Shown piece by piece: positions 1 to 47,636 of a stretch of 47,636 bases of DNA. The number at the start of each line of letters is the position of its first letter. Within the stretch, counting starts at the first letter, position 1. Made by a program: the position numbers and the translations under genes. Origin of the DNA: a virus; IMG/VR virus record IMGVR_UViG_3300038708_000015, positions 1 through 47,636 of that record; one strand, written 5' to 3'. Below the pieces are notes generated by a model that was not told the origin of the DNA, searched no databases, and saw nothing but the letters and a program-made list of their open reading frames with translations.

Positions 1-495
1 GAGGCGCTTCGCGTGAATGCTCATTGGCTCGCCACAGGTGATGGCGAGATTGGCTTGGGGGTCGGTAATGTAGAAGTAGGGCCTGACATTAAAGGGAGTA
101 TTCCTCTTATTAATTGGGTTCAGGCTGGGGATTGGACTGAAATAGCGGAGGGATTTGCCTTTGAAGATGCAGAGGAGTGGCGTGAAGTCACTGGGAAAGC
201 ACATGAAGGTTGTTTCGCACTGCGCGTGAAAGGCGACAGTATGGAAAATCCAAGCGGCAAAAAATCAATACCAGAAGGTGCTGTTATAGTTGTAGATCCT
301 GATGCTCCTTACTCATCTGGTTCATTGGTTGTAGCGCGGCTTGACGATTCAAGAGAAGCAACCTTTAAACAATTAGTCTTGGATGGTGAGCAAAAATATT
401 TGAAGCCTCTTAATCCACAGTATCCAGCAATACCGATCAACGGCAACTGCTCAATTATAGGCGTTGTTAAACAAGCTATCATCGATTTTTGGTAG
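1..495 (+). CDS. LexA/CI-like S24 repressor, C-terminal part (starts outside window)
   Basis: The reading frame is open from base 1 (EALRVNAHWLATGDGE), typical of the end of an XRE helix-turn-helix domain, so the real start lies upstream of the window and the GTG at 13 is not a true start. The rest is a complete S24 peptidase domain: a candidate Ala-Gly self-cleavage site in VQAGDW, the catalytic serine in KGDSMENP and the lysine in ATFKQL. It should therefore be a RecA-sensitive repressor. It lies outside the left attachment core, so it belongs to the flank and not to this prophage. It could be a chromosomal gene or the terminal repressor of another prfC-integrated element (setR occupies this position in SXT/R391 ICEs). 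The 256 bp after it hold no convincing gene. Confidence 0.85.
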   Translation, partial: EALRVNAHWLATGDGEIGLGVGNVEVGPDIKGSIPLINWVQAGDWTEIAEGFAFEDAEEWREVTGKAHEGCFALRVKGDSMENPSGKKSIPEGAVIVVDPDAPYSSGSLVVARLDDSREATFKQLVLDGEQKYLKPLNPQYPAIPINGNCSIIGVVKQAIIDFW

Positions 496-751
496 CGAAG
501 GAATTTGTGGTTTAGCCACAGTTGTTCATGAGCTGAAGAAGCAACGATTGCAAACAGCTACAACTGAGCATTGGCGCACGCTGAGAGTAAATGGTAACCG
601 ATTAGATAACCATTGATTGTTTATAAAGTCAAGATCAGCGAAAATAGCGGCCAATTACGATTAACACGACGGATTTGACAAGCGAAGAACTGAAAAGAGA
701 GTACTTCCAAAAGTGTGTACAAATCCGTGTACAAACTAAAAGAATTTATAC

Positions 752-847
752 ATGGCAAACCAAGATTTTCTTAATGAAATCAATAAGCGAAGGACCTTTG
801 CTATCATCTCGCACCCAGATAATAGTAAGCGTTTTTATTGCTTATAG
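752..847 (+). pseudogene. prfC: Displaced 5' fragment of prfC (release factor RF3)
   Basis: ATG at 752 opens a 31-codon frame whose first 23 residues (MANQDFLNEINKRR, then TFAIISHPD) match the RF3 N-terminus. It then runs into phage DNA (NSKRFYCL) and stops at 845-847, before the G1 loop of the GTPase. This is the original prfC start, left behind with its promoter when the element inserted. The same segment recurs at 47503 joined to the rest of prfC. It may still be transcribed and give a useless short peptide. Confidence 0.93.
806..820 (+). other. attL core (left attachment site)
   Basis: ATCTCGCACCCAGAT is identical to 47551-47565 and is where the left prfC fragment departs from the prfC sequence. 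A second identical tract of 20 bp lies 33 bp upstream (773-792 against 47518-47537). Between them are four mismatches, at 793, 796, 799 and 805. Crossover within the 15-bp tract is the simplest reading, since sequence diverges completely after it on the left and continues as prfC on the right. Confidence 0.85.
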
Positions 848-955
848 TTTCCGTTCATTTCCTTTCTAAATATCTCGCTACCTCTTAAAAAATAACGAAA
901 TTACCCTAAATAGGTAAGAAATCCCCAGCAACCCTAAGACAAAGCCTGTAATTCA

Positions 956-1000
956 TTTATGGCACCCCGAGTGGTACCCCATTGCGTCGGGGGCCATAAA
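956..1000. repeat. Putative integrase arm-type binding sites, left arm
   Basis: Between attL and int lie TTTATGGCACCCC (956-968) and TGGTACCCC (972-980), two copies of TGGYACCCC spaced 12 bp apart. An inverted copy, GGGGGCCATAAA, is at 989-1000. A 25-bp segment here matches 19 of 25 positions with 47456-47480 at the other end, in the same orientation and with the same 12-bp spacing. Position and repetition fit arm-type sites for the DUF4102-like N-terminal domain of the integrase; binding is inferred. Confidence 0.65.
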
Positions 1001-1047
1001 CGTGCAAAATCACAGTACGTAAAACCGAACCCAACCCAGGGCGCAAT

Positions 1048-2316
1048 ATGAAGCGGGTAAACTTAACCGACACATGGCTACGAGCGAATAAAGGCAAAAT
1101 ATTCGATAAAGAGAAAACGAAATCTGATTGGGGAGGACTTGAGGCACGACTAAGGAATGGTGTGATTAGCTTTATATACCGTCCACAACTAAAGGACGGT
1201 AGTCGCATTAAGATGACGATAGGTAGGTACCCAGAAATGAGCCTGTCTACAGCCAGAGAAGAAGTGATTAAATACAGGACCGTCGTAGCGAAAGGAGGCG
1301 ACCCGAGGCGAACAAAAGTAGCCGAGATAAACCAGGCGATCACTGAACCAACATTAAACGACGTATTTACATATTGGTTTGATAATTACGCACAAGCGAA
1401 TATTAAAAACACCCAGTACATGAAGCAGCGATTCAAAACGCACATGGGTGACGAGTTCGGGAATCTTTACTATAAGGATCTTTCACGGCACCAAATAGTA
1501 AAGCACCTAATGAAGCGCGCAAAAAATACGCCGAGCATGATAGGTACCGTACTTGGATATACAAAGCAGTCTATTCAATACGCGATAGATCACGACTACC
1601 TGCAGCACCCTCATATATTAGACACATTAAGCTTTACGCACCTAGGCATTAGAAAAAAAGTCAGGACCCGAGCGCTGTCAGAAGTAGAGGTAAGAGAAGT
1701 ACTTCAAGCTGCTGAGAAATGCCAATGGCACGAACGCAATAAGATAATGTTTAAATTGATGTTGTTTTACGGCTGCAGGGGAGCAGAGCTAATGCAAACG
1801 CAAAGAGGCTGGCTAGACTTTGAAAACGGTTTATGGACCGTGCCAGCAGTAAACCACAAAACTGGTATAAAGACCGGCAAGGACCTAATAAGGCCGATCA
1901 TTGACGAAGTAAAACCATTGTGGGAGCAAGCACTCGAGTACAGCAGTAGTGAGTATGTTTTCAACCACATGACAGCCCGAAACACACTCACCGACCAGCC
2001 AATTAAAAGGAACGGGCTACTGCATATAAGCGTCACGTTAATACGCTGGATAAACCAGCAGGAAGACAAAGAACGGTGGCCATTGATTGAAGCTTTTGCA
2101 AACCATGACCTAAGAAGAACGGCGCGCACATTCTGGTCACGCTTTGGGGAATGGTCAGTGTGCGAGAAAATGCTAGGTCACAAACTACCAGGTGAAGCCG
2201 ATGTATACGATACCCACGACTACATAGACAAAATGATACCGGTGTACAAGCATTGGTGGACGGAAATAGAGCGGATACAGTACGGAGAAGGAAAGGTGGT
2301 AAGTTTGAGGGCGTAG
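1048..2316 (+). CDS. int: Tyrosine recombinase / phage integrase
   Basis: This 422-aa site-specific recombinase should integrate the phage into prfC and help excise it. Residues about 20-75 form an Arm-DNA-binding (DUF4102/PF13356-like) domain ending in TIGRYPEMSLSTAR. A core-binding region follows, then the catalytic domain with R244 (GCRGAE), K271 (HKTG), H353-x-x-R356 (HDLR), H378 (LGHK) and nucleophile Tyr387 nine residues later. The length is normal for P4/SXT-type integrases. ATG 1048 is preferred over the in-frame extension back to 1000 because family homology starts at LTDTWLR. It lies next to attL and converges with the early operon, 4 bp away. A second copy of its first domain is at 24639-24923. 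Confidence 0.97.
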   Translation: MKRVNLTDTWLRANKGKIFDKEKTKSDWGGLEARLRNGVISFIYRPQLKDGSRIKMTIGRYPEMSLSTAREEVIKYRTVVAKGGDPRRTKVAEINQAITEPTLNDVFTYWFDNYAQANIKNTQYMKQRFKTHMGDEFGNLYYKDLSRHQIVKHLMKRAKNTPSMIGTVLGYTKQSIQYAIDHDYLQHPHILDTLSFTHLGIRKKVRTRALSEVEVREVLQAAEKCQWHERNKIMFKLMLFYGCRGAELMQTQRGWLDFENGLWTVPAVNHKTGIKTGKDLIRPIIDEVKPLWEQALEYSSSEYVFNHMTARNTLTDQPIKRNGLLHISVTLIRWINQQEDKERWPLIEAFANHDLRRTARTFWSRFGEWSVCEKMLGHKLPGEADVYDTHDYIDKMIPVYKHWWTEIERIQYGEGKVVSLRA

Positions 2317-2320
2317 GCCC

Positions 2321-2848
2321 TCACTCACCCCCTTTGCGTAGTTGTTCAATGCTTGTTGTTTCGATTCTGTGTTCGTGACTCTTAAGCATGTACAGCGGTA
2401 TGTAACAATTCCCACTTGTGTCAGGATAAAAAGCGCCTTCTTCCGCTTTCGCGTATTTAACTTGGTCTCCGTTAGTGAAACCAACATGAATAAGCTCTTT
2501 GTTTTTAATATCCTTCTCCAACTCTTTAACACGCTCTTTAAGAGCTTCGTTTTCGGCCTTCAAATCTTTAGTTTTTGGTGGCTGGTAATCATTAACAAGA
2601 GGTGCTAACCCTATTGTTTGATCTCCTTCAACTACTAGCCGGTACAGCATTGCTATGGTTTGAACAATCTCACCTCTTAGGTTTTCATAAGACTGTCTAC
2701 CTTCAGAGCAATGTATAGCGTCTTTTACGACTTCACCGCTTTCCTCGGCCACTTTAAGAGTTACCTTGTTCGGCTGTGGAAATTTAACCATCGCTCTTTC
2801 AGCTTCTTTAAGCGCGTCAGAAACAATTTCTTCAAATAATTTATCCAT
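2321..2848 (-). CDS. MazG-like NTP pyrophosphohydrolase-type protein
   Basis: The N-terminal 80 residues resemble the all-alpha MazG/dUTPase-like fold: NKVTLKVAEESGEVVKDA carries the EExxE metal-binding pattern, and LRGEIVQTIAMLYRL supplies the later acidic helix. Such proteins hydrolyse NTPs or dNTPs. A coiled coil (about 95-120, NEALKERVKELEKDIKNKE) and an unassigned C-terminus follow. A GTG at 2851 is also possible, but ATG 2848 overlaps the upstream stop in a TGATG arrangement typical of translational coupling. It is the last gene of the leftward early operon. The substrate cannot be read from the sequence. Confidence 0.7.
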   Translation of the reverse strand: MDKLFEEIVSDALKEAERAMVKFPQPNKVTLKVAEESGEVVKDAIHCSEGRQSYENLRGEIVQTIAMLYRLVVEGDQTIGLAPLVNDYQPPKTKDLKAENEALKERVKELEKDIKNKELIHVGFTNGDQVKYAKAEEGAFYPDTSGNCYIPLYMLKSHEHRIETTSIEQLRKGGE

Positions 2849-3006
2849 CACTCAATCCTTTCGTTAATATGTTCTAGTAACTTACAAATCATTGCGCCTA
2901 TCGAAGCATTAAGCGGGATTAGAATGAATATCAGGTCTAACCCAAGTAGAGGTATACCTAGGAGCGAGAAGATTGCCCCTAGAGAAAGTTGGGTACTAAA
3001 TTTCAT
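2848..3006 (-). CDS. Small membrane protein (52 aa)
   Basis: The 52-residue protein begins MKFSTQLSLGAIF and is dominated by a hydrophobic stretch (about residues 8-43, SLLGIPLLGLDLIFILIPL) that could form one long or two short membrane helices, with a charged C-terminus (LLEHINERIE). ATG 3006 overlaps the upstream stop as ATGA; the longer frame to 3039 would overlap the neighbour by 37 bp without need. Function is unknown. It could be an inner-membrane accessory product of the early operon. Confidence 0.6.
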   Translation of the reverse strand: MKFSTQLSLGAIFSLLGIPLLGLDLIFILIPLNASIGAMICKLLEHINERIE

Positions 3007-3212
3007 AACCTTCCCTCGGGTAGTGGTTTGGTAGAACAATAGTTCTCGGTAAGTTCATCCCCTTCGCGGCCACAAACTTTGCATATACTCTGCTTATCCT
3101 GAAGCACAGCCTTGGCAAGCGGGTTACCCGTGATAACTTCCTCTCGGGTGAAATCCGAAGTGCTAAAAACCTTGTGGGTTTGATACCGAGTTTCAGTTAG
3201 TGACTCGCTCAT
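3003..3212 (-). CDS. Hypothetical protein with a Cys cluster (69 aa)
   Basis: Short early-operon protein with a possible zinc-binding knuckle, CKVCGREGDELTENYC (C-x2-C, then another Cys 11 residues on). It overlaps its neighbours on both sides by 4 bp (ATGA), so it is translationally coupled within the operon. I do not recognise the family. Small Cys-knuckle proteins are common in phage early regions, but no function is supported. Confidence 0.55.
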   Translation of the reverse strand: MSESLTETRYQTHKVFSTSDFTREEVITGNPLAKAVLQDKQSICKVCGREGDELTENYCSTKPLPEGRL

Positions 3213-3652
3213 AGCTTCGAACCTTTGGTAAGTTTCACTTCATAAAGCCACGCGTTAAACACTTCAACCTTATGCTCTAGGGCGAATTTTTTTAATGCAT
3301 GGTGAGGTTCGCCTAAGTAAATGTCCTCAAATAGCCGCATTGCATCTTTGAAGCCTTGCGTATAATTGGGATCAGTATCAGGGTGAAAGTTAGTGCTCTC
3401 GTCTAAAACAGCACGAAAAGACATAGACTCTTTTTCCAACTCCTTCACCCGCTTATTAAGGTGATTTATTTCATCAAGAGCAGCTTGGGCCAGTTCATGT
3501 ATGCTAACTTCACACGAACCCTCACGGCCTTGGTCGTCTTCGCCAAACACCTCCATACTGCCATCTTCTAGCATTCCTTCATCAGCTGCAGCGAACTCAC
3601 CGAGGAAAAATGAAAGCGCGCCTTCGAACTTGTTGGTTTTAGTATCACTCAT
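3209..3652 (-). CDS. Hypothetical acidic protein with coiled coil (147 aa)
   Basis: The protein is acidic at the N-terminus (residues about 19-48 rich in Asp/Glu), then has a predicted coiled coil (LDEINHLNKRVKELEKES, about 60-78) and a mixed C-terminal part (GFKDAMRLFEDIYL). ATGA-type overlaps join it to the PAPS-reductase-like gene upstream and the Cys-cluster gene downstream. The coiled-coil segment is similar in style to that of the MazG-like protein at the operon end (KERVKELEKD against NKRVKELEKE). No family recognised. Confidence 0.55.
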   Translation of the reverse strand: MSDTKTNKFEGALSFFLGEFAAADEGMLEDGSMEVFGEDDQGREGSCEVSIHELAQAALDEINHLNKRVKELEKESMSFRAVLDESTNFHPDTDPNYTQGFKDAMRLFEDIYLGEPHHALKKFALEHKVEVFNAWLYEVKLTKGSKL

Positions 3653-4557
3653 GCTGCCTCTCCTTCAAATAAGTCCTGTTGACACCCAAACACCTCGCAA
3701 CTCTCTTCGCACCCCTCACTAAGCTTAGCAGTCTTATAAACCACATCTCGTAGCTTTTCAGTCTCTAAGTCACTAAACGTCGCTATAACCTCTCCTATTG
3801 AGCGCCACTTCCGGTAAGCTTTCCCTATGCCATGCTTGTCTGCTGGCATTAACCTAACGCTATCAGCTTCTAGAGCTTTCGACCATTCATCGTAAAGCTC
3901 AGGCTCATCTCGTGCAGCTAGGGCGAGTTTTGCGTCTGACTTCTTTATGCAGAAAACGCAATTACCTAAATGTTCCGGCAAATCTAAGTCAAAAGGCATA
4001 TTAGACCAGAACTCCAAAACTTCAGCCTTGCCCGCTTCGGATATGTTTGCGAGATATTTAATATTCTGAGGATTTCTTTTGTGTTTCTTGTCGAACATAT
4101 CTACTGTTTCATTTGTGAAACTAATGCGCCCCTGCTCATCTGCCCTAATTCCCAACCACGTCGCAAAATTGCCCTTGCCGAATTTATCATTACGCCACTT
4201 ATCAGCGATAATAGATTTTAGCCTGTCCGTGCAGTTAGGACGGTTGACAGTGAAGTTGCCATACTTTGACATATGAGCATTCATAGTTGATAAGTCCCAT
4301 CCCATTTCGCTTAAGCTTATCTCTTGCCAAGTATTACCCTTGCCCTTCTCTGGGTTAATCTTTGCCTTAAGGACTGTTAGGCCAACGTTGAAATGTTCAG
4401 CAACATTTCTCACAAACTCATAAGTCTTCGGATGCTCTGCGCCAGTATCCATGAAAACATAATCAACATTCCAACCCTCATTCTTTCTTTTCTGCTCCAT
4501 CAGATAAACTAAATAGGCCGATGTTCTGCCACCGCTAAAACTAACTACGTGCTTCAT
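3649..4557 (-). CDS. PAPS reductase-like (adenine nucleotide alpha-hydrolase fold) protein
   Basis: The 302-aa protein starts MKHVVSFSGGRTSAYL; SGGRTSA is the PP-loop that binds ATP or adenylyl-sulfate in the PAPS reductase/DndC superfamily. Further features are VFMDTGAEHP, a typical second motif, and a cysteine pair GNCVFCIKK near residue 205, with more cysteines at the C-terminus (CEESCEVFGC). It is probably not a true assimilatory CysH. Phage members of this family are widespread and uncharacterised, and the related DndC works in DNA phosphorothioation. It is coupled by a 4-bp overlap to the DNA methylase gene, which makes a nucleic-acid modification role attractive but unproven. Confidence 0.8.
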   Translation of the reverse strand: MKHVVSFSGGRTSAYLVYLMEQKRKNEGWNVDYVFMDTGAEHPKTYEFVRNVAEHFNVGLTVLKAKINPEKGKGNTWQEISLSEMGWDLSTMNAHMSKYGNFTVNRPNCTDRLKSIIADKWRNDKFGKGNFATWLGIRADEQGRISFTNETVDMFDKKHKRNPQNIKYLANISEAGKAEVLEFWSNMPFDLDLPEHLGNCVFCIKKSDAKLALAARDEPELYDEWSKALEADSVRLMPADKHGIGKAYRKWRSIGEVIATFSDLETEKLRDVVYKTAKLSEGCEESCEVFGCQQDLFEGEAA

Positions 4558-5123
4558 GCCACACCATCCAATTTGATAGAATTATCAACCTGATTACCAA
4601 ACACATCCCAGCCAGGTGCCGATGTACGAGCGAACATTTCAAGACGTGGCACATCACCACACAAGCGCTCAATGTCGGCGCGAAACTCGGCTGGCTTCTC
4701 GCTATGAATTCCAACAGGGGCAGCGCGAACAGACCTAATCGACTTACACTTGATAAGGTTTTTCATCTTGCCCTTAAAGCCAATAAGCGCACTTTCTGAG
4801 CCTTGTCGGGTAGTACCCATGCCAAAGAAAGGGAGTAAGTTTTCACTGGTCAGCTTCACCCACACAAAGCCAGTCATTGTGGAGAATTTAAAGCCCCAGG
4901 CTTCACATAACTCAACAGCCTCAATAGGCTGGCTAGCAACATGCCACATGACCAGGAGGCAATCATCATCACAGAGGCTAGCAACGTCCATGGCTTTCAT
5001 TTCGTCGAGCGTCATAACATCGTATTTCTGCTCTGCAGCAGAATTCATGCTGCCACCGGTCTTTTTGTTATTGAATGACCAGGGAGGATCAGCATAGATA
5101 ACGCGGTATTTAGGCTTATCCAT
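4554..5123 (-). CDS. MT-A70 family DNA N6-adenine methyltransferase
   Basis: This 189-aa protein has the MT-A70 catalytic motif DPPW (VIYADPPWSF, residues about 9-18), the aromatic segment LLVMWHVAS and the C-terminal pattern HSEKPAEFRADIERLCG typical of the family. It should transfer methyl groups from SAM to adenine N6 in DNA. The start at 5123 (MDKPKYRVIYADPPW) is chosen because it places the motif at the normal position and overlaps the upstream stop by 8 bp; the frame to 5159 adds an unlikely leader. No restriction enzyme lies next to it, so protection against host restriction or regulation is the likely use. Confidence 0.9.
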   Translation of the reverse strand: MDKPKYRVIYADPPWSFNNKKTGGSMNSAAEQKYDVMTLDEMKAMDVASLCDDDCLLVMWHVASQPIEAVELCEAWGFKFSTMTGFVWVKLTSENLLPFFGMGTTRQGSESALIGFKGKMKNLIKCKSIRSVRAAPVGIHSEKPAEFRADIERLCGDVPRLEMFARTSAPGWDVFGNQVDNSIKLDGVA

Positions 5124-5310
5124 TGGCAACCTCACCACACTCAAAATGAACACTTTCAAACGCCTCGATAGCCTCTATTGAATAAAGGTTTTTGTGAGGC
5201 CCCACAGGATCAGGGAAATTATATTGCTTGCGCCAGTTGTACAGGGTACGACGGCTAATGCCGCCGAACCGCTCTACTACCTGGGCTACATTTAAATAGC
5301 CTTTTTTCAT
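5116..5310 (-). CDS. AlpA/MerR-type helix-turn-helix protein, possible excisionase
   Basis: This 64-residue winged-HTH protein has the pattern YLNVAQVVERFGGISRRTLYNW, then FPDPVG and YSIEAIEAFE, as in AlpA and phage excisionase-like DNA-binding proteins. Such proteins bend DNA or activate int/xis promoters and can act as recombination directionality factors. The gene is the third of the leftward operon, directly after recT (1-bp gap). No other excisionase candidate lies near int, so this is the best Xis candidate, though a regulatory role is equally possible. Confidence 0.7.
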   Translation of the reverse strand: MKKGYLNVAQVVERFGGISRRTLYNWRKQYNFPDPVGPHKNLYSIEAIEAFESVHFECGEVANG

Positions 5311-5311
5311 A

Positions 5312-6280
5312 TTACTGGTCCTCCTCGTTCATCGCCGCTTCAGCAGCCTCTATCGCTTCAAGATTTACGTAAGCTTCATCAAAGGCCAACTTCAACGTTT
5401 TGCGGTCATAATCGTTAATAGCTCCACCTTGTGCCGCCGCTTTGATTTTTTCGTAAACACCTTTAAGCGTGTTTAATGTCGCCGCATTATTAATTTCACC
5501 AACAAGTTCACTCGCCGTTTTCGTTAACTCTTGGGCCTTGTTTATTGCTTTATCCATTGCAGCGCTGCCGGTCGATGGTTTAGGCGCCTCATTAACGTTA
5601 CGCTCACGCGGTACCGGATCCTGCTCGTATTCATCAGGGGTATAAACACCAAGGATTACATCAGGCGCATACAGACGCGCCCAGCGTTTAACACCAAGAT
5701 AGGCTAGTTGTTGCTTAGGATCAGAGGCCCACAAAGTCGAATTACGAACTTGAGCCTGAGAGAGCAATAGCTCTAGCGTTCGAGGGCTACCCTCACCGCG
5801 CAGTGTGGCAGAGACACGAATACCGCAGCCCTTCTCATCAGCCGGCGACCAGTCAGGTGCTTGGTAAGGCTTGCCGCCATTTTTACCGGGTATGGTTTTA
5901 AACTTGCCGATCACTTTTTCCCAAGGGCCAAACCACTCATAGAAAAAGGAACCCTCTATTTTCGTAGACGACGATACAACCGCATTAACAAGCTGGGCTT
6001 CATAACCGAGGTTCCCATTCACTACGTGGGTTTTTTGGGCCACAGAGTACGGGTTCATGCGCCACTGTGCCGCTTGCATTACCACTGCCATACAGTCGGA
6101 CGTATTACCCTGTAAATGACGAGGGATGGTCGATACACCCGAGGCCATGCATTCAGCAATAGCCATCATTTGACCCATGGCATTAGGATCGAAAATTAAA
6201 TCATTGGTTGAAGTGTTAGGCTGGGTGGCTACCTGCCCACCATTAACCGCGTGTTGTAACTCATTGCTTTGTGTTTCCAT
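5312..6280 (-). CDS. recT: RecT family single-strand annealing protein
   Basis: This 322-aa RecT-type protein has MAIAECMASGVSTIPRHLQG, then CMAVVMQAAQWRMNPYSVAQ and NGNLGYEAQLVNAVV, which is the conserved RecT core. It anneals complementary strands produced by the partner exonuclease, giving RecA-independent phage recombination. It is coupled to that exonuclease gene (6280-7149) by a TAATG overlap. Its C-terminal 90 residues are low-complexity, Ala- and Glu-rich and presumably divergent. Confidence 0.92.
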   Translation of the reverse strand: METQSNELQHAVNGGQVATQPNTSTNDLIFDPNAMGQMMAIAECMASGVSTIPRHLQGNTSDCMAVVMQAAQWRMNPYSVAQKTHVVNGNLGYEAQLVNAVVSSSTKIEGSFFYEWFGPWEKVIGKFKTIPGKNGGKPYQAPDWSPADEKGCGIRVSATLRGEGSPRTLELLLSQAQVRNSTLWASDPKQQLAYLGVKRWARLYAPDVILGVYTPDEYEQDPVPRERNVNEAPKPSTGSAAMDKAINKAQELTKTASELVGEINNAATLNTLKGVYEKIKAAAQGGAINDYDRKTLKLAFDEAYVNLEAIEAAEAAMNEEDQ

Positions 6281-7149
6281 TAGGCTGCTTCCTCGTTGGT
6301 TTCTAAACGGCTAGGGTGAACATCAATCTCGACAGGATCAGTCGTATAGCCTGGCCATAGGTTAAAATCTAAAGACTCGCGAATACCCCGCAATGCGCGA
6401 CGGTACTCAGTAAAACCAAGTTCACGCGCATTTTCAGAGCAAGTAATAGGAGCGGTAACAACGAAAGGCTTCTCAGACTCAACCGCTACAAATGAAAAGT
6501 GTTCAAGACCGGTAACATCACGATATATCGCATCTTGAACGTGGTACCCGAGGCGAATAGCATCACGCCCAAATTTGACTGGTTCAGAAGAACGACAGGT
6601 TTTAAGGTCGACGATCAGATCATCGAGCAGGTAATCGGTACGACACTTAACAATTAAGCCGGTTTCTTCATCACGCTTAAAGTAGCTAACCTCAGCTTTG
6701 CCCCCAGTGAGTAAGCGAGAGCCAAAAGGGTGACGTGAAACGGCATCACGCATAGCGTGACAGTACTCCCACTGATCACTAGTTAAGATGGTTTGCTCAG
6801 CGTGAACCTCTGCAAAGGCATTCCATTTATTACCGCGGCGAACATCGATATACGAAGGCTGCAGAACAAAGTCACGATTGAAATTTTGTGGCTCAAGGCA
6901 CAAGCAGTGAGCAGCAGAACCCAAGTCAAAAACTTTTTTATCTTCGCGCTCAACTTCACCGGAAACGAACTCGGCGTAATACTTGGCGGGGCATTCAAGG
7001 TAGACCTTTATCTTACTGGTGCTAACGCCTTCCGAGCCGTGATAAACATCATTGTGAAGGTTTTCAATAACGATCATTTCACCAGGCTTTAGCGCAGCTA
7101 GGCGTTTATTAAGCTTTGTGATTTGCCCTTTAATGATTGAGGGTTTCAT
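6280..7149 (-). CDS. recE: RecE/ExoVIII-like PD-(D/E)XK exonuclease
   Basis: The 289-aa protein resembles the C-terminal nuclease domain of RecE (DUF3799): N-terminal YHGSEGVSTSKIKVYLECPAKYY, FDLGSAAHCLCLEP, then the catalytic block CRTDYL, DLIVDLKTC (Asp and Lys of the PD-(D/E)XK site) and the later helix YHVQDAIYRDV. It degrades one strand of dsDNA ends to feed RecT. It is the second gene of the leftward operon, overlapping its upstream neighbour by 4 bp. It is shorter than E. coli RecE because it consists of the nuclease domain alone. Confidence 0.9.
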   Translation of the reverse strand: MKPSIIKGQITKLNKRLAALKPGEMIVIENLHNDVYHGSEGVSTSKIKVYLECPAKYYAEFVSGEVEREDKKVFDLGSAAHCLCLEPQNFNRDFVLQPSYIDVRRGNKWNAFAEVHAEQTILTSDQWEYCHAMRDAVSRHPFGSRLLTGGKAEVSYFKRDEETGLIVKCRTDYLLDDLIVDLKTCRSSEPVKFGRDAIRLGYHVQDAIYRDVTGLEHFSFVAVESEKPFVVTAPITCSENARELGFTEYRRALRGIRESLDFNLWPGYTTDPVEIDVHPSRLETNEEAA

Positions 7150-7466
7150 GCTGCAGACTCCTCCGCGTTTTCTGAACGCATACCGCGAAGGGGGGCAACG
7201 TGCCAGCCGTTTTGATCTTCGGTAGCAGAAATAAGCATGCCAGCATAAAAAACGGGGCCAGAGCTAAATAGGCGACGGAACCATGAAGACGGCATGTAAT
7301 TGTTTAAGTGATCTTCAAGTGCTAAACAGCGAGTTTTTAGGCGTTTCAAGTCTTCATCTTCTGCGCGGTGATTAAGCATTAATAAAGAAAATCGGATATG
7401 CATAAGCAAAGCGGTTTCACGCGAACTACGGCGCTGAAAAGGCATTGTTTTTCTAGTTGGACGCAT
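7146..7466 (-). CDS. Hypothetical first gene of the leftward early operon (106 aa)
   Basis: Basic 106-residue protein (MRPTRKTMPFQRRSSRETALL) with no family I recognise. It is the promoter-proximal gene after the PL-like promoter and the leader hairpin at 7508-7537, and overlaps the recE-like start by 4 bp. A ribosome binding site (CTAGGAGATATT on the coding strand) precedes ATG 7466. Its position is that of lambda N or gam, but the sequence does not show an N-like or Gam-like motif. Confidence 0.6.
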   Translation of the reverse strand: MRPTRKTMPFQRRSSRETALLMHIRFSLLMLNHRAEDEDLKRLKTRCLALEDHLNNYMPSSWFRRLFSSGPVFYAGMLISATEDQNGWHVAPLRGMRSENAEESAA

Positions 7467-7507
7467 GTAATATCTCCTAGTTGGTTAAGGAGCCTTGCGC
7501 TTCTCAA

Positions 7508-7537
7508 AGCCCCCCGATTGGCCTCGGGGGGCTTTTT
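7508..7537 (+). terminator. Strong GC hairpin in the PL leader
   Basis: AGCCCCCCGA (7508-7517) pairs perfectly with TCGGGGGGCT (7524-7533) around a 6-nt loop, followed on the + strand by TTTTT. It is a good intrinsic terminator for rightward transcription, although no rightward gene precedes it. Read leftward it lies in the 5' leader of the recombination operon and has only a short T tract after the stem, so it could be a leaky attenuator between PL and its first gene. Confidence 0.7.
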
Positions 7538-7576
7538 CATTTGTGCAATACAAAGAAAAGCTCGGCAACGAAACGA

Positions 7577-7618
7577 AATGTACCGTTAACCGAACTTTAA
7601 TGCAACTATAAACCGAAC
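7577..7618 (-). promoter_or_regulatory. PL-like promoter with two overlapping repressor operators
   Basis: On the minus strand there is a -35 TTGCAT (7600-7605), a 17-bp spacer and a -10 TACATT (7577-7582). The operator GTACCGTTAACCGAAC (7580-7595) covers the -10 and spacer, and a half-degenerate copy, CAACTATAAACCGAAC (7603-7618), covers the -35. This is classic repression geometry for the recombination operon starting at 7466. The same 16-bp operator recurs at the cro promoter and at 20092-20162. Confidence 0.75.
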
Positions 7619-7637
7619 TTTATTGGAGAAATTTTTA

Positions 7638-7826
7638 TTATTCTTGGTGTGGGGGCGTTTCTAGATGGGAAGCAACGAACTCAAGACCACTAAACTCCTC
7701 GCGTAAATCTTCTATTTGATCACACAACTCCTCTTGATCTTCACTACGGATAAAAACATGCGCTATATGCTTGAAGCTTTTTCTCGAGCGGCGTGGAAGG
7801 GGAAGGCTAACCTGTGTAATTGGCAT
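7638..7826 (-). CDS. Small protein beside cI, paralogue of the protein at 27021 (62 aa)
   Basis: The 62-aa protein starts MPITQVSLPLPRRSRK and contains HIAHVFI and QIEDLREEFSGLEF. The same blocks (LPRKD, HIAHVTI, QIEDLRTEFPDLKV) appear in the 54-aa protein at 27021-27185, so the two are paralogues. ATG 7826 is preferred over the frame start at 7889 because an AGGAG lies just upstream and the paralogy begins here. It lies downstream of cI, after the cI terminator, and before the PL operators. Function is unknown. Its position between repressor and PL, and its SOS-linked paralogue, suggest an immunity-modulating role (inference). Confidence 0.7.
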   Translation of the reverse strand: MPITQVSLPLPRRSRKSFKHIAHVFIRSEDQEELCDQIEDLREEFSGLEFVASHLETPPHQE

Positions 7827-7897
7827 TACATAAACTCCTTGAACGTGGGAAGAAACAAAATACCAGAACTGAAATGAGCGAAAACGCAAAAGAAGCG

Positions 7898-7926
7898 CAA
7901 AAAAATACCGGCAACAAGGCCGGCAT
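7898..7926 (-). terminator. Intrinsic terminator after cI
   Basis: On the minus strand, ATGCCGGC (7926-7919) pairs with GCCGGTAT (7912-7905; one G-T wobble) around a 6-nt loop, followed by a run of seven T (7904-7898). It lies 20 bp beyond the end of cI and should end the repressor transcript. Confidence 0.8.
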
Positions 7927-7946
7927 ACATAAAGAAGTCTAGAAGG

Positions 7947-8690
7947 CTAAAAACGAACGACAGCGGAAACGACACGACCCTCGATAGAATTATTCAAAAG
8001 GTCTGATATTTTACGACCCTTCATTTCAATGCGGTGAACAACGCCGGTTTTATTGCTAAACGTAACAACGTCCTCAAAAGGATCGATATTGAAGTCAAAG
8101 AATAAGTGAGCACCGGAACCAGGCAGCTTAACCAATGCTATATCACCAGACTCAGGAACCTTGTTCTCGACGATAGCTAGGTCGCGTCGGTTCAAGCGGT
8201 CTATTTCAGAGTTACCCACTGGGCAAGCAAACAAACGCCTAGGATCTTCAACATGCGAAATAAAATAACGAGGTACATATACCTGCTCGGGATAGCCTGA
8301 ATATTTTACTATATTGTCGATGCCAACCAATGACGTAGATATTTGCTCGAAGTCGTCAAAGTCTTTTGCATTATCAAGTACCGCAAATAACTCCTCCTCA
8401 CTTTTCGCGGCCGGCTTAAATGAGTCGCCGTCTAGCCATTCCTGAGAGACTTTTAAAACCTTTCGTAGTTTTCTAAGGTTTTCACCCTGGGGCCGCGCAC
8501 CAGCAAACCATCTGTTTACTGTAGACTTTGCCGCACCAGTAGCGCGAACAATATCAGCCTGTTTTAAACCAAGCTCTCTCGCTCGAGTCGTAACACGCCG
8601 TGCAAATTCTTCATTCAAAGCATCATCATTATTCACCAAAGGGCACCCCTTAGTAGTTCCATTCGGAACGAACATTAAACCTTGATGCAT
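7947..8690 (-). CDS. cI: Prophage CI-type repressor with degenerate S24 domain
   Basis: This 247-aa protein has an XRE helix-turn-helix (about residues 28-80: ELGLKQADIVRATGAAKSTVNRWFAG is the recognition region) and a C-terminal half that keeps the outline of an S24 domain (DLAIVENKVPESGDIALVKLPG; end IEGRVVSAVVRF). The canonical Ser-Met motif is replaced by GNSEID, I see no lysine at the general-base position (HLFFDFN), and no Ala-Gly cleavage site. It may thus resist RecA-stimulated autocleavage. ATG 8690 follows an AGAGG site 7 nt upstream. It is divergent from cro and should bind the 16-bp operators at 7577-7618, 8761-8797 and 20092-20162. Confidence 0.88.
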   Translation of the reverse strand: MHQGLMFVPNGTTKGCPLVNNDDALNEEFARRVTTRARELGLKQADIVRATGAAKSTVNRWFAGARPQGENLRKLRKVLKVSQEWLDGDSFKPAAKSEEELFAVLDNAKDFDDFEQISTSLVGIDNIVKYSGYPEQVYVPRYFISHVEDPRRLFACPVGNSEIDRLNRRDLAIVENKVPESGDIALVKLPGSGAHLFFDFNIDPFEDVVTFSNKTGVVHRIEMKGRKISDLLNNSIEGRVVSAVVRF

Positions 8691-8750
8691 AAAATAACCT
8701 CTTTCTTACTTCGCTGATCGTACAAATAGATCTGGCGACAAGTGAAAAAA

Positions 8751-8797
8751 TGATATATAAGTACCGCAAACCGAACAAAAAGTACCGATAACGAGAT
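8751..8797 (+). promoter_or_regulatory. PR promoter with cI/Cro operators
   Basis: An extended -10 (TGATATATA, 8751-8759) faces cro. GTACCGCAAACCGAAC (8761-8776) covers the expected transcription start, and GTACCGATAACGAGAT (8782-8797), with one intact half, overlaps the cro start codon. The block also lies upstream of cI on the other strand, so bound protein could control both. No good -35 is seen for PR, which fits an extended -10 type promoter. Confidence 0.68.
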
Positions 8798-8969
8798 GAC
8801 AAAGACAGACGCCATTAAACACTTTGGAAGTCAAACCAAATTAGCTAAGGCCATAGGCCGCGCTAAAAACACGGTTAACGGCTACCCAGAGAAGCTAAAC
8901 AGGGGCGTTCAATTCGAACTCTATTACCGCACGCAGGGCCAACTGCAGCTAGATAGTGAATTGAAATAA
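8796..8969 (+). CDS. cro: Cro-like DNA-binding protein (57 aa)
   Basis: The 57-aa frame MTKTDAIKHFGSQTKLAKAI continues GRAKNTVNGYPEKLNRGVQFELYY and matches the lambda/P22 Cro pattern: helix 2 begins with QTKLAKAIG, helix 3 is the recognition helix, and GVQFELYYRT is the dimer strand. It is the first gene rightward of PR and divergent from cI. It should repress cI and early transcription after induction. Confidence 0.88.
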   Translation: MTKTDAIKHFGSQTKLAKAIGRAKNTVNGYPEKLNRGVQFELYYRTQGQLQLDSELK

Positions 8970-9003
8970 CCCCCAACACTTAACCAACGATGGGAAGCAT
9001 AAG

Positions 9004-9393
9004 ATGAGGAAGCACCTAACAGAAAGCAAAAAAAGCGCAAACAATTATGCGCTTATATTTAACGCCATACACGCAGTAGGCGTTTCAAGTAGCGGTGAAG
9101 CCATAGGCAGAGATGCCAGCTTTATCACAAGGCTAAAGGCAAACGATAAAAAGATATCGTTAGACGAGTTTGTAACCCTCCTAGGTACCTGGAACCTAGA
9201 ACTCACAGACGGTGACGCAGATAAGGTCTCAATAGACAGGATCTTATTTAAAGCCCTCTCCGAGTTATCACACAAACAAATAAACAACGCGACGACACCT
9301 GCAGAAGAAAAGACCGTGCTACCAAGACAAACCTACGAGGCCCTTCTCGTATTTGCGCGCATAGGCGTAGCCACACTAGGCAAAACACTATGA
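9004..9393 (+). CDS. cII: CII-like transcriptional activator
   Basis: This 129-aa protein sits right after cro. Residues about 12-65 (ANNYALIFNAIHAVG, GEAIGRDASFITRL, then LDEFVTLLGTWNLEL) follow the CII family: a helix-turn-helix that senses copy of the -35 flanks, then a stretch on the helical tetramer interface. In lambda, CII turns on cI establishment and int. It overlaps the next gene by 4 bp. It is longer than lambda CII, with a C-terminal tail of unclear role. Confidence 0.75.
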   Translation: MRKHLTESKKSANNYALIFNAIHAVGVSSSGEAIGRDASFITRLKANDKKISLDEFVTLLGTWNLELTDGDADKVSIDRILFKALSELSHKQINNATTPAEEKTVLPRQTYEALLVFARIGVATLGKTL

Positions 9394-10229
9394 ATAAAGC
9401 CGAAGACTTAGCGCTATCAGATAACACGCTACCCCATGATGCGGTGGTGTTATACGTGCGCTGTTTTCGTCGCTTCATGTCATACCAGAACGGTGACACC
9501 TTTGTGAGCATGCCACGCATGGCAGAGGCACTGCGCTATGACCCTAACCCGCGCAGCAAGGATAAAGCGACACAGCCAACGAAAAGAAGGCTGAGAACGC
9601 TTATTACCCACCTTGAGCGTGTTGGGCTAATAAAGAAAGTGCAAGCAGGGAATATAAAGGTAGGATTATCAGCAACTTACAAGTGCATTTTGGCGACTGT
9701 TGATAATTTAAACAAACACCGACACGACACCGACAACACAGAGCGACACGAAGATAGTACCTCACAGCGACACGATGAAGCCCCCGAAAATAAAGGGATT
9801 GAAGCAGAACAGCGACACGAACAGCGACCCTCACAGCGACATGAGCACTTACCCGCACAGCGACATATATCCGATACATCCGAACAAGATGAAGAAGATA
9901 AGGGCGTGTGCACAAGACAGGATCTCGAGTGGGGAAGCATATACATCGAAATAGCACAAAGCGTAGGACTCACGATCAGTGAGCAAGTCTTAAAAGCTAA
10001 ATTCGATTATTGGAAAACCACCCAGGGATACATCGCAAACACCACAGTAAGCGTCCACCACACGAAATGGCGTGGCTACTGTTCAGCCATACGCGCTAAG
10101 AGACTCGAACTGGACGAGCAACAAAACCAACGAAAGGCCAACCAATATGCAAAACCAACCAACGGAACCGCTAACCTCCTCGATCACGCATTCAGCTACG
10201 GTGAAGGGGGTTCCAATGAATCCTATTAG
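9390..10229 (+). CDS. Replication initiator (lambda O-like) with internal iterons
   Basis: This 279-aa protein has a winged-helix N-terminus (about 1-105, with PTKRRLRTLITHLERVGLIKK), a histidine-rich spacer made of repeated QRHE/SQRH units (about 110-170) and a C-terminal domain with FDYWKTTQGYIANTTVSVHHTKW that resembles primosomal DnaT-type modules. The spacer is encoded by repeated GCGACAC sequences, so the gene probably contains the phage origin, as lambda O does. It overlaps the upstream cII by 4 bp and the downstream helicase-loader gene by 14 bp. Confidence 0.8.
   Translation: MNKAEDLALSDNTLPHDAVVLYVRCFRRFMSYQNGDTFVSMPRMAEALRYDPNPRSKDKATQPTKRRLRTLITHLERVGLIKKVQAGNIKVGLSATYKCILATVDNLNKHRHDTDNTERHEDSTSQRHDEAPENKGIEAEQRHEQRPSQRHEHLPAQRHISDTSEQDEEDKGVCTRQDLEWGSIYIEIAQSVGLTISEQVLKAKFDYWKTTQGYIANTTVSVHHTKWRGYCSAIRAKRLELDEQQNQRKANQYAKPTNGTANLLDHAFSYGEGGSNESY
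9716..9867 (+). repeat. Iteron array within the initiator gene (putative origin)
   Basis: Copies of [CG]CGACAC or close variants start at 9719, 9730, 9743, 9767, 9812, 9824, 9836 and 9860, with spacings near 12 or 24 bp. ACACCGACAC (9716-9725) is the exact reverse complement of GTGTCGGTGT, which occurs four times in the intergenic cluster at 26356-26587. The array encodes the QRHE repeats of the protein, but the shared noncoding cluster argues that the DNA itself is the binding target. Initiator binding is inferred. Confidence 0.7.
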
Positions 10230-10926
10230 CTTCGACCAAACTGCGCTAAAAAACGCACAGCTTAAAACCCAGAACCTAAACGACATAACCGATGAGCGAA
10301 CGCAGCAAGCAACGCACATCATGGTCAAGGAAGTACTCCCCATTTTTACCATGTACTTTGCTGACTTCTCAGCGAAATACGGCAAATCAAGCCCCGAAAC
10401 GATCAACGCAGCAATGCGGGAGTACGGGCTACAACTGATAAAAAACAACATCACACCAAGCATGCTGAAGAACGGACTTGAGAGGGTACGCAAAGAGAGC
10501 GTCAAAATGATATGGACGCCCAACCCACAAGCCTTCGCTGAATTATGCATGCCCCAGGCTGACGACCTAGGGCTACCCTCGATAGAAGACGCCATAAGCG
10601 AAGTGACACAGGCGAGAGGGAAGTACAAAGGCCAGCCTTATAACTTTTCTCACCACATCATAGAAACCCTAAACCGCCAAGCTGGACGCCAAATATACGA
10701 GCTCAAGCAAAGCGAATGGCACAAGCTAATGAGAAACACCTATGACCTGCTGATCAGACAGGCCATGAGAGGTGAACTCAAAGAGCCAGTAGCAGCACTC
10801 CCACATAGACCCGACCCGAAGCGCGCAGCCATTGAAAACGAAATATTCCAGAGCGGCGAAAGGATAATGAAGCAGCAAACAGGCGACCCATTAATGGAAC
10901 GCATCAGAGCGTTAAAAGGGCAATAG
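10216..10926 (+). CDS. Lambda P-like helicase loader
   Basis: This 236-aa protein starts MNPISFDQTALKN; ATG 10216 is chosen because GAAGGGGG lies 5 nt upstream, whereas the longer frame from 10072 lies wholly over the initiator gene. The region VKEVLPIFTMYFADF and the later WTPNPQAFAELCMPQ follow the lambda P pattern (KLF..L.. then P.P..F...C). It should bring the host DnaB helicase to the initiator-bound origin. The adjacency O-like then P-like supports the call. Confidence 0.78.
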   Translation: MNPISFDQTALKNAQLKTQNLNDITDERTQQATHIMVKEVLPIFTMYFADFSAKYGKSSPETINAAMREYGLQLIKNNITPSMLKNGLERVRKESVKMIWTPNPQAFAELCMPQADDLGLPSIEDAISEVTQARGKYKGQPYNFSHHIIETLNRQAGRQIYELKQSEWHKLMRNTYDLLIRQAMRGELKEPVAALPHRPDPKRAAIENEIFQSGERIMKQQTGDPLMERIRALKGQ

Positions 10927-10927
10927 C

Positions 10928-11134
10928 ATGACAATTAACCTCGCAGCACTGCCAGAAGAAGAACGCAAAGCCATACAGCGCGACAAGTTAGCAGCACTGT
11001 GGGCAAACGATTGTCGGATAGGCCGAGCCAACGAAGCCGGCGTGGTTAGGCGCATTCACCAGATTAACAACGAACAACAACGCCAGGACCTAATAGATAG
11101 GTTCGACAAGTTCATGAGAACGCATAAGGCGTGA
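10928..11134 (+). CDS. Conserved-looking hypothetical phage protein (68 aa)
   Basis: Small protein (MTINLAALPEEERKAIQRDK, with CRIGRANEAGVVRRIHQ) starting 1 nt after the P-like gene. Similar small proteins sit after replication genes in other gammaproteobacterial phages, but I cannot name a function. It is predicted helical and charged, with no membrane segment. It is the last gene before a structured noncoding stretch. Confidence 0.6.
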   Translation: MTINLAALPEEERKAIQRDKLAALWANDCRIGRANEAGVVRRIHQINNEQQRQDLIDRFDKFMRTHKA

Positions 11135-11354
11135 ACGAACCCACGGTGGGTGCTTGGGGCGCGTGACTGTTCGCGCCAACCGTCCAGAGATCGCAAGGAG
11201 CAGCCCGAAGCCTTAACACGGCAGGAGAGCAAGTGATCTGGAAGCAACGGTAGTAAGCAGTTAGCTGGCAGGTTGAATCACCTGAACATTAAGGAGGAAC
11301 CGCGCCTTACCAGTGAAACGCGGTTAACTAATTATAAAATCAGAGGTAACACAC
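11135..11354 (+). other. Structured noncoding stretch between replication and nuclease genes
   Basis: Some 220 bp without a convincing gene. It contains three inverted repeats: ACCCAC/GTGGGT (11139-11151), GGCGCG/CGCGCC around an 8-nt loop (11158-11177) and AACCGCG/CGCGGTT around a 14-nt loop (11298-11325). No poly-T follows them. It could be a structured leader, a small RNA or a processing site; overlapping frames at 11273 look spurious. Confidence 0.4.
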
Positions 11355-11810
11355 ATGCTAAATCAGAGAGTAAAACGCCCCGTAAAGAGGCGCAAAAGCA
11401 ACCTAGAGGATCAGCACCAAAAGTCACTGATGGACTGGGCGAAAGTTTTTCGATTGCCAGAACTCCCTTACATCGAAGCCGGTGCAAAACTCGCTGATTA
11501 TATGTTTCACATTCCTAACGGTGGCAAGCGAGGAAAAGTCGAGGCCGCAATCCTAAAAGGAATGGGCACAAAGAAAGGTGTATCGGATCTTTTCCTACCG
11601 CTACCGATGCACGGTAAGCCTGGCTTGTGGATCGAAATGAAAGCCCCGTTCAAGGACAGCAAAGATAAAAATTACCCCAGCACTGACCAAAAGAATTGGC
11701 TCACGCGCATGAGCCTAGCAGGGTACGTCACAGTCGTGGCATACGGCTGGTTTGAAGCGAGACAAATCATACTCAACTACATCGGAGGCCAACACGATGA
11801 AATTAGATAG
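11355..11810 (+). CDS. VRR-NUC domain nuclease
   Basis: This 151-aa protein has VRR-NUC family hallmarks: DYMFHIPNGGKRG, LKGMGTKKGVSDLFLP (catalytic Asp) and GLWIEMKAPF (catalytic Glu-x-Lys), then a conserved Gln in STDQKNWL. VRR-NUC proteins are PD-(D/E)XK structure-selective nucleases, and phage versions may resolve or trim recombination or replication intermediates. ATG 11355 follows an AGAGGTAA site. It overlaps the Mor-like gene by 14 bp. Confidence 0.87.
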   Translation: MLNQRVKRPVKRRKSNLEDQHQKSLMDWAKVFRLPELPYIEAGAKLADYMFHIPNGGKRGKVEAAILKGMGTKKGVSDLFLPLPMHGKPGLWIEMKAPFKDSKDKNYPSTDQKNWLTRMSLAGYVTVVAYGWFEARQIILNYIGGQHDEIR

Positions 11811-12159
11811 TTCAATCTGCGAGGAAGAAATAGAGCGCGTCGTAGGACGTTCAGCACTGATAACGCTAGAGAAAGCCTACGGTCGCAGTTACCTCTACAT
11901 TCGCGCCAGCAAGCCTGACAAAGCCCTAGTCAAGCTGATAGGGAAAGATAAAGCCCAGAAAATGACAAACGAATTCGGAGGCTCGGAAATCTGGGTACCG
12001 AAACGCATGCTGAAGGTTATCCGAAACCATCAGATAGCCGAAGAAAGAGGCGCGGGTAAAACAATTAAGGAATTAGCCGCAGAATTCAATCTCACCCGAT
12101 ATTGGATCGCTAAAATTTTACAGGAGAAAGGCTATGGCGAATACAATCCCAAGTCTTGA
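11797..12159 (+). CDS. Mor-type transcription activator (Mu Mor/C family)
   Basis: This 120-aa protein begins MKLDSSICEEEIERVVG. The block RSYLYIRASKPDKALVKLIG and the C-terminal helix-turn-helix region (GKTIKELAAEFNLTRYWIAK) follow the Mor/C family, which activates Mu middle and late promoters as a dimer. ATG 11797 has CGGAGG upstream; the frame back to 11752 is read-through over the nuclease gene. Its place just before the lysis and packaging genes suggests it turns on late transcription here. Its target promoter was not identified. Confidence 0.85.
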   Translation: MKLDSSICEEEIERVVGRSALITLEKAYGRSYLYIRASKPDKALVKLIGKDKAQKMTNEFGGSEIWVPKRMLKVIRNHQIAEERGAGKTIKELAAEFNLTRYWIAKILQEKGYGEYNPKS

Positions 12160-12811
12160 AGGATTGAGCGCTATGGCGCAAGAGAATGGAATAGTTACAA
12201 CAATCATAGCAATGGGGCTATGGATGATTACCCAAATATTAGTGGAGAGGATCAAAAGGCGACCCAGCAAACCAGCAGAAGTCGCCGGTCCTACTTCACT
12301 AGAAGACCTTCGAAACCACCGGTTGTTTCAGCACTGCCAATACTACGTGTCATTCGGTATTAAAAAAATAAAGTTTAGCCCCGACTATCCAATGCGGGGC
12401 CGAATGTATAAAGACATGCTAGAGATTTACTTTGATGTAATGTCAAACACGTTTAAAGACAACCTAGCGCGCCTAGCAACCTCAGAATCCAGCGTATGGA
12501 GCACAGAGGCCATGAAAGCGCTACGCGCAGCAATGGACGAATACGAGCAGCAATTCATCGAAAAGGGCGTGCCCGAAATCGTTATAGATAAGTTCGCAGA
12601 TTGGCATCAACCATCAATAGAATTCATCACTAACAATATTCACTCTTTGAACGACAGCAGAATAGCCAACGACAGCGCACGAAAAACATCAGTGCTATTC
12701 GGCACCATCCTAAACGCCACCAAGACCGCGATATTTAGCGCAGAAAGAACCCTCATAGTGTTAAACGGCGAGTTAAGCGGCAAGACATACAAAGGCGAGG
12801 TGATCGAATGA
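12134..12811 (+). CDS. Membrane-anchored protein in the lysis cassette (225 aa)
   Basis: The N-terminus has one hydrophobic helix (about residues 18-37, NGIVTTIIAMGLWMITQILV) followed by a basic stop-transfer RIKRRP and a long soluble, mainly helical domain. It overlaps the Mor-like gene by 26 bp and the endolysin by 4 bp. The position would suit a holin, pinholin regulator or other lysis accessory, but it is much longer than usual holins, so I leave the function open. Confidence 0.6.
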   Translation: MANTIPSLEGLSAMAQENGIVTTIIAMGLWMITQILVERIKRRPSKPAEVAGPTSLEDLRNHRLFQHCQYYVSFGIKKIKFSPDYPMRGRMYKDMLEIYFDVMSNTFKDNLARLATSESSVWSTEAMKALRAAMDEYEQQFIEKGVPEIVIDKFADWHQPSIEFITNNIHSLNDSRIANDSARKTSVLFGTILNATKTAIFSAERTLIVLNGELSGKTYKGEVIE

Positions 12812-13296
12812 GCCAGTTTTACTACGGCGTTCTTTGTCACTCCCAAATATTCAATACCTGTTACAAAGTCAGCCGGCACCTAGGCATGGGGAAACACAAC
12901 AAAGCCCCAGAAATGCTACTCGAAACCATTGCCGCAGAAACGCAAATGGGTACATACCCAGACACCACGAAAAACAGTGGCCACGGATTAACACAGTTTG
13001 ACCAAATCGGATTCGACGACGTGGTAACTCGCACCCGCCAAAAAGATAAGGACCTCATAAAGCGCATATTCGGGTACGACCTCGACGAAATAGCCATCCG
13101 TGACTTAGACGACAACCCAGAGCTAGCCATTATCATGTGCCGGCTGAAATACAAACTACGACCAGAGCCGATCCCCAGTGACATTGTGAGCCGTGCTGCG
13201 TATTGGAAGCGGTTTTATAACTCAAGTGAAGGCAAGGGCACGATAGATCATTACCTTGACGCAGCAGAGCACCACCTATACCCACAGCACATATAG
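12808..13296 (+). CDS. Endolysin, lysozyme/transglycosylase-like
   Basis: This 162-aa protein contains LLETIAAETQMGTYPD and SGHGLTQFDQIGFDDV, where a conserved Glu lies just before a Gly-Leu-x-Gln-Phe block, as in phage lytic transglycosylase-type endolysins. RAAYWKRFYNSSEGKGT near the C-terminus is also typical of phage muramidase-like proteins. It should cut peptidoglycan at lysis. No signal peptide is evident, so it needs the holin. It overlaps the upstream gene by 4 bp. Confidence 0.78.
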   Translation: MSQFYYGVLCHSQIFNTCYKVSRHLGMGKHNKAPEMLLETIAAETQMGTYPDTTKNSGHGLTQFDQIGFDDVVTRTRQKDKDLIKRIFGYDLDEIAIRDLDDNPELAIIMCRLKYKLRPEPIPSDIVSRAAYWKRFYNSSEGKGTIDHYLDAAEHHLYPQHI

Positions 13297-13305
13297 AGGT
13301 TCATC

Positions 13306-13740
13306 ATGGCACTACCAGCAGTGGTAATCAGCGGGATCATTAGCCTACTTTCAAAGGGAGCAGAGAAAGTAGGCTCGGTTATATCTAACGTCCAAGAGCA
13401 GAAAAGTGCAACGAAGACTGCAGAGGCAAAACTCAGCCTCGCCAGGCAAACCGGTGACACCCAAATACAACTCACCTCGAAAGAGTGGGAAGCCATAGGC
13501 AAAAGAAACGAAAACAACGGATGGAAGGACGAATACGTCACTATCGTGATAACCCTCCCACTGCTAACTCAATTTGTTTGCACGCTAATAGGCACGCTTT
13601 TCGATATGCCAGGGTTACTCATTGCCTCACGCGCAGCTAATGAGTCGGTAATCGCACTAATCCCCAACTACGAAAGAATACTCGAGGTGGTCGTGTATGC
13701 CGCAGTCAGTATCCGAATCATAGACAAGGCTAAGTCATGA
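13306..13740 (+). CDS. Holin (GTA_holin_3TM-like)
   Basis: This 144-aa protein has an amphipathic N-terminus (LPAVVISGIISLLSKGAEKV), a charged middle, the motif TSKEWEAIGKRNENNGWKDEY and two C-terminal hydrophobic helices (VTIVITLPLLTQFVCTLIGT and VVVYAAVSIRI). This arrangement is that of the 3TM holin family found with gene transfer agents and many marine phages. It forms membrane holes that release the endolysin encoded just upstream. Confidence 0.8.
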   Translation: MALPAVVISGIISLLSKGAEKVGSVISNVQEQKSATKTAEAKLSLARQTGDTQIQLTSKEWEAIGKRNENNGWKDEYVTIVITLPLLTQFVCTLIGTLFDMPGLLIASRAANESVIALIPNYERILEVVVYAAVSIRIIDKAKS

Positions 13741-14021
13741 TCGTTTATATCGCAGGACCCATGACCGGCATAAAGAACTACAACCACGAAGCCTTTGCAA
13801 TGGAGACACAAAAACAGGAGATATTCGGGCACGTAGTCCTTTCACCTCACAAGCTGCCAATAGGCCTCAGTTACGACGCATACATGGATATAGCCATGGC
13901 GAAGCTACGATCATCAGACAGCGTTCACATGCTACCAGGCTGGAAACAAAGCAAAGGCGCAACGTTCGAGCACCACTACGCCAAGCTACTCAATAAACCA
14001 ATTACAGGAGCCAGCGAATAA
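13737..14021 (+). CDS. DUF4406 protein (nucleoside 2-deoxyribosyltransferase-like fold)
   Basis: This 94-aa protein begins MIVYIAGPMTGIKNYNHEAF, the signature of DUF4406, then has AYMDIAMAKLRSSDSVHMLPGW and SKGATFEHHYA. The fold is related to nucleoside 2-deoxyribosyltransferases; the natural substrate in phages is unknown. It overlaps its neighbours by 4 bp (holin) and 1 bp (methylase). The fixed GPMTG and SKGA motifs make the family call firm. Confidence 0.88.
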   Translation: MIVYIAGPMTGIKNYNHEAFAMETQKQEIFGHVVLSPHKLPIGLSYDAYMDIAMAKLRSSDSVHMLPGWKQSKGATFEHHYAKLLNKPITGASE

Positions 14022-15289
14022 TGGCAGATAAGCACACCAAATGGGAAAACCGCATAGTTGACTCAGGCACAGAGAACCCAGAGCAGCTGCTTGCTAACCC
14101 TCAAAACTTTAGACTCCATCCAGCACACCAGAAAAAAGCATTAAGCGGAGTACTCTCCGAAATTGGCTGGATTCAGGACGTCATAGTCAACCGCGTAACA
14201 GGCCACATCATTGATGGGCACTTACGTGTAGAACTCGCCATGTCTCGATTAGAACCCGTACCGGTGAAATACGTCGAATTATCGATACAGGAAGAAAAGA
14301 TCGCCCTCGCCAGTATTGATCCAATCGGAGCCTTAGCCGAGCAGGATCAAGCCATGCTGGACGACCTGATAGAAGATATCGGCACAGTAAAAGACGACGA
14401 CGAATGCCCAGACGCCCCTGCAGACCCAATCGTTAAACAGGGTGATGTTTTCATTTTAGGCGATCACCGTGTTATTTGCGGCGACAGCACCAACGCGGAA
14501 GACATAAACCGGCTAATGGCTGGCGACTTAGCTGACATGCTCTGGATAGACCCACCATACAACGTCGACTACACCGGCAGCGACGGTAAGAAGATAGATA
14601 ACGACAACATGGAAGATTCAGCGTTCAGACAGTTCCTGCGCGATCTTTTAACCAGTTGTGCGAACGTCATGAAAGCCGGTGCCCCTTTCTACATCGCTCA
14701 CGCGGATAGCGAAGGGTATAACTTTAGAGGCGCGACACAGGAGTCAGGGCTTGATATTAAGCAATGCCTAATCTGGGTTAAAAACTCGTTTGTATTGGGC
14801 CGACAGGATCACCAATGGCAGCACGAACCAATCCTATACGGATGGAAGCCAGGCGCAGCCCACAAGTGGTACGGCGAATTCAACAAGACAACAGTCATAG
14901 ACGAGCAGCCCAAGGTAAACGACCTAGATCGTAGCGAGTTAATGAACATGGTCCGCGATTTGAGAAATACGCTTGCAACCACAGTCATTCGTGAAGACAA
15001 GCCCAAGTCAAACGGCGATCACCCCACAATGAAGCCGATCAGACTTATCGCATTACACCTGAAGAACTCAACGCGCAGAGGCGACACCGTCATAGACTTT
15101 TGTGGTGGTAGCGGCTCAACGCTTATCGCATGCGAAAAACTTGGCAGAAAGGCACGTCTTTGTGAATTAAGCCCCACTTACGCACAGGTGATAGTTGATA
15201 GATGGGAGGAGTTCACCGGCAAGGATGCGATCCTAGAGGACACAGGCCAAACATTCGATCAGGTTAAACGAGGCGCAAATGCCGAGTAA
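14021..15289 (+). CDS. ParB-domain/DNA N6-adenine (or N4-cytosine) methyltransferase fusion
   Basis: This 422-aa protein has a ParB/Srx-like N-terminal domain (about 20-110: NPQNFRLHP, VNRVTGHIIDGHLRVELA) joined to an N6/N4 methyltransferase. DPPYNVDY (residues 177-184) is the catalytic motif and FCGGSGSTLIACEKLGRKA (about 360) is the SAM-binding motif; HPTMKP precedes it. The fusion is common beside phage terminase genes. It should modify phage DNA, perhaps against restriction, with the ParB part guiding it. It sits immediately before terS with an 11-bp overlap. Confidence 0.92.
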   Translation: MADKHTKWENRIVDSGTENPEQLLANPQNFRLHPAHQKKALSGVLSEIGWIQDVIVNRVTGHIIDGHLRVELAMSRLEPVPVKYVELSIQEEKIALASIDPIGALAEQDQAMLDDLIEDIGTVKDDDECPDAPADPIVKQGDVFILGDHRVICGDSTNAEDINRLMAGDLADMLWIDPPYNVDYTGSDGKKIDNDNMEDSAFRQFLRDLLTSCANVMKAGAPFYIAHADSEGYNFRGATQESGLDIKQCLIWVKNSFVLGRQDHQWQHEPILYGWKPGAAHKWYGEFNKTTVIDEQPKVNDLDRSELMNMVRDLRNTLATTVIREDKPKSNGDHPTMKPIRLIALHLKNSTRRGDTVIDFCGGSGSTLIACEKLGRKARLCELSPTYAQVIVDRWEEFTGKDAILEDTGQTFDQVKRGANAE

Positions 15290-15737
15290 GAAAGTCTCTG
15301 ATAAGACGACTGCAGCCGAGCTTACACCGAAGTTTTTAGAACTTCGTAGGCTCGGCTTTTCTATTGGAAAAATCGCACAGAGAACAGGCAAGTCAAAGTC
15401 ATACGTACACAAATATATATCCAGAGCACTGGACGAGCTCAACGAGAAGACCAGAGAAGAAACTGCCCATTACAAACAACTTCAAATCGAAAGGTATGAA
15501 GGGCTACTACAAGCCGTAGCAGCCGAGATAGGCAGAGGAAACGTGAAAGCCGTAGACACAGCACGCCGCGTACTGGACAGCTTAAGCCGTTTAACCGGCG
15601 CAGAAGCACCACACAAAATAGCGCCGACCAACCCAGACGGCACAGCGCCATACAGCGACCCCGCAGCAGCGATGACGGAAGATGAAAGGCTCAAGCGCAT
15701 TGCAGAATTGCAGAAAAAACTCGATGACGGCAAATGA
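15279..15737 (+). CDS. terS: Terminase small subunit
   Basis: This 152-aa protein has an N-terminal helix-turn-helix (GFSIGKIAQRTGKSKSYVHKYI), a central helical oligomerisation part and a charged C-terminal tail. The fold, length and position just upstream of the large terminase identify it as TerS, which recognises the packaging site and regulates TerL. It starts inside the methylase gene and overlaps terL by 14 bp. Confidence 0.85.
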   Translation: MPSKKVSDKTTAAELTPKFLELRRLGFSIGKIAQRTGKSKSYVHKYISRALDELNEKTREETAHYKQLQIERYEGLLQAVAAEIGRGNVKAVDTARRVLDSLSRLTGAEAPHKIAPTNPDGTAPYSDPAAAMTEDERLKRIAELQKKLDDGK

Positions 15738-17376
15738 ACAAATCGAACTCCTCAAATTGCTCGAACACCAGCACAAAGAACGGGCACGGAACAGCCTCGA
15801 CGCATACTGCAGGTATATCGAAATACCAGGTGCCCCGCTGGTTGAGGACAGTTGTGAAAAAGGCGATGATTGTGACGATCCTGACTGTACTTTACATGAA
15901 GTTAGTAGCGCATTTTATCCTGACACGGTAGAGCCAGCAGAGCACCACAGCCTAATAAATACGACACTCGAGAAAGTAGAAAGCCGAGAGATAGACCCCG
16001 AGACAGGCTACCGATACGAAAACGTTATGATCTTCATGCCACCAGGTAGCGCAAAGAGCACCTACGGCTCAGTGACATTCCCAACTTGGTACATGGGGAA
16101 GAACCCAAACAAGAACATCATCACGACCAGCTACGCAAGCCAACTGGCGCGCAAGTTTGGACGTAAATGCCGCACCATTACAGCAAGCAAACAATTCGCT
16201 GAATTATTTAATACCGGACTAAACCCACAAAACCGCGCCGTTGACGATTGGGCCCTACTTAACGGATCGACATTTATGTGCGGGGGTATCCTTTCAGGTA
16301 TTACCGGTAACCGCGCAGACATGCTCGTCATAGACGATCCGGTAAAAGGGCGAGAGGACGCCGACAGCCCCACCATTAGAGATAAGACGTGGGAAGCATA
16401 CCTAAGTGACGTCAAAACCCGATTAAAGCCAAATGGCTCACAGATAATCATCCAGACACGCTGGCACGAAGACGATCTATCAGGGCGCATACTTCCCAAA
16501 AACTGGGATGGGAATAGCGGATGGGTAGAGAGTCGCCAAGGCGATATGTGGTACGTGATATGCCTACAAGCCCAATGTGAACGAGAAGACGACCCGCTAG
16601 GGCGTAAGATAGGCGAATACCTATGGACAGACTGGTTCGACGCTAAATTCTGGGAAAGCACAAAGCGCGGTCAAGGCACGCGAAACTGGGATGCACTCTA
16701 CCAACAGAAACCCAAACCGGTAGACGGCGCACTAATAAAACGAGCGTGGCCACAACGCTACGGTGAGCCTCCCGCTGAATTTATGCGGGTAGTTTTCAGC
16801 CTTGACACCGCATACAAAGAAGACCAAATAAACGATCCGAGCGTGCTAACAATATGGGGCGAGAAAGAACATGGCAAGTACCTGCTCCATGTATGGCGGG
16901 ATCGAGTAGAGTACCCAGCACTCAAGCGAATACTAGCCAATCATTACATGGCTTGGAAACCCTCAGCCGTTTTGATCGAGGACAAATCGAGCGGTCAATC
17001 ACTCATACAAGAGTGCCGCGACGGTATCCTGCTCAAGCAGTACCCCAAACCAATACATATACCAGTGATAGCGATAGAGCCAGAAGGGAACAAACTGGAT
17101 CGCGCCGTCAGAGTATCGTCACAAATCGAAGCTGGGATCGTTTACCTACCAGAAGTGGCAGAGTGGCTAATGGATTACGAATCGGAGTTATTCGGCTTTC
17201 CCATCGCCACACACGACGACCAAGTGGACAGTACAACGCAATTCCTCGAATGGTCGCACAACAGCAGCATAAACCTCGAATTCATATCAACAGGCAAGTC
17301 AACAACGGCACACCAAGCAGAGAATACTGGTGCGTTTGGCTTCCGAATGAAAAGCAATAAATACGGAGACTTTTAA
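15724..17376 (+). CDS. terL: Terminase large subunit
   Basis: The packaging motor and nuclease, 550 aa. Walker A is MPPGSAKST and Walker B is MLVIDDP; a coupling motif region holds TRWHEDDL. The C-terminal RNase-H-like nuclease has its first Asp in FSLDTAYKE and a later cluster in THDDQVDS. ATG 15724 (MTANEQIEL) is chosen over 15682 because the extra leader lies entirely in terS. The 14-bp overlap with terS suggests coupling. Confidence 0.95.
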   Translation: MTANEQIELLKLLEHQHKERARNSLDAYCRYIEIPGAPLVEDSCEKGDDCDDPDCTLHEVSSAFYPDTVEPAEHHSLINTTLEKVESREIDPETGYRYENVMIFMPPGSAKSTYGSVTFPTWYMGKNPNKNIITTSYASQLARKFGRKCRTITASKQFAELFNTGLNPQNRAVDDWALLNGSTFMCGGILSGITGNRADMLVIDDPVKGREDADSPTIRDKTWEAYLSDVKTRLKPNGSQIIIQTRWHEDDLSGRILPKNWDGNSGWVESRQGDMWYVICLQAQCEREDDPLGRKIGEYLWTDWFDAKFWESTKRGQGTRNWDALYQQKPKPVDGALIKRAWPQRYGEPPAEFMRVVFSLDTAYKEDQINDPSVLTIWGEKEHGKYLLHVWRDRVEYPALKRILANHYMAWKPSAVLIEDKSSGQSLIQECRDGILLKQYPKPIHIPVIAIEPEGNKLDRAVRVSSQIEAGIVYLPEVAEWLMDYESELFGFPIATHDDQVDSTTQFLEWSHNSSINLEFISTGKSTTAHQAENTGAFGFRMKSNKYGDF

Positions 17377-17379
17377 CTA

Positions 17380-18867
17380 ATGGCCGACGCAAAACTTAAA
17401 CGCAAAGATATGATGGAATTATCCCGCGTGGATCATGGTAAGGGCATGTTTCAGGCACTAATAGACGGCATGATTCAAAATCCCGATAAATTACTGCAGT
17501 CGAAAGGTGCGGGAAGGTTTGACGTTTACGCAGACCTGCTGCGCGACGACCAAGTAAAAAGCACGTTTCAGCAACGCAGAAGCGCGACGGTTTCAGCCGA
17601 ATGGTATGTAGCACCAGGCACGGAAAACAAAGAAGACACCGAGCAGTCAAAGTTCCTTAAATGGCAGCTTCAGCAAATCAACTTCGACAAGATTACAGAC
17701 CAGATGCTGTACGCTGTGTTTTTTGGCTTTGCCGTCGCTGAGATAATATTCGGATACGATGAAGGTACAGGCTGGATATACGCCAAAGAAGTCAAGGTTA
17801 GAGATCGCAACCGCTTCATGTTTGACGAAGATCATAACCTCGTGCTTTACGAATGCGGTGATAAAACATCACTGCCACAACACAAGTTCTGGACCATATC
17901 AACCGGAGCCAACCACAGCGACAACCCATACGGTGAAGGGCTAGCGAACTCGCTTTACTGGCCGGTATTCTTTAAGAGAAATGGTATTAAATTCTGGATG
18001 GTTTACCTTGAAAAGTTTGGTATGCCAACGGTCAAAGCTGCACTATCACAATCGCAATTTCAGGACCCCGAACAACGTGGGATCGCGCTTCAAATTATCG
18101 AAGCCATACACGCCGACTCTGGCGTAGTGATGCCAGCAGACATTGAAATGGAGCTTATCGAGGCAAGCCGATCAGGTACCGCTACCTACGAAAAGCTGTA
18201 CGACAAAATGGACGCGGCAATAAGTAAGATTGTTTTAAGCCAAACCATGACCACCGACGACGGCAGCAGCAAGAGCCAAGCCGAAGTGCATAAGGGCGTG
18301 AAGGACGAAGTTATAAAATCAGATGCCGACCTGATATGTGAAACCTTCAATAGCGACATTGTGCGCCAACTTATAGACCTAAATTTTGCTAACACAGAGT
18401 TTTACCCCAACGTGTGGCGAAGAACCGAGCCAGAGGAAGATCTGAAGGAAATCGCAGAGCGCGACACCAAGATAAAGTCACTCGGCGTTAAACCAACCGA
18501 AGAATACATCAAAGATACCTACGGCGAAGGCTGGGTAATTGATGAAAACGCCAACCAGCCTCCAACCATGCCACCCAATGCCGATCCCGAATTTGCGGAA
18601 CCAGGCATACGCACACAGAAGTCGAACCAGCACAGACAGGATCAGCACGCCATAAACAATGGCGCCTCGATGTTAGCAACCGCATACAACGAGCTACTTA
18701 CGCCAAAGATTGAACAGATACTTGCACTCGCAGAAGAAAGCGGCGACCTCGAGAGCATGAGAGATAACCTCTTTGACTTAGTCAACGACTCTAGCGACGA
18801 GAACGTGAAGAAAATAGAGCGTGCCACTTTTGCAGCACGCATAGCCGCAATATTTAAGGGCCGATAA
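17380..18867 (+). CDS. Portal protein (Mu gp29/DUF935 family)
   Basis: This 495-aa portal contains LLRDDQVKSTFQQRRSATVS, the WYVAPG segment and NPYGEGLANSLYWPVFFKRNGI, which are characteristic of DUF935. It forms the dodecameric channel for DNA at the capsid vertex. It begins 3 nt after terL and abuts the gpF-like gene, overlapping by 1 bp, as in Mu. Confidence 0.95.
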   Translation: MADAKLKRKDMMELSRVDHGKGMFQALIDGMIQNPDKLLQSKGAGRFDVYADLLRDDQVKSTFQQRRSATVSAEWYVAPGTENKEDTEQSKFLKWQLQQINFDKITDQMLYAVFFGFAVAEIIFGYDEGTGWIYAKEVKVRDRNRFMFDEDHNLVLYECGDKTSLPQHKFWTISTGANHSDNPYGEGLANSLYWPVFFKRNGIKFWMVYLEKFGMPTVKAALSQSQFQDPEQRGIALQIIEAIHADSGVVMPADIEMELIEASRSGTATYEKLYDKMDAAISKIVLSQTMTTDDGSSKSQAEVHKGVKDEVIKSDADLICETFNSDIVRQLIDLNFANTEFYPNVWRRTEPEEDLKEIAERDTKIKSLGVKPTEEYIKDTYGEGWVIDENANQPPTMPPNADPEFAEPGIRTQKSNQHRQDQHAINNGASMLATAYNELLTPKIEQILALAEESGDLESMRDNLFDLVNDSSDENVKKIERATFAARIAAIFKGR

Positions 18868-20084
18868 TGATAGCAGGTGAAACCTTCAATCTAGCGCCAG
18901 AGAAGGCAATAGAGTTCTATAAGGACAAAGGGCTACGCCGATCATTTGCATGGCAAGATATGATCAAGGAGGAGCACGCCTACGCCTTCACAGTTGCAAA
19001 AATGATGGACAGAGACTTACTCGACACCACAAAGCAGCTTATGGACACCATAATAGCCGAAGGTAGAACGATCCAAGACTTCAACAAAGAGTTAATACCT
19101 CACCTGCAAAAGAAAGGGTGGTGGGGTAAAGACGATGTTATCGATCCATTGACCGGCATGGTCACAAACGCGCAGCTAGGAAGCCCAGCACGGCTAGAAA
19201 CAATATTTAGAACAAACATGCAAAGCGCTTATGCCGTGGGTGCATGGGAAGCGATAGAAGCTAGTAAGGAGAGTTTGCCGTACCTTATGTACGACGCAAT
19301 AGACGACGGACGCGCCAGGGAAGAACATGCCAAGTTTGATGGTCTCGTTTTGCCCGTTGATCATCCATTCTGGAAAGAACACTACCCACCAAATGACTAC
19401 AACTGCCGGTGCGGTACCATTCAAATGGACGAGGACGACGTAGAGGACGAAGGGCTAGAAATTAGCGACGACCCAGTGATAGAGCGTAAACCATGGACCA
19501 ACCCCCTCACCGGCATAACGGAGCAGCTACCAGTAGGCGTAAGCCCCAGCTTTAACTTTAATGCAGGGCATGAGCGCATGCGAATACTCGCAAATGCTTA
19601 CATGGGAAAGGTAAAGCGCCAAGGTTCACCTGCAGACGAGGTAGGCCACTTGTTAAGCAGTTCAACGATAAATGCCGCGTTTCGTTCCTGGCTTGATAAC
19701 AACCGCACAGCCACCGACGAAAGAGTATGGCCGATAGGTACCTATTCACCCAGGGCATTGAAAAAGCTGGACGACGAAGGGATCAAGCCAACCACAGGCA
19801 TGATAGAGCTAAACACTGCAGTCGCCAGGCAAAGCAACCTGACCAACGCCGAGCTATACGAACTACCTGACATTATAGCCTCACCAGACGCGGTCTACTT
19901 TCATAAAAGCCGGCGCACAGTCATATACACCCGCACCAACGACGACGGCACCGTCACCATGGTAACAACCAAGACGAATGGTAAAGCGGGAGGTCGCGCA
20001 TACGACTACGTCAAAGCCGCAGAAATAACCACGCAAGACACCATCGATAAGCGCATAGCGCGTGGCACGTTCCTAGTTTGGTAA
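18867..20084 (+). CDS. Mu gpF-like head morphogenesis protein with C-terminal nuclease-like domain
   Basis: Residues about 1-200 are Phage_Mu_F: FRTNMQSAYAVGAWEA, DDGRAREEHAKFDGLVLP and NDYNCRCGT are classical. The protein is 405 aa, and the last 150 residues are an added domain (AVYFHKSRRTVIYTR, later AAEITTQDTIDKRIARGTFLVW) that resembles the phage barnase/EndoU/colicin-like (PBECR) domains often fused to gpF proteins; no catalytic residue could be proved. gpF is a minor virion component, so the domain could enter the host with DNA. It is the last head gene before the 7-kb insert. Confidence 0.85.
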   Translation: MIAGETFNLAPEKAIEFYKDKGLRRSFAWQDMIKEEHAYAFTVAKMMDRDLLDTTKQLMDTIIAEGRTIQDFNKELIPHLQKKGWWGKDDVIDPLTGMVTNAQLGSPARLETIFRTNMQSAYAVGAWEAIEASKESLPYLMYDAIDDGRAREEHAKFDGLVLPVDHPFWKEHYPPNDYNCRCGTIQMDEDDVEDEGLEISDDPVIERKPWTNPLTGITEQLPVGVSPSFNFNAGHERMRILANAYMGKVKRQGSPADEVGHLLSSSTINAAFRSWLDNNRTATDERVWPIGTYSPRALKKLDDEGIKPTTGMIELNTAVARQSNLTNAELYELPDIIASPDAVYFHKSRRTVIYTRTNDDGTVTMVTTKTNGKAGGRAYDYVKAAEITTQDTIDKRIARGTFLVW

Positions 20085-20091
20085 CAAAAAA

Positions 20092-20162
20092 GTTCAGTAA
20101 AACGAACGAAAATGGTTGATAAGTTCGGTTTATGGGTAAATACTAAGCACCGTAAACCGAAC
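20092..20162. promoter_or_regulatory. Triple operator before the 20185 operon
   Basis: Three copies related to GTACCG-N4-CCGAAC: GTTCAGTAAAACGAAC (20092-20107), the inverse of TACCCATAAACCGAAC (20123-20138) and GCACCGTAAACCGAAC (20147-20162). TTGATA (20115-20120) and TAAATA (20136-20141) may form the promoter, although the spacing is short (15 bp). The operators match those at cI/cro and PL, so the following operon should be repressed in the lysogen and opened on induction. Confidence 0.7.
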
Positions 20163-20184
20163 TTAACCAACAAGGCCAACCAAG

Positions 20185-20457
20185 ATGAACGAGCAACTAA
20201 ATAGCTACGAAACACTCATTCAAACCCTGATTGACGCAGTCGACACCACAGTGCCACTCGAAGTGGGGCGAGGAAACATCAGCAGCCAGCAAAAAGCTTC
20301 ATGGGAAGGCCATAGCAATGTGCTGACCATTTCAGACGGTGTTGAAGGGTTCGCCATTCAGATATTCGACAGAAACCAAAACCTGCTGGACGCCGAAGAA
20401 CTCACGCTGCCGAGCGCATACGCCATGGTAGGCAAATTCATAGACATGGAGGCATAG
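20185..20457 (+). CDS. Hypothetical protein, first gene of operator-controlled operon (90 aa)
   Basis: This 90-residue acidic protein (MNEQLNSYETLIQTLIDAVD) has no family I recognise. It ends 1 nt before the next start and follows the triple operator by 22 bp. No hydrophobic segment is present. Its position makes it the first product made when the insert operon is derepressed. Confidence 0.6.
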   Translation: MNEQLNSYETLIQTLIDAVDTTVPLEVGRGNISSQQKASWEGHSNVLTISDGVEGFAIQIFDRNQNLLDAEELTLPSAYAMVGKFIDMEA

Positions 20458-20458
20458 C

Positions 20459-21676
20459 ATGGCCCACCAAAGAATGTACGTCACCCTCAGACTTGGCTTT
20501 TCAGCCGTAGTGGGGGAGGCGGTATACGACAGCGGTGCCGTGATCATCTTTAACGGTACCAGGCAAGAGATTTATAGCTTATTCGGCACTAAAAACGTAA
20601 GGCGTTTTATTGACCCTGACAGATGGTCAGGGCCTGACATTCAGCAATACCCCAAAGGCTGGATGCATCTAAGCCGCGAAACCTACACCGCAGAAATGCA
20701 AGGGAAAGACAAACCTAACCAACGGAGCAAAACCATGACAGAGAAAAGCACAACAGCCATCAGCATCAAAAAGCCAGAAACTGCACTAAACCGAGCGCAA
20801 ACCGAAGTAGGCAGCATTATCGAGCAGATCGAAGCGAAGATCGCTGACAAAGAAGAAAACTACCAGGGCCTTGTTTACGACGCCACCACGCCAGAAGGGT
20901 ACGAGAACTGCCGCGAAGTCTGCAAAGAATTACGCCCCCTGCGCGCCGATGTTGAAAAGACCCGCAAGGCATTGAAAGCACCGGTCACGGCTTTAGGCAA
21001 AAAGGTAGACGCAGGATTTAAAACGCTTATACAGCGCATGGATAAGCTACTCGAAGCACCGCAGGAGGCATACCGAGCCGAAGACGAACGCAAAGAGCGT
21101 ATAGAAGCGGAGCGCATCGAGAAGGCAAAAAACGCCATGACCTGGATGCGAAACCTTTGCAACACCGCAATGCAAGTGGACAGCGCCAAAATTCAGGAAC
21201 TGCTCAATAAGCTGGAAGAAAAAGAAATAGACCCAGAACTATTTCAGGAGCTACTCGCAGAGGCAACCGGCCTAAAAGAGCAAACGCTGCAGAGCCTTAA
21301 AATGGCCCTTTCATTGAAACAGCAAGCAGAAGAAAACGAGCGCAAGCTAGCGGAAATGCAGAAAGAAGCAACCCAGCGCGCCCAGGAGGAAGAAAAGCAA
21401 CCGGAGCCAAGCAAACAGGCAGAGACACTAAAACCTACCTCAGAAGCAACGCACAGGAACGATAGTGACGACGCAACCAGCTACATGGCTCACCCTTCAA
21501 ACAAAAAAGCCCCCGCGGTACAAGCACAAAGTTACTCGCCTCTAGAGCTTTGGCCTAGCGACATGGACCGCGCAGAAAACGAAGCGCTAGACGAAGTATG
21601 CATCAAGCTTCAAGAAGCTGAGGAATACATCGAATTTTTAAGCCGGCAGATAGGGCTTAAACAGGAGGTAGCATGA
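20459..21676 (+). CDS. Coiled-coil phage protein with possible internal start (405 aa)
   Basis: Two parts are visible. Residues 1-90 form a small globular section (MYVTLRLGFSAVV, FIDPDRWSGPDIQQYPKGW). From about residue 93 (MTEKSTTAISIKKPETALNR) there is a long helical, charged region reminiscent of DUF1351-like phage proteins (IEAKIADKEENYQGLVYD, KALKAPVTALGKKVDAGF). An in-frame ATG at 20735 has AACGGAG upstream, so the second part may also be made alone. Function is unknown; related coiled-coil proteins occur near recombination genes. Confidence 0.6.
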   Translation: MAHQRMYVTLRLGFSAVVGEAVYDSGAVIIFNGTRQEIYSLFGTKNVRRFIDPDRWSGPDIQQYPKGWMHLSRETYTAEMQGKDKPNQRSKTMTEKSTTAISIKKPETALNRAQTEVGSIIEQIEAKIADKEENYQGLVYDATTPEGYENCREVCKELRPLRADVEKTRKALKAPVTALGKKVDAGFKTLIQRMDKLLEAPQEAYRAEDERKERIEAERIEKAKNAMTWMRNLCNTAMQVDSAKIQELLNKLEEKEIDPELFQELLAEATGLKEQTLQSLKMALSLKQQAEENERKLAEMQKEATQRAQEEEKQPEPSKQAETLKPTSEATHRNDSDDATSYMAHPSNKKAPAVQAQSYSPLELWPSDMDRAENEALDEVCIKLQEAEEYIEFLSRQIGLKQEVA

Positions 21677-21765
21677 TTTATTGGATCATCGGTTACCTAA
21701 TCCTAAGCGTGATCTTCACGCTGTTTTTAGCACGCTGCATAAGCCGAGTTAACCCTAAAGATTAA
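21673..21765 (+). CDS. Single-pass membrane peptide (30 aa)
   Basis: The frame MIYWIIGYLILSVIFTLFLA ends RCISRVNPKD: one membrane helix and a short basic tail. It is coupled by an ATGA overlap to the upstream coiled-coil gene and has AGGAGGT upstream, a strong ribosome binding site. Function is unknown, but the translation signals make it credible. Confidence 0.55.
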   Translation: MIYWIIGYLILSVIFTLFLARCISRVNPKD

Positions 21766-21804
21766 AAGTAGGCCCCTACGGGGGCTTGAACCGCGAGACA
21801 CACC

Positions 21805-22026
21805 ATGGAATTTAAAAAAGCAATTGAGACTGCAGAGAAACCGCCAGTAACCCTAAACGACGTAATGCCAAAGTTTAGAGGCAACCAAAGCGAAGCGGCG
21901 ATCTATTTTACTTGCAACAGGGCAACGATCAGAAAGTACCTGCAGGACAAGAAAGGCGAGACACACGAAATAGTTGTCAGAAACGGGCAGCTACGCATTT
22001 TCACCGACACAGGCAGGGCAGAGTAA
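21805..22026 (+). CDS. ninH: NinH-like DNA-binding protein
   Basis: The 73-aa protein matches lambda NinH: NQSEAAIYFTCNRATIRKYL aligns with the Fis-like helix-turn-helix, followed by the family's DKKGETHEIVV. NinH binds DNA in lambda's nin region; its exact function is unsettled. Here it lies in the third operator-controlled operon. The stop overlaps the next ATG by 1 bp (TAATG). Confidence 0.75.
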   Translation: MEFKKAIETAEKPPVTLNDVMPKFRGNQSEAAIYFTCNRATIRKYLQDKKGETHEIVVRNGQLRIFTDTGRAE

Positions 22027-22112
22027 TGGAAGACTACGAATTACCCGAAGGGGATATAGCCGACGCCATAGAGCGCCAAATCGCTGAGTTTTTTGGAACG
22101 GAGGTGGAATGA
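22026..22112 (+). CDS. Very small acidic protein (28 aa)
   Basis: The frame MEDYELPEGDIADAIERQIA, ending EFFGTEVE, is coupled to its upstream gene (TAATG) and to the next gene (ATGA overlap with AACGGAGGTG as its ribosome site). Nothing is known of its function. The overlaps on both ends make it likely to be translated. Confidence 0.5.
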   Translation: MEDYELPEGDIADAIERQIAEFFGTEVE

Positions 22113-22318
22113 AAACGGTTTATATATGGACTGCTGAGATATATGACAGCAAGAAAGACGAAACGCTGGAAACAACCGTGGTCACGAACAGCCGAGACAT
22201 TGAGGCGGCGATCAAGTTAACCGACGAAAGAGAGCAGGAATACCAAAAAGTAAACGTTAGATCCAAAGCAAGAGAAATCAGAAGTATTAAATTCATTCAC
22301 CCTGCATGCATGGAGTAG
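22109..22318 (+). CDS. Hypothetical protein (69 aa)
   Basis: Small protein, MKTVYIWTAEIYDSKKDETL, with a predicted mixed alpha/beta outline and basic C-terminal half (NVRSKAREIRSIKF). It has a strong AACGGAGGTG ribosome site and overlaps the upstream peptide by 4 bp. Family not recognised. It is the last tightly packed gene of the operon begun at 20185. Confidence 0.55.
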   Translation: MKTVYIWTAEIYDSKKDETLETTVVTNSRDIEAAIKLTDEREQEYQKVNVRSKAREIRSIKFIHPACME

Positions 22319-22370
22319 ATAGGGATTAACCATAGTTGATAAGACTAAATTTTTAAACCGGAGAAATAAC

Positions 22371-22715
22371 ATGGCAGATAGAAAATTAACCAACATAGAC
22401 GACTTTATGTCTGAACTCGAGGCAGGGATTTTTAAAGACCGATTAGCTTTAATGTTGACAGATTCAGCACTCGGCGCAGTCGTTAACAATGCGGTCGGCA
22501 AAGTAAAAATTGAATTCAACATCAAACGCTTGAACGAGCATGGCCAAGTGATGATTGAAACAAAGCTTCAACACGTAAAGCCCACCAAACGTGGAGCCAT
22601 AGCAGAACACCTGAGCAGCCAAACCCCAATGTGGGTAGGTCGCGGAGGCGTAGTTACCATTGAGCAGCCCAAAGAAGAAATAACGGGCCAATTCACTTTA
22701 GTAGAAAACAAATAA
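22371..22715 (+). CDS. Hypothetical partner of the DUF2303 protein (114 aa)
   Basis: The 114-aa protein (MADRKLTNIDDFMSELEAG) begins after a ribosome site CCGGAG and sits 9 bp before the DUF2303 gene. Its central part contains AVGKVKIEFNIKRLNEHGQVMIETKL and reads as a beta-rich fold. Small genes in this position usually accompany YfdQ-like genes in enterobacterial prophages. I do not know the function. Confidence 0.6.
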   Translation: MADRKLTNIDDFMSELEAGIFKDRLALMLTDSALGAVVNNAVGKVKIEFNIKRLNEHGQVMIETKLQHVKPTKRGAIAEHLSSQTPMWVGRGGVVTIEQPKEEITGQFTLVENK

Positions 22716-22724
22716 GGTACCATC

Positions 22725-23537
22725 ATGGATAAATCAGCAATTAATCAAATTCAAGAAAGCGCTGGCGTCAACAAAGTCGCTGAAATGCTAAAAGCGGAAG
22801 GTATTGGTGGCTTGATAGTCTCAACCGACACAGTAGGGTTTAAAGACCTTGAAAAATTCATGCCCAATGCGCGCCATTTTAGGCTTAGTTTCGCCACGAA
22901 CCAGATAAGTGAATTTGAAGGTTATGTAGAAAAAAATATCAGCGACGACACTCAGATTTTTATTGATGAAAGTAACCTGAGCGCAGAATGTATTTTCGAT
23001 CTTGGCACCCCTGCCAAGCCATTGCACAAAAACCATAGCGCTAAATTGATTTTGAAGAAAACAGCGGTCTATAGAGCGATATTAGATATTGAAGAAAGGC
23101 AATGTGATCAGCAGACCATTGCTGAGTTCTTGGAAGACTGGAAAAGCGAAATACATAGTATAGATACAAACGGCGGCGAAGTGATGACGGTAGGGCAAGC
23201 AGCTTCATCGGTGCGGAACCTTACCATTGAGCAAGCACGTGAAATAAACTCCAAAGTTGATAACTTCGGATACGAAGCCAGTGCCATGGAAAGGATAGAA
23301 GCGAAAAACAAGGATGCACTACCATCCACAATAAACTTCAAAATTTCTACCCATCAAGGACTAAACAAAAGAGACATAACGTTGAGACTCTCAATTCTCA
23401 CCGGTATGGATAAGCCTAAAATCAAGCTTAGAATTGTAGGCGAGGAAACCATATCCGAAGAAATAGCCGAAGAGTTCAAAGATATTCTTAATGGAAGCCT
23501 CGCTGAGAAGGCAACTATTTATATAGGCACAATTTAA
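22725..23537 (+). CDS. DUF2303 (YfdQ-like) protein
   Basis: The 270-aa protein has the DUF2303 outline: a short N-terminal segment, then DLEKFMPNARHFRLSFATNQISEF, followed by HSAKLILKKTAVYRAIL and TIAEFLEDW. YfdQ relatives occur in many prophages, close to recombination or host-takeover genes, with no proven role. An intrinsic terminator follows the stop (23546-23567), which ends the operon here. Confidence 0.8.
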   Translation: MDKSAINQIQESAGVNKVAEMLKAEGIGGLIVSTDTVGFKDLEKFMPNARHFRLSFATNQISEFEGYVEKNISDDTQIFIDESNLSAECIFDLGTPAKPLHKNHSAKLILKKTAVYRAILDIEERQCDQQTIAEFLEDWKSEIHSIDTNGGEVMTVGQAASSVRNLTIEQAREINSKVDNFGYEASAMERIEAKNKDALPSTINFKISTHQGLNKRDITLRLSILTGMDKPKIKLRIVGEETISEEIAEEFKDILNGSLAEKATIYIGTI

Positions 23538-23545
23538 AACAATGG

Positions 23546-23567
23546 AAGCGGCGTAAAGCCGCTTTTT
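23546..23567 (+). terminator. Intrinsic terminator after the DUF2303 gene
   Basis: AAGCGGC (23546-23552) pairs with GCCGCTT (23558-23564) around a 5-nt loop, followed by a T run to 23567. It lies 8 bp after the stop codon. Confidence 0.85.
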
Positions 23568-23579
23568 ATCGGAGTAAAC

Positions 23580-24017
23580 ATGAATACTTCAAGCGTACAT
23601 TTCAGCCCAAGAGAAAAGCAGGTTTACGACTTGATGATAACAGGCGTAAGACAGAGAGTTATCGCTCAGGAAGTTGGAATATCAGTTAGAACAACTAAAT
23701 TCTACTATTCATCTATTTTCAAGAAACTTGGCGTTCATTCATCCCGGGAAGTAGTGGCGAAGCACTACATGAAATTAAATGCTATTAAAGAAAATCGCAC
23801 ACCAGGCATAGAATTGCTATCTAAAGCCGAGCGCCGTGTTTATGACCAAGCCGTTACAGGAGTTAGCAGAAAAGAAATAGCTTCAAGGCTTTTTCGTTCA
23901 GAAAGCACGGTTATATTTCACTTGAAAAATATAAGCAAAAAACTAGGAGGCGTCTCAATGCTTGAAATGGTGATTTCTCGCTACAGGGAAAATGAAAGTC
24001 ATTTTAATGCAATGTAA
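23580..24017 (+). CDS. Regulator made of two tandem LuxR/GerE helix-turn-helix domains
   Basis: This 145-aa protein is two GerE HTH units joined directly. Unit 1 (about 7-60) has FSPREKQVYDLMITG and IAQEVGISVRTTKFYYSSIFKKLG; unit 2 (about 79-135) has LSKAERRVYDQAVTG and IASRLFRSESTVIFHLKNISKKLGG. There is no sensor or receiver domain, so it may work as a covalent dimer. It has a good ribosome site (CGGAG) and lies alone between two terminators, like a moron. Its target is unknown; late or lysogenic control genes are candidates. Confidence 0.82.
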   Translation: MNTSSVHFSPREKQVYDLMITGVRQRVIAQEVGISVRTTKFYYSSIFKKLGVHSSREVVAKHYMKLNAIKENRTPGIELLSKAERRVYDQAVTGVSRKEIASRLFRSESTVIFHLKNISKKLGGVSMLEMVISRYRENESHFNAM

Positions 24018-24023
24018 TTAACT

Positions 24024-24049
24024 AAGGCGCTTTACTAGCGTCTTTTTTT
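24024..24049 (+). terminator. Intrinsic terminator after the tandem HTH gene
   Basis: AAGGCGCT (24024-24031) pairs with AGCGTCTT (24037-24044; one G-T wobble) around a 5-nt loop, with a run of T to 24049. It isolates the HTH gene from the lipoprotein gene. Confidence 0.78.
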
Positions 24050-24092
24050 AGGCTGATAATAGGCCTTAACCAACGCCAAAGGAAAATTTATT

Positions 24093-24611
24093 ATGACTAA
24101 GATAATAGCCATGCTCGCCATATGTTTTTCGCTTTTTGGTTGTGCAAATAGCACAGGATTAAAACCAAAATTGTCAAAAACAGGATTTGATGACGTAACC
24201 GTTGTAAGTGTTCAACCTCACGGTATGGGCTGCAAGTCCTACCCATGTGTAATGTTAGGTGCGCAATGGCAGAGTAACGTTAAAGATTTAATTTATCTTG
24301 ATTTTAAATCTCTTTACGAATTCACTAATATTTATAGTGCAAAAATAAATATTGATGGAGAGGTTATTGATTTAATTGATATAAGTAAATTTACGGATCA
24401 CGACATAGACACTCTAAACAACCGATATTCACTACACACCTTTGCAATTAAAAAAAATAGATTTGCAGATCTCTTGAGTGCTAAAAAAGTCTGGGTACAA
24501 ATTAAAACTGACGGGGGAAATGTAGAGGATTATATTGTTGATGATGAGAAGGATACGAAAGCAATACATGCTTTAAAACGATTTAATGTCATGATGGAAA
24601 ATAATTCTTAA
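24093..24611 (+). CDS. Small lipoprotein, candidate lysogenic-conversion factor (172 aa)
   Basis: The N-terminus MTKIIAMLAICFSLFGCANS is a lipoprotein signal peptide with lipobox LFGC (Cys17 lipidated). The mature part is AT-rich in coding and contains PHGMGCKSYPCVMLGAQW with two cysteines that may pair. It lies alone between terminators and has a base composition richer in A+T than the phage structural genes, which is how morons look. Cell-envelope exposure suggests superinfection exclusion or another host-altering role; not proven. Confidence 0.72.
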   Translation: MTKIIAMLAICFSLFGCANSTGLKPKLSKTGFDDVTVVSVQPHGMGCKSYPCVMLGAQWQSNVKDLIYLDFKSLYEFTNIYSAKINIDGEVIDLIDISKFTDHDIDTLNNRYSLHTFAIKKNRFADLLSAKKVWVQIKTDGGNVEDYIVDDEKDTKAIHALKRFNVMMENNS

Positions 24612-24616
24612 AATAC

Positions 24617-24640
24617 AAGGCCTCAAACGAGGCCTTTTTT
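24617..24640. terminator. Terminator between convergent lipoprotein and arm-domain genes
   Basis: AAGGCCTC (24617-24624) pairs with GAGGCCTT (24629-24636) around a 4-nt loop, with T to 24640 for the rightward gene. On the minus strand the stem is followed by a weaker T-rich stretch, so it may stop both convergent transcripts. The leftward gene's stop codon (24639-24641) lies within the T tract. Confidence 0.8.
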
Positions 24641-24923
24641 ATTTCATCCATTCTGCTTTGCGAGTTCGCCTCGGGTCGCCTCCTTTCGCTACGACGGTCC
24701 TGTATTTGATCACTTCTTCTCTGGCTGTAGACAGACTCATTTCTGGGTACCTGCCTATCGTCATCTTAATGCGACTACCGTCCTTTAATTGTGGCCGGTA
24801 TATAAAACTGATCACACCATTTCTTAGCCGTGCCTCGAGTCCTCCCCCATCAGATTTCGTTTTCTCTTTATCGAATATTTTGCCTTTATTCGCTCGTAGC
24901 CATGTGTCAGTTAATCTTCTCAT
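24639..24923 (-). CDS. Free-standing integrase arm-DNA-binding domain protein (94 aa)
   Basis: The protein reproduces the first domain of the integrase: residues 4-87 match integrase 6-89 at 83 of 84 positions, ending TIGRYPEMSLSTAR and GGDPRRT, then a private tail RKAEWMK and a stop. Its own start MRRLTDTWL differs. At DNA level 1063-1314 and the complement of 24663-24914 differ at 13 of 252 bases, 12 of them synonymous; the one change is Trp28 to Gly. Start ATGA overlaps the KilA-N gene stop, so it is translationally coupled. Arm-site competition with Int, altering integration or excision, is the inferred role; a recombination remnant is the alternative. Confidence 0.8.
   Translation of the reverse strand: MRRLTDTWLRANKGKIFDKEKTKSDGGGLEARLRNGVISFIYRPQLKDGSRIKMTIGRYPEMSLSTAREEVIKYRTVVAKGGDPRRTRKAEWMK
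24663..24914. repeat. Inverted copy of the int 5' segment (1063-1314)
   Basis: A 252-bp segment inverted relative to 1063-1314 and 94.8% identical by hand alignment (13 substitutions, no indels). The identity ends at the codon after the arm domain on one side and just after the start codon on the other, so the copied unit equals a protein domain. Homologous recombination between the two could invert the 23-kb segment between them. Confidence 0.9.
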
Positions 24924-25660
24924 TCATCACATCCTAACAACTTTTTATTGGAAGGAGATTTAAATGCGTCGAATAATGCACTCAATCCTTGCCCTGTAAT
25001 ATTCGTGTCAGGTTGGATATTATTTTGATCGTCAGGCCCAACTAACCGCAACTGAAGAATTCCTTCATCGATTTTTTGTTGACTCGGCATTAAATCACTC
25101 CCTATCCACTCAAGAGACACTAAAACTGACTGAAGCTTGGAAGCGCTAGTATTTAATAATTTTGCGGCTGTACTAAGCCCTACTGAGCCTTCTGATATTC
25201 TCAATGCGTGCGCAAACTCGACAGCTTCACTGTTTACAGCGATGAGACTTTTTAGTCTTATATTTTCCTCTTCAGCTTCCATAGCGATCTTCAGGATCTC
25301 ATGCCTAGAAAGCGTCTTAACTTTCGACTCTTGTAGCTTCCCTGAGCGATAATCAAGAAACACCTGGTTAACCTTTAACTGGAAAGCGGGGCTAATCCAA
25401 CCGGCATAGCTTATCGCCAGTAGTTCGTGGGCGTAAGTGCCAGGGGAAGATCCGCCTCTAACTGAATTGATTGCATTCTGACCTAAGCGGGAATTCACAC
25501 TTAGCTCTTTTACGAGATCCTTTGATTGCTTTGTTCTAATCCACTCGCTCGGCTTTTTGTGTGACTCACCACCACTTGCCCTATGCAGCGCATTGAGATT
25601 AAAACGGCCCTGATCATCGGTGTTTACGGGCACACCAGCCACTACGGGTAAATTGTTCAT
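24920..25660 (-). CDS. KilA-N domain antirepressor
   Basis: The 246-aa protein has a KilA-N DNA-binding domain in the first 115 residues (RFNLNALHRASGGESHKKPS, SVRGGSSPGTYAHELLAISY, WISPAFQLKVNQVFLDY) and a C-terminal ANT-like HTH (SEGSVGLSTAAKLLNTSASK, LQSVLVSLEWIG). Such proteins overturn phage immunity by binding repressors. It is the second gene of the leftward C4-controlled operon; ATG 25660 follows AGGAGG. Its stop overlaps the arm-domain gene start. Low-level expression is expected in the lysogen. Confidence 0.85.
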   Translation of the reverse strand: MNNLPVVAGVPVNTDDQGRFNLNALHRASGGESHKKPSEWIRTKQSKDLVKELSVNSRLGQNAINSVRGGSSPGTYAHELLAISYAGWISPAFQLKVNQVFLDYRSGKLQESKVKTLSRHEILKIAMEAEEENIRLKSLIAVNSEAVEFAHALRISEGSVGLSTAAKLLNTSASKLQSVLVSLEWIGSDLMPSQQKIDEGILQLRLVGPDDQNNIQPDTNITGQGLSALFDAFKSPSNKKLLGCDE

Positions 25661-25669
25661 GTGAGCCTC

Positions 25670-25981
25670 CTAGTGAACGTCGCCAGACAATACCAGGCCA
25701 ACCGTCATCAAACGGTTGATGCATACATCCGTCAACTCAAGCAGAGCGTCGAGCTGTAGCCGATATTCTTCGGCGGTGTCGAGGAGGTCAAATACACCTT
25801 CGGGATCTTTAGCAAATTGTGAGTGAAGTTCATTGCCGGACAGGGTGAGCAGTTGCAAGGTCGCAATGCGATTAGCTTTATGCTCACTGGCCGTCATTTC
25901 GCGGCGATACAGGTCGTTAAGGGTGATTTCAGGTTGGAACGAGAGAGCGCTGTCACCGCGCTTGGTGGTTGAGTTAGTCAT
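25670..25981 (-). CDS. Small protein in the icd position of a C4-type operon (103 aa)
   Basis: The 103-aa protein (MTNSTTKRGDSALSFQPEIT, later TAEEYRLQLDALLELTDVCI) is largely helical. It lies between the C4-like RNA and the antirepressor gene, where P1 has icd and Gifsy-type prophages have orf45. It has no recognised domain. Its ribosome site is AAGGAG (inside 25988-25997), part of a sequence complementary to the C4-like RNA, so its translation, and through coupling that of the next genes, should be inhibited by C4. Confidence 0.65.
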   Translation of the reverse strand: MTNSTTKRGDSALSFQPEITLNDLYRREMTASEHKANRIATLQLLTLSGNELHSQFAKDPEGVFDLLDTAEEYRLQLDALLELTDVCINRLMTVGLVLSGDVH

Positions 25982-26010
25982 TTCTGACTCCTTGTAGATT
26001 TAAGTTAATT

Positions 26011-26110
26011 TGCCACTTAGTAGGTGGCGGGTCTCAACTAAAGCTCTACAAGAAGCTCCGGGCCTATTCCCCTTGCGGGTTTTGTATTACGCCTCTAAAC
26101 CCGCCATTGA
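26011..26110 (-). ncRNA. C4-like antisense RNA upstream of the antirepressor
   Basis: On the minus strand, ACCCGCAAGGGGAATAGGCC and GTTGAGACCCGCCA are typical of the C4 antisense RNA family (P1/P7 c4, widespread before phage antirepressor genes). Hairpins are GCGGGTTT/AAACCCGC with a 14-nt loop (about 26074-26103) and GCCAC/GTGGC (26012-26028). The loop element CTTCTTGTAG (complement of 26046-26055) can pair with CTACAAGGAG, the Shine-Dalgarno region of the next gene (25988-25997): 9 Watson-Crick pairs plus one G-U. This is the C4 mechanism: cleaved RNA blocks icd and ant translation. Family assignment is from memory and needs an Rfam search. Confidence 0.78.
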
Positions 26111-26139
26111 AACTGGCTGAGTCACTGTCGAACAGGCAC

Positions 26140-26190
26140 AAAAAAACCGCAAGGTTTTTCGGTTGCGGCTGGCCGCTTGTAGAATTTTAG
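26140..26190 (-). ncRNA. Short IsrK-like leader RNA ending at an intrinsic terminator
   Basis: Downstream of the promoter at 26198-26226 the minus-strand transcript would run about 50 nt to a terminator: CCGCAA (26168-26163) pairs with TTGCGG (26152-26147), followed by seven T (26146-26140). The RNA contains TCTACAAG (complement of 26176-26183), the same octamer that C4 can bind at the next gene. Gifsy-1 isrK lies in the same place before orf45-anrP. It is inferred that read-through yields C4 and the antirepressor operon. Confidence 0.6.
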
Positions 26191-26197
26191 TTTTTTC

Positions 26198-26226
26198 AAA
26201 ATAGTCTCTTTAAATTTACTTTGCAA
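26198..26226 (-). promoter_or_regulatory. Strong sigma70 promoter of the C4-antirepressor operon
   Basis: On the minus strand -35 TTGCAA (26221-26226), a 17-bp spacer and -10 TATTTT (26198-26203). The predicted transcription start is near 26190. The palindromes at 26248-26273 and 26286-26304 lie upstream of the -35 and could hold a regulator. Confidence 0.7.
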
Positions 26227-26247
26227 GTCGTTTTTATTCAGTGCGGC

Positions 26248-26304
26248 AAAAAGTACCGCATGAGGAACTTTTTTGCAAATATGTTTTGTTTGAGGAACAA
26301 AAAA
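26248..26304. promoter_or_regulatory. Palindromic operators upstream of the C4 operon promoter
   Basis: GTACCGCATGAGGAAC (26253-26268) lies within a longer near-palindrome whose arms are AAAAAGT (26248-26254) and ACTTTTT (26267-26273). It shares GTACCG and GAAC with the operators at cro and PL. A second palindrome follows, TTTGTT and AACAAA flanking TGAGG (26286-26302). They stand 22-80 bp upstream of the -35, so activation or partial repression by CI, Cro or another factor is possible. The binding protein is not known. Confidence 0.5.
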
Positions 26305-26355
26305 TCTCGCGCGCGTTATATATCTTCTTCTCTTTTAAATCTTTAAGTCGGATAT

Positions 26356-26644
26356 GTGTCGGTGTGTCGTGTCGGTGTTACCCTTGAAAGCCGCATTACT
26401 AAAGGGTTTAACCGTGTCGATGTGCAGTGCCGGTGTGAAAATATTGCGTGTCGGTGTCACAGCTTCCAGCCCAGTAAATACGGAGGGCGTGCCGTGTCGC
26501 TCTAAAAATAACCAAACATTAAACTCGGGTAATAAATGCTCAAAATAACGTTTATTTTAAAGACCTTGTCGCTGTGAGTGTCGGTGTTATCGATACAAGC
26601 CACGTTAATAAAGGGTTTATACGTTTCGGTGTGAGTGTCGTTGT
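26356..26644 (+). repeat. Intergenic iteron cluster GTGTCGGTGT
   Basis: Exact GTGTCGGTGT at 26356-26365, 26369-26378, 26448-26457 and 26578-26587; near copies at 26414, 26427, 26494, 26566, 26623 and 26635. The exact word also lies inverted at 9716-9725 within the initiator gene, whose other repeats (GCGACAC) are the complement of GTGTCGC. The cluster has no gene and is followed by about 300 bp of A+T-rich DNA. A larger direct repeat lies on top of it: the 30-bp spacing from GTCGGTGTTA to AAAGGGTTTA occurs at 26371-26410 and again at 26580-26619, 209 bp apart. A second initiator-binding locus or origin is inferred. Confidence 0.72.
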
Positions 26645-27020
26645 GGGTAAATCAAGTGAGAAATAAAAAAATAATTACTGCCGACCCCCACACTAAAAAC
26701 TCGCATGAAAAAACTAATAATATTGAAATATAAAGCCGGTTAAAAATCGAAAAATCACTGTAGCACGGTGATCGTAAATAGGTGATTTTGAATCAATAAA
26801 TACATGGCAAATAGCGTTCCTAACATTCTCGCGTCTATTAGAAGAAATGGCATTAATAATTTATAACCTTATGTTTTTATTAAATATTGTTCCCTTCGGT
26901 AATGAATTGTACAACTGTATGTATAAACAGTATTAAGTTGACTTTTGTGTTTGAGGTAGTAAATTTTAAACATTTATAATCTGTCACATAATTCATATTA
27001 TTTCGAATAAGGAAGTCTTA
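26645..27020. other. A+T-rich noncoding DNA after the iteron cluster
   Basis: About 375 bp without a gene, visibly A+T-rich, with an inverted pair AAAATCAC/GTGATTTT (about 26751-26793). It contains the LexA box and promoter listed separately. A+T-rich DNA next to iterons fits a DNA-unwinding element, but this has not been tested. Confidence 0.45.
26915..26965 (+). promoter_or_regulatory. LexA (SOS) box with a promoter facing 27021
   Basis: CTGTATGTATAAACAG (26915-26930) fits the gammaproteobacterial LexA box CTG-N10-CAG with good internal TA alternation. It is followed by -35 TTGACT (26938-26943), a 16-bp spacer and -10 TAAATT (26960-26965). The start would lie near 26972, giving a leader of about 50 nt before ATG 27021. 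The promoter should be shut by host LexA and opened by DNA damage. Confidence 0.7.
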
Positions 27021-27185
27021 ATGTTTGTATCGGATATCGTTTTAACACTGCCACGCAAAGACATCAATAGCCACCAACACATAGCCCATGTGACGATCAC
27101 AGAAGACACAGAAGCCGAAATGAATGAGCAGATAGAAGACCTTAGAACCGAGTTTCCCGACCTAAAGGTTCACCCGACCAAATAA
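27021..27185 (+). CDS. SOS-linked small protein, paralogue of the cI-adjacent protein (54 aa)
   Basis: The 54-aa frame is MFVSDIVLTLPRKDINSHQH, then IAHVTITEDTEAEMNEQIED, then LRTEFPDLKVHPTK. It aligns along its length with the 62-aa protein at 7638-7826 (LPRR, HIAHV, QIEDLREEF). AAGGAAG precedes the ATG. A LexA box and promoter lie about 90 bp upstream. Small LexA-controlled phage proteins such as Tum-type or Gifsy antirepressors inactivate non-cleavable repressors; the same role is proposed here by inference only. Confidence 0.72.
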   Translation: MFVSDIVLTLPRKDINSHQHIAHVTITEDTEAEMNEQIEDLRTEFPDLKVHPTK

Positions 27186-27220
27186 ACGCGGGTAAAACAC
27201 CAGCGGCAAAACCGATAAAA

Positions 27221-27253
27221 CATGCCTAACTAAACTGAAAGCGGTTAGGCATG
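27221..27253 (+). promoter_or_regulatory. RNA hairpin sequestering the protease start codon
   Basis: CATGCCTAAC (27221-27230) is perfectly complementary to GTTAGGCATG (27244-27253) with a 13-nt loop. The second arm ends with the ATG of the protease/scaffold gene (27251-27253) and holds what there is of a ribosome site (TTAGG). In mRNA the start would be in the stem, so translation initiation should be low unless it is opened by a factor or by upstream translation. Confidence 0.68.
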
Positions 27254-28378
27254 AAAAACCTTCACATATTCAAGCGCGGTACACATACCGACTCAGGCGG
27301 CAAGACGCTAGACTTTGGCGACGACATGCTAAACAACGTCGTTGACTCATACAATCCATCACTACACGAAGCCCCCATCGTCATAGGGCACCCAGCAACA
27401 GACGACCCAGCAATGGGATGGGTAGAAAGCGTGAAAGTTACCGAAGAAGGACTACACGCCGAGCCTAAGCAGGTAAATGCTGACTTCGAAGAACTCGTCA
27501 AAGCCGGCAGCTATAAAAAAATTAGCGCCAGTTTCTACATGCCAGATTCACCCAGCAACCCATCACCAGGTAACTGGTACCTACGCCATGTAGGTTTTTT
27601 AGGTGGGCAAGCGCCAGCGATCAAAGGGTTAGGTAACGTTCAATTCTCAGCAGCCGAAGAAGGCGTGCTCGAATTTGAAGATAGCTTCGAGCAAGGCTAC
27701 TCACTAGGCACCATCGCCACGCTAATGCAGAACATTAAAAAGTTCATCATCAGAAGTTCTGGTATAGACGAGGCCGACACGCTGATCCCCGACTACATGG
27801 TGAAGGAGCTAGAACGCTCGTCCGAGCGAATGATTAACCCACCTACACCCGAAACCAACCAGTTCAATGAGGAAAACGAAATGGATCTGGAACAAGCAAA
27901 AGCGAAAATCGCGCAGCTAGAAAGTGACAACGAATCGCTAACCAATGAAAACGGCACTTTAAAAGGCAAAGTTACCGAGTTCGAAGAAGCCAGCCAAACC
28001 GCAGCAGAAGCAGCGCGTAAAACGGCAATAGCGAATGAAGTAGAAGCCCTTGTCAAAGGTGGTCATATCGCACCGGCAGAGCGCGAGAACATCACCGCAT
28101 TTTGTGAATTGTTAGATGGAACGGAGCGCACCGTTTCATTTGGTGAAGGCGATGCAGCCGTGGAAGTAAAAGGCCGCGAATCGTTTATCAAATTCCTACA
28201 GTCGAAAACCGTGGTGGACTTTAACGAGCGCACCCGAGAGGAAGGTAAGCCAAACGGCCCAATGACCTCAGCAGACTTGTCGCGCAAAGCAGTAGCGTAC
28301 CAGGAAGAACAGAAGCAAGCCGGTATCCACGTAGACATTGTGGATGCCGTAAACCATATCCAAAACCAAGCGGAGTAA
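27251..28378 (+). CDS. Mu gpI-like capsid maturation protease with scaffold C-terminus
   Basis: This 375-aa protein has the phage protease domain (about 1-150; DMLNNVVDSYNPSLHEAPIV, IGHPATDDPAMGWVESV, ISASFYMP, LRHVGFLGGQAPAIKGL) and a helical scaffold part from about residue 211 (MDLEQAKAKIAQLESDNESL). As in Mu gpI it cleaves the scaffold and itself during head assembly. Translation may be limited by the hairpin at 27221-27253. It resumes the head module that stops at 20084. Confidence 0.92.
   Translation: MKNLHIFKRGTHTDSGGKTLDFGDDMLNNVVDSYNPSLHEAPIVIGHPATDDPAMGWVESVKVTEEGLHAEPKQVNADFEELVKAGSYKKISASFYMPDSPSNPSPGNWYLRHVGFLGGQAPAIKGLGNVQFSAAEEGVLEFEDSFEQGYSLGTIATLMQNIKKFIIRSSGIDEADTLIPDYMVKELERSSERMINPPTPETNQFNEENEMDLEQAKAKIAQLESDNESLTNENGTLKGKVTEFEEASQTAAEAARKTAIANEVEALVKGGHIAPAERENITAFCELLDGTERTVSFGEGDAAVEVKGRESFIKFLQSKTVVDFNERTREEGKPNGPMTSADLSRKAVAYQEEQKQAGIHVDIVDAVNHIQNQAE
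27881..28378 (+). CDS. Internal-start scaffold protein (Mu gpZ-like)
   Basis: An in-frame ATG at 27881 preceded by TGAGGAAAA (27868-27876) begins the coiled-coil scaffold part (165 aa, MDLEQAKAKIAQLESDNESL). Mu gpZ is the C-terminal part of gpI made from an internal start in the same way. The protein would line the procapsid and be cut away. This entry lies inside the gene 27251-28378 and is a second product, not a separate gene. Confidence 0.7.
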   Translation: MDLEQAKAKIAQLESDNESLTNENGTLKGKVTEFEEASQTAAEAARKTAIANEVEALVKGGHIAPAERENITAFCELLDGTERTVSFGEGDAAVEVKGRESFIKFLQSKTVVDFNERTREEGKPNGPMTSADLSRKAVAYQEEQKQAGIHVDIVDAVNHIQNQAE

Positions 28379-28381
28379 ATC

Positions 28382-28741
28382 ATGACTATGAGAAATACAG
28401 GCTTAGTAAAAGCCTTTATCGCCGCCACAGCAATCGCACGATACAGCGTAGTCAAACTAGACTCCGCTGATGATTCGGTCGCTCTGGCAACAGCTAAAAC
28501 GGATCGCTTAGTGGGCGTGTGTGCCGATCCAAAAGACGTGCCAGAGGGCAAGCGTGCTGACGTAATTCTAAGCGGCATCGCGGAAGTTCGAGCGGGAGCA
28601 ACTATCGCCAAGGGCGCAGACGTAACCGTCGACACCCAAGGTCGCGTAATTACCGCAGCCTCAACAGACGAAGTAGTCGGCTGGGCTACCGAAGCCGCGA
28701 ATGCAGTTGGCGACGTCATCAGCATTAAATTAACCGTGTAG
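28382..28741 (+). CDS. DUF2190 capsid decoration/stabilisation protein
   Basis: The 119-aa beta-rich protein contains GLVKAFIAATAIARYSVVKL and RLVGVCADPKDVPEGKRADV, then GWATEAANAVGDVISIKL, the pattern of DUF2190. Members sit between protease and capsid genes and decorate the head. It begins 3 nt after the protease stop. Confidence 0.88.
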   Translation: MTMRNTGLVKAFIAATAIARYSVVKLDSADDSVALATAKTDRLVGVCADPKDVPEGKRADVILSGIAEVRAGATIAKGADVTVDTQGRVITAASTDEVVGWATEAANAVGDVISIKLTV

Positions 28742-28754
28742 AAAGGGGAAAAAC

Positions 28755-29687
28755 ATGCCTACACCATTTGTACAAGATACGAAACTCACTGCCATCGCAG
28801 TCGGTTTTAAAAATGCAGAATTCATCGCTGACCAGGTAGCACCTCGCATCGATGTTATGTCCGAAGATTTCCGATGGACTGAATACAACAGCCACGAAAT
28901 GCTGACAATCCCAGACACACTGGTTGGTCGCAAAGGCGTTCCTAATGAAGTTGAATTCACCGGTGAAGAACGCTCTGGTCACACTAAAGACTGGGGACTA
29001 TCAGACGGCGTACCTCAAAGCGACATCGAAAAAGCTGCTAATCACCCGTCATTCGACCCACTAGGCCGAGCGACTAAAGGTGTTACGCAATTAGTAGACT
29101 TAGCGCGAGAAATGCGCGTGGCAAACTTTGTGCGCAATGGTGACAACTACAACCATAAGCAAGCGCTGACCTCTGGTAATAAATTCAGCGACTACGATGC
29201 TGACTTTTTTGAAATTCTTGGTCTAGCACTAGAACAGCCTCTAATGCGTCCTAACACTGCGATTTTAGGCCATACCGAATGGTTCCACCTAAGCCGCAAC
29301 AAGTCGCTACTGAAAGCTATGGGCCGCAATGTCGATACACAGGAAGGTAAGATCACTCGCCAAGAGTTCATCGACCTTTTAGAAATCGACAAGCTGATCA
29401 TCGGCAAGTCGCGCTACAACACTGCGAACAAAGGTCAAGGTGCAAACCTTTCTCGCCTTTGGGGTGGCACTGCAGCATTCCACTACGTCAACCCGAACCT
29501 AATGAGCCTAGAAGAAGATCTCACTTTTATGGCGACGGCTTCATACCTAGGCAAGGTGGCATACCAGAAGATCCTAGAGCCAGGCGAAATGGGCTTACGC
29601 GGCGGTAAGAAAGTGACCGTAGGTGACTCTTGCAACGAGGTGCAAATCTCGAAAGAAGCTGGCTACCTATTAACAGGCGTTCTTTAA
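28755..29687 (+). CDS. Major capsid protein
   Basis: This 310-aa protein follows the decoration gene and has a ribosome site GAAAGGGG. Its size, its position and the features VAPRIDVMSEDFRWTEYNS, NTAILGHTEWFHLSRNKSLL and ATASYLGKVAYQKILEPGEM match phage major capsid proteins that go with DUF2190 and Mu-like proteases. No delta domain is present; the scaffold is the separate product of the upstream gene. An HK97 fold is inferred. Confidence 0.88.
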   Translation: MPTPFVQDTKLTAIAVGFKNAEFIADQVAPRIDVMSEDFRWTEYNSHEMLTIPDTLVGRKGVPNEVEFTGEERSGHTKDWGLSDGVPQSDIEKAANHPSFDPLGRATKGVTQLVDLAREMRVANFVRNGDNYNHKQALTSGNKFSDYDADFFEILGLALEQPLMRPNTAILGHTEWFHLSRNKSLLKAMGRNVDTQEGKITRQEFIDLLEIDKLIIGKSRYNTANKGQGANLSRLWGGTAAFHYVNPNLMSLEEDLTFMATASYLGKVAYQKILEPGEMGLRGGKKVTVGDSCNEVQISKEAGYLLTGVL

Positions 29688-29728
29688 GAGCGCCTCACCC
29701 TTAACCTTTCAACGCTAGAGGAACCCTC

Positions 29729-29992
29729 ATGACAGCAGCGAAAAAACCAACTGCAGCAGAAGTGGCAGCAGCGAAAGCAGCCGAAGAAAAAGCTGCAAAA
29801 GAAAAAGCGGAAGCGGATAAGAAAGCAGCCGAAGATAAAGCTGCACAAACTTATTCTGGCACGCTTACATACCCAGCACGCGTCGGTAATAAAACATTGC
29901 CTAAAGGCAAAGTCGACGACTTAAGCGAAGCAGAATACAAAGAGCTAATCGCTCTTAAATGCTTAAAGCCAGCGGAAGAAGAAGGCGAGTAA
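29729..29992 (+). CDS. Lys/Ala/Glu-rich small virion-region protein (87 aa)
   Basis: The N-terminal 40 residues are a low-complexity helical stretch (AAAKAAEEKAAKEKAEADKK), followed by a compact domain (YSGTLTYPARVGNKTLPKGK, LSEAEYKELIALKCLKP). Mu-like phages carry a similar small gene (gp35 position) between capsid and DUF1320. Head or connector association is inferred. Confidence 0.65.
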   Translation: MTAAKKPTAAEVAAAKAAEEKAAKEKAEADKKAAEDKAAQTYSGTLTYPARVGNKTLPKGKVDDLSEAEYKELIALKCLKPAEEEGE

Positions 29993-29993
29993 A

Positions 29994-30398
29994 GTGGCAT
30001 ACGCAACAGAAGCTGATTTAATTATTAAGTTTGGTGAAACCGAGATAGATGACCTAATCGATCAAGAGAACCCAAACAAACTACAGGACGCCCTAGACGA
30101 CGCAGAGAGCGAGGTTAACTCATACTTAGCCCAGCGTTACACTGTGCCGCTTTCTACGGTTCCCAATACAATCAAATCAGCCTGTTGCGACATTGCTAGA
30201 TACCGTCTTTATTCGCACAACGCGACTGAAGAAGTTAACCAGCGTTACAAGGATCGTATCGCTTGGTTAAAACTTCTATCAAAAGGTGAACTCAGCATAG
30301 GAATAGCCGAGCAAGCATCAAAAAAAAGCCTTAAAGCAATTACTACAACCGGTGGCAGTTCTCGCATATTCACTAGCGACTCATTAAGAGACTTCTAG
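29994..30398 (+). CDS. DUF1320 head-tail connector protein (Mu gp36-like)
   Basis: The 134-aa protein has the DUF1320 pattern: MAYATEADLIIKFGETEIDD, DDAESEVNSYLAQRYTVPLS, SACCDIARYRLY and INQRYKDRI-like EVNQRYKDRIAWLKLLSKGE. It probably forms the adaptor ring below the portal. It uses a GTG start at 29994 immediately after the preceding stop. Confidence 0.9.
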   Translation: MAYATEADLIIKFGETEIDDLIDQENPNKLQDALDDAESEVNSYLAQRYTVPLSTVPNTIKSACCDIARYRLYSHNATEEVNQRYKDRIAWLKLLSKGELSIGIAEQASKKSLKAITTTGGSSRIFTSDSLRDF

Positions 30399-30400
30399 CC

Positions 30401-30943
30401 ATGGCCAAACCATCAGTCTATGTCGACGAGTCTCAACTCACGCGCATCCAGCAAGTATTAAAAAAGTTTCGAGCCGACATACTGACGCCGTTTTTACGCG
30501 ACGTGGGCACGCGATTAGTCAATGATTTTAAATTAGGGTTTCGCAACTCCAAAGCCCCCAACGATACCAAATGGGAATCAGTAGAACGGGAAGGTAAACC
30601 GCTACTCGATACAGGCAGACTAAGAAACTCAATACACGCCATTGTTACACCAGGACGACTCGAAGTAGGCACAAACGTCGTCTACGGACCAACTCACCAA
30701 TACGGCGACGACAGCATAGTCACAGCAAACGTGCCAGAGCATACGCGCCTCATAAATCAAGCATTCGGTAGACCGTTGAAGTTTGGCGTTTATGCCACGG
30801 TAAGAGCGCACAGCAAGCAGCAGCAGCGCAACGTCACCGCTCGTCCATTCTTGGGCATCGAACAGCGTCAAAAAAGAAAAATCATAAAAGAGTTTTCACG
30901 ACACGTTGAGATCATCACTAACGGCAAGGCCAGAAAAATATGA
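30401..30943 (+). CDS. Virion morphogenesis / tail completion protein (Mu gpG-like)
   Basis: This 180-aa protein has LRDVGTRLVNDFKLGFRNSK, KWESVEREGKPLLDTGRLRN and VVYGPTHQYGDD, typical of the phage virion morphogenesis family, here serving as head-tail joining or tail completion. It overlaps the next gene by 4 bp. Its C-terminus is basic. Confidence 0.88.
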   Translation: MAKPSVYVDESQLTRIQQVLKKFRADILTPFLRDVGTRLVNDFKLGFRNSKAPNDTKWESVEREGKPLLDTGRLRNSIHAIVTPGRLEVGTNVVYGPTHQYGDDSIVTANVPEHTRLINQAFGRPLKFGVYATVRAHSKQQQRNVTARPFLGIEQRQKRKIIKEFSRHVEIITNGKARKI

Positions 30944-31377
30944 ACTATGAAGCATTAGAAGCCTTACTCGCAGCCATTCAGTTAAACGGATCAAGTGTTT
31001 TCGCAGATGTTATGACAGCCGTAGACGAGCAGACCGTCATAAAAAACGGGATCGTTAAGCGAGATAGCGCATTCGTTATCCCCATGGCAGACGAAGCAAG
31101 AGGCGAGTCAATACACACCATGTACCACGCCCAAGACATCGCAACCACAGTCGGCATCATTTACAGCGTGCGCGCCATTAATGACGTTTACGGGCGAAAC
31201 GTTAACTCACGTTTAAAAACGATAAAAGAAGCAGCCAGAAAAGCTATTGCAGGTTACCAAATCGACGAACTACACGATCCGTTTAACTTCGCTAGCGGCG
31301 AAGGGATCGCGTTCCTGAAAGGTGGCATTTTTTGGATGGATATATTTACAACCACATACAGATTTGACCAGGAGTAA
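30940..31377 (+). CDS. Tail terminator-like protein (Mu gp37 position)
   Basis: The 145-aa protein (MNYEALEALLAAIQLNGSSV; later VGIIYSVRAINDVYGRNVNS and FLKGGIFWMDIFTTTYRFDQ) occupies the tail terminator position between gpG-like and the tail tube protein. The C-terminal WMDIFTTTYRF looks like the final strand of tail terminators of the lambda gpU type. The identification is mainly by order. Confidence 0.68.
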   Translation: MNYEALEALLAAIQLNGSSVFADVMTAVDEQTVIKNGIVKRDSAFVIPMADEARGESIHTMYHAQDIATTVGIIYSVRAINDVYGRNVNSRLKTIKEAARKAIAGYQIDELHDPFNFASGEGIAFLKGGIFWMDIFTTTYRFDQE

Positions 31378-31380
31378 CCC

Positions 31381-32295
31381 ATGAGCCGCAAAACCAGAAA
31401 GACGCTACTCACAGCAGCAATAAATGAAGCCACGTATGGCGCAGACGCGATAGATAACGGCACACCTAAAGCCATGCTTACATCAGGCTTTGATTTGACA
31501 CCGATAGAAGGTGACGACCTCGAGCGCGACCTAGACACCGGTGAAGGTGGCCACACTGAAATGATTCCAGTAGGTACCCACGTAAAAGCGTCGGGCAATA
31601 TCGAAATAACGGGATCAGGCACGCCAACCACGCCAGTAGCATACGAGCCTATTCTAGTTGGCGCGGGATACCTCACGACTACCGAAACCGGAAGCGTCGA
31701 GTATGTACGCATCCACGACAACAGTGAAAAAGACGTTACGTTCTACGGCTACAAAGACGGCGCGATCCACATCATCACTGGTGCGCGTGTGACTTTCACT
31801 ACCAACATTAAAGTTGGAGAAATAGCAAAACAAGAATTTGAAATCACCGGCCTATACGGTGGCGTGCTAGCCGGCAATGTACCCGTTGCAGATTTCAGCG
31901 CCTTTGTAAAACCAGTCAAGGTAGGGCACACCTACACTCAAATGCAGTTAGATGGTGTCACTTACAAAATGCTTGAATTTAGCTGCACCGAAGGCAATGA
32001 AATCGTCTATGACGAAAACACAGTCGAAGAAGCTGTCCACATCACAGACTGGAAATCGGAAGGCACGATCCTGATCGAGGCCCCAGATATATCCACATTC
32101 GACCCATTCACCAAAGCGCTAGACGCCACGATCATGCCGATAATCGTCACGCATGGAATAACGGCGGGTAATATTTACCAGTTCATCGCTGACAGAATAC
32201 AGCTTGGACGCACAACCTATGGCGACAAAGAAGGGAGGCTGACTTACTCAATCCCTTACCGCGTCATAGGTGAGCACAAGCACGTAACCAAGTAA
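31381..32295 (+). CDS. Major tail tube protein
   Basis: This 304-aa protein has LLTAAINEATYGADAIDNG, SGNIEITGSGTPTTPVAYEP and TFYGYKDGAIHIITGARVTF, followed by KVGEIAKQEFEITGLYGG, as in tail tube proteins of D3112/B3-like siphoviruses. It polymerises around the tape measure. It is followed by the two chaperone genes, which supports the call. Confidence 0.87.
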   Translation: MSRKTRKTLLTAAINEATYGADAIDNGTPKAMLTSGFDLTPIEGDDLERDLDTGEGGHTEMIPVGTHVKASGNIEITGSGTPTTPVAYEPILVGAGYLTTTETGSVEYVRIHDNSEKDVTFYGYKDGAIHIITGARVTFTTNIKVGEIAKQEFEITGLYGGVLAGNVPVADFSAFVKPVKVGHTYTQMQLDGVTYKMLEFSCTEGNEIVYDENTVEEAVHITDWKSEGTILIEAPDISTFDPFTKALDATIMPIIVTHGITAGNIYQFIADRIQLGRTTYGDKEGRLTYSIPYRVIGEHKHVTK

Positions 32296-32307
32296 TAGGA
32301 AAAACCA

Positions 32308-32643
32308 ATGGGATTCAAAATCAAGCGCGGTGAAAAAAAAGTTAAATGGCCGGTTCGAGTACAAGAACCAGTAGATGGCGGTAAGACCGAGGAATCAGAG
32401 TTTATTGGTCACTTCGTCTTACTGGATCAAAAAGAGTACGACAAAGCCATGAAAGACAAGTTGTCAGACCCAGAATTTATTAAGAAATTCTTAAAAGGCT
32501 GGGAAGGGCTAACTGACGAAGAAAACACCGCGATCCCATTTAACGATGAGAACATCGAATTGCTTGCATCGTTACCATACTGTCGCCGTGCGCTATTAAC
32601 GGCATACCACGAAGCTACATCGGGCATCGCAGTAAAAAACTAG
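32308..32643 (+). CDS. Tail assembly chaperone, short form (G-like)
   Basis: The 111-aa protein (MGFKIKRGEKKVKWPVRVQE; FLKGWEGLTDEENTAIPFND; CRRALLTAYHEATSGIAVKN) is the short product of the tail chaperone pair. It ends in GTA AAA AAC TAG, where a slippery A AAA AAC precedes the stop. It binds the tape measure before tube assembly. Family known from lambda gpG by organisation. Confidence 0.82.
   Translation: MGFKIKRGEKKVKWPVRVQEPVDGGKTEESEFIGHFVLLDQKEYDKAMKDKLSDPEFIKKFLKGWEGLTDEENTAIPFNDENIELLASLPYCRRALLTAYHEATSGIAVKN
32634..32640 (+). other. Programmed -1 frameshift site A AAA AAC
   Basis: The heptamer lies in phase with codons AAA AAC directly before stop TAG 32641-32643. Slipping one base back continues as CTA GAA GAC GTG GCT, which is the frame of 32649-33011. 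The second frame has no good ribosome site at GTG 32649. Lambda G/GT uses the same strategy. Confidence 0.8.
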
Positions 32644-33011
32644 AAGACGTGGCTCGGCACTGGGCGGTCGGGCCACAACTCACATCAGACAATCAACGCG
32701 ACATCATAGAACAGATGCGCGAATGGGGAGCATCCCAAGCCCAGATAGAACAATACACGGCGTCGGAAGAACCTGATGACTGCGAAGTCATAGAGGAAAA
32801 CGAAGCAGCAGTAGCATGGTTTTTAAGTGTTGACGACCTATGGCAATGGGCCTTTACAGATAGAAGCGTGACCATGCTAGGGCTAGACGTTAAAGCCGTC
32901 CACGCTGACGCTCAAATGCGCGGCCTAGAAATCCAACCGGAGGATTACAACAAGCTCCGCATCATCGCTAGAGCCGCAGCAAACCACTACAACGACAAAG
33001 CGAGAGACTAG
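32640..33011 (+). CDS. Frameshift extension of tail chaperone (T-like, DUF1799-like)
   Basis: The frame from 32640 gives LEDVARHWAVGPQLTSDN, then a 120-aa DUF1799-like part with AVAWFLSVDDLWQWAFTDRS and MLGLDVKAVHADAQMRGLE. As a fusion with the upstream gene it makes a 234-aa GT product spanning 32308-33011. A separate start at GTG 32649 is possible but poorly supported. The tape measure gene begins 2 nt after its stop. Confidence 0.8.
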   Translation, partial: LEDVARHWAVGPQLTSDNQRDIIEQMREWGASQAQIEQYTASEEPDDCEVIEENEAAVAWFLSVDDLWQWAFTDRSVTMLGLDVKAVHADAQMRGLEIQPEDYNKLRIIARAAANHYNDKARD

Positions 33012-33013
33012 CC

Positions 33014-35209
33014 ATGGCGATGAAATTAAGTGTACTTTTTGACGGAGACACGGCTCGACTTAAAGCCTCATCAAAGCAAGCGCAAAGTTCACTAAACAGC
33101 GTTAAATCAACTGCAGTAAGCGTAGCGAAAAGCGTCGGTGCAGCGTATGCATCCTATATCTCGTTATCTCAAATTGTCGACGTCACAAAACGGTACCAAC
33201 GACTCGAAGCGCAACTAAGAACATCAACCGGCAGCGTCGAAGGTCAGGCTCAAGCCATGGCTATCCTAAGCGAGTTCGCCTACGAAACTGGGCAAGATTT
33301 AGAAGGCTTAGTAGAAGGTTTTAATAAACTGGTAAACCTAGGCCTCGACCCCAGCCAAGATGCCCTACTAGCTTATGGAAACGTCGCAGCCGGTACCGGT
33401 AAAACGACCATGGACTTTATCGAAGCCGTAGCCGACGCCAGTGTCGCGGAGTTCGAGCGATTAAAAGAGTTCGGTATCAAGGCAGCTAACGAAGGTGACA
33501 CCGTAACCTTTAGATTTAGAGGCGTGACAACCAGCGTCAAAAACAACTCAGAAGAAATACAGCAGTACTTGATCGGGCTAGGTCAAACTAAATTCGGTGA
33601 TGCAATAGCAAACCAAGCAACAACACTCGAGGCAGCACTGAACCGAGCAGGGCAGAAATGGGATGAATTCATGTTCAACCTAAGCAATGCCGGTCCAGGT
33701 AACATCATGACTCAGACGGTCAACGAAGCCGCAGAAGCACTCGACGAACTAGGCTCAATGCTTGCCAGCGGAGAAATGCAAATAGCAGCTGAAGCGTGGA
33801 TCGGGCAGTTCGACCAGATAGGGCAAGCCGTAGAAACAACAACCGAGTTTTTATACGACAACTACATGCAGATGTTTTTCGATGCGCGGCAGTTTGAGCA
33901 AATGACAGCCGGCATTAAACCCTTTGCACACATGCCAACGAACATATCAACCATGGTCCAACTCATGACCGTTGAACTAGCAAAAATGGTCGATATTGGT
34001 GTGACATACGGGCAAGCCTATGCAACAGGGTTTCTCTCAACCCTAACACTCCTAAAAGATCGAACAATGGCTATCGTTTACGAGATAAACGACATACTGA
34101 ACCCATTGAACGGTTCAACTTACAACTTTAAAGAGGCATGGGATCAGGCCGGTGAAACGTTCGACGATACGCGAAATACACTGCTAGATAACGCAGACGC
34201 ACAGAGCGAGGTTTTCAACAAAGCCGCGGCAGATACAGTAGATGACATACTCACCAATTCTCAGAAAGCGATAGACGCTTACGAAAGAAAAATGGCCGAG
34301 TCGAGAGAAGTGCGATCACGCTGGCAGTCTGAAATGGATGAGTTAAAACAAGGTGAATTAGGCCAGTTTAACCAAGCCGGTGATCCCGCAGCTAATGATG
34401 CTTCATTTGGACCTACTGCCGATCAGAACGGCGAGTACAACAAACTGATGGAGCGCTACGCCACAGAAGAAGAAGCCCTAATACTTCACGCACAGCGAGA
34501 AATGCAGATTATCGCTGAAGCTATGGCGCAGAAGAAAATAACAGAGGAACAAGGACTCGCTTTAATCGAGTTAGCCAGAATAGACCATCTAAAACGCTTA
34601 AAATCCATGGAGGAAAAAAAATCAGCAAGTATTTTAAGTGATTCTCAGGACTTTTTTAGTGGACTGACATCAGTTATAGGCGTTGCTGCCGGCGAACAAT
34701 CAAAAGCTTATAAAGTGATGTTTGCAGTAACAAAAGGCTTTGCTGTAGCACAAGGAATACTGAATCTATCAACGGCTATTAGTAACGCGCTTGCTGTGCC
34801 TTGGCCCCTTAACATACCAGCAATGGCACAAGCAGCCGCAGCAGGAGCCAGTATTCTAACCAGTATCCAGTCGGCAACCTATTCAGGCCAAGCGCACGAT
34901 GGACTATCAAGAGTGCCGGCAGCGAATGAAGGCACATTCATGCTGCGCCGTGATGAAATGGTAATGAACCCACGCCAACGCGAGAACTTCGACAAAATGC
35001 GCGAGACCGTCGAAAACGGCGGTGGTGGTGGCAAGTCAGTTACCTACTCGCCAATTATTAATATTGACGCTACCAACGCTACACCAGGCATGGAACAACT
35101 GATCAGCGACAAAATAGAGCAGTCGCAAGAACAGACATTTGCAACCATCGCAGAGGACTTTAGTAATGGCGGCAGTCTTTCACAACGACTCAACGGATTA
35201 GCAGCATGA
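33014..35209 (+). CDS. Tail tape measure protein
   Basis: The 731-aa protein is alpha-helical with an N-terminal tape-measure domain (SSKQAQSSLNSVKSTAVSVA; YETGQDLEGLVEGFNKLVNL), a middle coiled-coil part and C-terminal hydrophobic helices (about residues 570-630: SVIGVAAGEQSKAYKVMFAV, GFAVAQGILNLSTAISNAL), ending in LRRDEMVMNPRQRENFDKM. By the usual ratio of about 1.5 Angstrom per residue its tail would be near 110 nm (inference). It overlaps the next gene by 4 bp. Confidence 0.93.
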   Translation: MAMKLSVLFDGDTARLKASSKQAQSSLNSVKSTAVSVAKSVGAAYASYISLSQIVDVTKRYQRLEAQLRTSTGSVEGQAQAMAILSEFAYETGQDLEGLVEGFNKLVNLGLDPSQDALLAYGNVAAGTGKTTMDFIEAVADASVAEFERLKEFGIKAANEGDTVTFRFRGVTTSVKNNSEEIQQYLIGLGQTKFGDAIANQATTLEAALNRAGQKWDEFMFNLSNAGPGNIMTQTVNEAAEALDELGSMLASGEMQIAAEAWIGQFDQIGQAVETTTEFLYDNYMQMFFDARQFEQMTAGIKPFAHMPTNISTMVQLMTVELAKMVDIGVTYGQAYATGFLSTLTLLKDRTMAIVYEINDILNPLNGSTYNFKEAWDQAGETFDDTRNTLLDNADAQSEVFNKAAADTVDDILTNSQKAIDAYERKMAESREVRSRWQSEMDELKQGELGQFNQAGDPAANDASFGPTADQNGEYNKLMERYATEEEALILHAQREMQIIAEAMAQKKITEEQGLALIELARIDHLKRLKSMEEKKSASILSDSQDFFSGLTSVIGVAAGEQSKAYKVMFAVTKGFAVAQGILNLSTAISNALAVPWPLNIPAMAQAAAAGASILTSIQSATYSGQAHDGLSRVPAANEGTFMLRRDEMVMNPRQRENFDKMRETVENGGGGGKSVTYSPIINIDATNATPGMEQLISDKIEQSQEQTFATIAEDFSNGGSLSQRLNGLAA

Positions 35210-35817
35210 CAAAAATATTCGACTTTCCAGCACTGCCGGCAAGTAAGTGCTTATTTGTTCCAATGTTTAACACGCAAATTTCACGAAGTGCATTTTCAGG
35301 CTTTGATCACGTAATAGAAAACCCAGGTGAACGGTGGGTAATTCAATACCAATTCAAAGTGCTGACCAATGCCCAAGGTAAGCTTTTGAAGCAGCACCTA
35401 TCTCAGCTACGAGGATCGGTCAACCAGTCTCGCCTTTATGATACGAAATTTAAAACGCAAGCTGGCACTTGGGCAGGAGTGCCTCGAGTAGCAGGAGCCA
35501 ATCAATACGGTTTAATTTTAGAAACCGACGGATGGAACGCTAACCAACTAGTAGCGGCAGCGATGGATCGATGCTTAGTGGGTTCTCAATTAATGGAAAT
35601 AAACGAAGACTGTCACTCTGACGAGTTTGGCAATGCAACACTTAGATTCACTAACGAGCTACGCGAACCCCCATCAGATAACGAAACTCTCATAAGCGAC
35701 ACCAGCGCATTAAAAACCATAGGCCGATGGAGCAAGCCAGAGCAAATCCAACAACTCTCAGGTGAAGCCAGGGTTTATAGAAATATAACGCTAGATTTTG
35801 AGGAGTCGTTCGCATGA
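35206..35817 (+). CDS. Distal tail / minor tail protein (203 aa)
   Basis: Located after the tape measure, where lambda has gpM and D3112 its distal tail gene. WVIQYQFKVLTNAQGKLLKQ and YGLILETDGWNANQLVAAAM suggest a globular virion protein, and the C-terminus has LTLDFEESF-like NITLDFEESFA. It overlaps its neighbours by 4 bp on both sides, typical of the distal tail operon. The family is not certain. Confidence 0.65.
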   Translation: MTKIFDFPALPASKCLFVPMFNTQISRSAFSGFDHVIENPGERWVIQYQFKVLTNAQGKLLKQHLSQLRGSVNQSRLYDTKFKTQAGTWAGVPRVAGANQYGLILETDGWNANQLVAAAMDRCLVGSQLMEINEDCHSDEFGNATLRFTNELREPPSDNETLISDTSALKTIGRWSKPEQIQQLSGEARVYRNITLDFEESFA

Positions 35818-36449
35818 TAGAGCGCGCTGTCACCTCAGCAATGATACAAGCAGCAAAAGCGACCCCCTCGCGCCTTTTAGCTTTCTTTGAGCTCGACTTC
35901 CCTAGTGGCTGGGTTCGTGTTCATTCAGGGCTAGGTACGCGCATATACAACGGCGAAAGCTACATAGGTATAGGCGAACTAGGGGGGATGGGCACAGTGA
36001 CCGAGAACGCCTCGACAAGCGGCAACAGGACCACGCTAACCCTCAAGGTAACAGACCAATCGCTACTAGCAGAAGCTATGAACGAAGATCCCGCAGGGCG
36101 TGACTGCTTTGGGCACCTGGTCGCATTTGATGAAGACCGACAAATAATAGACGGTGCGGATTACTTTATTGATGCTGAAATGGTCGACATGACCATCAAG
36201 CGAGGAAAGCCATCAGCAGGAGTGCCAGCCGTTATAAATATAACAATAAACGACTGGCTAGAACGATGGGCGCAACCGGTAGAAATAGTTAAAACAACCG
36301 ACCAGGCGCAGCAATTTTTATATCCAGGAGATCGCTTTTTTGACCTAGTGGAAATTATCGCGGGTTCACCTCTGTCCAGCTTACCCGTTAAAACTAACTA
36401 CGGAACAACGAGCACTCGAACGACAAAAACAGGCCGGTACGCACGATGA
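35814..36449 (+). CDS. Minor tail protein, DUF2163/gpL-like (211 aa)
   Basis: Residues AFFELDFPSGWVRVHSGLGT and YNGESYIGIGELGGMGTVTE with RTTLTLKVTDQSLL match baseplate proteins of the DUF2163/gpL-like group in lambda-like and GTA-like tails. It probably forms part of the tail-tip hub. Four-base overlaps join it to both neighbours. It ends with a Thr/Arg-rich tail. Confidence 0.68.
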   Translation: MIERAVTSAMIQAAKATPSRLLAFFELDFPSGWVRVHSGLGTRIYNGESYIGIGELGGMGTVTENASTSGNRTTLTLKVTDQSLLAEAMNEDPAGRDCFGHLVAFDEDRQIIDGADYFIDAEMVDMTIKRGKPSAGVPAVINITINDWLERWAQPVEIVKTTDQAQQFLYPGDRFFDLVEIIAGSPLSSLPVKTNYGTTSTRTTKTGRYAR

Positions 36450-36862
36450 GAAAACCAAACTGGGCATCACAACTCAATAACTATATCACCGACAATAGAA
36501 ACACCCCCTTTGAGTGGGGGAAATTCGATTGCTGTTTATTTGTGGCCGGCGCAATAGAAGCCATGACAGGTCAAGACTTCGGTGCGCCCTTTAAAGGGGA
36601 GTACTCCACAGCAAAAGGATCTCTTAAAGCACTTAAAAAGCACGGTGGCGGCGATCTTAGAGGCACATTTACTCAGCTTTTTGGTGACTTCAAACCGCGC
36701 CTTCATGCTAAGCGTGGCGATGTTGGCCTCATAGACACAGAAATGGGTGAGGCTGTAGGGATCATGTGGGGGGGATCAGTTTGGGTGGTGACCGAAGAAG
36801 GGCTCACCTCACTACCTCAATATAAAATAAAAGGCTGCTGGGAGATTCCATGCCACCAGTAG
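36446..36862 (+). CDS. DUF6950 tail-tip protein, NlpC/P60-like position
   Basis: The 138-aa protein has WGKFDCCLFVAGAIEAMTGQ, where the Cys follows Phe-Asp as in NlpC/P60 peptidases, then AKRGDVGLIDTEMGEAVGIM and KGCWEIP, as in DUF6950. It lies where lambda encodes gpK before gpI/J. Whether it cleaves peptidoglycan is uncertain, as no clear catalytic His is visible. It overlaps the J-like gene by 13 bp. Confidence 0.78.
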   Translation: MRKPNWASQLNNYITDNRNTPFEWGKFDCCLFVAGAIEAMTGQDFGAPFKGEYSTAKGSLKALKKHGGGDLRGTFTQLFGDFKPRLHAKRGDVGLIDTEMGEAVGIMWGGSVWVVTEEGLTSLPQYKIKGCWEIPCHQ

Positions 36863-39800
36863 CAGTAGCCGTAGCCGTAGGCGCGACAGTAGGCGCACTA
36901 GGGGCATCAATAATAACAGCCGTTGCAGTTGGTGGGATCGTTGGCCTAGCTACCAAGTACCTAGCTGACGCACTCGTCCCAGATATGGGCGACTACGCCA
37001 CAGACCCGACCACAGACCAATCACTAAACACCACGGCAAACGATGTTAGAAAAATCGTGTATGGCAAAGGATTAGTAGGTGGAAAGATAGTCGGCTACGC
37101 GAAGCCTACTATCGGTGGCGAAGACTTCCACATAATGGTGCTTCACCTAGTAGGGCACCCATGTGAATCAGTAGAGCTATATGAGATAGAAGGCAACACG
37201 CCAGACGAGGTGGCAGGTCGAGTGTCCATCACCAAGCACCTAGGCGATCAAGACAGCGTAGACCCCACAGCAAACCAATACATAAGTGGGTGGACCTCGG
37301 AACATATAGGCAGAAACCAAACCTATGTGACGGTAAAAGCACCGGTAGATGATGAATTATTTCCTAACGGTTTAAATGAAATTAAATTTATCGTCAAAGG
37401 ACATAAAGTTTACGACCCAAGAAAAGACGATACTGTCGGGGGTTCTGGCGCCCATAGATATAACGACGAAAGCACATGGGAATGGTCAAACAACCCAGTA
37501 CTTTGCTCATATCATTACCTCAGAACATACGGAGCTAAAGAGGTACCTCAGCGTCGAATCCCTATTGATTTTTTAGCGCAAGCCGCAAACTACTGCGATG
37601 AATTAGTGAGCTTTAAAGACAGCAATGGTGACGATCAATCCGGTCAACGTTTTGCGGTTAACGGCGTGATAAATAACGGCATCAGACAAAGCCAGGCTAT
37701 AGCCGAAATAAACGGCACTATGGGCGCTAAAATTTATCGCTCGGGCGGTAAGATTTATATAAAACCCGCAATGTACGCAGGGCCGGCCACCACAGTGATC
37801 GCCGTTGATGAGGCTACGACCTATCCAGAGTACAGACCGCACAGACCATACAAAGAAAAAATAAACGTATCAAAGTCTGAATTTTTAAGCCCCGACTTAA
37901 AGTGGCAAATGACAAACGCCCCCGTTGTCACAAGCGCAGAGTACAGAGCAGCGGATGGTGCTTATTTAGAGTCAAGCTTACGGTTAACCATGGTGACAAA
38001 TGATCACCAGGCTCAACGACTAGCTAAACTGGCTATGGAAAGAAGCCGTGCAGGTTTCACAGCATCCTACCCATTAACAGGTATTCGCCTAGATATAGTA
38101 CCTGGCAACAATATCCAATTTTTAGATCCAGAAACGGGCATAAACAAAGAATTTTTAGTAGAAGATATTAACTTCGACACCGCTAAAATTCAGACGAAGC
38201 TAACCCTTATTGAAGATGGCCCTCAAATATACCCTGATGACTTTGAGGCCGCAGAAGGCGATCTAACGCCTAATACAACGCTACCCGACGCAACAGCAAT
38301 AGTGGCGCCTAACAACCTTCAGTACGTGACTAAAAACGACGATAGCTGGCGTCATGGCGTTTTAACTTGGGATCATTTATCACCGGCTAGCGTAATTAAT
38401 TATATTGTTTCAGTGAGCAATAAAGACGCTAACACACCAGAAACACAACTTACTTTCACGCCAGTGAGCCGCGAACAAAGCCTAGCTAATCTTTCTATTG
38501 GTGAATACTTCGTAGCGGTTTCAGCGCGCAACAGATTCAAAACAAGCCCTGCAGCAGCATTAATTATAAACATAGGATCACCATCAACGCCGATAGAAGG
38601 CGTCGTGGTTAATATTTTACCAGGGCGCGTGATCATTACAGGGCCAACGCTGCCACACAACAGCGCCACATACGAATGGCGCTATTCTTTTGATGGTGCA
38701 GAAGACGAGCACTTTAATGAAGCATACGACGCCGGTAGAAACGCGAGTATTACAATAACTAATACCCCGCATGACGGCGTTTTATACGTCTGGTACCGGA
38801 TAGTGGACGGCGACCAAAGCGATCCAAATTGGCGTTATTTTTCCGTCGAAGGGCTAATAGGCACCACAGCAGAAGTCGTCGATCCAAACGTAATATCGCA
38901 AATTCAATGGCCAGGCTTGCCGGTCGCACTCGGTGAGCACCTCGATAATATTACCAATGACGTGAGCCTATGGAGCGCGACAACCAGTGAGAACGGCGAC
39001 CAATACCAACAACTGTCTTTTCAACTTACTGCAGTAGACCAGGCTAACCAAATTAACCAAACAAATATCATTGCACTAAAACAGCAAGTAGGTAAAGAGA
39101 CAGTACAAACTCAAATATCTCAAAATAACGTCGTGCAAATAGGCTATGAGAACGAGGAAGGAGAATGGGTAGTTGGCGCACCTTTAGCGCGAGCATTTCA
39201 AGAGGTGAAGGTTGTTAACGGCGAGGGCGAAGAAGTCAACGTGATCAGCTTCATGCAAGCGCTTGAGAATTCCCTCGGAGAATTAGAGGCCGCTTATTAC
39301 CTTGGCATCATCGACGAAAATGAGCAGTTCACAGGGCTAGAGATATCAGGCGGTAATGGCAACAGCGACATACACCTATACATGGATCGTTTGAAATTCG
39401 CTAGCAAAGCCGGCGTGGTTTTCTTTTCGCTTAATACGATAACCGGCAAGCTAGAAATAGGCGCTGATACAGAGTTTAAAGGCACTCTAAGAACGACCAG
39501 AGATATCAACATAGCACCAAACGTAATGTACATAAGAGATTACCGTGGGTTTGGCCCCGACAACCTACATGAATGGAAAGGCCCACCAATTCTAGACGCT
39601 AACGGAGAGCCAGACTGGGGCAACTTAACAAAAGCCAATGCGACAATGCGCTGGGCAGATGCAATTAGTGATTATTTTGGCGGCACTATTTCATCGGGAA
39701 TACTGAAAAACTCCGGCACTTCTACCTTATTGACTCTCAACCCCAGTGTAACGGTTGGACCATTCACAACTAATGGCAATCCAAAGATTGTCAATATTAG

Positions 39801-40152
39801 CTTTATATGGGGCGGTTTATGGAATTCAGACGACGAGTGCCCTACTAGCGATCAGGTAACACCATCAGCGACGGTGAAGCTAGAACGATCTCTAGGCGGG
39901 GGAGGATGGGAAACCCTTCAAACGTTGCAAGTAGTAGGCGAGATGACCTACACAGAGCTTAACGAGCCAGAGATAAGCACTCAATGCGTAGTCAAGGAAA
40001 CCACAAACTACGGCACCACATTTACTGACACTTCGACTAGTACGGGAACCTTTAGCTATCGGCTAGTGGTATCTAATCAACAAAGGTACCTACACCCCAA
40101 CTTTATTACGCACCAATCCCTATCGCTATTGATCACAGAGGAGCCGCAGTAG
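36850..40152 (+). CDS. Tail tip attachment protein J-like (host specificity)
   Basis: This 1100-aa protein has an N-terminal Ala/Val/Gly-rich hydrophobic region (AVAVAVGATVGALGASIITA; VGGIVGLATKYL), then a J/GTA-hub section (NDVRKIVYGKGLVGGKIVGY, RYNDESTWEWSNNPVLCSYH, GYRPHRPYKEK-like EYRPHRPYKEKINVSKSEF) and fibronectin-like modules around residues 490-650. It ends in a fibre-like part with a DUF1983-type QISQNNVVQIGYE. It builds the tail tip and contacts the host receptor. It overlaps the next gene by 1 bp. Confidence 0.9.
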   Translation: MPPVAVAVAVGATVGALGASIITAVAVGGIVGLATKYLADALVPDMGDYATDPTTDQSLNTTANDVRKIVYGKGLVGGKIVGYAKPTIGGEDFHIMVLHLVGHPCESVELYEIEGNTPDEVAGRVSITKHLGDQDSVDPTANQYISGWTSEHIGRNQTYVTVKAPVDDELFPNGLNEIKFIVKGHKVYDPRKDDTVGGSGAHRYNDESTWEWSNNPVLCSYHYLRTYGAKEVPQRRIPIDFLAQAANYCDELVSFKDSNGDDQSGQRFAVNGVINNGIRQSQAIAEINGTMGAKIYRSGGKIYIKPAMYAGPATTVIAVDEATTYPEYRPHRPYKEKINVSKSEFLSPDLKWQMTNAPVVTSAEYRAADGAYLESSLRLTMVTNDHQAQRLAKLAMERSRAGFTASYPLTGIRLDIVPGNNIQFLDPETGINKEFLVEDINFDTAKIQTKLTLIEDGPQIYPDDFEAAEGDLTPNTTLPDATAIVAPNNLQYVTKNDDSWRHGVLTWDHLSPASVINYIVSVSNKDANTPETQLTFTPVSREQSLANLSIGEYFVAVSARNRFKTSPAAALIINIGSPSTPIEGVVVNILPGRVIITGPTLPHNSATYEWRYSFDGAEDEHFNEAYDAGRNASITITNTPHDGVLYVWYRIVDGDQSDPNWRYFSVEGLIGTTAEVVDPNVISQIQWPGLPVALGEHLDNITNDVSLWSATTSENGDQYQQLSFQLTAVDQANQINQTNIIALKQQVGKETVQTQISQNNVVQIGYENEEGEWVVGAPLARAFQEVKVVNGEGEEVNVISFMQALENSLGELEAAYYLGIIDENEQFTGLEISGGNGNSDIHLYMDRLKFASKAGVVFFSLNTITGKLEIGADTEFKGTLRTTRDINIAPNVMYIRDYRGFGPDNLHEWKGPPILDANGEPDWGNLTKANATMRWADAISDYFGGTISSGILKNSGTSTLLTLNPSVTVGPFTTNGNPKIVNISFIWGGLWNSDDECPTSDQVTPSATVKLERSLGGGGWETLQTLQVVGEMTYTELNEPEISTQCVVKETTNYGTTFTDTSTSTGTFSYRLVVSNQQRYLHPNFITHQSLSLLITEEPQ

Positions 40153-41558
40153 TGAGTAATTATGCGCGAGACTTTAGTGACGTAACGATCACAAATGGCA
40201 GTAGCACGCTGCAGATAAATAGCAACGATTCAAATTTTGCTATCGCACCAGGTAGCCGACTTTTTTTGAATGGTTTTTTACCTGTAACGGTTACTGCAGG
40301 TGACACCATTAATCGCACGCTAACACTAGCAGCGCAATGGCCGCACGCAGACCAAATAAACGTCCAGGCTGCGCTTATCCCTATTGGTTTAGGCGACTGG
40401 CTATTACAGGCGCTCGATAACAACCGTGCAGCCTATGAAGCATTTGTAGCAACCATAGAAGGGCAAGAAGATCCATTAACAGAGGTTAAGTGGAGCGATA
40501 TCGTAGCAGCGACACTGCCTGAATTCGTTAAACGCTGGGCTAAATACAGCGAGATAACGGATAAGCCAGCTTACGCTCAAGGTTGGCCGAGTTTTGAGAA
40601 TGTAACCGGTACTCTTACTCGGGAACAATTACCCGAGGATATCGAGACTGATAACAAGCGCACACAGGCGTTAAGCCCACCGGTTAAAACTGAAGCATCA
40701 TTAACACATCGTTTGATCGACTACCCCAAGTTAAAACTAACGGAAACCATCCCTACTGAATCGCCAAACAACCGCCGCGAAATGCTATTTGATGATATTC
40801 GGGGCTTGGTTCATGTGGCGCTTACCGATAGATGGTTTTCTATTCCTAACACAATCGAAAAACGCAAGTTCATGGTGAAGATAGCGAATCGGTATATTCA
40901 GTTGAATAGCAGCTACACAGGCACTATTACCATGCGAGTGTACCCGCTTGGTGGCGGTGGCAATGGCCTTCCAAATAACCCTACTTTAGCGAATAACCAA
41001 TGGCATACGATTACTGAAAGTGTTAGCGGCCTGTCTCAAATCGCAAGAGATTTCGAAGGCATTATTGATTACATCGAAATGGATGGCCGTTGGCAAACCT
41101 TTGACTCTGACCAATCGCATTTCCATTCAATTGATGCTTACTACGCGAGTGGCAGCGGTACGGCTGTAAGTCCGTTTCGTGATTTTTATTTGAGAAGTGA
41201 TGGTTATTGGTACGGCAATGACATCACCCCCGAAACGCCTTTGTCGATGGGGCCTAGCTGGTCACAAGATGCAACTAATAAGAAATTGTTCACGGTTTCT
41301 GGCGCTGTTGATAGTGATGATGCCTTGCGCTTCTTTGGTAGTAATTTCGATGGATATGAAATGGAGGTGATCCTCAAATCAAATATCGATAATGACTTTG
41401 CCCTCACTATTTCTAACAGTGACCCGAATATTGTTTATTACTCTGAAATTGGCAAGTACATCACAAACGAACGGATATACCTAAAAAGGCACAATTCGGC
41501 CATTACCGGCACGGTAGAAATTGAAAGCCTACGCATGAGGGTTGTTAATTATGAATAG
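40152..41558 (+). CDS. Tail fibre protein (468 aa)
   Basis: It begins with GTG at 40152. The N-terminal 90 residues form a beta-rich virion-anchoring part (NGSSTLQINSNDSNFAIAPG, FLNGFLPVTVTAGDTINRTL). The middle has KWAKYSEITDKPAYAQGWPS-like text (RWAKYSEITDKPAYAQGWP), common in phage fibres, and the C-terminal half is a globular, receptor-facing or chaperone-binding region (RDFYLRSDGYWYGNDITPET). It is 8 bp from overlapping the spike gene. Confidence 0.78.
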   Translation: MSNYARDFSDVTITNGSSTLQINSNDSNFAIAPGSRLFLNGFLPVTVTAGDTINRTLTLAAQWPHADQINVQAALIPIGLGDWLLQALDNNRAAYEAFVATIEGQEDPLTEVKWSDIVAATLPEFVKRWAKYSEITDKPAYAQGWPSFENVTGTLTREQLPEDIETDNKRTQALSPPVKTEASLTHRLIDYPKLKLTETIPTESPNNRREMLFDDIRGLVHVALTDRWFSIPNTIEKRKFMVKIANRYIQLNSSYTGTITMRVYPLGGGGNGLPNNPTLANNQWHTITESVSGLSQIARDFEGIIDYIEMDGRWQTFDSDQSHFHSIDAYYASGSGTAVSPFRDFYLRSDGYWYGNDITPETPLSMGPSWSQDATNKKLFTVSGAVDSDDALRFFGSNFDGYEMEVILKSNIDNDFALTISNSDPNIVYYSEIGKYITNERIYLKRHNSAITGTVEIESLRMRVVNYE

Positions 41559-44433
41559 GATGTTTGGTATAGGAATAAGCCCACCAGAAGAGTGGACGGA
41601 AGGCGAAGAATGGTCGGATGCTAACACATCGCATTCGGTAGGGGGTGTTTACAAAAGGGAAACCGGCGCTAGCGACGATGATGATGTGGTTAAATATAAA
41701 ATAGACCCAGGTGATAGCTTTTTCATAGGTGCCGACCCTTACGCCATAAGGGATTGGACGCCCCGCGTACTCCCTTGGGATTTTTTTATAGATGGGGTTT
41801 CTGGCGCTACGTACTCTTTTTACTTCGGCCTTCAAGTTGGTACAAATGAAATAGACGTAAACCTAGAAAATATCTCGCCTTGGATAATCAAAGTTAACAA
41901 GGATTTTATTCACCTTGGCGCTGATTACCACCGCTTCTATGGCTTAAAAGTAAAAGACTCAAACCCCGTTTTTAGGCTCACAAAAGATATTACCGGCATG
42001 GGTTTATACGGCGCTGTGCTTGATAATACCCCACTTATAGAAACTGATGGGTACCGTTTATTTGATTGGGAGCTTAGAAACGTAACACTGCTAAACATTA
42101 CACAAAAAACGTTAGACGTAACCGCAGGCTCTTCAAATGTTTCCGCACAGCGACTTTTCGTTAATGGTAGCGGTGATATAGGCGTAGTTATTCGTTCTGG
42201 CCATAGCGATATGGAAATCATTGGTGGCGAGATTATCAATGAGAATCATCAGTATCGAGAAACACAGCACCTTTATCACGGCATTGAAATCGAAACCGGC
42301 GATGAAGTTACGTTGAGAAGCTTCAAGGTTCACGGCTTTAGCGGTTTAGCGCTTAACCCTATGTGCGAGGTAAATCTAAAAGGATTTACTTCTGAGCGCA
42401 ATGGTGCCGGTATTTATTTCCACGAACCGTCAACAATGCGGGATTGCCAAGTTAATTGGCTACGAGCGGTGAGCGGAGATAGTTATGCCTACCGAGTTGC
42501 CAAATCCCTCGAAGCAAACAACTCAGGTTGTCAGCTAGATGAAAATGGGGCTTTAGGTGTTTTTGTGCTTGAGGAAGGCGCAACAGTTACTATTAATGGT
42601 GGTGATTATCAATTCAAAGCCCCTTTGCCATTTATTACCGCGCTAGGTAGTTCAACGGCAATACTAAATAACGTAACTATCAATGGTGAATTGTTTAACG
42701 AAACCGTGAACCTTTCTATCGGTGAAAGTTGGAGCGGTCAAAAAGCCGAGCTCACAATAGAAACGATCCCCGCTTACGCAAACCAGATAATGACGCAGCC
42801 TTACATGCACATGCCGCATTTAGCGGATGCGGTATCTATACAAGGTGCGGAGTTACCCTTTAAATCGGTTGTTGAACTAGAAGGTGGGGCAGTTATAGCG
42901 GCCACCCCTCACGGCTCAGTGAGATTTGACCCGCGAGATGCTTACTTACATTTAGACCCAGGGGAAACCGAAAGCGCATTCTTTAGGTATTCCACTGAAA
43001 CCAATATCTATACGCACCAGATAATCATAAATGCCTCACCTGAAGTAACCGCAAAAGTAGTGCAGCCTGATAGCTTTACTGGTGCTGGGTGGAGTCGTGA
43101 CGGTGAGCGATATACTGGCAGTAATTCAAACTCAACGTTGAGCGCGAATTACAACTTTGAGGCAGGTGAGATTTATCAAATCTCATTGAAGTTGGAAGGT
43201 AGAACGACTGGGGGCGTAATACCTTCAATAGGCAGCGCACAGGGTCAATACAGCCATAGTTTAGAGGGCACAGAAGTATGGCTTATTCGTGCGCCAGCTA
43301 ACGCCAATAGCGTAACCGTTAAAGGGCAAAGCTACACAGGCGATGTGCTTAATATCTATGTGCGTAAACTAATTAGAACTGAGACACCAGCCGTTCCTTT
43401 ACTTGAAGCTTCAGTAGAAGGGAATGACGTTCACCTCGATTGGTTCTTAGATCCTATAGAGAGGTTAAGCGATAGCTCTACGCCAAGGGTTACTTTGACG
43501 GGTGAGTTAAACTACGCGGCTAGGGATGGTTATTACGACAATGATGGTGGTCACTATTTAGTTGAAAACGCTTATTCAGTTGGCAATAAATCAGCACTAA
43601 ACCTTCGTGGTGGAACAAACCTTGAAGTTTGGCGCTTGGATGTCCTTGGTGGTTACACCGGAGATTTTGAGCAATTCCAAACAGCGGTAATGTCTAACAT
43701 GAATCACGGGCCGTACTTTGAAAAGATTCAGTTATGCTACGTAACGTGCGACCTGTACAAAACAAGTAACCTAAGCAACTACAACATAAACATCGATGTA
43801 ATTGTGCTGAATGGTGGAGCTGATGATAGATCGTTTAACGCTAAATCCAGCATTTTAGGTATGTATGGTCAAGGTTCTGCGGATGGTGTCATAGATAACA
43901 AAATACGAACCGAGGTTAACCATTCAACATTTATTGGCGCATACCGCCAATTCAGAATACACAATGTCGGTACTGGCTTAGTTTGTAACAGTGACTTCAT
44001 TCGTGAAGATGGCAATAAAGAATCTTTTGGCCCGACACATTCTTATTCGCTTACGAGCATTTGGAACTGCCAAGTCGATGGCATTCGCTGTTCTACGCAT
44101 AGGCAAATGGATGATCAGGTTAATGCCGACCACACTTACTTTCCCACTGCCGGTGCTATCGGTCTTCACAGAGAAAGCATTAGCTTATTAAAAACATATC
44201 CCACCATTGATGATTTAGGCCGCGTAGCGATGACGGATATGGAGTTTGAATACTCCACCTATAGTGGTGCCACATGGCAAACATTAGCGGTTCCCGATGT
44301 TGACCTGCCTGGCGTATTAGGCGCATTCAAAAGAACGCTTCAATTAAATTCAGGTGCTTACGAATTACGATGCCGCTGCTTAAACGGCGCGCTTGTGGGT
44401 GCTTGGTCGAACACAGTTTTAATTACAGTATAG
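41551..44433 (+). CDS. Tail spike with beta-helix repeats (960 aa)
   Basis: It begins MNRMFGIGISPPEEWTEGEE; ATG 41551 is preceded by GAGGG (in 41537-41541) and overlaps the fibre stop by 8 bp. Two right-handed beta-helix stretches are likely: residues about 120-390 (GLKVKDSNPVFRLTKDITGM, LRSFKVHGFSGLALNPMCEV, NGAGIYFHEPSTMRDCQVNW) and about 650-890 (LEVWRLDVLGGYTGD, LVCNSDFIREDG). Between them is a separate carbohydrate-binding-like region. It should bind and perhaps cleave surface polysaccharide; no catalytic residues could be assigned. Confidence 0.75.
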   Translation: MNRMFGIGISPPEEWTEGEEWSDANTSHSVGGVYKRETGASDDDDVVKYKIDPGDSFFIGADPYAIRDWTPRVLPWDFFIDGVSGATYSFYFGLQVGTNEIDVNLENISPWIIKVNKDFIHLGADYHRFYGLKVKDSNPVFRLTKDITGMGLYGAVLDNTPLIETDGYRLFDWELRNVTLLNITQKTLDVTAGSSNVSAQRLFVNGSGDIGVVIRSGHSDMEIIGGEIINENHQYRETQHLYHGIEIETGDEVTLRSFKVHGFSGLALNPMCEVNLKGFTSERNGAGIYFHEPSTMRDCQVNWLRAVSGDSYAYRVAKSLEANNSGCQLDENGALGVFVLEEGATVTINGGDYQFKAPLPFITALGSSTAILNNVTINGELFNETVNLSIGESWSGQKAELTIETIPAYANQIMTQPYMHMPHLADAVSIQGAELPFKSVVELEGGAVIAATPHGSVRFDPRDAYLHLDPGETESAFFRYSTETNIYTHQIIINASPEVTAKVVQPDSFTGAGWSRDGERYTGSNSNSTLSANYNFEAGEIYQISLKLEGRTTGGVIPSIGSAQGQYSHSLEGTEVWLIRAPANANSVTVKGQSYTGDVLNIYVRKLIRTETPAVPLLEASVEGNDVHLDWFLDPIERLSDSSTPRVTLTGELNYAARDGYYDNDGGHYLVENAYSVGNKSALNLRGGTNLEVWRLDVLGGYTGDFEQFQTAVMSNMNHGPYFEKIQLCYVTCDLYKTSNLSNYNINIDVIVLNGGADDRSFNAKSSILGMYGQGSADGVIDNKIRTEVNHSTFIGAYRQFRIHNVGTGLVCNSDFIREDGNKESFGPTHSYSLTSIWNCQVDGIRCSTHRQMDDQVNADHTYFPTAGAIGLHRESISLLKTYPTIDDLGRVAMTDMEFEYSTYSGATWQTLAVPDVDLPGVLGAFKRTLQLNSGAYELRCRCLNGALVGAWSNTVLITV

Positions 44434-44443
44434 AGAGAAATCA

Positions 44444-47101
44444 ATGAGCACTTTAGCTGGCTTCAATACTTTACCCGCTGTTGATGAGGGTGGGCTTTCT
44501 GGTGGCGAATCATCGCCAGGTCGTGAGTTTTTTAATTATTCCAAGCCTGTCACGTTGGAAGGAACCATAAGCACCATTGATATAAACATGCTTGAAGCGG
44601 CTACATCTGGTGGTTTAACAATAAAAGTATGGCGTGTTGCTGGTAGCAGTTTAAATTACATTTCAGAATCGTCATTGCCAGCGCTTACTACGGGCGTAAA
44701 TAACGGTGTTTCACTAGAAACCCCACTCGATGTTTTGGCGGGGGATATAATTGGCATTCACATCGCTGCGAATAATGGGCGTGTTGGCAGAGCGGCGGCG
44801 GCGGCTGACTCAATAAAATGGAATGGGGGATCGGCCTCAGATTACACGGCAAACATTTCTGAATCCACAATATCGAGTGGGTTGGCATACGAGATTGCTT
44901 TTCGCGCAAATGGCACACCCGCCGAAGAAACTGATCCGATTGTCGAAGTATTGCTATCTGGTTTTGATTCTTTTTCTGCGGCTGATTCTGTCGGTAGTTA
45001 TTCCGGCGGCGACTCGGCGCCGGGTCGTGATTTCTTTTCCTATTCTCACACGGTTCAAACGTCCGGTGTTGCCACCTCATTAAATATAGAAATGTTTGAA
45101 GGCGGTGCGGGATTAAAAATTAAGCAATGGCGTCTTGTAGATGGCTCATTGCAGTTTATTGCTCAATCGTCACTACCTAGTTTAAGCACAGGGGTTAATG
45201 ATGATGTTGCGTTAGATTCGCCCCTTGATTTAGTTTCCGGTGATTTGATTTCATTTTTTGTGCCAAATAACGGCGCGAGATTGTCAAGGGCTTCACAGGC
45301 TAACACTAGTGACGCTAAATGGAATGGTGGCGCATCTGATTACACCGCTACCATTTCGGAAACAGTATTATCAACTGATTTACCTTACGCTATTTTATAT
45401 AGCTTAAAAGGAGAGGCATCAAGCTCTTCAGGCGCTTCGCCATCATTAGCTATATCAAGCCCTGCTGAACAGAATAGATACATGCAGCGGAACGCAAGCA
45501 ATCAACATACGTATACTGTAAGCGGGGTTGTTTCTGATTTGCCCGCAAATGCGGCCATTCGCTACAGTTTAGATGGCGGCGCATACCAAACATTAGATTC
45601 ATCGCCCAGCACTAGTTTTAGCGGCTCTATCACAGTGACTAGCACTCAAGTTGTTCGAGTCGATATATACGCTGATGGCGTTAGCTACAGTAGTAAAGAG
45701 ATAACACTTCGGGCGGTAGCTTGGATTCTTGGCGATGGCCAGTCGAATATGGCTAGCCGTGGACTAAACAACCAATCACTAACTCTAGAGGCTGGTGCTC
45801 AAACTCCGGTAGCCCTTAAAGGCAGCACGTTCGGAATCGCTTCTGACCCAATGGGTATAGATTCTCAAGCGGCCGGTTCGTGGCAAATGGAGTTTTTAAG
45901 CTTACTTGCCAATGCTAACAAATCTATTACCTACGGGTTTGTTAACGTAGCTGAGGGCGGCACAAGCGTAAATCGATGGATTAAATCTGCTAGTGACTTG
46001 TACCCTAGAATTACCAGCGCGTTTGCATTGACTGGTGGGTTTGAGTACGCAATAACACTGCTGGGTGAGACTGATGCCAGTAATAGTATGCCTCAAGCCG
46101 AAGCTGAAACTAAATACGGTTCATTTATTGATGACAAAAAGACTGATTTCGGTGTTAACACTTATTTAGTGAACTTTCCGAAAATCAACTATCCAGGTAA
46201 CGACGATATAAGAGCAGCTTTCGCATCACTAGTTGCTGGTAATGCAAGTTGTTTTGATGGTGGGGATTTAAGGCCTCTTGATATTGCCAACACTGGCGGC
46301 GATGGAGTCCATTTACAAACTGATGCGCAGTTAAGTGGCGCAGCTAATGCGATCTTCACGGCGATAACTGAAGGGATTAACACCCCACCAACCGCCAACG
46401 CTGGCCCCAATCAATCAGTGGCGGCGGGAGCTAGAGTAATCCTAGACTCCTCTTTTTCATCAGATCCAGACGGTACGATAGTCGCTAGAGGTTGGGTGCA
46501 AGTGGCGGGTGATGACGTAGCGCTAGATGACCCCAATGCGATACGCCCTGAATTTATAGCACCGAGCAAAGAGTCCGCGCAAAGGATCTCCTTTGATTTG
46601 GTGGTTATTGACGATGATGACCAGGCAAGCGAGTCTTCAACAGTTCACATTGATGTGGCTGCAGTAGAGCAAAACAACATTCTAAACATTATCGATAAGT
46701 TGAATTTCACTTTAGATAACGATGGCATTGTCACAGCTTACCCAGGCAGAGCAAACCGGGAAACATTCAGGTTCAAACCGAGCAGTGCAGAAAACTTGAT
46801 CCTAGATGAAGAAGGATACCTAGATCTAAGTAAAAACGACATTCGAAGAATAGAAGCCTCAATAGTTGAGCGAAGTAGTGTTCAAGTTATTAGCTCAGAG
46901 ACAGATGCAATCATTATCGATGTGAGTAGGGCGCACTGCAGACTGGGAGATTTGAACGTTAGCAGCACCACAAAAGCCTTTGATTTGACGTTTACGGTTT
47001 ACGTCGGCAATGACACCAAAGGAGTAGTAATGGTGGCACCAAGCCAGGAAGGTAATGTCAGCGTCAAATATTACTACTCAACCATAAAAACCATACAGTA
47101 G
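44444..47101 (+). CDS. Tail-associated SGNH/SASA esterase with tandem N-terminal repeats (885 aa)
   Basis: Order: two ~160-residue repeats (LAGFNTLPAVDEGGLSGGES and LSGFDSFSAADSVGSYSGGD, both ending in KWNGG.. SDYTA), an Ig-like section, a SASA/sialate O-acetylesterase-like domain (about 425-645), a PKD-like domain (about 648-745, PPTANAGPNQSVAAGARVIL) and a C-terminal part. Catalytic pattern: Ser434 in GDGQSNM, Glu542 in GETDA, Asp620 and His623 in DGVHL. It probably removes O-acetyl groups from surface polysaccharide to reach or ready the receptor. The gene starts 10 nt after the spike stop. Confidence 0.85.
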   Translation: MSTLAGFNTLPAVDEGGLSGGESSPGREFFNYSKPVTLEGTISTIDINMLEAATSGGLTIKVWRVAGSSLNYISESSLPALTTGVNNGVSLETPLDVLAGDIIGIHIAANNGRVGRAAAAADSIKWNGGSASDYTANISESTISSGLAYEIAFRANGTPAEETDPIVEVLLSGFDSFSAADSVGSYSGGDSAPGRDFFSYSHTVQTSGVATSLNIEMFEGGAGLKIKQWRLVDGSLQFIAQSSLPSLSTGVNDDVALDSPLDLVSGDLISFFVPNNGARLSRASQANTSDAKWNGGASDYTATISETVLSTDLPYAILYSLKGEASSSSGASPSLAISSPAEQNRYMQRNASNQHTYTVSGVVSDLPANAAIRYSLDGGAYQTLDSSPSTSFSGSITVTSTQVVRVDIYADGVSYSSKEITLRAVAWILGDGQSNMASRGLNNQSLTLEAGAQTPVALKGSTFGIASDPMGIDSQAAGSWQMEFLSLLANANKSITYGFVNVAEGGTSVNRWIKSASDLYPRITSAFALTGGFEYAITLLGETDASNSMPQAEAETKYGSFIDDKKTDFGVNTYLVNFPKINYPGNDDIRAAFASLVAGNASCFDGGDLRPLDIANTGGDGVHLQTDAQLSGAANAIFTAITEGINTPPTANAGPNQSVAAGARVILDSSFSSDPDGTIVARGWVQVAGDDVALDDPNAIRPEFIAPSKESAQRISFDLVVIDDDDQASESSTVHIDVAAVEQNNILNIIDKLNFTLDNDGIVTAYPGRANRETFRFKPSSAENLILDEEGYLDLSKNDIRRIEASIVERSSVQVISSETDAIIIDVSRAHCRLGDLNVSSTTKAFDLTFTVYVGNDTKGVVMVAPSQEGNVSVKYYYSTIKTIQ

Positions 47102-47111
47102 GTAAATACTG

Positions 47112-47375
47112 ATGACTTATAGCGTGCACAACATAAAAGGAACTAGGCTAGAAGTTTTTATACCCTCTCGCTTAATCCGAATAGAGCATGAAGGTAAAAC
47201 CTTTAAATTTTACGCTCACACCCAGGGAGAAAAAGACATTGTTGTATACCTTGGTCATGGCGATATATCACTGCAGATCAAAAGAGCGATTAAACAGTGG
47301 GCAGATGAAAACGGAATAGGCGAAATAAGTTGGGGCAGAGATCGAGAGATATCTGCATGCAAGAAAATCGCATAG
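47112..47375 (+). CDS. Hypothetical last late gene (87 aa)
   Basis: This 87-aa protein (MTYSVHNIKGTRLEVFIPSR; GHGDISLQIKRAIKQWADEN) starts 10 nt after the esterase stop and ends just before the terminator. It has no signal peptide or membrane segment. It may be a fibre assembly chaperone by position. Family not recognised. Confidence 0.6.
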   Translation: MTYSVHNIKGTRLEVFIPSRLIRIEHEGKTFKFYAHTQGEKDIVVYLGHGDISLQIKRAIKQWADENGIGEISWGRDREISACKKIA

Positions 47376-47376
47376 T

Positions 47377-47407
47377 AAAAAGGAGGCAGAAACGCCTCCT
47401 TTTTTTT
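47377..47407 (+). terminator. Strong terminator of the late operon
   Basis: AGGAGGC (47381-47387) pairs with GCCTCCT (47394-47400) around a 6-nt loop, extended by an A tract (47377-47380) pairing with T's after it. A long T run follows to 47407. It stops late transcription before prfC. Confidence 0.92.
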
Positions 47408-47455
47408 GTTACTATCTCGCAAATCTGAGCACAACCAAGAAATTCAAAGAATCAC

Positions 47456-47480
47456 TTTATGGCCCCCCTAACGGCACCCA
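47456..47480. repeat. Putative integrase arm-type sites, right arm
   Basis: TTTATGGCCCCCC (47456-47468) is followed by CGGCACCCA (47472-47480), again with 12-bp spacing between repeats, in the same orientation as the left arm (956-980; 19 of 25 positions match). It lies 71 bp before the attR core, between the late terminator and the new prfC start. Confidence 0.62.
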
Positions 47481-47502
47481 GAGGTGGTCAGGCAAATAAA
47501 GA

Positions 47503-47636
47503 ATGAATAATTTTATCAATGAAATCAATAAGCGAAGAACGTTCGCTATTATCTCGCACCCAGATGCGGGTAAAACCACCATTACTGAAAAAGTACTGTT
47601 GTTCGGAAACGCACTGCAAACTGCAGGTACGGTAAA
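47503..47636 (+). CDS. prfC: prfC (release factor RF3), phage-supplied 5' end; runs off the window
   Basis: [12 protein letters not shown], then [20 protein letters not shown] shows RF3 with an intact G1 loop (DAGKTT). RF3 is a GTPase that recycles RF1/RF2. The coding sequence up to the core (47551) comes from the phage attP and differs from the displaced host copy in its first codons (MNNFI against MANQD..L). After the core it is chromosomal. The four changes shared with the left copy are all at third codon positions, so the protein is preserved. A phage-derived promoter must drive it, since the late terminator lies upstream; I could not identify that promoter with confidence. Confidence 0.94.
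47551..47565 (+). other. attR core (right attachment site)
   Basis: ATCTCGCACCCAGAT, identical to 806-820, is the right junction; prfC continues after it. With crossover here the prophage is about 46,745 bp. Confidence 0.85.

Follow-up and report, generated by a model that had tools for sequence, protein, structure and literature searches.

A prophage gene of 94 codons was found to encode only the arm-type DNA-binding domain of a tyrosine integrase, to stand as the last gene of an antirepressor operon, to have been kept intact by selection and to be a mosaic whose core matches the phage's own integrase while its edges match a free gene in another phage. On this sequence evidence its product probably works as a control protein that couples the lytic decision to the control of integration. 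The window (the whole stretch of 47,636 nucleotides that was analyzed) is a prophage from a 47.6-kb virus record with a tyrosine integrase gene at 1048-2316 and a Mu-like head region, and inside the head region lies a minus-strand operon made up of a leader RNA, a 103-aa gene, a KilA-N/KilAC gene, the 94-aa gene and a hairpin.

A Free Arm Domain under Selection

The 94-aa gene is an ATG-TAA open reading frame at 24639-24923 on the minus strand. The sole Pfam match of its product was PF13356 (Arm-DNA-bind_3; 67 bits against a cut-off of 27), with residues 4-91 covering positions 1-83 of the 83-position profile, i.e., the whole domain. PF00589 and the core-binding and catalytic domains are absent, since the frame stops where the arm domain ends, and the protein is not a tyrosine recombinase. 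AlphaFold modeled it with a pLDDT of 91 from only three aligned sequences, and a Foldseek search with the predicted model gave as its only significant solved matches the isolated arm-type domains of the HAI7 and HPI integrases (3JU0, 3JTZ and 3RMP, prob 1.00; E 8e-5 for 3JU0/3JTZ; TM 0.68-0.77, rmsd 1.3-2.1 Å), the 3RMP entry being titled for the recognition of attP substrates by P4-like integrases. The protein is predicted to have the arm-type fold of these isolated domains, and with PF13356 and this fold only it lacks a winged helix or HTH of the Xis/AlpA/TorI type. It thus shares predicted fold and sequence family (PF13356) with the arm domains of P4-like integrases; those of HPI and HAI7, however, are parts of full integrases that were isolated in the laboratory and solved alone, whereas the arm domain in the window occurs naturally as a gene of its own, in a different operon.

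Codons 4-87 of the copy (24663-24914, minus strand) were aligned with codons 6-89 of the integrase gene int (1063-1314), giving 84 codons. Thirteen of the 252 bases differ (94.8% nucleotide identity), 12 of them synonymously and one with a replacement. The recount is the same as that in the original prediction, which had also described the gene as holding only the arm domain of the phage's own integrase, as the single Pfam match and this alignment bear out. NG86 estimates were dS 0.227 and dN 0.0053 (ratio 0.023), and in a neutral simulation 13 random changes led to about nine amino acid changes, with one change or none in 0 of 20,000 runs. The replacement had been given as Trp28Gly; it is real, but the Gly is residue 26 of the copy and the Trp residue 28 of the integrase. 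At this position Gly (or Arg) is usual, both in the second phage described below (contig L003) and mostly in related integrases, so that by this comparison the odd residue is the integrase's, the copy retaining the usual DGGGL. Codon 28 of int (1129-1131) thereby places a Trp within an arm-domain motif that usually reads DGGGL or DRDGL.

The Operon and its Antisense Leader

The operon begins with a structured leader RNA (26018-26105, minus strand) that matched Rfam RF02221, sRNA-Xcc1, at 59.2 bits and did not match the Rfam C4 family. Downstream lie the 103-aa gene (25670-25981, minus strand), which takes an icd-like position and had no family match in Pfam or PHROG, and the gene for a 246-aa KilA-N/KilAC (ANT) antirepressor (24920-25660, minus strand; PF04383, 79 bits; PF03374, 38 bits) with 41% identity to P1 KilA. 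The antirepressor stop and the arm gene start overlap as ATGA at 24920-24923. Just 3′ of the arm gene, between convergent genes, is a rho-independent terminator-like hairpin (24617-24636), which by itself was not above chance in the pattern scan; a similar hairpin lies 3′ of the L003 arm gene.

In the leader, the antisense loop GCUUCUUGUAGA (26045-26056, minus strand) is complementary over 12 bp to UCUACAAGGAGU (25987-25998, minus strand), which overlaps the Shine-Dalgarno sequence of the 103-aa gene, and a second target-like copy, UUCUACAAGCGG (26173-26184, minus strand), lies upstream of the RNA. The L003 leader (L003:5559-5643; RF02221, 47.5 bits) has a loop, GUUUCGUAUGA, that pairs with UCAUACGGAGU over 11 bp through compensatory changes, and the upstream target copy there, CAUCAUACGCGG, has changed in the same way as the Shine-Dalgarno target. 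The leader is thus complementary, in an allele-specific manner, to the Shine-Dalgarno region of the first gene, as in C4 operons, and by pairing and covariation it looks like a C4-like antisense control.

The same principle, a loop pairing with a Shine-Dalgarno sequence, underlies the P1/P7 C4 antisense RNA. The immI region of these phages (C4 antisense RNA, icd, ant) likewise has an antisense leader with allele-specific pairing, a small first gene and an antirepressor, although the leader in the window matches RF02221 and not the Rfam C4 model. No integrase arm gene is known from the P1/P7 immI-kilA region. In P1 the order is c4-icd-ant1/2-kilA, with C4 and Icd regulating Ant (PMC8201110). 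The published account of sRNA-Xcc1 is of a Xanthomonas sRNA with no known role (PMC2996969); in these phages the three-way covariation of loop, Shine-Dalgarno target and upstream target copy gives RF02221 the look of a C4-like antisense leader for antirepressor operons of phages. A homologous leader (73%) also precedes an antirepressor followed by a gene acting on the attachment site in Stx phage vB_EcoS_P27 (KU238067), where the order after the leader is AntB, Xis and int; there the antirepressor is AntB and the downstream gene Xis, whereas the window has KilA-N and the arm gene. Other phages with the leader carry different downstream genes.

A Second Case in an Independently Sampled Phage

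An IMG/VR search with the KilA-N protein led to L003, an independently sampled 20-kb phage contig with an intact 94-aa arm gene (L003:6732-7016; 70% amino acid identity) at the same operon position, behind an RF02221-like leader, a 103-aa gene (87% identical) and a KilA-N gene (56% identical). Both arm genes have the ATGA overlap with the KilA-N stop, the start MxRLTDTW, two residues shorter than in Int, and the tail RKAE[W/L]MK, which in the window (RKAEWMK, codons 88-94, 24642-24662, minus strand) is shared with L003 and not with int. The start, tail, stop and coupling that had been read as the gene's own were therefore seen in both phages. Synonymous sites between the two genes are saturated and both frames are open, and identity between the two proteins reaches 83% in the predicted strand region (residues 19-60) against 53-56% in the flanks. 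The same arrangement on a separate contig rules out a chance open reading frame or an assembly artefact.

The intact L003 orthologue, with the same overlap, start and tail, argues for a maintained gene and not a fresh leftover; together with the dN/dS ratio it upholds the earlier claim that selection has kept the protein. Homologous prophages had been proposed as a test, a broken or absent second copy speaking against the gene, and the outcome favors a selected gene: L003 is intact, and two further contigs, L034 and L035 (86% identical capsid), lack the whole cassette and hold no broken copy. Between the window and L003 the surrounding DNA is mostly 95-100% identical and the cassette (about 24.2 to 26.3 kb) mostly 45-80% identical, and the cassette was therefore exchanged as a unit; as other genes occupy its position in L034 and L035, this is a swap site for accessory genes. 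Those genes encode a membrane-like protein of 246 aa and an HTH protein of 94 aa (L035:6545-7574). Elsewhere, window positions 22700-23500 (270-aa gene, 22725-23537) have no counterpart in the L003 contig, and both sides match closely.

The Core of the Gene Matches the Resident Integrase

The core of the copy is 95% identical in nucleotides to the phage's own integrase gene against 64% to L003, whereas the tail is 81% identical to L003 (6/7 amino acids) against 33% to int. Since start, tail, stop and overlap are common to both phages, the free gene predates the split from L003, and since its edges match L003 and its core int, the free gene came first and its core was homogenised with int later. 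At the 13 bases that differ between copy and int, L003 agrees with the copy at seven, with int at four and with neither at two. Alternatively, int may have acquired its arm domain from the free gene, the direction not being readable from the sequence. The original prediction of a duplicated integrase domain thus stands as to the likeness to int and the reality of a selected, stand-alone arm domain, and falls as to a simple recent duplication; a fresh int duplicate as the whole story is ruled out, because the start and tail are those of the L003 lineage. Homogenisation was observed in one genome, among two cases of the free gene in all: the 20-kb L003 contig carries no integrase, so the match between free protein and integrase was observed in just one phage.

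The Arrangement Is Rare

A KilA-N gene coupled to an arm gene is a rare arrangement. When IMG/VR was scanned with the arm domain, KilA-N, the integrase, the 103-aa protein and a DNA pattern, L003 was the only further case to emerge. The proposed search for such gene pairs elsewhere thus yielded this one pair, and about 20 other KilA-N/ANT loci (some redundant) had no arm open reading frame nearby, which rules out a general feature of KilA-N operons. The arm-domain profile, run against 395 order, 152 family and 312 class genomes, met essentially only full-length integrases, with one 148-aa open frame (G468:C1:1501471) among the matches; these surveys used strict E-values and one genome per species, and divergent cases could escape them. 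Phage and plasmid tblastn matches were mostly annotated integrases, with a few labeled 'hypothetical protein', all below 60% identity, and literature searches turned up no free arm-domain protein. A comparable family, phrog_3423 (157 positions; unknown function), is a phage family comprising an arm domain and the start of the core-binding domain; it also matches the N-terminus of the intact integrase and looks like truncated integrases, not like an operon-coupled gene for the arm domain only.

Candidate Arm Sites at the Prophage Ends

The 422-aa integrase (1048-2316, plus strand; PF13356 and PF00589) has its arm domain codons at 1063-1314. The motif TTTATGGCMCCC has exactly three exact copies in the whole window, all at the prophage ends, and the arm sites predicted at 956-1000 and 47456-47480 hold up accordingly. 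The candidates are TTTATGGCACCC (956-967, plus strand) and an inverted TTTATGGCCCCC (989-1000, minus strand) upstream of int, and TTTATGGCCCCC (47456-47467, plus strand) at the right end; for a shorter 10-mer of the site, 0.2 copies would be expected by chance. The two left sites precede the int ATG by 48-92 bp, and all three lie between the 15-bp attachment cores, ATCTCGCACCCAGAT on the left (806-820, plus strand) and its counterpart in host prfC on the right (47551-47565, plus strand), and the phage genes. None of the three lies in the operon and no arm-site-like sequence was present near it, so that no autoregulation of the operon is implied. A consensus scan found no int promoter.

Host prfC carries the prophage (1-820 and 47503-47636) at a 15-bp core shared with the neighboring end of an SXT/R391-type ICE. 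Segment 1-820 is 91.6% identical to Proteus mirabilis records, with the match stopping at 820, and the prophage brings its own prfC start. A 64-aa HTH protein (5116-5310, minus strand) is a candidate recombination directionality factor.

A Possible Role in Recombination Control

We give an even chance to a role of the free arm protein, suggested by the sequence, as a trans-acting arm-site ligand that is made with the antirepressor and competes with Int, represses int, or both. Release of the antisense-controlled operon, on induction or on infection without immunity, would yield antirepressor and arm protein together; the latter would share the TTTATGGCMCCC candidate sites with Int but neither bind the core nor carry out catalysis, and the occupied arms would keep full Int from building an integrative complex. 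Because two candidate sites lie in the int upstream region, int expression may also be lowered, and antirepression would thereby be coupled to a no-integration state. Recombination between the free gene and int would keep the binding surface matched to the resident integrase. The more specific proposal, in which a recombination regulator co-expressed with the antirepressor is a free decoy kept matched to int through concerted evolution, is offered tentatively, at somewhat less than an even chance.

We base competition or repression on the intact L003 orthologue, the dN/dS ratio of 0.023 and the conserved region 19-60; on the predicted arm-type fold, including the 3RMP match, and candidate sites only at the prophage ends; and on a core matching the resident int with edges matching L003, and the C4-like leader with compensatory pairing. 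Precedents are the AntB-Xis-int order of Stx phage P27 and KplE1, in which binding of IntS in attL, overlapping the int promoter, represses int (PMC2951348). Here, too, candidate arm sites of the integrase lie over the region upstream of int, so that an arm binder could repress int; in KplE1, however, repression is by full-length IntS and TorI, with no free arm protein. Counting against are the rarity of the arrangement, the lack of the cassette in L034 and L035, the int promoter not found by the consensus scan, the matching in one phage only and the lack of an arm-site-like sequence near the operon.

Rather than opposing Int, the protein might help excision, filling selected arm sites or pairing with Int so as to turn integration into excision like a directionality factor. 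It would be made when excision is needed, and the control logic is that of AntB-Xis-int behind the same leader in the Stx phage; yet it does not have a Xis fold, and since its predicted fold is that of the Int arm domain and the separate 64-aa HTH protein is the better candidate, a directionality factor is not favored and we regard help in excision as unlikely. Less probable still is that it acts mainly as a repressor of int through the inverted pair of arm sites, as KplE1 IntS does, with no direct part in recombination: the position of two of the three sites and IntS autoregulation via attL (PMC2951348) agree with this, but the third site at the far end is left unexplained, full-length Int could already do the same and there is the missing consensus promoter.

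That the gene is a captured int fragment, a hitch-hiking leftover of recombination that owes its synonymous pattern to a related intact int, seems improbable. Only two instances are known, the cassette is exchanged between phages and the synonymous differences could have built up in an int lineage, but the free form is older than the L003 split, and both copies have stayed open while dS has reached saturation, their 70% amino acid identity being concentrated in the predicted strand region. An action on another element, such as blocking the arm sites of a competing phage or ICE sharing prfC, is very hard to credit even with an SXT/R391-type ICE end adjoining at the same core, as the protein's core is matched to its own integrase and the three exact sites lie outside the ICE-like segment 1-820.

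Int, Xis and host bending proteins are the factors usually credited with controlling the direction of integration. If arm-site competition or repression of int is the true role, a free arm domain that occurs naturally and is coupled to an antirepressor would add another means of controlling recombination, one that links the decision for lysis directly to the occupancy of the attachment-site arms. The mosaic of free gene and integrase offers a natural test of protein-site co-evolution.

Follow-up and report, generated by a model that had tools for sequence, protein, structure and literature searches.

A C4-like antisense RNA of the sRNA-Xcc1 family as a candidate regulator of a phage antirepressor operon

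On the minus strand of the window (the whole 47,636-nt stretch of viral DNA analysed here), an antirepressor operon follows a small structured RNA (Table 1). Its 103-aa leading ORF, which matched no Pfam domain and no PHROG family, is succeeded by a KilA-N/ANT protein that also matches the PHROG family anti-repressor Ant (7.8e-19) and by a stand-alone integrase-arm ORF whose start overlaps the antirepressor stop. A preliminary description of this DNA had read the order as RNA, icd position and antirepressor, as in phage P1, with an arm-domain gene added; Pfam and PHROG matches and the P1 annotation (a1, b1, C4, a2, b2, icd, ant1) bear this out. Given the stop/SD overlap between the first two genes and the stop/start overlap between the second and third, translational coupling through the operon is plausible. 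Near five relatives of the antirepressor protein (L250-L254), the RNA core had no close match.

The phage also carries an integrase (1048-2316), a CI-like repressor (7947-8690) and a CII-like regulator (9004-9393), along with terminase, portal, major head and tail genes, and is temperate to judge by its integrase and CI-like repressor. Because a protein repressor is present, an RNA-based immunity layer would be a second, additional one; such a layer, already suggested in the preliminary description, is plausible for this phage. Upstream of the operon, on the plus strand at 26366-26645, lies a cluster of diverged direct repeats on GTGTCGGTGT, in copies of 36-56 nt, which are candidates for protein-binding sites or for a replication element.

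Table 1. Features of the antirepressor operon and its leader in the window.
Feature	Position	Strand	Evidence or remark
Candidate sigma-70 promoter TTGCAA-17-TATTTT, just 5' of a1b1	26198..26226	-	8/12 consensus matches, weak alone
Upstream target a1b1, CTAAA-att-CTACAAG; b1 = TCTACAAG, 26183-26176	26176..26190	-	complementarity
Intrinsic terminator CCGCAA-N10-TTGCGG-TTTTTTT, 3' of b1	26140..26168	-	sequence
C4-like antisense RNA, sRNA-Xcc1 class	26018..26105	-	RF02221 match
Helix P1 GGCGGGUU/GACCCGCC, then ACC at 26025-26023	within 26018..26105	-	sequence
b' loop element CUUCUUGUAG of hairpin P3	26046..26055	-	complementary to b1 and b2
a' element CUUUAGUUGAG	26033..26043	-	complementary to a1; to a2 with a one-base bulge
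Downstream target a2b2, AACUUAAA 26006-25999 and CUACAAGGAG 25997-25988	25988..26006	-	spans SD
103-aa ORF, icd position	25670..25981	-	stop codon overlaps SD of next gene
KilA-N + ANT antirepressor, 246 aa	24920..25660	-	Pfam KilA-N E 2.8e-22, ANT 3e-9
Stand-alone Arm-DNA-bind_3 ORF, 94 aa	24639..24923	-	PF13356 E 1.6e-18

Rfam models found a single RNA across the whole window: a full-length match to sRNA-Xcc1 (RF02221; 26105-26018, minus strand, model positions 1-87, 59.2 bits, E 3.2e-8), which exceeds the family's gathering score of 53 bits and makes the window RNA a member. The Rfam C4 model (RF01695) gave no match in 25600-26500 even at E<=5, and neither did c4-a1b1 (RF03163) or isrK (RF01394) in the window region at the same cut-off; as controls, the C4 model detected both P1 C4 (68.8) and P4 CI (74.9), and the other two models do match in P1 and P4. 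We rejected membership in these three families on that absence of matches. The preliminary description had called the leader RNA C4-type: its family name gives way to RF02221, but C4-like function stands despite the missing match because of the family-wide covariation presented below. The window RNA has a minimum free energy of -29.7 kcal/mol (z -2.3) and is modelled as a tRNA-like molecule of ~83-88 nt. Its long acceptor-like helix P1 followed by an ACC-type 3' end is a combination that recurs in the family, and would be compatible with a 5' end made by RNase P.

The ORF that follows has a ribosome site complementary to the loop of this RNA. On the minus strand, CTTCTTGTAG (26055-26046) opposes CTACAAGGAG (25997-25988) with nine Watson-Crick pairs and one G-U, and the target spans the SD preceding the start codon (ATG at 25981) of the 103-aa ORF; coordinates, pairing and coverage of the SD are all as the preliminary description had them. 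Together with the a' element, whose match to a2 requires the one-base bulge, the predicted duplex of the RNA with a2b2 reaches -21.6 kcal/mol. Taken alone, this loop/SD match is moderately unlikely to arise by chance (p about 0.01-0.02), as dinucleotide shuffles of the leader equalled its G-U-allowed length in 13 of 1000 cases and its Watson-Crick length in 22 of 1000. By duplex energy with the window RNA, its own downstream leader ranked 25 among 141 foreign leaders, a comparison that is weak because most leaders are SD-like; we adopted near-relative and swap tests in its place. The main support for loop/SD pairing is comparative, from swaps across the family and from the nearest relative, rather than from single-locus statistics.

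Absent from the preliminary description were the a' element, a second loop-complementary site upstream of the RNA (26183-26176) and the terminator that adjoins it. This upstream site, a1b1, offers an 8-nt Watson-Crick complement to the RNA loop and a 5-nt complement to a', with a predicted duplex energy of -21.9 to -22.1 kcal/mol. Next to it, GCGGccagCCGC (26176-26165) overlaps the 5' arm of the terminator, and from this overlap could act as an antiterminator; when the whole 59-nt leader was folded freely (-12.4 kcal/mol), an alternative stem was preferred over the terminator as drawn. Across related loci, b1 is followed by CGG in 79 of 88 and by a T-run of at least 5 in 71 of 88 (among the matches listed). 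Many relatives have TTGACA-type boxes at the place of the candidate promoter, with a mean score of 8.7 compared with 7.2 for shuffled sequence. A standard promoter and terminator scan found neither of these minus-strand elements, its limits being too strict (the 10-nt terminator loop exceeds the limit). With a small leading ORF and an antirepressor directly 3' of it (from gene order, Pfam and PHROG), a loop complementary to the ribosome site in front of that ORF and a second target upstream, the window RNA is probably of C4/CI type in function while belonging to sRNA-Xcc1 by Rfam family.

The nearest relative, IMGVR_UViG_3300009790_000108 (L248), has the same operon order, an 87% identical homologue of the 103-aa ORF, and a terminator and RNA scaffold nearly identical to those of the window; its own RF02221 score, 47.5 bits (E 3.6e-7), lies under the gathering threshold of 53. 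Within these near-identical flanks the loop is CGUAUGA and both b1 and b2 are UCAUACG, each differing from its window counterpart. Predicted duplexes between each RNA and its own sites range from -13.5 to -22.1 kcal/mol, against -5.9 to -10.2 kcal/mol when the two loci are crossed. Three separated sites have been altered together, as expected if pairing is under selection, and on these sequences the two phages should belong to different RNA-immunity groups.

To follow this pattern more widely, we collected relatives by exact search for the RNA core (at least 120 stretches from viral contigs and at least 120 from bacterial genomes), reduced the loci to distinct loops, and used RNAs and leaders swapped between loci as controls. 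Among the matches listed, the loop had at least 7 Watson-Crick nucleotides in common with its own downstream leader at 70% of viral and 51% of genome loci, compared with 10% after swapping, and a match of at least 7 nt to its own upstream site at 71% and 82%, compared with 9% and 14%. Both sites were complementary (at least 6 nt) to the same stretch of the loop in 88 of 142 distinct-loop loci, again among the matches listed, where swapped controls gave a mean of 7.4 and a maximum of 11 of 142. The a' element behaved similarly, with own matches of at least 6 nt at 84% of upstream and 59% of downstream sites versus 20% and 14% swapped (among the matches listed). Loci with a near-identical scaffold and a different loop formed 234 pairs from 100 loci, in which the own site outmatched the partner's by 174 to 34 for the downstream target and by 205 to 16 for the upstream one; these pairs are not independent of each other, and the direction is still clear. 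The loop and its two targets change jointly across ~140 related loci. For the helices, RNAalifold on a MAFFT alignment, in which the variable helix P1 was out of register, reported zero covariation; in the strand-swap test that we used instead, the P1 strands do covary in the family (own 7.66, swapped 5.94). Five viral loci (L004, L007, L019, L038 and L083) make up a GC-rich branch that shares the RNA core; there, the loop (for example GGCATGCGG in L019) matches a non-SD-like site immediately 5' of the start codon.

What computation shows directly is the structural class of the RNA, the presence and covariation of the two target sites, and the layout of the operon. Modelling transcription, RNase P processing, the sign of regulation, coupling, the effect on termination and immunity on P1 and P4, we consider it highly probable that a processed antisense RNA acts at a2b2 and a1b1 and keeps the antirepressor operon off in the lysogen. 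The ~83-88-nt RNA would be excised from the operon's own transcript, presumably by RNase P cleavage. At a2b2 it would mask the ribosome site and so block translation of the 103-aa ORF and of the coupled antirepressor in the manner of P1 C4; at a1b1 it would promote termination at the adjoining terminator in the manner of P4 CI, limiting the RNA along with the operon. The antirepressor would stay off in a lysogen, a superinfecting phage whose a/b sequences are identical would also be silenced, and relatives with other a/b sequences would constitute other RNA-immunity groups.

Regulation could instead consist of attenuation alone at the upstream a1b1 site, as in P4, the SD match being incidental since b1 and b2 are both SD-like. 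A subgroup of 29 loci built on one scaffold, mostly from Xanthomonadaceae, fits that account: its upstream matches hold at 90% of loci compared with 10% swapped, its downstream matches at just 21% compared with 6% swapped (among the matches listed). Outside the subgroup, however, downstream and upstream matches are equally frequent (73% each, against 9% and 11% swapped, among the matches listed), downstream matches reach beyond the SD, and the downstream site changes along with the loop between the window and L248; for the window phage we regard attenuation alone as unlikely. For the Xanthomonadaceae branch itself, we infer that the RNA probably acts only by attenuating its own transcript. One member of the subgroup (L126) is a symE gene locus, and symE loci with sRNA-Xcc1 have been reported for integron cassettes (PMC12444791).

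Since the RNA and its targets share one transcript, the loop and the SD could also pair in cis within one mRNA, making the leader a folded, riboswitch-like element and not the source of a processed antisense RNA. Against this, P1 C4 is produced by processing as an RNA of ~77 nt (PMC5320573), sRNA-Xcc1 appears on Northern blots as a discrete RNA of ~88-100 nt (PMC2996969), and relatives repeatedly show an ACC-type 3' end behind a long, acceptor-like P1; we hold the cis-acting leader to be very unlikely. Published target predictions favour action in trans on host targets, the role proposed for sRNA-Xcc1 in Xanthomonas and Xylella (PMC2996969, PMC12189769). The variable loop nevertheless follows its own adjacent leader sites in at least about 90 loci, which is unexpected for a loop selected on conserved host targets and renders this account highly improbable. 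Chance similarity, with no functional RNA in the window phage, draws on the moderate single-locus statistics and has a negligible probability given the Rfam E of 3e-8, the conserved operon context and the matched changes in L248.

Among 97 representative first downstream ORFs of related loci, we found the domains Bro-N (22), Phage_pRha (13), P22_AR_C (13), KilA-N (9), ORF6N (7), P22_AR_N (6) and AntA (3), with overlapping domain counts; by these assignments, first downstream ORFs with domain matches in the sRNA-Xcc1 family are mostly of antirepressor type. In one locus (L025, 2422-3753), an isrK leader and a C4 RNA occur twice within 1.4 kb, with sRNA-Xcc1 between the two rounds and an ORF6N gene downstream of both; this series of isrK, C4 and sRNA-Xcc1 ahead of antirepressor-like genes suggests stacked RNA-controlled antirepressor modules. 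The Xanthomonas hortorum genome with the symE locus (G001) holds 13 copies of RF02221, on many contigs and all above the cut-off, a dispersed multicopy RNA family in the chromosome. At L132, L138, L172, L191 and similar Xanthomonadaceae/Rhodanobacter loci, sRNA-Xcc1 precedes proteins of ~210-255 aa (MSTFD..DDLET.GYFLPE), of which the one checked (L132) had no Pfam match; loops at these loci are variable and are tracked by the upstream site only.

The last gene of the window operon is a near copy of part of the phage's own integrase. Its 94-aa product and the integrase's N-terminal arm-binding domain agree at 85 of 88 aa (97%), and the DNA of the two (24639-24923 on the minus strand and 1048-1330 on the plus strand, 23 kb apart) at 239 of 251 positions (95%); codon differences comprise 14 synonymous and 3 amino-acid changes, 2 of the latter at the boundary. 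An antirepressor operon is thereby seen to carry a near copy of an integrase arm domain. The arm gene of L248 occupies the same operon place and has diverged, with 65% identity to the window integrase. An arm-domain search of phage records listed 130 places in 129 records, nearly always one per record and mostly annotated as integrase; further relatives of the arm ORF were sought in viral contigs, and none was confirmed. The free arm domain could compete with the integrase at arm sites or aid excision, in step with antirepression.

For sRNA-Xcc1 in general, the likely targets are its own flanking leader sites. We give somewhat better than even chances to a wider reading, in which sRNA-Xcc1 would be a large undescribed branch of C4/CI-type RNAs, in phages and proteobacterial chromosomes, with many incompatible specificity groups; its mostly-Xanthomonadaceae branch, including the symE locus, would have lost the SD target and act by attenuation only, and the window RNA would in addition gate a free integrase arm domain. 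If so, antirepression and the control of integration or excision would be switched together in this phage. The flanking sites provide a widespread Rfam family that lacked an established target with a concrete, testable one, and they call into question recent work in which sRNA-Xcc1 members figure as sRNAs of virulence or of vesicles that act on host and plant. RNA immunity of the P1/P4 type is extended to a branch whose specificity is clearly diversified, such that sequence could serve to predict the immunity groups.

By score, the window RNA belongs to sRNA-Xcc1 (RF02221). That family was described as Xcc-specific and trans-acting, with many predicted targets (PMC2996969), and its Xylella homologues are discussed as virulence-linked sRNAs that travel in vesicles and have targets in host and plant (PMC12189769). 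Nothing in the literature searched, which extended to neither the Weinberg 2010 supplement nor Chen 2011, connects sRNA-Xcc1 with C4 or with the leader it lies in, and earlier recognition is possible. The IsrK-orf45-AnrP system of Gifsy-1 (RF01394) resembles the window in its terminator-bearing leader RNA, the processed STnc1160, a small ORF and a coupled antirepressor (PMC4825925), and differs in that RF01394 is unmatched in the window region and its short RNA is reported as an activator, not a repressor (PMC4825925). That such a layout is reported to act positively in trans is a warning on the assumed sign of regulation; its authors regard IsrK as a structural homologue of P4 SeqA (PMC4825925). 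P4 CI, flanked by seqA and seqC and working by termination (PMC4825925), likewise has target sites on both sides, with an intrinsic terminator separating the RNA from the upstream one, whereas it matches Rfam C4 itself and its described output is termination and not an antirepressor SD. From the C4 system of P1 and P7 (RF01695, with a1,b1 as RF03163) the window differs in matching neither model, in a P2 hairpin core of AAUACAAnACCCGnAAGGGGAAU in place of the C4 core, and in its extra integrase-arm gene; the two are alike in a three-helix RNA with a variable b' loop and an a' segment, in targets that overlap a ribosome site, and in the order a1b1, RNA, a2b2, small ORF, antirepressor.
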